Source: Candidatus Obscuribacterales bacterium
GTDB lineage: Bacteria > Cyanobacteriota > Vampirovibrionia > Obscuribacterales > Obscuribacteraceae
Length of the DNA stretch: 32,160 nucleotides
Assembly: GCA_020050835.1 (NCBI GenBank)
Contig: JAGVKB010000144.1
Span: 1 to 32,160, forward strand
Reading direction: 5' to 3'
This document shows, one piece after another, positions 1 to 32,160 of the stretch; position 1 is the first letter of the stretch, and each line of letters opens with the position of its first letter. The position numbers were made by a program, and so were the translations under genes. The notes under the pieces were generated by a model, which did not search any database, was not told where the DNA came from, and was given only the letters and a program-made list of their open reading frames with translations.

Positions 1-1
1 C

Positions 2-217
2 AAAGCCTTCGTAAACGAAAGCTTGTTTGATCGTTTCCGCATCTCGATCGCTAACGCCTTGCGCTCTCGCAACGCTGTGCCAGTTCGCTCTCACTTGCTA
101 AGTCATGGTGGAAATGATCTGCTTTGCTTGATCCGTATCGAGCAAAAACGTGAGCATTGGCTCAATAGATATTTTGCTGACCTGAAAACCTACTGCGTGA
201 GCAGGATATTGCCCTAG
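2..217 (+). CDS. 3' part of an unrecognised reading frame, runs off the left edge
   Basis: The frame is open from base 2 to a TAG at 215-217, giving about 71 residues; an internal start at 23 would give 64. The product is basic and rich in Arg, Leu and His, and ends near CVSRILP. I recognise no family, signal peptide or membrane segment. It lies directly upstream of the HigBA promoter on the same strand. It could be the tail of a gene cut by the window edge, or chance open frame in a mobile-element-rich margin. No ribosome binding site supports the internal start, so the edge-truncated reading is preferred. Confidence 0.25.
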   Translation, partial: KAFVNESLFDRFRISIANALRSRNAVPVRSHLLSHGGNDLLCLIRIEQKREHWLNRYFADLKTYCVSRILP

Positions 218-243
218 CAGTCATTAAAGTCACTGTGCGCTAG

Positions 244-271
244 TTGACCGCATACCGTACTGCGGTATACT
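244..271 (+). promoter_or_regulatory. Sigma-70-like promoter of higBA with an operator in its spacer
   Basis: TTGACC at 244-249 and TATACT at 266-271 are close to the -35 and -10 consensus and are 16 bases apart. The spacer and -10 contain a perfect inverted repeat, ATACCG (252-257) and CGGTAT (263-268), separated by 5 bases. An operator here would let the HigA dimer, alone or with HigB, block RNA polymerase, which is the usual autoregulation of such pairs. The expected transcription start (about 277-279) coincides with the higB ATG at 278, so the mRNA may be leaderless. Motifs are seen directly; function is inferred. Confidence 0.6.
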
Positions 272-277
272 GAGAAA

Positions 278-556
278 ATGATTCGATCTTTTGGAGACAA
301 GCGGACCGAAGCGCTATTTCAAGATGACTTTGTACGCTACTTCCAGGGGATTGCTAGACATGCTAAGCGGAAGCTGGAAGCGGTAAATGCCGCGAGCCGC
401 TTGGAAGATCTTAGAGTACCGCCTTCAAATCGCCTGGAGAGCCTGAAGGGTAACCTGATTGGGTTTCAGTCAATACGGATTAACGATCAGTGGCGAGTCA
501 TCTTCAAATGGCTTGACGGTGACGCTTATGAGGTACGTATCGTAGATTACCATTGA
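278..556 (+). CDS. higB: HigB-like mRNA interferase toxin (RelE/ParE superfamily)
   Basis: This 92-residue protein has the standard HigB length and layout. It opens MIRSFGDKRTEALFQ, has a basic central helix (about residues 24-45), the conserved stretch LESLKGNL, and the RINDQWRVIFKW strand pair ending in IVDYH. HigB toxins cleave mRNA in association with the ribosome and are neutralised by HigA. The toxin gene comes first, as is typical of higBA and reversed from most toxin-antitoxin pairs. No Shine-Dalgarno can fit before the ATG because the promoter -10 box ends 6 bases upstream, which suggests a leaderless start. The antitoxin gene follows 14 bases after the stop. Confidence 0.9.
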   Translation: MIRSFGDKRTEALFQDDFVRYFQGIARHAKRKLEAVNAASRLEDLRVPPSNRLESLKGNLIGFQSIRINDQWRVIFKWLDGDAYEVRIVDYH

Positions 557-570
557 AAAAAGGAAAGGCA

Positions 571-873
571 ATGACTGACAATGAGTTTGCTCCGGTCACA
601 CCCGGCGAAATGTTGAAGGAAGAGTTTCTGTGCGAATTCGGGCTATCGCAAAATCAGCTGGCAAAGGCAATCGGCATTTCACCCAATCGTATTACCGAGA
701 TAGTAAACAATCGACGGAGAATCACAGCCGATACTGCGTTGCGGCTGGGCTTGTATTTCGGCAACAGCCCCGAATTTTGGATGAACCTTCAGATGCATTA
801 CGATCTCAAAATGGCTCGCCGCAATCTAAAGCCAGAGGACGTCAAACGCATCAAAAGTAAGCGGTCTGCTTAA
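571..873 (+). CDS. higA: HigA-like antitoxin (XRE-family HTH DNA-binding protein)
   Basis: The 100-residue product has the HigA signature: TPGEMLKEEFL near the N-terminus, a helix-turn-helix (LSQNQLAKAIGISPNRITEI), then NNRRRITADTALRLGLYFG and PEFWMNLQ. It should bind HigB and repress the shared promoter at the ATACCG/CGGTAT repeat. A TTG at 553 overlaps the higB stop and would add six residues. ATG 571 is preferred because AAGGAAAG lies about 5-12 bases before it. The C-terminus is lysine- and arginine-rich. It is translationally close to higB and probably co-transcribed from the promoter at 244-271. Confidence 0.9.
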   Translation: MTDNEFAPVTPGEMLKEEFLCEFGLSQNQLAKAIGISPNRITEIVNNRRRITADTALRLGLYFGNSPEFWMNLQMHYDLKMARRNLKPEDVKRIKSKRSA

Positions 874-1182
874 AGAGAAAGGCTTTGATTTATGCGTAAT
901 TGCGAAACGTGCTCAGAAAGACTATCAGCGGCTGGTTTGTGCCTATTCGAATCCTTCGTATCCTTCTGACCTGCCCCATTTTGTTGTACCACGTCAAACA
1001 GAGAGTGTGCGTCCGATTTCTACTGCATCCCTGCGGGCAAGGTAAGTCTTTCTGTATACGAACCGACCGATGTTGACGGCGGGCACACTGTCAGTTTCCC
1101 GTGTAAAGGTGATATTGACAGAGTGTTTAGTTATCGATTCTTGAGAAGTCACGCTGTGGATGGCTACCCTGAGGAATGTGTA
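874..1182. other. Non-coding gap with one IS terminal repeat
   Basis: No credible reading frame is seen between higA and the glycosyltransferase gene. The only recognisable element is the IS3-type terminal repeat at 967-999, listed separately. The sequence to its right does not encode an OrfA, so the rest of that element is gone or unrecognisable. Confidence 0.5.
967..999 (+). mobile_element. Solitary IS3-family terminal inverted repeat
   Basis: The segment begins TGACCTGCCCCATTTTG, which has the form of an IS3-family terminal repeat (TGA followed by a C-rich run and T-rich tract), reading inward to the right. It continues into TGTTGTACCACGTCAA (982-997), a 16-base string that recurs exactly at 31573-31588 beside a second IS3 remnant. 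No transposase sequence follows, so this is a solo end. Assignment rests on terminal-repeat style and the second copy, not on a full element. Confidence 0.5.
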
Positions 1183-2091
1183 TTAGGAAACTGAGGGTCT
1201 CGTTCTGCGTAATTTCTGCAAGATGGAAAAGGCAAGCAGCTTTAAACAGGAAGCTTCAAAGTGATCGATTTCTAGCTTGCGTTCGCACTTCAAATGGCGC
1301 TCAAACCCGCTTGGGTGCTTGAGAGGAAAGTCAATAGTTCGTGATGGTAGTGGCAGTCGCTTCACAAATCTGGTATGTGTTCCGTCGAGCCCGCCGACAT
1401 TGGATACGAGATTTACTGTGGGAAGTATCGTCAGACCGCCGGCGCGTAGGCATGCTGCGATCCATTGGTACCCCCAACTCGAAGTTACTTCCCTTGGAAT
1501 ATGCTGCCAGAATCTCAGTACAGACTTATTAGTATTAAATTTGCTGACAGATATTCTTGTCTCGTCCCACATTTCGTGCCATGGAATAAGATCTGCCTCT
1601 TGGTAATGTCGCCAAGCTCGGCGCCAAGTGGCCCATCCCCAGAGGAGAGGATATCTGGAGAAAATGTAAGAGTCGTCTGACGGAATTACAATGCTGGGTT
1701 GATAACCACAAATTGAAACAACCTTTGGCTCGTTTCTGTATCGCTCTAGCAGTTCTTCTGCAAATTGGAAGAAGGATAAATTTGGGACGCAGTCGTCTTC
1801 CAGTATTATTGCTTCCTCCACCTGACTGAAAACCCAAGAGAGACCTTCCGAAACATTTTTTCGACAACCGAGATTCTCGTTAGCGTACTTCGTTTGCACC
1901 GAGCACGTCCAGGTGACCTTTTCGACCAGATCTCGTGCTTTCTTCACTTTATTGACGTCGGCCTTGTTTCCAGGTCTTGGTCCATCGGAGATAAGAAAAA
2001 CTCTCTCTGGAGCAGCCTTGGCTATTTGGTTCCACACCTTCTCCAAATGTCCCGGACGGTTGAAAAAGACCAGCACTACTGGGGTTTTCAT
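1183..2091 (-). CDS. Glycosyltransferase, GT-A fold (GNT-I/HlpA-like)
   Basis: This 302-residue protein starts MKTPVVLVFFNRP, the first strand of a nucleotide-diphospho-sugar transferase fold. It carries FLISDGPRP (about 32-40), NENLGCRKNVSEGLSW (71-86) and the metal-binding acidic motif LEDDCVP (E98-D99-D100-C101). LLWGWATWRRAW around 150-160 is typical of the family annotated as hemolytic protein HlpA-like or glycosyltransferase family 2-like. It should transfer a sugar from a nucleotide donor at the inner face of the cytoplasmic membrane; donor and acceptor are unknown. No signal peptide or membrane segment is seen. It is transcribed alone, divergent from the next gene across a 246-bp gap. 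The Shine-Dalgarno is weak. Confidence 0.8.
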   Translation of the reverse strand: MKTPVVLVFFNRPGHLEKVWNQIAKAAPERVFLISDGPRPGNKADVNKVKKARDLVEKVTWTCSVQTKYANENLGCRKNVSEGLSWVFSQVEEAIILEDDCVPNLSFFQFAEELLERYRNEPKVVSICGYQPSIVIPSDDSYIFSRYPLLWGWATWRRAWRHYQEADLIPWHEMWDETRISVSKFNTNKSVLRFWQHIPREVTSSWGYQWIAACLRAGGLTILPTVNLVSNVGGLDGTHTRFVKRLPLPSRTIDFPLKHPSGFERHLKCERKLEIDHFEASCLKLLAFSILQKLRRTRPSVS

Positions 2092-2337
2092 AAGAGTTTG
2101 TTGGAAACGGAAAGTAGTTCCTCAGCCTTTTACCCAATGAACTGCCTTCTCAATCTTCATTCTTTTGTGTTGTCGCTGAAAGCATCCTGGTTGAGTAATG
2201 TGGATTCCCATAAGGAAGGTGGGTAAATAGAAGGGTGCGGTGAAAGTCGCAAGGGAAACCGCTCGATAGTTAGACAATTCGGTTTTTCCCAAAGAGAGCT
2301 TAGTTAGAGTGATTGGACCGTTTTGAGCGTTGCTTGA

Positions 2338-3270
2338 ATGACCCTACCGGAAACTGTCATTTCACTTGGTAAATCGCTTCGAGGTATTGTTGTCGGATCG
2401 GTCTTGGATATTGCTGGATTGAGCGCGGAGCAAGCTCATATACGAATTGGTAAGGCCATACGCGCTGGAGAAGGCTACGCTGTTTTGAAGCCAGGTTTTA
2501 CGGAGTGTGCCTTGGTCGTACGCCGTAATCTAGATCCGCTCTCTCCGCGACTTTCTGGACACCTGTTTGCATGTGGAGTCTTCCCTTTTGAAAAGCAAGT
2601 TTTGAGCGGCGTAAAGGCAATGCTGAAAACTAATTTGGAGAGCGGCGATTTGCTTCTTTTGCCGACAAACTTTAGCGGGCTTGTTTGTATGCTTCGATAT
2701 GGACTGAGTCGCGAGCGAGTCTTTGCAAAGTATAGTTACGGCGAGCCTAGGGGCACTTCGCCGCTACATTACGACAGTGAACACTGCTGGTGGTATCAGC
2801 TAGCTGGAAAGAGAGTGGCAGTAATAAATCCAAGGGCGAAGTTCATTGTTAGTCGACATAATTCTGACACTTGGAGTCGAGTTTGGGGCAATGCCAAAGG
2901 CTTTGTAGAGTTCGAGCCTGTCGCTGTTGAGATTCCAGACGCTGCAGAGTTAGCTGTTCGTGAAAAATTCAAAGATTGTAGTGACCTTCTCGCATCAATG
3001 AGAGAAACAATTCATGCCAATTTGAATAGCTTTGATGTGGCGTTAGTTGCTGCTGGTCACTATGGCGTTCCGATCTGTATTGATCTGAAGAAGTGCGGAA
3101 AGGTAGCGATCCAAATGGGAGGGCATCTTCAAATAGTCTTCGGGATTTATGGTCGACGTTGGGAGGCTCAAGGTGAATGGCAGCGGATAATAAATGAAAA
3201 CTGGACCAAATTTCCGTTGGATCTTCGTCCGAATGGATTTGAGCAGCAAGAAGGAGGCTGTTACTTTTAA
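2338..3270 (+). CDS. GT-D-fold putative glycosyltransferase
   Basis: The 310-residue protein resembles the GT-D (DUF1792-like) proteins found in polysaccharide clusters. SGDLLLLPTNFSG and a conserved acidic DSE at D146-S147-E148 (in HYDSEHCWWY) fit the DxE metal site described for GT-D enzymes. The C-terminal part has KVAIQMGGHLQIVFGIYGRRW, NENWTKFP and the terminal EGGCYF; the pattern NENW...EGGCYW is common in this group. It is probably cytosolic and adds a sugar to a lipid-linked glycan. ATG 2338 is used, but no good ribosome binding site is seen. The gene ends 16 bases from the convergent GH16 gene with no clear terminator between them. Confidence 0.6.
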   Translation: MTLPETVISLGKSLRGIVVGSVLDIAGLSAEQAHIRIGKAIRAGEGYAVLKPGFTECALVVRRNLDPLSPRLSGHLFACGVFPFEKQVLSGVKAMLKTNLESGDLLLLPTNFSGLVCMLRYGLSRERVFAKYSYGEPRGTSPLHYDSEHCWWYQLAGKRVAVINPRAKFIVSRHNSDTWSRVWGNAKGFVEFEPVAVEIPDAAELAVREKFKDCSDLLASMRETIHANLNSFDVALVAAGHYGVPICIDLKKCGKVAIQMGGHLQIVFGIYGRRWEAQGEWQRIINENWTKFPLDLRPNGFEQQEGGCYF

Positions 3271-3286
3271 TGGAAAGTAGGATCTC

Positions 3287-4234
3287 CTATTCTGTAACTG
3301 TTAAATTACCAGCCGGCGTGGATTGCCAAACATTGACAGACCGCACGGTCATCGGTTCATTCGCGCCACTCCCGAGCACTAGGACAAGGTGATTGCGATC
3401 AATAACTGAAAATGTCCATGGTGGGGCTGGCGGCGGTACCTTATCATTAAACGCGTTCCAGTAAGTTGTTGCTCCAACTTGCTTCCTGTCAAAGTAGTAC
3501 TGCGCAATCCCCGCTGAAGTAGCTGTAGCCGGAACCCAAAGAAAGCCATACAAGTGATACTTCGTGAAGTTAGTCTTAGGCGGAACTCTCCTTATTAGTT
3601 CTGAAGTGGGGGTTGACAATTTGTTGAATCGACGAGTCTTGGCGTTCCACACACCGAAGCAGTCGTGCATACCGGCCCCGTAGAAGTGCGGGGGGGTGTC
3701 TAACTTGGTGCCTTTCAAGTCATACTCAAAAAAATCCACTTCGATAAAGTGCCTGAACTCCTTGGATTGCCCTTGCCAAGATTCCCCGGGTAGTCCTGCC
3801 AAATGCTCGATTGCCATCGACCACCAAGCTGGCCAGCCGTGAAAGTTCTGTTTTACTACCGTTTCGGGATCGAATTTCAACGATGCTTCGAAGAAGCCTC
3901 CACCGCCAAACGCTGTTCCTCTGAACTTGGCCGATGTGTTAGCCGGGGCGGCGGTTGATATCGCACCGTCTGCTAAGGTAACGCTTCCGTCATTGTTTAA
4001 TGTGATGCTTCCAGTATTGGTTTTCCCTCCAAAGAAATTCCAGGGATACCACTGAAATGGTTTGCATGTGTTGTCTGTGGTGCAAACGTTGTTTGCTGAA
4101 AACTTGCTAGCAAAAGTTTTCAATGTGAATCCAACTTTTGACGCTTGTTGAGGGCAATCTGCGCTTAAAGTTGCAATTGGCAACCAGAAAGTTGATAGAA
4201 CGACTAGAAAGAGGGCGTTTGTGCAGAGTTTCAT
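3287..4234 (-). CDS. Secreted glycoside hydrolase, family 16-like (EPS endoglycanase)
   Basis: The 315-residue protein has a signal peptide (MKLC, then a hydrophobic core to about residue 22, likely cleavage after LSA at 25). Its concanavalin-like jelly-roll domain carries the GH16 catalytic signature ExDxxE: E165-V-D167-F-F-E170 in FIEVDFFEYD. Family knowledge makes E165 the nucleophile and E170 the acid/base. W135, W138 and W139 and the FEASLKFDP strand fit a glycan-binding cleft. GH16 enzymes in EPS clusters cut the secreted or periplasmic polymer, setting its length or releasing it. It is the last gene of a minus-strand operon, 8 bases after the ATP-grasp gene. The substrate cannot be read from sequence. 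Confidence 0.75.
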   Translation of the reverse strand: MKLCTNALFLVVLSTFWLPIATLSADCPQQASKVGFTLKTFASKFSANNVCTTDNTCKPFQWYPWNFFGGKTNTGSITLNNDGSVTLADGAISTAAPANTSAKFRGTAFGGGGFFEASLKFDPETVVKQNFHGWPAWWSMAIEHLAGLPGESWQGQSKEFRHFIEVDFFEYDLKGTKLDTPPHFYGAGMHDCFGVWNAKTRRFNKLSTPTSELIRRVPPKTNFTKYHLYGFLWVPATATSAGIAQYYFDRKQVGATTYWNAFNDKVPPPAPPWTFSVIDRNHLVLVLGSGANEPMTVRSVNVWQSTPAGNLTVTE

Positions 4235-4242
4235 TTGATGTT

Positions 4243-5190
4243 CTACTGAGTGGGAGAACAGTAGTTGTCTGCAAGCTTTCGACAGGTGTCGCCTGAAGTG
4301 TATTGTTGTAGTTGGCTCTGGTTGAAGCCTAAATCACCGAAGAGGATCTTTGCTGCACTGAAGTCTGCCTCCGGCGGGAGGAAGTTGGACCGACCGGCGT
4401 CGTGGCAGTTCGTTAACTCTCCGACTAAGATCGATTTACCATTCGTGTATAAGTCCACTCGAATAATGTTGAAATTCGCACTCAATTTCGATGCAACGTT
4501 CAACATTTTTTCTAAGTTTGCCGGTCTTGGTACTCCTATGCCGATCGGATAAGTGATGGAAAATGGCAACTTTTCCCAATCTGTCAAATAATAGTCTCGC
4601 TTATGCTCAGAGAATCTATCAGTATCCACTTGAATTAGCTTTGGATTGCCATTTACACAGAATATCTTATAGTCATCACAAGTCTCATTGTCGAAGATAA
4701 ATGGCTCGACTATTACTTTGGGTCTCAGCGTTCTGTAATTCTCCTCGCGCCAACTGCTGTAGTAGTTTGATTTGAACCAAAACGTCAGTTTCGACTCATC
4801 TACAGATGACCCCCCTCTTCTAAAAATCACCTGGCCAGACATATGAGTAGGCTTAATTACGCAATCCGGCGGGTAGGTTGCGGCAAGTGCTTGCGACAGG
4901 GAGTTGAACACAGCCAGTGTCGGCACGTTGAATTCATTTCCAACTTTAGCCGCGACATAGTACTTAGCCAACTCCTTGTCGGACACGAAAACTCGAAGTG
5001 GGTCCCTAACTTCTTGGGAGGTCTTGATGTAGAACATTGCATCGTTAAAGCCCCCGCTCTTAAACCTGGGAAGCCTCTTGTGAAATGCGATGAAATCTAG
5101 GATTCCAAAACAGTTGTCACCCCATTTTGTCCTGGGAAGTAGAGCCTTAATTGTCCTCGAAAGTGCTCTCAGTATGATTCTTGTATTCAT
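4243..5190 (-). CDS. TupA-like ATP-grasp protein (putative amide ligase)
   Basis: This 315-residue protein matches the TupA-like ATP-grasp family, named after teichuronopeptide synthesis. Visible elements are DKELAKYYVAAKVG (71-84), the nucleotide-binding strand CVIKPTHMSGQVI (110-122), VEPFI followed by CDDYKIFCVNGNPKLIQVD in the middle, and VDLYTNGKSILVGELT near 248-263, which supplies the acidic metal ligands. Such enzymes activate a carboxylate with ATP to form an amide or peptide bond. In a polysaccharide locus this suggests attachment of an amino acid or amine to a uronic acid residue. It is cytosolic and sits between the prenyltransferase gene (83 bases upstream) and the GH16 gene. The acceptor is inferred, not seen. 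Confidence 0.7.
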   Translation of the reverse strand: MNTRIILRALSRTIKALLPRTKWGDNCFGILDFIAFHKRLPRFKSGGFNDAMFYIKTSQEVRDPLRVFVSDKELAKYYVAAKVGNEFNVPTLAVFNSLSQALAATYPPDCVIKPTHMSGQVIFRRGGSSVDESKLTFWFKSNYYSSWREENYRTLRPKVIVEPFIFDNETCDDYKIFCVNGNPKLIQVDTDRFSEHKRDYYLTDWEKLPFSITYPIGIGVPRPANLEKMLNVASKLSANFNIIRVDLYTNGKSILVGELTNCHDAGRSNFLPPEADFSAAKILFGDLGFNQSQLQQYTSGDTCRKLADNYCSPTQ

Positions 5191-5273
5191 AGCTTTGGCA
5201 GTCAGCCTAAGTTCTCAGCGGTCAACGAAAAACAACTCGGGACTAATTCAAACATTAGTTCATTTCTTGCATG

Positions 5274-6233
5274 CTAATGTCCAAGTGAGTCGGCAATTCT
5301 CATTAGAATGTGTGCGTAGTTTTGAACGAATCCGTAAACTACCAGCGCTGATGTAATCAGCCAGAGTACTATTGTTAACTGAATCGGTCTGTCGCGAGCA
5401 AAAATGTTCTCCGGAGCATCGGTTTGTCCGTCTGCTGCACAAGAAAGCTGCTGGTATCTCATCAAGCCATACACTACGAACGGCACGCTAAGCATCATCC
5501 ATTGTCCGTGAAATGACATGAAGCTGTAGAAACAGTATGAAGTCAATAGAGTCGGCAACGTGATCGCTTCGAGGCGATCTAGAAGTTGTACTGAATATAC
5601 TTTCAACGTCTTTCGATGCGACTCTGCTGCATCCTGAACAATCTGAAGTTCCCGTCTTCTTTTCTGGAGTGCTAAGAAAACTGCACCGAACCCTGTGCAA
5701 ACAAGAAACCAACCGGACACTGGAACTCTAACTGCAATTGCACCAGCCGTAGCTCTCAGTAAGAATCCGACCGCTATAGCTAATACATCAATTATTACAA
5801 GGTGTTTTAGAACTAGTGAATAGGAAATCGTGAGAACGAGGTACGCTAGTAATGCGAGTATTAGCGATCCCCTGGCTGCACACGCTATGCAGAGGCTCGA
5901 AATTGCCAAGATTGAAGCATAAATCCAAGCCGCTGGAACCGGAATCTGGCCAGCGGTTATTGGTCTTTTGCATTTTACCGGATGAAATTTGTCGATATCG
6001 CGGTCAACAATGTCATTGACAATGTAGGTTGCGCTCGACATAAGACAAAACGCTAATACGCAAATGCTGGCATCTTTGATTAGCTGTGGTATGTGAATAT
6101 TAGCGGAAAACAAGAGCGGAGCGTAAGCAATCAGATTCTTGGTCCATTGATTCGGGCGCAATACCCTAAAATAGGCCATAAGTGTCTGTGTCGGATGAAC
6201 TGATGAGCTGGGTATAGCTCCTGGACTCTGCAT
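5274..6233 (-). CDS. UbiA-family decaprenyl-phosphate phosphoribosyltransferase
   Basis: The 319-residue polytopic protein begins its domain with YFRVLRPNQWTKN (21-33). It carries the UbiA metal/diphosphate motif as N73-D74-x-x-D77-x-x-x-D81 followed by HPVKCKRP. That HPxKxxRP extension is typical of the DPPR synthase branch (Rv3806c-like), which moves 5-phosphoribose from PRPP to a polyprenyl phosphate. A second motif, KRRRELQI near 190-200, and about nine hydrophobic segments complete the family picture. The product leads to polyprenyl-phosphoryl pentoses used by GT-C enzymes, but no DprE1/DprE2-type epimerase is in the window. The start is well supported: AGGAGGT lies 4 bases before ATG 6233. 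First gene of the minus operon 6233-3287. Confidence 0.8.
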   Translation of the reverse strand: MQSPGAIPSSSVHPTQTLMAYFRVLRPNQWTKNLIAYAPLLFSANIHIPQLIKDASICVLAFCLMSSATYIVNDIVDRDIDKFHPVKCKRPITAGQIPVPAAWIYASILAISSLCIACAARGSLILALLAYLVLTISYSLVLKHLVIIDVLAIAVGFLLRATAGAIAVRVPVSGWFLVCTGFGAVFLALQKRRRELQIVQDAAESHRKTLKVYSVQLLDRLEAITLPTLLTSYCFYSFMSFHGQWMMLSVPFVVYGLMRYQQLSCAADGQTDAPENIFARDRPIQLTIVLWLITSALVVYGFVQNYAHILMRIADSLGH

Positions 6234-6237
6234 GTGG

Positions 6238-6244
6238 ACCTCCT
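6238..6244 (-). promoter_or_regulatory. Strong Shine-Dalgarno for the UbiA-family gene
   Basis: On the minus strand the sequence is AGGAGGT, the full anti-16S complement, four bases before ATG 6233. It is the best ribosome binding site noticed in the window and fixes this start. Most other genes here have weak sites, so this gene may be translated more strongly than its neighbours. Confidence 0.7.
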
Positions 6245-6369
6245 ATGCTTCTCTACCCATTTGGGGCAGAATCAAAGCGGGGGCTCACCTGAGCGACAGC
6301 TCCCTAGTCTGTCCACATGTGCGGACCAAGACTTGAGTGACAAGTTGCTGGCGTCTTGCGGAGCTTCAA

Positions 6370-7713
6370 ATGCGCGACAAGAGGTTCGAGAATCTTAGAT
6401 TTTCTGTCGTCCAGGGAAATCTTTGGCTGGGCTGTTTGTTCTTACTCCTGCTAGCCGTGGTCTCCCGATTCGATATGGACAGGACTTCAGCAGCCTATGA
6501 CCATTGGTCCTTCCATTTACCTTCTGTCCTACGGATGTCTGGACAGCTTCCGATGCCAGATCTCATTTGCTATCCTTCGGTATGTGCTCCGGGATATTAC
6601 CTGATTCTGGCTCTCGTTCATAAGTTCATATCTTCGGATCCTTTGACCTTGCATGTAGTCAATGGTTCATTCGGGCTAGCATTCGTTATGGTCGTGTTTC
6701 ATTTCGCGAGCAGAAATACGTCTCCTGGTACTGCGCTGGTGTTAACTCTCCCGCTTGTATGCTCAAGCTATTTGATCGAGCGCTCGCTTTGGATCAATAC
6801 AGACAATGCCTCAGCGTTTTTCACATTTGTGTGTGTTGGACGTGCGGCATTTTCCTGTGAGAAAGGAATGCCAAACGGTTTTCTAAATGGGATCATCGCC
6901 GCAATAGCTGTAGCTATTCGACAGACAAACCTGTGGTTGGTAGCACCCGTATTTCTATCTGCCCTCGCTCCGCGCGGCAACCAAATGCTTGAAGCGGAGT
7001 GTCCGACGCGTTTCAAGCATTCTTCCCTGAACTGGAAAATGTTGATTCCGGCGTCCTTAGCGTGTGCGCTACCTCTTTCGGTGGTACTCACTTTCTGGAT
7101 AATGTGGCACGGGCCGGTGCCTCTAAGCGAATGTGCATTAAAGCACGCGGGCGGAGCAAATCCTGCCATTCTAACAATTGCCTTGAGTATCTTTGGTGGC
7201 TATGGACTATTCTTCCTGCCTGTTCTGCGTGGGGAATTGAAAACGCTGCAACTGAAAAACAGGGCGTTAATCGCTACCATGGCGTGCTCATTGGCTATGG
7301 CAGTCATTTGGCCTACGACTTACTGTGAAAGTGCAGGTCGTTATGGCGGAACATTATGGGAATTGGCGAGGCTAACTCCCAGCCTGTGCGATCGATCGTT
7401 AGTTTTTCTACCATTGGTTCTCATCGGTGGGCTGATACTGTTTTTGTTTGTCCGCTGTCTGTTTAGGGCTGGAAAAACAAGACAGACTACTTTTGTCTTA
7501 CTGTCACTTCTTAGTTGGATGATTTGCCAGTCTGCCAATTCAATGGCGTATCAGCGATATTCCGAATTCATAGTTCTTGTGACTTTGATTTGGTTGACTT
7601 CCATGCTGGTTCCTCGGGCTGACAGCAAGACTTTGCGATGGGAATTGATATGTCCAGCCTGCTTGGCTGCTGTTCAATTGGCCATTTTAGTGGCGGGGTT
7701 GGTGTTGCTATAG
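6370..7713 (+). CDS. GT-C membrane glycosyltransferase, ALG10-like
   Basis: The protein is about 447 residues from ATG 6370, with ten or more hydrophobic segments. The first periplasmic loop carries YDHWSFHLPSVLRM and later PGYYLILALVHKF, placed as in the acidic loop and PP(G/L)xY region of DIE2/ALG10 (GT59) enzymes. IRQTNLWLVAPVF resembles the RQTN motif that marks that family. GT-C enzymes use polyprenyl-phosphate sugars at the outer face of the membrane. ATG 6370 is preferred over GTG 6337 because GGAG at 6360-6363 precedes it by 6 bases, while the GTG has no site. First gene of a plus-strand operon, divergent from the UbiA gene. The ALG10 link is by motif only; a generic GT39/GT87-like enzyme remains possible. 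Confidence 0.55.
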   Translation: MRDKRFENLRFSVVQGNLWLGCLFLLLLAVVSRFDMDRTSAAYDHWSFHLPSVLRMSGQLPMPDLICYPSVCAPGYYLILALVHKFISSDPLTLHVVNGSFGLAFVMVVFHFASRNTSPGTALVLTLPLVCSSYLIERSLWINTDNASAFFTFVCVGRAAFSCEKGMPNGFLNGIIAAIAVAIRQTNLWLVAPVFLSALAPRGNQMLEAECPTRFKHSSLNWKMLIPASLACALPLSVVLTFWIMWHGPVPLSECALKHAGGANPAILTIALSIFGGYGLFFLPVLRGELKTLQLKNRALIATMACSLAMAVIWPTTYCESAGRYGGTLWELARLTPSLCDRSLVFLPLVLIGGLILFLFVRCLFRAGKTRQTTFVLLSLLSWMICQSANSMAYQRYSEFIVLVTLIWLTSMLVPRADSKTLRWELICPACLAAVQLAILVAGLVLL

Positions 7714-7761
7714 TTGCCAGGTGTCATGCAAGCTTTGCCTGGACTTTGAAGGTACCTGCTG

Positions 7762-9147
7762 GTGCAAATATGTCTAGCTTGGGGCTGCTTGCGTTACTAT
7801 CGGCGGTGCCAGGGTAGAATCATAGAGGACAAATTGGTTCCTAGTCTAAGGGATTTTGTTGGGAGTGCGCGTGCTGTGAAGCCTAACCGACTTTTACTAC
7901 TGCGCCTTCAAAGCTTCTTGGTTATTGTATCTTTTCCGCTGACTGCTATCCGCTTGGAGTTCCTCGACCCGCACCTGCGAGGAATTTTGTTGGCAGCAGT
8001 GATGTTATTTGGTGTTGGTGTGGTTGCATTCGGGCGCATTCTCGGTGGACGTGGGCTGGTCTCTATTCAATTCCTCAGCAGTCCGGTGATTGCATCAATG
8101 CTTTGCTATTACCTCTCTGGAATAGCCAGCGGATTTTTTGCCATTAATCGAGGGGAGTACCTCTACGAAGTGGCTACTCAGGCATTATGGTATCTTGTCC
8201 CCCTCTATCTATTCGGAATGGGGATCACTTCTCCACGCGATGTGCGGCGAGCCGTCAATTGTTATCTACCCGTGGCTATAATCGTAGCCTTGGCGGCAAT
8301 TCTGAGAGTATTGGTTGGACAGCAGGCCCCACAAACCATGATGGCTTCTTACAGCAAGTCCGCAGTGGGAGATATCTCCGCAGTGCTTTTTCTCTCCTGC
8401 GTAATAAACTTCTTGTCGTTCGAAGCCAGGACCGCCGGACGTACAGGCTCTTTAGTCGGTGCTGGTATTGGACTAACAGCGATGATCGCCACAGTTAGTC
8501 GGTCAGATTTAGTAGGTAGTCTGATTGGATTATTGGTTGTGCTCAAGTTGAAGCGAACGAAGTGGCAGACCGTTGCGGCGGTGGGCATTGTTGTTCTGTT
8601 GCTAGTTGCCGTTGGCTACTCTATCCTCCCTCATCGCTTGGCTCAGCGCTTTCTAGATTTTGGCGAGCGCTCCTCTCCACAAGGAAGGCTTGAGCATTGG
8701 AGCGCAACTTTTCAGTATTTGAGCGAGCATCCGCTTGGTTTCGCTGGGTGGGGACAGACTCCTGATGCTTGGATGCATAATCCATCCAATATGCTGTTGG
8801 AGGCTTGGTTAAGTCTGGGACCAATAGGTGCTGTTTCTCTTCTTTGTGTATTTGTATTCTCGATAAGCACGGCAGTGCGTAATTGTATGCGAGCTGCACC
8901 CCGCAGCAGCCTACAAGATTCTAGTTTAGTGCTATTGGGGATTATTATTATTATGACTATGCGGGCTTTGCAGGATGCATTTATGGGAATGCACTCAGAT
9001 GCAACGCTGTTCTTTCAGTGTGTTGGCACGGTGATTATGATTGACTCCTTCCTGGCGCGCTCAAGAGTTCCTGCGCGACAGGAATTCTTGGGGAGTGAAC
9101 GGAGACTAAAACAGGCTGCGTTTGTTGATGGCAAGACTGGTAAGTAG
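7762..9147 (+). CDS. Wzy/WaaL-like O-antigen polymerase or ligase
   Basis: The 461-residue protein has about 11 hydrophobic segments and a large periplasmic loop late in the sequence. It carries GRLEHWSATFQYLSEHPLGFAGWG followed near residue 337 by HNPSNMLLEAWLSLGPIG, the His-containing motif of the Wzy_C/O-antigen ligase family. A polymerase joins lipid-linked repeat units in the periplasm after Wzx flipping, and that is the likely role since it is the only Wzy candidate here. Start is GTG 7762 with AAGG about 9 bases upstream; the first hydrophobic helix only begins near residue 45, so a later start is possible. Its 3' end overlaps the next gene. It lies 48 bases after the ALG10-like gene. 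Confidence 0.75.
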   Translation: MQICLAWGCLRYYRRCQGRIIEDKLVPSLRDFVGSARAVKPNRLLLLRLQSFLVIVSFPLTAIRLEFLDPHLRGILLAAVMLFGVGVVAFGRILGGRGLVSIQFLSSPVIASMLCYYLSGIASGFFAINRGEYLYEVATQALWYLVPLYLFGMGITSPRDVRRAVNCYLPVAIIVALAAILRVLVGQQAPQTMMASYSKSAVGDISAVLFLSCVINFLSFEARTAGRTGSLVGAGIGLTAMIATVSRSDLVGSLIGLLVVLKLKRTKWQTVAAVGIVVLLLVAVGYSILPHRLAQRFLDFGERSSPQGRLEHWSATFQYLSEHPLGFAGWGQTPDAWMHNPSNMLLEAWLSLGPIGAVSLLCVFVFSISTAVRNCMRAAPRSSLQDSSLVLLGIIIIMTMRALQDAFMGMHSDATLFFQCVGTVIMIDSFLARSRVPARQEFLGSERRLKQAAFVDGKTGK

Positions 9148-10333
9148 CGACTCAATGTTTGCAAGTCAGCCACCTAGTCGAGAGTTTGTAATAGACACAC
9201 CAGAGGTTTCTGTGGTTATGCCATGCCTAAATGAGGAGGCTGGTTTAGCAGCTTGTATAGAAAAAATCAGACTAGTCTATAAAGAAAGCGGAATTATTGG
9301 AGAGATCATCGTCGCGGACAATGGCTCAACTGATTGTTCAGTGGAGATCGCTGAACGTCTAGGTGTGAGCGTGGTTCACCAACCATTGCTCGGTTACGGT
9401 AGTGCCTACCTGAAAGGATTTAGCGCTGCCAGAGGTGATTATCTGGTGATGGCAGATGCTGATGATACTTACGATTTCTCCCTGATCCCCGTATTTATTT
9501 CAAAGCTCAAGGATCAAGGCTTTGACTTCGTAACCGGTAGTCGCTATGCCAAAGGCGGTGACCGAAACATTCCTTTCTTGCACAGGTATGTAGGCAATCC
9601 ATTGCTGACGCTCGTACTTAATCTGCTGTTTCAGGCGTGTTACAGTGATGTCTACTGTGGCTATCGTGCCTTTACGCGCAAGGCTTATGACCTAATTCAG
9701 CCGGTGAGTCCCGGTATGGAGTTCAATCTTGAACTTGCTATAAACGCTCACCTTGCAGGGTTGAAAGTCGATGAGATTCCAATTAGCCTGGCCGTGAGGA
9801 AGGGCGTATCCAAGCTGAATACATTCAGGGATGGCTGGAGAAGCCTAAGAATGATGCTTCTCTACTGTCCAAACAGCACGTTCTTACTTCCCGGGCTCAC
9901 ATTGTTTATTACAGGTGCATTGCTTCATCTGTTTGTATTGCTTCGAGTGTTACGTTGGGATGGGCGCCCGTCCAGCACAATCACAGGACTTTTCGCCACG
10001 ATTCTTACAGTTGTGGGGTTTCAAGTTCTTAGCCTCGGATTGCACGCAAAGACATACTCTTGGAGCCGTCGATTCGATAGAGACAATCAGACTTTGGAAG
10101 GATTCTACCGATTGTTCAAGCTAGAGACAGGATTGGCTGTCGGTACCATCTTAATTCTCAGCGGAATGGGCATACTCACATACTTTCTACTGTATTGGCT
10201 TCACACGGAGTTACAGCCGCTTCCTTTCCCTGAGTGGATCCCACCGGCAGCCTCGCTCATTATTGTTGGCTTCAATGTTGTTTTTACGTCTTTATTTGTT
10301 TCGGCAATGTCCCTCTCGAAGCAAGACCAATGA
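9128..10333 (+). CDS. DPM1-like GT2 polyprenyl-phosphate glycosyltransferase with C-terminal membrane helices
   Basis: The product (401 residues from ATG 9128) has an N-terminal GT2 domain: VSVVMPCLNEEAGL, EIIVADNGSTD, GYGSAYLKGFSAARGDYLVMADADDTYDF with the metal-binding DAD, then TGSRY and YCGYRAFTRKAYD. The order matches dolichyl-phosphate mannose synthases and ArnC/GtrB-like enzymes. About four hydrophobic segments follow from residue 255. It would charge polyprenyl phosphate with a sugar on the cytoplasmic side, giving donors for the neighbouring GT-C proteins (ALG10-like and GT87), which is a good functional match. TTG 9122 and ATG 9155 are alternative starts. It overlaps the polymerase gene by 20 bases and the GT87 gene by 4. 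Confidence 0.8.
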   Translation: MARLVSSDSMFASQPPSREFVIDTPEVSVVMPCLNEEAGLAACIEKIRLVYKESGIIGEIIVADNGSTDCSVEIAERLGVSVVHQPLLGYGSAYLKGFSAARGDYLVMADADDTYDFSLIPVFISKLKDQGFDFVTGSRYAKGGDRNIPFLHRYVGNPLLTLVLNLLFQACYSDVYCGYRAFTRKAYDLIQPVSPGMEFNLELAINAHLAGLKVDEIPISLAVRKGVSKLNTFRDGWRSLRMMLLYCPNSTFLLPGLTLFITGALLHLFVLLRVLRWDGRPSSTITGLFATILTVVGFQVLSLGLHAKTYSWSRRFDRDNQTLEGFYRLFKLETGLAVGTILILSGMGILTYFLLYWLHTELQPLPFPEWIPPAASLIIVGFNVVFTSLFVSAMSLSKQDQ

Positions 10334-11613
10334 GAGAGGGGGAGAATAGTCATTCGCGAATCAAAAGCGCTCTGGTGTGCGCTCTTTTAATCCTTACCAC
10401 TGCAGAGTTTGTCACCCGAGGGCCAGCCAGGGCTCTAGAAAACTCCTTCGACTTCTGGCTTCCCTACATCGGTGCGAAAGCTTGGGTCAATGCGGAGAAT
10501 CCATATCTTTACTCGAACCTTGCTCACTACTGGTTTGAGTCAAACACTCCCAAAGCGCGGTCCTTAAATAGCTGCAGAAACATGCCGTATCCGGTTTCGT
10601 GCTTGTTGTTAATCTCTCCCTTGTCCAATTTTACCTGGGATATCGTGAAGCTAGCCTGGGGAGCGGTTTGCGTTGCGTTATTCGTGGCGGGCACTTTTGA
10701 ATTGATACAAGTAGCTGAGCTGAGCTGGAGAAGATATAGCTCGTGGCTACTGTTGGCTGCTATACTCGGGTTTTACCCGATTCTCAGCGGGTTGAGCAAT
10801 GGACAGATTGCTGTTGCTGCCGTCATGCTTACTATAATGTGCGTGCGTCGTGCAGCCTTAGGGCTAGATGATCAGGCTGGCGTTTTATTGGCTGTTGGAA
10901 TCGCTCTTAAGCCACAAATCAGTCTCTTCTTCCTGTTGCACTATTTTGTTAGACGCAAGTGGAGACTATTAGCCTTTGCTGCTGGCTCAATTTCTGCTAT
11001 CTGGTTACTAGCAATTGTTAGGCTGGCCAATTGTGCACCAGGTTTCTTGCTTGATTGGCTCCGGTCTGTCAAAAACTACTCGGCAATTTATGTAGAGGGC
11101 TTTAGGAGTGCAACGACTGGATATCAATTGCTTGACCTCGGAACACTTATAGCTCCACTGACTGGCAATGCGTTTCTAAACCAGGCTATAACTGCCAGCA
11201 TACTAATTCCGTTATTTCTTTTATACGGGTTGTCGCTGTACAGAGCCCCGAGAACCGTGAGTACTGAGCTGCTGTACCTAAGTATCCTTGTTCCGCTAAT
11301 ACTGCTGTCGCCAGGGCATAGATTCTATGACGCTGCGTTGCTCGTCATTCCGCTTGCTTGGTGTCTTAGCGCCAAAGAAGGATTCACAAAACTCGAAGCT
11401 AAACTCTTGCTATGTTTATTATTGCCATTTTTCATTCCTGGTGGCGCAATTGCTGGCTATCTCGTTGATTCTAGCCGAGTTCCTGGAGACATTTCGACTT
11501 CGTGGTGGTGGACAATGTTCGTCGGGCATCATCACATCTGGCTACTCTGCTTAATGGAACTCGTGCTACTCCGCAGGCTATTTTGCAGGGTTTTAGCTGA
11601 TGGTAGAGATTGA
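10330..11613 (+). CDS. GT87-family polyprenyl-phosphate-sugar-dependent mannosyltransferase-like protein
   Basis: From ATG 10330 the protein has 427 residues and about ten membrane segments. It shows the GT87 (DUF2029) hallmarks: DFWLPYIGAKAWVNAENPYL in the first loop, MPYPVSCLLLISPL, GLSNGQIAVAAV, and GIALKPQISLFFLLHYFVRRKWR. Characterised members are GT-C mannosyltransferases acting outside the cytoplasmic membrane with polyprenyl-phosphate mannose. ATG 10330 overlaps the stop of the GT2 gene (ATGA), a sign of translational coupling. The longer frame from 10234 would overlap the upstream gene by 100 bases and is rejected. Last gene of the plus operon; about 137 bases follow before the convergent SGNH gene, with no clear terminator. 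Confidence 0.75.
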   Translation: MREGENSHSRIKSALVCALLILTTAEFVTRGPARALENSFDFWLPYIGAKAWVNAENPYLYSNLAHYWFESNTPKARSLNSCRNMPYPVSCLLLISPLSNFTWDIVKLAWGAVCVALFVAGTFELIQVAELSWRRYSSWLLLAAILGFYPILSGLSNGQIAVAAVMLTIMCVRRAALGLDDQAGVLLAVGIALKPQISLFFLLHYFVRRKWRLLAFAAGSISAIWLLAIVRLANCAPGFLLDWLRSVKNYSAIYVEGFRSATTGYQLLDLGTLIAPLTGNAFLNQAITASILIPLFLLYGLSLYRAPRTVSTELLYLSILVPLILLSPGHRFYDAALLVIPLAWCLSAKEGFTKLEAKLLLCLLLPFFIPGGAIAGYLVDSSRVPGDISTSWWWTMFVGHHHIWLLCLMELVLLRRLFCRVLADGRD

Positions 11614-11750
11614 TCAGGGCAGACAGGTGTGGCTAACTGGGATTTGCATCATCCATGTGACCGCTCGCAAGTGGCCTGCTTCGGGAGAATCCACATCTGG
11701 TGAGTTCAAAACTTGCTCCAAGTCCTGATAGGGGCTACTTCAACTTCAAT

Positions 11751-12611
11751 TCAACTGAGATTCAAGCACCGCAAAATTTGGCGCTTGATTGTTCTTGCTT
11801 CGTCGACTGTTAGATGTATTCCATCCGATGTCTTCCAGTCTCTGCTCCTGTCTGGAATAATCCACCTGCAATTGGTTTCGGGAAAACGACCGTGGAGTAT
11901 CTGGCGGATCTCTGTTTCATATTGGCTTTCCCAGACCTGCCGGTCCACAGGTACTTCCACAAAATAAATACTAGTTCCACGCTTTTGAAGCTGGTCGACA
12001 AATTGCTTTAAGTGTTCCAGGTTGTTGTTTAACCTTTGGCGCTGCTCCTCGGTGATCGGTAGTTCTCTGCTCTTCCTTCCAATAGCGATAGCTGTTTGGT
12101 TCGGAGAGCGGGATTCTTTGGCCGCTCGAATAAGTCGCAATAAGATGCTTGACGGTTGATAAGCCATTCGAAAGATGGGACTTGTGGAGAGTAAGAATTG
12201 TTTGTACTCCGGCATCGCGTCCCTTACAATGTCAGACGGCTTTCGAATGAGAGCTGAACTTAACTCGATTACTACTTTCTTTGGAACGCTATTGGACCGT
12301 TGTAAGAGTTCGCAGCCTTCTAAGCCGGACAATCCACCAAAACTTAGGTTGAGCAATTGATTGTCGACATCAACGCGAAGCACATTCTCCAAGAATGAAC
12401 TGCCTAATGCTACATTCTCTGGCAATGGTTTCATCGGTAGTAAATAGTTTTCTACCTTGATGATATTGCGCTTCTGCTGTGTCTCGCCTATGCCCTCTGG
12501 TACTATTCCAGCCGAGATCAAGATGTGAAAGGATAGCAGCATTATCAGAGCAATCAAAAGCGATCCGCAGATGATGCGAATATTGCTAGAACTGGAAATA
12601 GATAAATTCAT
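11751..12611 (-). CDS. SGNH-like membrane-anchored partner of the MBOAT acyltransferase
   Basis: This 286-residue protein has one N-terminal membrane segment (about 13-34) and a periplasmic domain. LGSSFLENV puts a candidate nucleophile at S71 or S72 in a GDS-like block I. SDGIHLT gives the block V D263-x-x-H266 pair that completes an SGNH triad. Family precedent is AlgX/AlgJ, PatB and WssF-like proteins, which work with an MBOAT protein to O-acetylate exopolysaccharide. Overlap with the MBOAT gene by 26 bases supports the pairing. Overall similarity is low, so it is named on context plus two motifs. It might instead be an esterase. Confidence 0.55.
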   Translation of the reverse strand: MNLSISSSSNIRIICGSLLIALIMLLSFHILISAGIVPEGIGETQQKRNIIKVENYLLPMKPLPENVALGSSFLENVLRVDVDNQLLNLSFGGLSGLEGCELLQRSNSVPKKVVIELSSALIRKPSDIVRDAMPEYKQFLLSTSPIFRMAYQPSSILLRLIRAAKESRSPNQTAIAIGRKSRELPITEEQRQRLNNNLEHLKQFVDQLQKRGTSIYFVEVPVDRQVWESQYETEIRQILHGRFPETNCRWIIPDRSRDWKTSDGIHLTVDEARTIKRQILRCLNLS

Positions 12612-14025
12612 GGGGGGTGCCTGGGTTGACGGCAGCTAGAAAAATGAGAGTCGCGTAGACGAACATGCGGAAGAAATCGCTCTTCAGAAGTAGGTTTCCT
12701 ATCGTCAATCCACGCTCAGAGGCCCAGTGCCAAGCGTGTAATGCTGCAACCGGAAGAATATAGCCCAACACCGGAAGAGTTTTAGCATAAGGCATAATTG
12801 CAAAATCTGTGCAAAGGTGCTTAGCTAACAGCTTCATGTGATTGACATCGGACATTATAAATCCTATCCACGCTGCGGTCACAAAGGCATTGACTACAAC
12901 TATCTTCCCAACTCCGAGTAAGACACTCTCCGGAATAGGAATTGTGGATCTAAAGATGTGTTCCACAATCAGTCCTGCACCGTGCATCGCTCCCCAGATC
13001 GCATAGTTCCATGAGGCACCATGCCAAAGTCCGCCAAGAATCATCACGACGAATACATTTAGGCAAGCCCTGGTTCGAGAACAGCGACTGCCACCTAAGG
13101 GAATAAACAGATAATCCTTTAGCCAGGAGGAAAGTGAAATATGCCAGCGTTTCCAAAATTCACCTAGCGAGCGTGAGATGTATGGGGCATTAAAATTGTT
13201 AGGGATCTTGTAACCAAGCAGTTCCGCTAATCCCACAGCCATAAAGGAGTAGCCCGCAAAATCAGCAAAGATTTGGGCCGAATACCCGCACAACAGAAGG
13301 ACATTTGTGATCGTGCCTGCAGTCGTGAAGTATGGATACTTCACGAACCAGGTATAGTCTGCCAAATTGTTTGCGACAAAGGACTTTAAAAAATATCCGA
13401 GGGTTAGCCATTTGAAAGCAACGTACCAGTCTATTTCGCGGAAGCACTTTGTTCGAATCTGAGGGAAGAAGTGCCCAGCCCGTAGGATTGGCCCCGAAAT
13501 TAGATGCGGGAAAAATGAGAAAAACAAGCTAGATTTGCATAAGGTATCAATCCATGACAGCCTTCTTTCCAGTAGTCGCTTTGAAGTATCAATAGTCAGG
13601 CTGATACCTTCAAAACAGAAGAATGAGATGCCTAAGGGGAGCGGTATCGACGCGACACCTTGAATGAGTGTCGGTGAAAGTTTTGCGTAAGCCGGTGCGA
13701 GAGTGTTAATGGAGGACAGTATTAGTGATGAGTACTTGAATGTGCACAGGACCAAGAGATTGAACACGACTCCACCAATGATCAACTGCTTTCGTAAAGC
13801 CGAGTTGTCAGCGTTTCCGGTAACTAGGATAAAACCAATTAGTGCATTCGTGATGATTGAGGCCAAAAGCAGAAGAGTTAAGGTGCCAACTCCTGCCCAG
13901 TAGAAAACCATGCTCGCGCCGACCAGCAAAAGTGGCTGAAATTGCCTCAGTGTGCGACTCGGTAAGTAGTAGAGAGTGAAAACTATTAGGAAAAAGGTCA
14001 AGAATTCCCATGAATTGAAGAGCAA
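12586..14025 (-). CDS. MBOAT-family O-acyltransferase (AlgI-like)
   Basis: The 479-residue polytopic protein begins MLFNSWEFLTFFLIVFTLYY, the standard N-terminus of AlgI-like MBOAT enzymes. It has FPHLISGPILRAGHFFPQ, the segment SLGEFWKRWHISLSSWLKDYLFIPLGG, and the core LGGLWHGASWNYAIWGAMHG with the catalytic His near residue 334. AlgI-type proteins pass an acyl group across the membrane for transfer to secreted polysaccharide; acetyl is the usual group. It lies 101 bases after the flippase gene and overlaps the SGNH-like gene, so these form one minus-strand operon with the exporter. Length and motifs are complete, with no sign of decay. Confidence 0.9.
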   Translation of the reverse strand: MLFNSWEFLTFFLIVFTLYYLPSRTLRQFQPLLLVGASMVFYWAGVGTLTLLLLASIITNALIGFILVTGNADNSALRKQLIIGGVVFNLLVLCTFKYSSLILSSINTLAPAYAKLSPTLIQGVASIPLPLGISFFCFEGISLTIDTSKRLLERRLSWIDTLCKSSLFFSFFPHLISGPILRAGHFFPQIRTKCFREIDWYVAFKWLTLGYFLKSFVANNLADYTWFVKYPYFTTAGTITNVLLLCGYSAQIFADFAGYSFMAVGLAELLGYKIPNNFNAPYISRSLGEFWKRWHISLSSWLKDYLFIPLGGSRCSRTRACLNVFVVMILGGLWHGASWNYAIWGAMHGAGLIVEHIFRSTIPIPESVLLGVGKIVVVNAFVTAAWIGFIMSDVNHMKLLAKHLCTDFAIMPYAKTLPVLGYILPVAALHAWHWASERGLTIGNLLLKSDFFRMFVYATLIFLAAVNPGTPHEFIYFQF

Positions 14026-14126
14026 GTTGTGCGTCCCCCTCTTCTTGAAATTTTACGCTAACGAGAGTCCCATTGCCAGTAGGTGTAGGTGGGAGTGTGA
14101 GCAGTAAACGTAATTAGTCTGGTTGC

Positions 14127-15455
14127 CTACCGCGATGAGCTGCTGCCAGTAGATTTGATTGCTCTGATGGTGCCTATCAAATTTAGGCTTTGGAAGGGGA
14201 GAAGGGCGATCGGGCGCAACTTCGGAATCACAAACGAGAATCCTATGCTGGCGATTCCGTAGGTGGCAACTGTTGCGTAAGCAGCTCCCCAAACTCCGTA
14301 TGCCGGTATGAGCCAGAGGCAAATTGCCACACTGACCAGTGTACTTGCGATTGATATTGGCGCGGACAGATAGAGCAATTTCTGCACGGTAATAAATGTC
14401 GATCGGCAGCCACTACAAGCGGTGGCAAGTCCGGACCAGATGTAAACAGCCAAAAGCTGACCGGCAAGCTTGTACTCAGTGCCAAAGAGAGCTTGAACGA
14501 TCGGTACAGAGAAAATTGCAATAGATATTCCGCAAACGAGCCAGGCGCCTATCACAATGCCGAATAAGCTCCTCATGGACTGATCGAACTGGGCGGGATT
14601 CTCTTTCTTGACCTTGCTCAAGTGTGGTAACCCAGTCGCTATGAGGGTAGATGAAATTAAGTTCGTTGCATCGGCGATTCTTGCTGAAGCTGAGTATTGG
14701 CCCAGATCCCAACGGGTGACATATAGTCCTAATAGAAGTTGATCGACACGCCAGAATACACTATATGCAAGTGATGCAACTGTTGTTGGCAAGCTTTCTT
14801 TGATCAGCTCCCGGGCATACTTCCGATTGAATCTTGCAGTTAGACCAAATTGTAGACTGCGATATTGAAGTTGTGAAAACCAATAACTGACTGCCGCAGT
14901 AAGCGGCAAAATGCAGTACAAACATTCCAGCGGTGCGTGTACCAGAACAGCTATCAGCGTAACGGTTGAGGAGACAATTGCAGTTGCAGCTTCAATCGCA
15001 GCTAAGGGTCGCGAGTCGAGGCGTGCTAGAAAATCGGCCTTGAATGCGTTGTTGGCTGGAAAAATTGCCGCTACTGTTATTACAACAATTCCGTGATACA
15101 AGCTCCCTGATTCGCCTGCTCCAGGCAAAAGGAGCGTGGGCAGAACTGCCAGCAGGGAAAGGATTCCGATTAACGACTGGAGACGAGCTGCCGTCAATAC
15201 TTTGGAAGCCCTTTCAGTACGGTCGTCCGTTGCCGCGATATCTCTAATTAGCAGATTCTGATTGCAAAGCGTTTGCATACTGTCAATTACAACTCTGGCT
15301 ATTACATATGCCAATGAGTATGTGCCAAACTTGTCAGGTGTGAGATGTCTGACGAGAAGGAAGGTTGTAAACAGCGTTCCGAATGCTTTTACTATGGATG
15401 TACAGCCCACCCAGAGCGTATTTCGGACTAACTCAGGTAGGCCATTCCTCTGCAC
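14127..15455 (-). CDS. Wzx-like polysaccharide flippase
   Basis: This 442-residue protein has about 12 membrane helices. It opens with LVRNTLWVGCTSIVKAFGTLFTTFLLVRHLTPDKFGTYSLA, the first two helices and the FGxY turn of the RfbX/Wzx family in the MATE/MOP superfamily. VFWRVDQLLLGLYVTRWDLGQYSASARIAD in the second half repeats the pattern typical of these proteins. It should flip undecaprenyl-diphosphate-linked repeat units to the periplasm for the polymerase. It starts 32 bases after the exporter gene and belongs to the same minus-strand operon. No decay is visible. Confidence 0.88.
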   Translation of the reverse strand: MQRNGLPELVRNTLWVGCTSIVKAFGTLFTTFLLVRHLTPDKFGTYSLAYVIARVVIDSMQTLCNQNLLIRDIAATDDRTERASKVLTAARLQSLIGILSLLAVLPTLLLPGAGESGSLYHGIVVITVAAIFPANNAFKADFLARLDSRPLAAIEAATAIVSSTVTLIAVLVHAPLECLYCILPLTAAVSYWFSQLQYRSLQFGLTARFNRKYARELIKESLPTTVASLAYSVFWRVDQLLLGLYVTRWDLGQYSASARIADATNLISSTLIATGLPHLSKVKKENPAQFDQSMRSLFGIVIGAWLVCGISIAIFSVPIVQALFGTEYKLAGQLLAVYIWSGLATACSGCRSTFITVQKLLYLSAPISIASTLVSVAICLWLIPAYGVWGAAYATVATYGIASIGFSFVIPKLRPIALLPFQSLNLIGTIRAIKSTGSSSSR

Positions 15456-15487
15456 GCAATCGTCAAGGACCTTTGTTTAACTCACGC

Positions 15488-17038
15488 TTACGGGATATTT
15501 TGCGGAGCTGCTTGTCTCGCGCCACCAAAGAAGTACGAACCGGCTAGACCAAATCCAAAGAAGGTATTGCCTACAGCCTGGTTGCTCTGGTTGCCGCGAT
15601 TTAGATTCTTTTGGAAAGTTACAGGCATAGCAGCATTGACTACGTTCAAGAGCGCAAAGAGGCTGGTTATAGATGCCATAGCGACCATCGTCGGTACAAG
15701 CCGCCTGACCATCGAAGCATCGACCACGACTACGTCTCCAGGCATTACGGGAATTCGTCCGGCCTTGTCGTTGTTTCGCAGGAGCGCCTTCACATTGATG
15801 GAGCGCGTGGTAACCGTCCCATCATGATTGAGTCTGCTCAGCAGTATAGACCGCTGTTTGGCATATGCGTCAAAACCGCCTGCCTTGGCCAGAAGGGTAA
15901 TCAAGTCATCTTGCGGCCCAAGGTAATATAGTCCGGGCCGGTGTACTTCACCGATTATTCGCACCGGCCGAGCCTTCTTAACTGCAGAGCCAAGCGCTTC
16001 TGCGTGAAACGGCTCTCCTCCTTTGGGTACCACGAGCGTGTCACCGGCTCGCAGTTTGTAATCCTGCTGATCGTCACCTTCGACTAACATCTGCCAGAGG
16101 TCTATTGTCAGGGGTTCTTTCGTCCCGTGGCGAGTAAACTTTATGTGCCTAATGTCAGCAGTGTCCTTAACTCCACCTGCCATCTGTAGTGCAGTAAGGA
16201 TAGTGAATTCACTAACTACAGGTGGTTTTTCGCTGGCTGACAGAGTTGCACTAACACCCAACTGAAGTCCGGGCTGAAGCAAGGCTGTTTGTGAAATTCC
16301 AGCGTCTTTGAGGCGCGGATCTAGACCGGTAAGACCTAAATTGCTGTAAAGACCAGGGCTAACCACTTCGCCAAGCACATGCACATGCACCGGCCGTGCT
16401 TTCTTCAAGATCACCACCATTTGGGGTTCGTCCACTATCGAGCGTTCTTTCTGGTTGAGCAACTCGGTCAATTCCGGCAGGGTCAAACCGCCAGCTTTCA
16501 CGCTACCTACCGGATACACGCTTACCTTGCCGTCCGGAGCAACTTTGACTTCGGTGGTATACGGTGAGTCTTCGGTTCCAAAGGCTGGGTCTACAATCGT
16601 CAGCTCATCTTCCGGACCCAGTACGTAGTCCTCATCGAAAATGGATTTGGTCACCGACTGTTTGATAACCCCCTCGCTCGATGAAGAAGCTGGGATTAGT
16701 TTCGGTGAGTTGGCTGGTTCGGGCGGAACATCGGCCTGCGGTGTCAGAGCCTTAAGTTTCGACGGACTCTCTGCCGGGGGCGGAGGAACCAAAACGGGTG
16801 CGGGCGCCTGGCTCTTGCCGGGAGTGGCAAGTGAGCAAGGCGCGATGTATCCATCCAATACGAACAGACTGCAAACAATTGCCAACCACTTTTTTGCATG
16901 CAACAAGACAGGAGATTCCTCGCGAGAAGACTCGGGTACGCGTCGGCTGAAAACTAGACGCGGGACGCAGTGTAGCAATCTCAAAATTGTTTTGCCAGTC
17001 GGAATTCCTAATCGCGATTCCCGTTGACAATGTCGCAA
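15488..17038 (-). CDS. Wza-like polysaccharide export protein with SLBB domains
   Basis: The full frame has 516 residues. After a proline-rich region (78-118) comes the Poly_export domain from YVLGPEDELTIVD (138) through VKVAPDGKVSVYPVG to MVVILKKARP. Two SLBB-like domains follow, starting at VHVLGEVVSPGLYS and VRIIGEVHRPGLYY, then a hydrophobic C-terminal segment (LVPTMVAMASITSLFALLNV) like the outer-membrane helix of Wza. The start is doubtful: TTG 17038 gives a basic leader, while TTG 16906 or 16903 puts a normal signal peptide (KKWLAIVCSLFV) at the N-terminus and is perhaps better. The Cys in IAPCS is not in a good lipobox. First gene of the minus operon; divergent from the Wzc-like gene. 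Confidence 0.85.
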   Translation of the reverse strand: MRHCQRESRLGIPTGKTILRLLHCVPRLVFSRRVPESSREESPVLLHAKKWLAIVCSLFVLDGYIAPCSLATPGKSQAPAPVLVPPPPAESPSKLKALTPQADVPPEPANSPKLIPASSSSEGVIKQSVTKSIFDEDYVLGPEDELTIVDPAFGTEDSPYTTEVKVAPDGKVSVYPVGSVKAGGLTLPELTELLNQKERSIVDEPQMVVILKKARPVHVHVLGEVVSPGLYSNLGLTGLDPRLKDAGISQTALLQPGLQLGVSATLSASEKPPVVSEFTILTALQMAGGVKDTADIRHIKFTRHGTKEPLTIDLWQMLVEGDDQQDYKLRAGDTLVVPKGGEPFHAEALGSAVKKARPVRIIGEVHRPGLYYLGPQDDLITLLAKAGGFDAYAKQRSILLSRLNHDGTVTTRSINVKALLRNNDKAGRIPVMPGDVVVVDASMVRRLVPTMVAMASITSLFALLNVVNAAMPVTFQKNLNRGNQSNQAVGNTFFGFGLAGSYFFGGARQAAPQNIP

Positions 17039-17102
17039 GATCCGGTGTTGTGCTAGGCTAACTCTAAAAGTTATAAGCTGGCGTGCCTAAGAATTTTACG
17101 TT
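16907..17102. promoter_or_regulatory. Divergent control region between exporter and chain-length genes
   Basis: If the exporter starts at TTG 16906, about 196 bases separate the two divergent genes and must hold both promoters. On the plus strand there is a TTGACA at 17024-17029 and a TATAAG at 17072-17077, but their spacing is too large for one promoter. I could not choose a promoter pair. The two genes are functional partners, so joint control here is plausible. Confidence 0.3.
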
Positions 17103-19217
17103 ATGAATATGAGCATGTTGCCCTGGAGCAAGTTTTTCACGAAATGGCATGCGGCGCTATCAATGGTGGTGCCGGCTGCTTTGTTCTTGGCAATCATTGC
17201 CATGGGGTGTCTGTTCACAACTTTCTGTCCCCGCATATTTCAATCGGAAGCGTTGGTCTGGATTCAACCCAAGCTTCCCGTTGAATCGGGTCAGCCGCTT
17301 GTGTACTATCCGCTGGGCTATTCATCTGTTAGTCCGGACAACACTGCCTGCGAGCTTCTGAAATCTAGCCAGTTGGCATCCCAGGCAATCGATTCAGTTA
17401 AGAGTAAATTGCCACCGAGCAGAATTCCAACGGTCAAAGAGTTCCTTACCAATCTCCGTGTCAAGCCAACTGATACTATTCGCGATTCAAACCTGATCGA
17501 ACTTCAGTTTCGTTCTGGCGATGCAAAAGAATCGCAGTTATTACTGCAGGGACTGCTGAACTCCTTTCTCGAGTTTAACAACTCTCAAATGACCGTAATT
17601 TCGGCGCGAAGTCAAAAGCAGGTTGAGGATCAGCTTGCGGCAGCGCAAAGTCGCTGTGATTCTGACAAGAAGGCGCTTGACGAGTTCCAATCCGAAAATG
17701 GTGCGCTTAACCTGCCCGGTCAAGTGGAAGGCATGATTGCTAAGGAAACTCGACTTACCGGCAAAGTCGAAGATTCTAAACTGCGGATCGCGGATCTCAA
17801 AGCGAAAATCGATGCTATCCAATCGCGACTGTACATCACTCCTGACTTGCAGGATGCGGCAAGTCGAGTGCAGAGTGATGAAGTGATAAAGAAGTTGAAA
17901 TCGCTAATTGCCGATGAGGAGCTGGCGATACTCCAGGACAGTGCCAAGTTTCGCAAGGAGCTGCCCAGAACTAAGCGAATAAAGCGAACTGTTGAGCGAA
18001 ACAAGGCGGCTTTAGTTGACCGGGCGCGCGGCATAGCCGGAGAGTCGGGAGTCCGTGTTCTCGAGGGGCAAATGAACGCCTCCGATCCTGTTCAGCAACG
18101 GCTTGCTGAGCAGCTTGCCGATACAAGTTTTGAGTTGGCGGCAGAGGAGTCCAATCTGGCAAAGTGGACTTCATCTGTGGCTGAGATTCGCTACCAACTT
18201 CAAAACATGCCGACTCTTAAACAGCGGGGGGATGCGCTCGCCCAGAAGGCGGAGGGGACAGCGCGAGAGGTTGAGGACTTAAAGTCCAAAGTAGCCTCCA
18301 CTAAGGCTTCCCAGGCGACATCGAAGGGCGCTAACAATATTAGGGTAGTTGACCCACCTTCACTTCCGGACGAAGCAATCTATCCATCCGTCAAACTCTG
18401 TTTGCTGATTACATTGGTGCTTGCAACGGCTATTGCTGGCGCCGGGTACTTCGTGGTCAGGCATTTGCTCAATCCCTTTGTGTCCAGGGCCTCGGAGTTG
18501 AGGCTAGCCTTGGGGTTGCCAGTATTGGGATGGATTGCGTCGAGGCAAGATCAAACTCCGCTTGCAGATCTATCTCAGGCGATGTTGCAGCTTCGCTTGA
18601 ATTGGAAGGAATTGAGGACGGATGGCAAGAAAACCATAGTCGTCTTGGCCACTGATGAATTTGAAGGACAAGCAACGGTAGCCGGTGCCATTGCAGAGAG
18701 TTTCGCGCAAAGTGGGGCACGTGTTGTTCTAGTTGACGCGGACTTTTGGGGTTCGTCGCTATACAGTGTGTTTAAGGTGTCGAAATCCCCTGGGCTTTGT
18801 GAATACCTCGCATCCGGTGATGCAAATCTGCTTACGAAGGTTATTCGGCCTGTCAGGACCAACCTGGGAGTTATCCCGGCTGGTGATCCCCGGGCAAGCT
18901 CCACTGATTTGCAAGCCGCGACTTTCAGGCGGTTGCTTGCACACCTGGAGAATGAAACGGATGTAGTCGTACTCAATGTTCCGCCTATCAGTAAAACTCC
19001 TGAAGCTCTGGCGCTGCTCAATCAGGATGTGTATCTGCTTGTGGTTGCTGCACTCAAAGAGACTCAGATAGACTCCTTGAGTGTCAGCGCAGTGCAGCTC
19101 GAGCATCAGCAGTTTAAGTCCGGCGCGGTTTTCCTGTTCGGAGCCAGTGCCAGTGATTTCACTGCCGCTCGTACCCAGGCGGCTGGAATAGAAGAGCCAA
19201 TCGAAGTGATGATTTAG
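17103..19217 (+). CDS. Wzc/BY-kinase-like chain-length regulator with a degenerate kinase domain
   Basis: The 704-residue protein has an N-terminal membrane helix (about 22-42), a Wzz-type domain, a long coiled-coil region (about 170-410), the proline motif DPPSLPDEAIYPSV before the second helix (about 438-458), and a C-terminal P-loop domain. The kinase motifs are damaged. Walker A reads E521-G-Q523-A524-T where Lys-Ser/Thr is expected. Walker A' keeps D545-A-D547 but continues FWGS. Walker B ends N625-V-P-P instead of D-x-P-P. There is no C-terminal tyrosine cluster. It can still act as a Wzz-like co-polymerase with the divergent Wza, but ATP hydrolysis or tyrosine phosphorylation looks unlikely. 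Start choice between 17103, 17109 and 17115 is open. Confidence 0.85.
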   Translation: MNMSMLPWSKFFTKWHAALSMVVPAALFLAIIAMGCLFTTFCPRIFQSEALVWIQPKLPVESGQPLVYYPLGYSSVSPDNTACELLKSSQLASQAIDSVKSKLPPSRIPTVKEFLTNLRVKPTDTIRDSNLIELQFRSGDAKESQLLLQGLLNSFLEFNNSQMTVISARSQKQVEDQLAAAQSRCDSDKKALDEFQSENGALNLPGQVEGMIAKETRLTGKVEDSKLRIADLKAKIDAIQSRLYITPDLQDAASRVQSDEVIKKLKSLIADEELAILQDSAKFRKELPRTKRIKRTVERNKAALVDRARGIAGESGVRVLEGQMNASDPVQQRLAEQLADTSFELAAEESNLAKWTSSVAEIRYQLQNMPTLKQRGDALAQKAEGTAREVEDLKSKVASTKASQATSKGANNIRVVDPPSLPDEAIYPSVKLCLLITLVLATAIAGAGYFVVRHLLNPFVSRASELRLALGLPVLGWIASRQDQTPLADLSQAMLQLRLNWKELRTDGKKTIVVLATDEFEGQATVAGAIAESFAQSGARVVLVDADFWGSSLYSVFKVSKSPGLCEYLASGDANLLTKVIRPVRTNLGVIPAGDPRASSTDLQAATFRRLLAHLENETDVVVLNVPPISKTPEALALLNQDVYLLVVAALKETQIDSLSVSAVQLEHQQFKSGAVFLFGASASDFTAARTQAAGIEEPIEVMI

Positions 19218-19253
19218 GCGGCGCCAGGCAGTCGTTTGTCTTTTGAGGTATGG

Positions 19254-19278
19254 GCGGCTCTTTCGCTGAAGAGTCCGC
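19254..19278 (+). terminator. Hairpin after the Wzc-like gene, possible terminator
   Basis: GCGG-CTCTT (19254-19262) pairs with AAGAG-T-CCGC (19269-19278) around a 6-base loop, giving a 9-bp stem with one bulged T. It lies 36 bases after the Wzc-like stop. There is no T-run after it, so an intrinsic terminator is doubtful. It may be a factor-dependent terminator or an mRNA end-stabilising structure. Confidence 0.35.
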
Positions 19279-19451
19279 ACCAGAACATGGCGACCGTGGC
19301 GGCAGATCGATCAGTATGTTATGCCTCGAGGAATTTCAAATACTTGAGCCAGCCCTGAATTTCGATCTGAAACGCTAAGATGGTAGAAGACGGGCTTGGG
19401 ACGGATTATATCTATCGGGTGAGAAGTGGGCGATTCGGAGTGCTTTGATAG

Positions 19452-22400
19452 ATGAGATGGGGACCCCACAATGCCGGTTTCTTAGCGAGACGCTGCTGGC
19501 AGGTCCTCTTTCTAGTACTGTCGTTGTCTCTGTGCTGTCCATCGTATGCCTTCAGACCGCAGCAAGTCTTACCTGGGTTTCAGTTCAAGTTTCCGGAAGA
19601 CCATGGAGCTCATCCAAGTTTTCGGACCGAGTGGTGGTACTACACCGGTCATCTTTTTACTGTTGACGGCAAGAAGTACGGATTTGAGGTGACCTTTTTT
19701 CGTCAGACCGTTCCTCCTCCTGTTACTGCCTCCAAGAAAGCGAAGGCGGATGAGTCATTGCACATGGTTCATTTCGCCATTACAGACGCTCAAACAGGCG
19801 AATTTTTCAATCGGCAAAAGTATTCCACTTCCGTTACTGGCCACACTGAGCTAGCCAAAGATCGCTTTTTCGTTCGCCATGACAATTGGGCATCGAAGTT
19901 TGAGAACGAAAGATTCTATGTCACTGCCGATACGCCGGAATACGCTATCGATCTCATTCTCACCCCATCCAAGCCGCCGATCGTTCATGGAAAAAATGGC
20001 GTCACGCAGAAGGGCTCATGCGAAGGGTGCGGCTCGCACTATTACTCGATGCCTCGTCTGGAGACTCAAGGAAAGCTCTTTGTCAAAGGTAAGCCGGTTG
20101 CAGTATCCGGAATAACTTGGATGGATCACGAATTTATGAGTGATGCCAAGCTGAACAAAGAAGTTGGCTGGCATTGGTGGTCTATCCAACTTGAAGGTGG
20201 CTCCGACTTCATGCTCTATGAGTTTACCGATACAGCGGGAAAACCTAACGGGTTCTCCTGCGGGGCAATCGTCAATCCGGATGGGACTTACGAAAAAGTA
20301 CAGGCGGGCGATTTCAAAGCGTTTCCACTTTCCGTGTGGAACAGTCCTGTTAGTCATGTTTCCTATCCCACTAGCTGGCTTTTGGTTCTGCCGAAAAAGA
20401 AGATTTTGATGGTAGTGAAGGCAGTCACAGACCACCAGGAGCTTACTACTACGGGAGTCAACTACTTCGAAGGCGACTCGCATGTCATAGCTGGTCACTG
20501 GCGAGACTCAAAAGGAGCCGGAAGTACTGAGCGGAAGCAAGGTCGGTCAAAAGCCTCTAGTGATCCGCTGTCTTCGATGTCGCAGGCTTTCGGAGAGGCA
20601 ATCGAATTTCTTGCGAACTGCCTACAGCCGGCAGCCAATGCGCAGGAAGGCTCGATGACCGTGGGTGCATTCCTGACAGGCACTACTGGCATGGAGCCAC
20701 CTGCCGGAATGGAAAGCCTTGTGAGCGCAGGGGCGACCGTGGAGGAGACGGAAGAGGGCGTCGGATATTCAGAACAATCAGTGCCACCACCTACGACATC
20801 GTCAACATCACCAACGGGACCGACATCGCCAACAGGACCGACGTCGCCGACAGGACCGACGTCACCAACAAGTCCAACGCGGCCTTTAACCGGGCCAGCA
20901 TGGCCGACGAAGCCGACACGCCCAATGACCGGGCCGGCCTGGCCGACAAAGCCGACACGTCCAATGACCGGGCCGGCCTGGCCGACAAAGCCGACACGTC
21001 CAATGACCTGGCCGGCCTGGCCGACAAAGCCGACACGTCCAATGACCTGGCCGGCCTGGCCGACAAAACCGACACGTCCAATGACCTGGCCAGTCTGGCC
21101 GACAAAACCAACGCGTCCTGTGACCTGGCCTGCCTGGCCGACAAAGCCGACACGTCCAATGACCTGGCCTGTCTGGCCGACGAAACCAACGCGGCCTGTG
21201 ACTTGGCCTGCATGGCCGACGAAACCAACGCGGCCTGTGACTTGGCCTGCATGGCCGACGAAACCAACGCGGCCTGTGACTTGGCCTGTCTGGCCGACAA
21301 AACCAACGCGTCCAATGACTGGACCTACGGCGCCGACAAAACCAACGCGGCCTGTGACTTGGCCTGCCTGGCCGACAAAACCAACGCGTCCAATGACCAG
21401 ACCTACGGCGCCGACGAAGCCTACTCAACCCACAAACCCTGCAAAGCTGACCTGGCCGTGGACGGGACCAAATCAGCCCGGGCAACCAACTAATCCATCT
21501 ACGAATCCCCGAATACCGACAGGCTCCACAAACCCTCCCACTGCGCCGAATTCACCGGGGCGGCCATTCGGACCTCCCAGAGGTCGATTCCCGTTGCCAC
21601 CGGGCACTCCACCGACAAGCCCGACTTTCACGCCATCGGAAACGCCTGGTCCGACACTGATTCCACCACCGATTCCAATGCGTCCTCCGATAATTCTTGG
21701 TGAGCAACAGGACGGTACGGTCAAATCCCCAGTAGTTGCCGATTCCTCATTGAGCCCAGCTTTCGGACCTCGCAAATCCCAACAATCCGATTTGATGGTT
21801 CTCAATCAGCCACTGGAGATGGGACGCCTGGCCTTTGCGGGACTTCATGTTGGGAATGGTTGTTTGTGCGGGTCCGGGAGGATTTCAGCGCGTTTGAGCT
21901 CTGTGCCAAAAGAGATGGCACTCTTTGAAGGAAGCAATGTTGATATCAAGAGTGGTAAGGTCGCTGTATCTAAGAAGGACAAGCACGGCACATCGAAGGA
22001 GGTCATGTCTGGAGTCCTCATTGGCGCCAGGCTTAAGGGCAAACCTGACGGATCGGACAAGTCGACTGGAGAGGTTGTGGGAGCCGTTTACTTTAATGGG
22101 GGCAGCTCGATCACGCAGATAACTGATCCGCAGACGGAAGAGCTAATCGACATTAGCGACGGTGGCATTGTAGAAGGGCACATCAAGAAAATAGACGAAA
22201 ATCAAATTGCGGTAGAAACAAAGGATCATCGGACGATGCAGATTGCTCTGAAGGATGTCTGTTCCGTGCACTCGCCATTTTCATTCCTGTTGCGGATTCC
22301 GGTAAAGTTTGACCGCTCAAATCAGGAAAACCAACCATTTATTGCTGATGCCGGCTCAGTCAGTTTTTGCAAGATGGCTGCTGCGCAAACCAGTATCTCC

Positions 22401-23888
22401 AATCAGCGAGAAATCGACGAGCGTAGTCGCCCGAAGACGATGCAATATACTGCGCAGCAACGAATGCCGTCAGTCTTGCGCGAGATCAAGCAGATGCTCC
22501 TTGCCTCTTACAACGGTGAAATTAGGTCCAGCTCAACTTGGTTCCAACCGCTTAAAACTGCTCGGGGCGGTTTGGGATATGGCAGCCGGTCGGCGGCAGC
22601 CATTCGGGGGAAGGGTGCCACAAGGTTGGTTTCGTTTAGCGAAGAGAATCATCAACAACAGTTGAACAACGAAGAATCAGCCTGGAATCAGAATTTCCTG
22701 GACTGGTGGAAGAATGAAGGGACGTGGCTGAAGAGGGGCAGTAATGCTCGAATTGTCTACCTCCACGAGAAAGGGTTGCCGGCGGCTGCTCTGGACGTGG
22801 AGCGAAAGAAGTGGGGGACTGTCCTGGGGAATGTGCAGAACGTCTTGAGGGGAATTGATCAGCTTACTGGAAGGTACGCAGCGGTGGTTGAGAATGCATT
22901 GCCGGCTAAATTTGCCGATAGCGGAACAATCATTAGTATGTGTCGCTCAGACGGCGCAGACTTTTGCACTATGCGCTTGAAGAGTGATGGCGGGCGATAC
23001 GTCAATGTCAATGTACCTGCGAAATGTCAGGGTCTAAAGTGCAGGGTCGGCTCAAGAGTCCGCATTGCAGGAGTGGAAACGTTGCCTGAATGGGTAAACG
23101 CATCACCAGCCGATATTACACACATGGAAGGTACGCGGGCCGGGGCTATCACAATTCAGCGAGCTGTGGCGGAAAGGAAGCTTGGATTTGCCTTGAGGGG
23201 AGACGGTGTAGATACGGCAAATTGCCGGATAATGCTCGTTAATGAATCTTGTTTGCCAATGAGTATTGTTATACCCAAAGGGCAATTCTTCATTCCGGAC
23301 AAACGTTCGTTTCAGATCATGATGATTACGGAAGACCGGGTCATCGAGCTGCCTGGTGGCATGTCCTATTGGGTCAACATCCCAACTTTGTGTGTGTCTG
23401 GCAAGAAGGCTAACCGCCCGCCTCCCGGAGGAGTGTGTTATCTCCCCGCTTGTTACCCGGATGCTCGACTTGGTAGGTTGCTGCCAAGATTCTGGGAGAT
23501 GGCGGAGAACCTAGAAAGGTGCAATGTCCTTCAGAGTCTGAATATCTCTCCCTCCAATCGGGCCAACAAGGTTGCACAGGCTGCAATCTGGAATGAGTTG
23601 TCCAGATCTCAACATCGAGTGGATGAAGAGCTATCTATTAAGACTGTGGCTTCTGATCTTGGAATCAACTTTCTCGCGAGTGCTGAGCATACAGGGGAAA
23701 GTGCCGATTCTGACAGTGAATATGTACTAGCAGCAGTAGATCTTGTCACTTCCTTGAGCAAGCAACTTGTAACGCAGCAGGGGCAATCCGTTGGTGGTAA
23801 AGATCGCTTAAATCTGCTCAGAGCATATGGGACTGGCCAAAGAGAGTTACCCGAGACTCGCCGTGAGCCGTGTGTTAATTGTCTGTAG
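19452..23888 (+). CDS. Secreted AttH/CrtC-like domain fused by a proline-rich repeat stalk to a large novel C-terminal region
   Basis: The 1478-residue protein has a signal peptide (basic LARR, hydrophobic VLFLVLSLSL, likely cleavage near residue 33). Residues 38-355 resemble the AttH/carotenoid 1,2-hydratase (CrtC) lipocalin-like fold: E60-W-W-Y-Y-T-G-H, GFEVTFFRQ, and WMDHEF near 223. Residues about 443-750 are rich in Pro, Thr and Trp: SPTGPT units, then 14 units of a 13-residue repeat (481-662), then mixed proline-rich sequence. Residues 750-1478 are unfamiliar, with beta-rich stretches and several Cys; 1257-1330 looks like a beta-sandwich (LVNESCLPMSIVIPKG). It is probably a surface or periplasmic protein. 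Role unknown; it begins an operon with the HTTM pair 20 bases downstream. Confidence 0.75.
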   Translation: MRWGPHNAGFLARRCWQVLFLVLSLSLCCPSYAFRPQQVLPGFQFKFPEDHGAHPSFRTEWWYYTGHLFTVDGKKYGFEVTFFRQTVPPPVTASKKAKADESLHMVHFAITDAQTGEFFNRQKYSTSVTGHTELAKDRFFVRHDNWASKFENERFYVTADTPEYAIDLILTPSKPPIVHGKNGVTQKGSCEGCGSHYYSMPRLETQGKLFVKGKPVAVSGITWMDHEFMSDAKLNKEVGWHWWSIQLEGGSDFMLYEFTDTAGKPNGFSCGAIVNPDGTYEKVQAGDFKAFPLSVWNSPVSHVSYPTSWLLVLPKKKILMVVKAVTDHQELTTTGVNYFEGDSHVIAGHWRDSKGAGSTERKQGRSKASSDPLSSMSQAFGEAIEFLANCLQPAANAQEGSMTVGAFLTGTTGMEPPAGMESLVSAGATVEETEEGVGYSEQSVPPPTTSSTSPTGPTSPTGPTSPTGPTSPTSPTRPLTGPAWPTKPTRPMTGPAWPTKPTRPMTGPAWPTKPTRPMTWPAWPTKPTRPMTWPAWPTKPTRPMTWPVWPTKPTRPVTWPAWPTKPTRPMTWPVWPTKPTRPVTWPAWPTKPTRPVTWPAWPTKPTRPVTWPVWPTKPTRPMTGPTAPTKPTRPVTWPAWPTKPTRPMTRPTAPTKPTQPTNPAKLTWPWTGPNQPGQPTNPSTNPRIPTGSTNPPTAPNSPGRPFGPPRGRFPLPPGTPPTSPTFTPSETPGPTLIPPPIPMRPPIILGEQQDGTVKSPVVADSSLSPAFGPRKSQQSDLMVLNQPLEMGRLAFAGLHVGNGCLCGSGRISARLSSVPKEMALFEGSNVDIKSGKVAVSKKDKHGTSKEVMSGVLIGARLKGKPDGSDKSTGEVVGAVYFNGGSSITQITDPQTEELIDISDGGIVEGHIKKIDENQIAVETKDHRTMQIALKDVCSVHSPFSFLLRIPVKFDRSNQENQPFIADAGSVSFCKMAAAQTSISNQREIDERSRPKTMQYTAQQRMPSVLREIKQMLLASYNGEIRSSSTWFQPLKTARGGLGYGSRSAAAIRGKGATRLVSFSEENHQQQLNNEESAWNQNFLDWWKNEGTWLKRGSNARIVYLHEKGLPAAALDVERKKWGTVLGNVQNVLRGIDQLTGRYAAVVENALPAKFADSGTIISMCRSDGADFCTMRLKSDGGRYVNVNVPAKCQGLKCRVGSRVRIAGVETLPEWVNASPADITHMEGTRAGAITIQRAVAERKLGFALRGDGVDTANCRIMLVNESCLPMSIVIPKGQFFIPDKRSFQIMMITEDRVIELPGGMSYWVNIPTLCVSGKKANRPPPGGVCYLPACYPDARLGRLLPRFWEMAENLERCNVLQSLNISPSNRANKVAQAAIWNELSRSQHRVDEELSIKTVASDLGINFLASAEHTGESADSDSEYVLAAVDLVTSLSKQLVTQQGQSVGGKDRLNLLRAYGTGQRELPETRREPCVNCL
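20806..20875 (+). repeat. 18-bp direct repeats encoding SPTGPT
   Basis: Just before the 39-bp array the gene has three imperfect 18-bp units plus a partial one, each encoding SPTGPT. Differences between units are mostly third-position changes (for example CCA/CCG and ACA/ACG). It forms the start of the proline-rich stalk. Confidence 0.6.
20892..21437 (+). repeat. 39-bp tandem repeat array, 14 units, encoding a 13-residue Pro/Trp/Thr repeat
   Basis: Thirteen good units and one degenerate unit encode the consensus (G/W)P(A/V)WPTKPTRP(M/V)T in the frame of the host gene. The unit is a multiple of three, so all forward frames stay open, as do two reverse frames. Units differ mainly at third positions of the host frame (ACA/ACG, CCG/CCA, CGT/CGG, ACC/ACT), which keeps the 13-residue motif and supports that frame as coding. 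Such arrays change copy number by slippage or recombination, so stalk length may vary between strains. The last units lose the motif (GPTAPTKP, RPTAPTKPTQPTN). Confidence 0.9.
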
Positions 23889-23908
23889 CCACGGGCGGAA
23901 ATAGGTAG

Positions 23909-24445
23909 ATGCTGCAAAAGTGCTATAAGACTGTGGTTTCTCTGGCTCTTGTCTGGCACTTCAGCGGTATTTTGATTTGGCTTTCTCCGGCCAATCCGTT
24001 GCAGGAGCAGTTAATAGGGCCATTCGTATGGTATCTCAACTATTTCGGGCTATGGCAGAGTTGGGCGCTCTTTGTCTCACCACATATGGTGAATTATTAC
24101 ATGACCGCAATGGTCAAGTTTCGCGATGGTACGGTGCAGACATGGGAATTTCCCCGCCCGGAGAAGATGGGATATCTCGAACGGATGTTCAAGGAGCGTT
24201 ATCGCCAATGGGGAGTTGATGCCCTTAACAGCGATGCCGAGTCATATTTGCGGCCGGACGCGGCGAGGTATATTGCCCGCCTACACAACACCGATCCGAA
24301 CAATCCGCCGGTGCGTGTTTGCATAATTCGTCATTGGACCTACATTCCGCCGCCGGAAGAAGGGCTTGGTAAGCCGCTACCGGCAGAAGAGGATGGGCAG
24401 GAAGTGATCTTCGACACTGATGTCCAGCCGGGAGATCTCTCATGA
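23909..24445 (+). CDS. Small membrane-anchored protein paired with the HTTM gene
   Basis: The 178-residue protein has one or two N-terminal hydrophobic segments (about 6-25, and weaker around 38-58), then a soluble part with MVNYYMTAMVKFRDGTVQTWEFPRPEKMGYLERMF and VRVCIIRHWTYIPPP. I do not recognise a named family. Similar short proteins are known beside HTTM genes, and the FxDGTxxxWxFP pattern suggests a conserved fold. An AGGTAG lies shortly before ATG 23909. It overlaps the HTTM gene by ATGA, so the two products are probably made in step and may form a complex. It follows the giant secreted protein by 20 bases. Confidence 0.6.
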   Translation: MLQKCYKTVVSLALVWHFSGILIWLSPANPLQEQLIGPFVWYLNYFGLWQSWALFVSPHMVNYYMTAMVKFRDGTVQTWEFPRPEKMGYLERMFKERYRQWGVDALNSDAESYLRPDAARYIARLHNTDPNNPPVRVCIIRHWTYIPPPEEGLGKPLPAEEDGQEVIFDTDVQPGDLS

Positions 24446-25644
24446 CGCTGCGTTTGCTTTGCTCTCTATGGGACAAATTCTGGTTCGCACCACAATCACC
24501 AATTCCTGTCTGTCTATTTCGAATCGCATTGGGATTGGTGCTGCTTGAATGGTGTTGGCTGACTGCGCCTGAGTTGCTTACTTGCTATAGCGATAACGGC
24601 ATTTTGCGCATTAAGACTCTTCAGAATGTTACTGCGTTTCCAGTTCTTGACCTGATCACAATCCTTCCACCGGGAGACAGCTGGGTAATTGCGTTCTTTG
24701 GCGTTTTTGTTATAGCGTCGCTGTTCCTCACATTCGGTCTGTTTACCAGATTGAGCACTATCATTGTTTACTTGTGCCTGGTGTCATTCGATCATCGCAA
24801 TATCATGGTCAATCACGCCGGGGTAAAACTAATGTGCCTGGCTGCGTTCTATCTGATGTTTGCTCCAGCCGATGCGGCTTTGTCCTTAGACCGAATCAGG
24901 AGAATCTGGTCGCGTCGGATTGCGCCCCCCAGAACTGCTCAAGCGATTGTGCTTTGGTCAATGCGAGCCTTTCAGTGTCAATGGGTGCTACTTTACCTTC
25001 ATTCGTTCTGGTCCAAGTTGGCTTCGCCGGTATGGTGGGATGGCACTGCGCTTTACTATGTTATGCGTACTCCGGAGTTCAGCCGATTTCCTGTTCCACT
25101 CTTGGCCGACAATATGTTGTTATGCAACATCGCTACCTGGGGGACGCTCCTTATCGAAGGAGCAGCCTGGACCTTTATCTATTTCAAGGAGACAAGATAT
25201 CTAGTCTTGGGTTCGGTTTTCTTGCTTCACTTGGGCATCGAATATGCGCTCAATATTCCAATGTTCGAGCACATAATGTTCGTCAGCCTCATTGTATTTA
25301 TTTATCCTGAAGACCTCACCAGGCTCATGGACAGGACAAAGATCAAGATAGCAGACTGGTTCGGTTCTCCAGCAATTCTGACATTCGATGGTGCGGTGCC
25401 AGTCCAGGCGAAATGGGCGAGGACTTTCGAGCAGCTAGACATTCTGGGCCGGCTTTCGCTAGTCGATATTGCTGTTCCTGAAAGCCGAGATACGCTTCCT
25501 TCGCCGCTTCCGGAAGACGGCGGTAGTGGTTTGCTGTTGTTCTGCCGTGGAGAATGGTTGTCTAGCTCTGATACTAAGCGAGCGCTTTGCGCACGTCTGC
25601 CTTTGTGCTGGCCTCTCTATCCGGTACTTGCTCTTTTGAGCTAG
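24442..25644 (+). CDS. HTTM-domain (vitamin K gamma-carboxylase-like) membrane protein with a cysteine-less DCC-like tail
   Basis: The 400-residue protein has the HTTM core: PIPVCLFRIALGLVLLEWCW, then SFDHRNIMVNHAGVKLMCLAAFYLMF and YLHSFWSKLASPVWWDGTALYYVM, the last a family hallmark. HTTM proteins are related to gamma-glutamyl carboxylase; most bacterial members have unknown substrates. The tail (from about residue 311) reads LTFDGAVPVQAKWARTFEQLD and ends RALCARLPLCWPLYPVLAL, which follows the DUF393/DCC thioredoxin-like pattern. There the usual DGxCxxC is DGAVPVQA, so both active cysteines are missing. The start overlaps the upstream stop. Last gene of the three-gene block. Confidence 0.75.
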   Translation: MTLRLLCSLWDKFWFAPQSPIPVCLFRIALGLVLLEWCWLTAPELLTCYSDNGILRIKTLQNVTAFPVLDLITILPPGDSWVIAFFGVFVIASLFLTFGLFTRLSTIIVYLCLVSFDHRNIMVNHAGVKLMCLAAFYLMFAPADAALSLDRIRRIWSRRIAPPRTAQAIVLWSMRAFQCQWVLLYLHSFWSKLASPVWWDGTALYYVMRTPEFSRFPVPLLADNMLLCNIATWGTLLIEGAAWTFIYFKETRYLVLGSVFLLHLGIEYALNIPMFEHIMFVSLIVFIYPEDLTRLMDRTKIKIADWFGSPAILTFDGAVPVQAKWARTFEQLDILGRLSLVDIAVPESRDTLPSPLPEDGGSGLLLFCRGEWLSSSDTKRALCARLPLCWPLYPVLALLS

Positions 25645-25811
25645 AACGCGGTGAAGCACAGTTGTCACTATGGCGGTCATAGTGATTAGTAATTAGTCGA
25701 AATGGGTAGAAAGCAAGGGATGGGCTGATAGCGAATCTGCATGGGCGTCTTGACGCGGCAAGTTGATGTTTGCCGAGGTGTCGAGTGGCTCGCGAGGGCA
25801 TCCTGGTAGTC

Positions 25812-27140
25812 ATGAAAGTCAATATCTGGGGACTCAACTATTGGCCTGAGCCAGTTGGCATCGGTCCTTACAGTGGTGAACTGGGAGAGTATCTGTGCGA
25901 CCAGGGTAATGAGGTAACGGTAGTCACTACCTTTCCTTACTATCCGAACTGGGAGAAGCGATCTGTTGATGAAGGTGTTTTGTTCCGCGCTGATGAGATC
26001 GGTGGGGTACAAGTAAATCGGTGCTGGCATTTTGTGCCAAAGCAGCCTTCATTTGTTACGCGGCTCCTTTACGAGCTGTCCTTTATTGCGGTTTCTACCT
26101 ACAGGCAGTTTCGATTGCCGAAGCCTGATGTGTATATAGTGATTGCGCCACCACTATTGCTAGGCTTGGCTGCGCTTTTAGTGGGTTGGTTGCGGGGAGT
26201 GCCCTACATAATGCATTGCCAGGATTTGCAGTTGGATGCGGCGGTAGGTCTGGGAGTGCTCCGCTTGTCAGCGATCAAAAATGTGCTGGCGTTACTCGAG
26301 CGTTTTATCTACAAACACGCGGCCAGGGTGTCTGCAATTACCAGCCAGATGTGTGATTCCCTTGTTTCAAAAGGAGTTCCAACCGACAAAGTAGTTTTGT
26401 TTCCCAATTGGGTGGAGGTGCCGGAGGAGGGCTCGCTGCCGTCACGCGGTTCTTGGAAGGAAAGGCGGGGACTGTCTTCGGAAACGCCGTTGATCTCCTA
26501 CTCCGGAGTTCTGGCATTCCGGCAAGGCATGCATAAGGTCATTGAAGCTGCTCGCCTTCTCGATGGAACTTGCCCAGCCGTCTTTGTAATTGCGGGCAAC
26601 GGTCCAGAGCGGAGTGCACTCGAGGTTGCCGCTAGCGAGTTGCAGTTGAAAAACTTGTTGTTTGAAGATGTGCTTTCGGCGGATGAGCACACCGCCCTGC
26701 TTGTAGATAGCGAGGTTTGTCTTGTTCCACAAAAGAATGGCACTGGTTCATCTTCTTTCCCCAGTAAACTGCTAAAAACTATCGCACTCGGACGTCCCGT
26801 GCTAACCAATGCGCATGCTGATAGTACACTTCATCATTTTGTAAAAAGGGGAGGATTTGGTCTGACCGTTGATTCCACTGATTCCACGGAATTTGCGGAA
26901 GCTCTACGGGCTCTTTTGTCCGATGTCGAGATGCGTGAACAGATGAAGGTGAATGGAAGGAAGTTTGCTGGTCACTTTAACAAGTCGACCGTGCTTGAGA
27001 GATTTGTAAATGTAGTGAGTGCGGTTGCAAATACTCGCAGCGCAAGCAGCCAATTGTCGGAAACAAGGGCGTGTTCGCAAGACTCGTGCAGAAACTATTC
27101 TGGCGCCAGGCTAGTTGATGCGCGGCGAAGAGAATGTTAG
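25812..27140 (+). CDS. WcaI-like GT4 glycosyltransferase
   Basis: From ATG 25812 the product has 442 residues. It opens MKVNIWGLNYWPEPVGIGPYSGELGEYLCDQGNEVTVVT, very close in style to WcaI of colanic acid synthesis. The C-terminal Rossmann domain shows ISYSGVLAFRQGMHKVIEAA, FVIAGNGPERSALE, CLVPQKNGTGSSSFPSKLLKTIALGRPVL and GFGLTVDS, the donor-binding order of GT4 enzymes. It adds a sugar to a lipid-linked glycan in the cytoplasm. The frame is open upstream to 25770 but MKVNIW is the natural start. The last 40 or so residues are Ser-, Arg- and Cys-rich and may be non-native, as an IS3 remnant begins 20 bases after the stop. Confidence 0.85.
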   Translation: MKVNIWGLNYWPEPVGIGPYSGELGEYLCDQGNEVTVVTTFPYYPNWEKRSVDEGVLFRADEIGGVQVNRCWHFVPKQPSFVTRLLYELSFIAVSTYRQFRLPKPDVYIVIAPPLLLGLAALLVGWLRGVPYIMHCQDLQLDAAVGLGVLRLSAIKNVLALLERFIYKHAARVSAITSQMCDSLVSKGVPTDKVVLFPNWVEVPEEGSLPSRGSWKERRGLSSETPLISYSGVLAFRQGMHKVIEAARLLDGTCPAVFVIAGNGPERSALEVAASELQLKNLLFEDVLSADEHTALLVDSEVCLVPQKNGTGSSSFPSKLLKTIALGRPVLTNAHADSTLHHFVKRGGFGLTVDSTDSTEFAEALRALLSDVEMREQMKVNGRKFAGHFNKSTVLERFVNVVSAVANTRSASSQLSETRACSQDSCRNYSGARLVDARRREC

Positions 27141-27160
27141 TGCTACTGGGAGAATCTGCT

Positions 27161-27361
27161 TTAAGTGCTGTCCGAGATCCCATACTTACGACAGATCTCT
27201 TTGTTGCTCACCCCAGCGTCGGACTCCTTTAGAATCCCAACGATCTGCTCTTCAGTAAATCGGCTCTTCTTCATGACTGACTTCCTTCCCAGATTTCAAG
27301 TCTAGGTTTTGGGGATGTCAGCTGTCAACTTTCTGTTGGCACTTACTTCGGGGTCACCTCA
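27161..27361 (-). mobile_element. IS3-family remnant: left end and first 37 codons of OrfA
   Basis: On the minus strand a terminal repeat TGAGGTGACCCC (27361 down to 27350) is followed, 75 bases inward, by ATG 27274. The frame from there reads MKKSRFTEEQIVGILK, then ESDAGVSNKEICRKYGISDST and a stop at 27161. That is the N-terminal helix-turn-helix of IS3-group OrfA proteins, which normally continue about 50 residues further. The frame ends at the point where the YxW stretch should follow, and no OrfB is found beyond. The rest of the element has been lost toward the GT4 gene. Non-functional. Confidence 0.8.
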
Positions 27362-27630
27362 CAGTCTATTGGTTTCTGATCGCGCATGGAATTGTCGAAA
27401 ATGCGTAGCGCTGCTGTTCGCGAGAGCTCAACTCCTTGCTCGTCCGTTCGAATGTCGCCGTCATGCCTAAGATCAATTTCGTCATCAGGTCTATGAGTTC
27501 CAGTGTTCGAGCGCTCTAGATGACTGACCGTGGGAGCGGAGAAGTAAAGAAAGCACATATGTTCGGCGACAATCATAATTGCCGACCGGCAAAACTCTTG
27601 ACGCCAGACAACATATTTTTGTGGCAGCAC
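27343..27630 (-). pseudogene. Unrecognised reading frame truncated by the IS3 left end
   Basis: A 95-residue minus-strand frame starts at 27630 and reads into the IS3 terminal repeat. Its last residues (EVTPK) and its stop codon come from IS sequence. The upstream part contains HRPDDEIDLRHDGDIRTDEQGVELSR and is rich in charged residues; I recognise no family. It may be the 5' part of an EPS gene whose 3' end was removed by the insertion, or chance open frame. It lies 72 bases after the FkbM gene on the same strand. Confidence 0.3.
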
Positions 27631-27702
27631 TCGGAGCTAGTGGCTACACATATGCGGAAGCATTTTTCTCTGAGGAAACAGTCCTTTCATAAATGCCACC
27701 AG

Positions 27703-28584
27703 TCAAGCCCGCAGTTCAAGCAGGAAGTTGCTTGCACCAACAAAGTTTTCTAAATGAGCGCTGTAATTTGTGATTTCGACCAAGCCCTGATTCATAATCA
27801 GAAAAAATCTGTACATGCTGGATAGTTCGCACCAGAAATCGTGTAGGTAAGTCTTGTTCAGCATAGTTCCTCCTGATATTTCGAACTGGATGAACTTGAT
27901 TATTCGAGCCTTGATGGCTTTTCTTGCCCCCTCAATAACGCGAAGCTCTGTGCCCTCAACATCAATTTTGAGGAGATGAATGCCTGAAAGAGAATGCTCG
28001 TCTATAAAATCATCAACAGTTCTGAAAAGTGCCCTTTCCTCGATTAATTCACCCGAGAAGTTCCAAAGGCTAGCAGAATCCGGATGCGCACTCGCTCCTG
28101 AAGATGTTTGCCATGGAAAATACAGGGACTGCTCACCAGGTTCATTGCCGAGACCAAGTTGGTAGACATGAACCCTGGGGCTTGAATGGAAGTGCTTTCG
28201 CAAAGCTTCTGCTGCAGCAGATGTAGGCTCGAATGAATAAATGTCGAAGTCATTTGTAATCGAGTTGAGTTGTTTTAAGCACATGTTGGCATACTGGCCA
28301 ATATTAGCTCCCACGTCAAAGATGATGATTGTTTTTTCGTGTATTCTCTTTGAAATAGAATAACTTAAGGCAATCTGTTCGCCGGTTTCTTCGCAGGGCA
28401 ATCTGGCTGCAGCAGACATGTTGAGTGCATGGGTAGATAGCTTGCGAGCAAGTAACCAAAAGGCAAAGAAAGAAGGTCGAGAAACTAGAGATAAGACCAC
28501 CTTATAAAAATGCACCCAGTTCCTCCCTATTAAAGATGTCAGGCGGCAACCATACTTATCAGCTACTGTGTGCCGAAGAGACAA
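27703..28584 (-). CDS. FkbM-family methyltransferase
   Basis: The 293-residue protein carries the SAM-binding motif I as IIIFDVGANIGQYANMC (about 86-102), then YSFEPTSAAAEALRKHF. The FkbM signature appears as LLKIDVEGTELRVIEGARKAI, followed by FIQFEISGGT. FkbM enzymes O-methylate sugars or polyketides; in this setting a sugar hydroxyl of the EPS repeat unit is the likely target. The N-terminal 60 residues hold a hydrophobic stretch (VVLSLVSRPSFFAFWLLA) that could associate with the membrane. It is one of two FkbM genes on this strand, 246 bases apart, both lying between IS3 remnants. Sequence identity between the two is low. Confidence 0.85.
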   Translation of the reverse strand: MSLRHTVADKYGCRLTSLIGRNWVHFYKVVLSLVSRPSFFAFWLLARKLSTHALNMSAAARLPCEETGEQIALSYSISKRIHEKTIIIFDVGANIGQYANMCLKQLNSITNDFDIYSFEPTSAAAEALRKHFHSSPRVHVYQLGLGNEPGEQSLYFPWQTSSGASAHPDSASLWNFSGELIEERALFRTVDDFIDEHSLSGIHLLKIDVEGTELRVIEGARKAIKARIIKFIQFEISGGTMLNKTYLHDFWCELSSMYRFFLIMNQGLVEITNYSAHLENFVGASNFLLELRA

Positions 28585-28830
28585 CTCTTAGCATTGATGT
28601 GCGCGCCTGGCCAGTGGCTGGAGCCAGACGGGCAATCTGTATATCAGTTCGGCTTACATGGTAGGTGGCACTTCATCGGCGTGTGAGAACTTGCGGACCA
28701 ACTAGTGAGGCTTTAACAGAGCTGTTTATGTAAGTTACGCGCTAACAAAGAATGCGAAAATTACTCTGATTGCAAATGTAAGTTTTGGGGACACTATAAT
28801 TCTCGCTGATTACCTTTCTTGAGATGCAAT

Positions 28831-29712
28831 TCAAGCTGCGTTACAATTGGACAGTCTGGCGGTAGCTTTCTCAAGGTTTTTGACGCAGAAGAGATTGCAG
28901 TAAGGATAACTACTGCGGATCGGATCATGGATAAGCTTGCGTGAGTCAGCATCATATGTGTACATCGTGTATCCCAATTCTTCGAGAGATCTGTAGAGTT
29001 CCTCGCAGGTTACCTTGGCTGAGAGACAATTTCTTTCGGTGAACTCCACTTGTAATAGTGGTGCATCTTCACGGCTAAGCGTTTCGGCCGCACCGGATAG
29101 CACACGGGTTTCCCAACCCTCTACGTCAATCTTCATCATTGCAATGCACCCTGCGAGGCCGTTTCGGGTCGCAAAGTCATCCCATGTGGTGCACTTTACC
29201 GTCTCTTCTCCGAATTCGCTTCCGGCTTGCGGTGTCGCAAGGGAGTTCCATGCGTCGAATCCGTCCAGTGAAGTAGTCATAGTGAATTCACCCGGACAGT
29301 CGGAAAGTGCTAGCTTGTGCAGTTCAATATTTTCTAGACCGTTAAGCACCACATTGTTCGATAGTCGTTGATAGGCCTCTGAGCATGGCTCGAATGCTAA
29401 GACCTGCCCAGTGCCAACCAACAGTCGCCCAGCTGTCAGTGCGAACAGTCCGTTATTCGAGCCGACGTCTACAAAGATATCGCCAGGTTTCAGGAAGTCT
29501 GATAAGAACTGGCGCTCAGTTCTTTCAAAGTCGGAACTCCAGATAAGGCTGGTTAACCGCTGCTTTGGATCAAGGCGCATCCGAATTCCATAATCAATTG
29601 CAATCTCAATATCATACTGTAGTCCAATAAATCGCAATGCCTTGCGGAGAATGCGCCATGGCAAATCTCTTTCCTTCAGTCTAAGTAAAGCGGTATCAAC
29701 AACTAATGTCAT
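28831..29712 (-). CDS. FkbM-family methyltransferase
   Basis: This 293-residue protein has the FkbM fold: ERQFLSDFLKPGDIFVDVGSNNGLFALTAGRLLVG (SAM motif I), VLAFEPCSEAYQRLSNNV, the core MKIDVEGWETRVLSGAAETL, and LLQVEFTERN. An EPS sugar O-methyltransferase is the likely role, by family and context. The start codon lies 20 bases from the IS3 right end at 29733, so its original promoter may have been replaced by IS sequence, and readthrough from the element is possible. The ribosome binding site is weak. Length is normal for the family, so the protein looks intact. Confidence 0.88.
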   Translation of the reverse strand: MTLVVDTALLRLKERDLPWRILRKALRFIGLQYDIEIAIDYGIRMRLDPKQRLTSLIWSSDFERTERQFLSDFLKPGDIFVDVGSNNGLFALTAGRLLVGTGQVLAFEPCSEAYQRLSNNVVLNGLENIELHKLALSDCPGEFTMTTSLDGFDAWNSLATPQAGSEFGEETVKCTTWDDFATRNGLAGCIAMMKIDVEGWETRVLSGAAETLSREDAPLLQVEFTERNCLSAKVTCEELYRSLEELGYTMYTYDADSRKLIHDPIRSSYPYCNLFCVKNLEKATARLSNCNAA

Positions 29713-29732
29713 GATGAGGTACCATCAGAAAG

Positions 29733-29958
29733 TGGGGTGACCCCTGATCGTAGACAAATGATTTTCTACGATGCATCCGAGAGGAGAACTATATATTCTT
29801 TCCACATCCTCTGGTGTTTTGTAACCCAAAGTACTGTGCAATCATTTTCTGTTGTAGAAGATCTCTAGGTGATCGAAAATAGCTTCACGAATGGCTTTCG
29901 ACGACTTCAGAGAGGTCGGATCAGTCTCAGATTTAATTGTTGCGAAAAACGACTCTTT
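29733..29958 (-). mobile_element. IS3-family remnant: right end and OrfB C-terminus with an internal stop
   Basis: On the minus strand, from about 29955, the translation reads ESFFATIKSETDP, continues through KAIREAIFDHLEIFYNRK, then has a TGA, then LHSTLGYKTPEDVERI. This is the tail of IS3 OrfB, including the final Glu of the DDE triad and the FYN-HS-LGY signature. The in-frame TGA and loss of everything before ESFF mark it as dead. The right terminal repeat, read on the plus strand at 29733-29744, is TGGGGTGACCCC, one mismatch from the left end at 27361. It is probably the same IS type as the OrfA remnant. Confidence 0.8.
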
Positions 29959-29959
29959 C

Positions 29960-30398
29960 TCTGGAGATTGCGGAAGACCAGGCGGGCCGTCCTCTAGCTT
30001 GACCGTGAATCACGCGCAGACTGCGTAGTCGCATGAATTTGGCCGGCTCGCGTATTTGAATTTGGCGACCTGGCCAAAAGTCATGTTTAATATGCACGCA
30101 GACCACGGAGGAGGGCGGTCATACTGCGGCGGCGATTAAGAGCATGATCGAGCTATGCAAGGGACTGATAATAAACCCTTTCGAGTACGTGAAGGACGTG
30201 CTGGCGAGTTTCCCATCTGCGAAGACGTCTCAAAATTGATGACTTCCTTCCTGACCGATTGTTGTAGCTGAATCAGACCGAATCGCCTCCAAGCTAGCAA
30301 TGCCCAACAGCCCGATCCTTGCGTGCGCACGTGATACTGTCAAGTGCGTACTTGTTGCAACGCTTTCGCAAGTAAAGTTCTATCTGTCATTTTCCTTG
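29960..30398. other. Non-coding stretch with IS66 debris
   Basis: No intact gene is seen here. The IS66 transposase tail at 30111-30239 is listed separately. The rest shows no recognisable frame, promoter or RNA gene. The last 60 bases before the GT2 stop include a possible IS66 end region, but I could not pair it with a partner end. Confidence 0.5.
30111..30239 (+). pseudogene. IS66-family transposase C-terminal fragment
   Basis: The plus-strand frame reads EGGHTAAAIKSMIELCKGL, then IINPFEYVKDVLASFPSAKTSQN, then two stops. This matches the C-terminal tail of IS66 transposases (pattern HTAAxxYSLIETxKxNxIxPxxYLxxVLxxxP). The usual ending with a conserved LPWNW-like motif is missing after the stops. 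The orientation is opposite to the IS3 remnant beside it. It is a scar of a third element type in this margin. Confidence 0.75.
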
Positions 30399-31493
30399 TC
30401 ACTTCAATATGACCGGAGTGGGCGGCCAATCCAACTTATGGTTCCGAGAGAGTAGCTCCAAAACAAATTCTCTTCTGGTTGTGAAATCCAAGAGATCTAG
30501 ACTAAACACCCTTGCGAAGTTCCTCCAAGCATGGTCTGGGTACTCAGCAACGTAACTAAAAAGAAGAGCAATGTTATTTGGTACAAATCGGAAACGTCTT
30601 AGCTCTAGAACCAGATCTCTGTAGAGAGCGGAAGCTCGATGCTCCGACAACAGCTTGACAACTTGCTGCATCTCATAGTCAGACACCGGAGGAGAGTTAC
30701 GAGTTACTCTAGACATGGTCTGAAAATTGTCCTTACAAGCAGAACGTAGTTGCTCACAAAACTGACTATCCTTGTAGGAATGTACCTTGCTTGCTTGCTG
30801 CGCATTAACCCGCCAAGTAGCCAATAACTCCGGAATGTAAAGAATATCCGAGTATAGCCCCATTCTCATTGTCCACTCGAAATCACCTAGAATTCCATAC
30901 TTCGAACTAAATCCTCCCATCTTCTCGATAATGCTTCGCCGAAACGCCAGAGACGTAATTGATAAATAAACAGAAAGGAAAATGACGTGTAAAAAGAACT
31001 CGGTAAGTCCGGCCCGCCGATGAGGGAAATCAATACTACTCGAGTAGATCGGAAAGTACTTATTAACAATTGAATCATAGGAACTAATAGTTTTACCGAG
31101 CTCGTCGATTAGCTCGAATTGGAAGTGACAGATATCCAATTCCGGAAATTGATCGAGAGTCCTTACAACTGCAGATACCAATCCTGGTCGGCAGGTGTCA
31201 TCCGATGTAAGGATGTAAAAATATTCCGTACAAACATGTCGTAAACATTCATTCCAGCCCTCGTACAATCCGGCATTTGGTCCTCTAAGCAATTGGAATC
31301 TGGAATCGGTAGCAAATCGCTGCATATAATCCCAACTATCATCAGTCGAGAAATCATCCACAAAAATGCAATGCCAATTAGGACAATCTTGTGCCAAAAT
31401 GCTCTCAATGCATTCTGGTAGATAGCTGCGTTTGTTCAGGTTTGGAACGCAAAAGGTGAATCGAGATTGCGTCATTGATTGATGCGACTCCAT
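30399..31493 (-). CDS. GT2-family glycosyltransferase
   Basis: The 364-residue protein has an N-terminal GT2 domain: FTFCVPNLNKRSYLPECIESILAQDCPNWHCIFVDDFSTDDSW, GPNAGLYEGWNECLR, and the metal-binding YILTSDDTCRPG (DD motif). FRRSIIEKMGGFSSKYGILGDFEWTMRMGL supplies the catalytic GDFEW segment (ED/DxE-like). No membrane segment is clear. It transfers a sugar from a nucleotide donor in the cytoplasm, probably to the EPS repeat unit. ATG 31475 (MTQSRF) is an alternative start. Flanked on both sides by IS debris, it may have arrived separately from the core cluster. Confidence 0.85.
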   Translation of the reverse strand: MESHQSMTQSRFTFCVPNLNKRSYLPECIESILAQDCPNWHCIFVDDFSTDDSWDYMQRFATDSRFQLLRGPNAGLYEGWNECLRHVCTEYFYILTSDDTCRPGLVSAVVRTLDQFPELDICHFQFELIDELGKTISSYDSIVNKYFPIYSSSIDFPHRRAGLTEFFLHVIFLSVYLSITSLAFRRSIIEKMGGFSSKYGILGDFEWTMRMGLYSDILYIPELLATWRVNAQQASKVHSYKDSQFCEQLRSACKDNFQTMSRVTRNSPPVSDYEMQQVVKLLSEHRASALYRDLVLELRRFRFVPNNIALLFSYVAEYPDHAWRNFARVFSLDLLDFTTRREFVLELLSRNHKLDWPPTPVILK

Positions 31494-31561
31494 TGCGAAA
31501 TCGAATCTCGGTTCTGACCTTCCACCGTTTAGTAGAAAGTGGATTCTGGAGTGAGATTAAT

Positions 31562-31801
31562 CGGACACCTTCTGTTGTACCACGTCAAGCTGTTTTTGCT
31601 CACTGGTTCATGTAGCTAGAGGACGCCCGAGCGAAGATCGCAGCCTGGCGGCGGGAATACAATGACCATAGACCGCATTACTCCCTCAATTTCAAGACCC
31701 CACCCCAACAGAATTCGCTAAACACGCGGGTTTTCAAATGATCGAACAACATGAAAGCCAAAAAAGTCCAATTTAGCCTGGACTCGAAAATGGGGGAGTC
31801 T
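31562..31801 (+). mobile_element. Internally deleted IS3-family element
   Basis: A left-end region (CACCTTCTGTTGTACC, including the 16-base string shared with 982-997) is joined, after about 27 bases, to the OrfB C-terminus. LEDARAKIAAWRREYNDHR and PHYSLNFKTP run from 31616 to 31702; after a frameshift, PTEFAKHAGFQM continues to a TAG at 31774-31776. The right end, read inward on the minus strand from 31801, is AGACTCCCCCATTTT, close to the solo left end at 967. Most of the element is deleted and the OrfB part is frameshifted. It sits inside an IS256-like transposase gene. Confidence 0.7.
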
Positions 31802-31912
31802 CTCCTCCAGCAGATCTTGAAGCCAGTTTTGAATTTTCTGCCGAGCCATCTCTTCCAAACCTTCAAAAACCTCTCTTGACGGTTGGTTACCCTTTCTGTT
31901 TCTCTTGTTCAT
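31802..31912 (-). pseudogene. IS256-like transposase N-terminus, cut by the IS3 insertion
   Basis: From ATG 31912 the minus-strand frame reads MNKRNRKGNQPSREVFEG, then LEEMARQKIQNWLQDLLEE. This resembles the helical N-terminus of IS256/Mutator-type transposases. After 37 codons the frame enters the IS3 right end at 31801 and loses family resemblance. The exact junction agrees with the IS3 terminal repeat. The rest of the gene should lie at the other side of the IS3 remnant but was not recognised. Confidence 0.55.
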
Positions 31913-31914
31913 AG

Positions 31915-31955
31915 CGGTGTGTCCTCTTACCGTAAGCAAGTTTTAGGATACACCG
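31915..31955. repeat. Inverted repeat upstream of the IS256-like transposase start
   Basis: CGGTGTGTCC (31915-31924) and GGATACACCG (31946-31955) form a 10-base inverted repeat with one non-Watson-Crick position (G:T possible in RNA) and a 21-base centre. It touches the transposase start codon region. It could be the IS terminal repeat with an inner copy, a transposase binding site, or an mRNA hairpin that limits transposase translation. Confidence 0.5.
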
Positions 31956-32055
31956 CCTGGCCTTCATTTCAGTGCTGCTCCTTCTTTAGTGCGACACCTG
32001 CAAGACTCTGATCGCAACGTCGCCTGACTCAAGCCGAAAGGATGGACTTGCCTGG

Positions 32056-32160
32056 ATGGCGAAAGCAGAGAATCTGGAATACGACGCTCAGCAAGCCGGC
32101 TGGCATATCTACCGCTCGAATCACACCTGCGATTCCTGCATCATCGAGGCGCAGTACGAG
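32056..32160 (+). CDS. 5' part of an unrecognised cysteine-containing protein, runs off the right edge
   Basis: ATG 32056 opens a 35-codon frame to the window end. It reads MAKAENLEYDAQQAGWHIYR, then SNHTCDSCIIEAQYE. The CxxC could be half of a zinc site. AAAGG ends about 14 bases before the ATG, rather far for a ribosome binding site. No family is recognised. It lies just beyond the IS256-like end, so it may belong to the neighbouring chromosomal region. It is too short to judge further. Confidence 0.3.
   Translation, partial: MAKAENLEYDAQQAGWHIYRSNHTCDSCIIEAQYE

What the first reader, a model, noticed from the sequence alone, without database searches (positions are those of the whole stretch)
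19452..25644. Three-gene block: giant secreted AttH/CrtC-like protein, small partner and HTTM membrane protein
Gaps of 20 and -4 bases indicate one operon. HTTM proteins descend from the same group as gamma-glutamyl carboxylase, which modifies secreted proteins. Here the HTTM gene is coupled to a small anchored protein and follows a large secreted repeat protein. One inference is that the HTTM pair modifies or helps secrete the giant protein; another is that all three act on a lipid or the EPS. I know of no described system with this gene set.
Basis: partly seen in the sequence, partly recalled or inferred. Interest (0 to 1): 0.72.

Follow-up and report, generated by a model that had tools for sequence, protein, structure and literature searches.

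The report
Carboxylase-like membrane pair beside surface protein
Two overlapping genes encode a bacterial relative of the human vitamin K carboxylase and an unnamed small partner that travel together across genomes, probably to modify exported surface proteins; the giant gene beside them is a separate polysaccharide-locus protein that sits next to the pair only in this genome.

Summary
All three ORFs are real. The window comes from a Candidatus Obscuribacterales (non-photosynthetic Cyanobacteriota) genome. Genes 2 and 3 form a true two-gene module: across 60 relatives, 92 of 107 homologues of the small protein have an HTTM gene directly downstream (median gap about 7 nt), all 8 copies in the host genome are paired, the two proteins co-vary (r = 0.80), and fused forms occur outside the family, in both orders. 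The HTTM protein matches human gamma-glutamyl carboxylase across its HTTM domain and keeps its catalytic lysine (K218 = K192, 81/82), but not the Glu-binding histidine. The small protein matches no Pfam, NCBIfam or PDB family.

The giant AttH/CrtC protein is not part of a conserved trio. A relative carries its counterpart in the same polysaccharide-kinase setting without the pair, and CrtC stands alone elsewhere. However, other pairs lie beside Pro-rich repeat proteins or TadE/TadG-like pseudopilins more often than random stretches do.

Best reading: a VKGC-like maturation module, comparable with SdpA/SdpB but a member of neither, that modifies exported surface proteins. The giant is a possible, unproven substrate. 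Chemistry and substrate remain inference.

The parts
23909..24445 (+). 178-aa partner of HTTM: N-terminal membrane helix plus outward alpha/beta domain with motif GL-Q-W--F-P-P----A-V-F-DG----W-FPR
   Evidence: No family in Pfam or NCBIfam; 8 own-genome and about 100 relatives' homologues; 92/107 directly upstream of an HTTM gene; model pLDDT 77
24442..25644 (+). HTTM membrane protein, relative of the membrane domain of gamma-glutamyl carboxylase
   Evidence: PF05090 68.3 bits, cut-off 27.7; human GGCX E 1.2e-16
25015..25017 (+). Codon of K192, aligned with the catalytic base K218 of GGCX
   Evidence: Lys in 81 of 82 homologues; role of K218 from PMC12589487
25381..25629 (+). Degenerate DCC1-like (thioredoxin-type) C-terminal tail; DG-CP-C motif reads DGAVPVQ
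   Evidence: Weak, E 0.062, below cut-off; present in 4 of 8 own paralogues
19452..23888 (+). Giant exported protein: signal peptide, CrtC/AttH lipocalin pair, Pro-rich repeats, domains d1 and d3. Neighbour of the pair; belongs to the polysaccharide locus
19626..20522 (+). CrtC N-terminal lipocalin and Lipocalin_9 domains of the giant (residues 59-357)
   Evidence: Pfam; 2ich AttH
20874..21398 (+). 39-bp tandem repeat, 13.5 copies, coding Pro-Thr-Arg/Lys-Trp repeats
   Evidence: Tandem Repeats Finder
21849..22451 (+). Domain d1 of the giant, shared with PT-repeat proteins beside orthologous pairs in other genera
   Evidence: hhalign Prob 98.2, E 3.7e-14
23127..23861 (+). C-terminal domain d3 of the giant, shared with own C111 protein (40%) and G034
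   Evidence: BLAST
17103..19217 (+). Context: polysaccharide chain-length/tyrosine-kinase type protein preceding the giant, as in own C111 and G034
   Evidence: NCBIfam matches below cut-off, best E 2.1e-29; synteny

Best explanation
The small protein and the HTTM protein form one two-gene module, present 8 times in this genome, that works at the outer face of the cytoplasmic membrane. The HTTM part is a relative of the membrane domain of gamma-glutamyl carboxylase. It probably binds a reduced quinone and uses the conserved lysine K192 to deprotonate it, driving a chemical modification. The small protein, held by one membrane helix, probably does what the lumenal domain does in the human enzyme: it holds or recruits the exported substrate. 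Substrates are probably exported surface proteins (Pro/Gly-rich repeat proteins, TadE/TadG-like pseudopilins, TPR proteins) encoded beside individual copies; here the neighbour is a CrtC-repeat protein of the polysaccharide locus. Shown: pairing, co-inheritance, fusions, homology to GGCX, conserved lysine, enrichment beside exported repeat proteins. Inferred: quinone use, the chemistry, the substrate, and whether the giant is modified.
For: All 8 own HTTM copies have the small gene directly upstream. 92 of 107 small homologues in relatives are followed by HTTM, median gap about 7 nt. Distances co-vary, Mantel r 0.80, permutation maximum 0.14. Fusions: HTTM then small domain in L163, L164, L168; small then HTTM in one frame in L175; pair in the acidobacterium Silvibacterium. 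GGCX match E 1e-16 with K218, W223, H287, F299 kept. Pair loci versus 40 random stretches: Pro-rich repeat ORFs 15/78 vs 0/40 (p 0.002), TadG-like 35/78 vs 0/40, TadE-like 36/78 vs 0/40. A repeat protein + small + HTTM trio is conserved between G000 C121 and G006 (61% identity). SdpA/SdpB, a similar pair, process a secreted protein (PMC6818787).
Against: No direct evidence of any reaction or substrate. Neighbours are varied, and about half of the pairs have no Tad or repeat protein nearby. Pair loci are partly orthologous, so the enrichment p-values are too optimistic. The giant's counterpart in G034 lives without an adjacent pair. No VKOR in the genome to recycle a quinone epoxide. The small protein matches no known fold.
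Confidence: 0.45

Rival explanations
1. The pair acts on a lipid, quinone or polysaccharide intermediate in the membrane rather than on a protein; the window's copy serves the surrounding polysaccharide locus.
For: The window is a polysaccharide locus (export protein, flippase, O-antigen ligase, glycosyltransferases). One own-genome copy of the small domain is fused to a GT-C-type membrane protein.
Against: Most other pairs are not in polysaccharide loci; neighbours are pseudopilins, TPR proteins and repeat proteins.
Confidence: 0.2
2. One reading: this HTTM pair is dedicated to modifying or secreting the giant CrtC protein.
For: Gaps of 20 and -4 nt, same strand. Two other own-genome pairs also follow large repeat proteins at 8 and 121 nt. 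Domain d1 of the giant also occurs in PT-repeat proteins beside orthologous pairs in four genomes.
Against: G034 has the CrtC-giant without an adjacent pair; CrtC alone in most relatives; orthologous pairs in G003, G004, G014 follow an unrelated helical secreted protein.
Confidence: 0.15
3. A true bacterial gamma-glutamyl carboxylase that makes Gla on surface proteins.
For: Whole-domain homology and conserved catalytic lysine.
Against: Glu-pocket His160 is Gly in 69 of 82 and Asn159 is not kept; no VKOR in the genome and no co-occurrence with it; no lumenal domain detectable by sequence in the small protein.
Confidence: 0.07
4. An SdpABC-type bacteriocin or cannibalism locus in which the pair matures a peptide toxin.
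For: Same gene order and sizes as sdpA-sdpB; weak SdpB profile match (E 2.1e-7). SdpA and SdpB are required to process a secreted precursor.
Against: SdpB score 30.9 against a cut-off of 178.4; no SdpA match in the 8 paralogues or the genome, while B. subtilis rings as control. The neighbour is a 1478-aa lipocalin-repeat protein, not a 203-aa precursor with a hydrophobic C-terminus.
Confidence: 0.05

Closest known systems
Gamma-glutamyl carboxylase (GGCX/VKGC), human
   Same: HTTM domain homologous over about 290 residues; catalytic Lys218, Trp223, His287 and mostly Phe299 kept
   Different: Glu-pocket His160 and Asn159 and coupling Lys217 not kept; no fused lumenal domain, instead a separate small gene of unknown fold; no VKOR in the genome
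SdpA/SdpB of Bacillus subtilis sdpABC (and yitPOM)
   Same: Small gene followed by HTTM-type gene next to an exported protein; the pair is required for processing of a secreted protein in Bacillus
   Different: Curated SdpA and SdpB models not met; the exported gene is upstream, very large and unrelated to SdpC
CrtC/AttH lipocalin-like proteins (PF07143/PF17186, PDB 2ich)
   Same: N-terminal 360 residues of the giant
   Different: Relatives are mostly stand-alone proteins of about 380 aa; here fused to Pro-rich repeats and two unnamed domains

Membership tests
HTTM family (PF05090) | Score above the curated cut-off | tested here: met
   68.3 bits against 27.7
Gamma-glutamyl carboxylase (VKGC) | Homologous membrane domain with catalytic lysine K218 | tested here: met
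   E 1.2e-16; K192 in 81/82
Gamma-glutamyl carboxylase (VKGC) | Glu-binding pocket (N159, H160) | tested here: not met
   Positions are Gly/Ser/Ala and Gly in most homologues
Gamma-glutamyl carboxylase (VKGC) | Propeptide-binding lumenal domain | tested here: inconclusive
   Absent from the HTTM protein; the small protein may replace it but shows no sequence or fold match; model confidence moderate
Gamma-glutamyl carboxylase (VKGC) | Makes Gla, coupled to vitamin K epoxidation | not testable with these tools
   Needs biochemistry
SdpB (TIGR04033) | Score above the curated cut-off | tested here: not met
   30.9 against 178.4 bits
SdpA (TIGR04034) | Match to the curated model | tested here: not met
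   No match among 8 paralogues at E 10 or in the genome at E 1; B. subtilis positive. A profile-profile test was not possible
CrtC/AttH | CrtC and Lipocalin_9 domains above cut-off | tested here: met
   163.5 and 89.6 bits
Three-gene system of the finding | Giant, small protein and HTTM together in other genomes | tested here: not met
   Pair conserved; the giant is not next to a pair in sampled relatives

The most novel reading that the evidence does not exclude
A widespread split carboxylase-like system: a quinol-driven HTTM enzyme plus a detached, previously unnamed substrate-handling subunit, which installs an unknown modification on bacterial surface proteins such as collagen-like or Pro-rich repeat proteins and Tad pseudopilins, by a reaction different from Gla formation.
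Probability: 0.3. Interest if true: 0.85.

Novelty: new variant of a known kind. Interest (0 to 1): 0.55.

Why it matters
To my knowledge the function of bacterial HTTM proteins is largely unknown although they are relatives of a key human enzyme. An obligate small partner with a clear motif, fused forms, eight copies in one genome and recurrent exported neighbours gives a concrete pair to express and a short list of candidate substrates, and so makes the question testable.

Tried and rejected
Trio as a conserved system: rejected by G034 and the stand-alone CrtC proteins. SdpA/SdpB membership: rejected by curated models. Small protein as the GGCX lumenal domain by sequence or fold: no support, but low power. 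HTTM structure model: pLDDT 49, not used. VKOR as a sign of a vitamin K cycle: absent from the host genome and no correlation. C-terminal domains of the C121/C123 repeat proteins as homologues of the giant's domains: hhalign negative. Their FecR-like C-terminal domain as a specific partner: it occurs many times per genome ('FecR-like' is my impression, not a Pfam match). Searches of genome contigs with A2 and A4 failed for lack of conserved stretches; a narrower alignment worked. Literature searches for HTTM gave mainly GGCX reviews.

Full report
Observation. The last two overlap by four bases and the first gap is 20 bases. The first carries CrtC and Lipocalin_9 domains and matches the AttH structure 2ich, followed by a 39-bp repeat in 13.5 copies and about 700 residues without a named domain. 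The third is an HTTM protein with a weak C-terminal DCC1-like tail (E 0.062) in which the usual cysteines appear to be replaced. The second has no family in Pfam or NCBIfam.

Origin. The best named relatives of the HTTM gene are Candidatus Obscuribacterales contigs, so the window is from non-photosynthetic Cyanobacteriota. The genome, G000, has 7.0 Mb in 154 contigs.

The pair. G000 holds eight strong HTTM copies and each has a homologue of the small protein directly upstream. Profiles of both proteins were run over 60 relatives. Of 107 small-protein hits 92 are followed on the same strand by an HTTM hit, with median gap about 7 nt; some exceptions are at contig ends and others are extra small genes next to a pair. 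The pairwise distances of the two proteins correlate at r = 0.80 over 78 pairs, against at most 0.14 in 2000 permutations. Outside the family the two are sometimes one protein: HTTM followed by the small-like domain in L163, L164 and L168, and in the opposite order in one open frame of L175. Silvibacterium bohemicum (Acidobacteriota) has the pair with a four-base overlap. In one own-genome copy the small domain is fused to a GT-C-type membrane protein. This is a real, old, two-component module.

The HTTM protein as a carboxylase relative. A profile of the eight own-genome HTTM proteins finds human GGCX chains in the PDB with E about 1e-16 over the whole domain. Mapping the residues described in PMC12589487: catalytic base K218 is K192 here and Lys in 81 of 82 homologues; W223 and H287 are invariant; F299 is kept in 76; the Glu-pocket His160 is Gly in 69 and Asn159 is lost; K217, which couples substrate binding, is not kept. 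So the part that handles the quinone is retained and the part that handles glutamate is not. The host genome lacks a detectable VKOR. I infer a quinol-dependent enzyme with a different target, not a Gla-forming carboxylase.

The small protein. The AlphaFold model (8 sequences, pLDDT 77, pTM 0.58) gives an N-terminal helix and an alpha/beta domain. Foldseek found no convincing match in the PDB and the family profile matches no solved chain. The positive charges before the helix suggest that the domain faces outward, the side on which the active site of GGCX also lies (inference).

The giant. Single CrtC proteins of about 380 aa occur in most relatives, away from HTTM genes. The fused CrtC-repeat-C-terminal form has a counterpart in G034: L070 has the same kinase gene followed by CrtC fused to the d1 domain, and L162 has the C-terminal half followed by other genes and no pair. 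That these two contigs hold one gene is presumed, not shown. In G000 a second polysaccharide locus (C111) has the same order (Wza-like, kinase, CrtC, 1477-aa protein), with CrtC separate, and stops at the contig end. The giant therefore belongs to the polysaccharide locus, and its place beside the pair is particular to this genome among those I could sample.

Wider neighbourhood. Although this trio is not conserved, exported repeat proteins recur beside pairs: GPT repeats (C123), GPTNPT repeats (C121), TTPTGP repeats (G006, orthologous to C121 at 61%), PT-repeat proteins with the d1 domain (G003, G004, G007, G014; d1 homology Prob 98) and collagen-like GGP proteins in several genera. Against 40 random stretches of about 14.5 kb, pair loci have more Pro-rich repeat ORFs (15/78 vs 0/40, p 0.002), TadG-like (35/78 vs 0/40) and TadE-like proteins (36/78 vs 0/40) (the Tad family was confirmed by Pfam for one TadG-like member only). 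These loci are partly orthologous and the protein clusters were chosen from the same data, so the p-values overstate the case. The window itself has no TadE/TadG-like gene.

Mechanism. The best-supported account is a surface-protein maturation module: HTTM supplies quinol-driven chemistry in the membrane and the small protein binds the exported substrate. It works like GGCX in its catalytic base, and like SdpA/SdpB in gene order and, by analogy, in acting on a secreted protein (PMC6818787). It is a member of neither: the Glu-pocket test fails for GGCX, and the curated cut-offs fail for SdpA and SdpB. Homology, pairing and the conserved lysine are shown; quinone use, substrate and reaction are inferred.

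Verdict. The pair is a new variant of a known kind with an unnamed obligate partner. Interest is moderate: the function is open, but now testable.

Noticed in passing
L031:4920-6920 (G000 contig C123): The small HTTM partner is fused to the C-terminus of a GT-C/PMT-like membrane glycosyltransferase (666 aa, PMT_2 E 8e-9), directly upstream of an HTTM gene.
   Followed up: partly
Pair loci of relatives (e.g. L089, L138, L150): TadE/TadG-like pseudopilin genes lie near HTTM pairs in about 45% of loci (35-36 of 78) and in none of 40 random stretches.
   Followed up: partly
window 278-873: Two short overlapping ORFs look like a HigB/HigA-type toxin-antitoxin pair (by eye, no family search).
   Followed up: no
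L036 (G000 contig C111, 8000-19168): Second polysaccharide locus with the same order as the window (Wza-like, tyrosine kinase, CrtC, 1477-aa protein); CrtC is a separate gene in the same frame as the next ORF, and the contig ends about 280 bases after it.
   Followed up: partly
Many contigs of family f1: The C-terminal domain of the C121 repeat protein recurs in very large ORFs (up to about 8,600 aa), in dozens of copies in some genomes such as G017.
   Followed up: no
window 20791-21493: The 39-bp repeat leaves long open frames on both strands (e.g. 20791-21315 and 20886-21485 minus, 20900-21493 plus); these are frame echoes of the repeat, not evidence of genes.
   Followed up: yes
L174:8459-9975: Silvibacterium bohemicum (Acidobacteriota, a cultured strain) carries the same small-HTTM pair, which would suit laboratory work.
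   Followed up: partly
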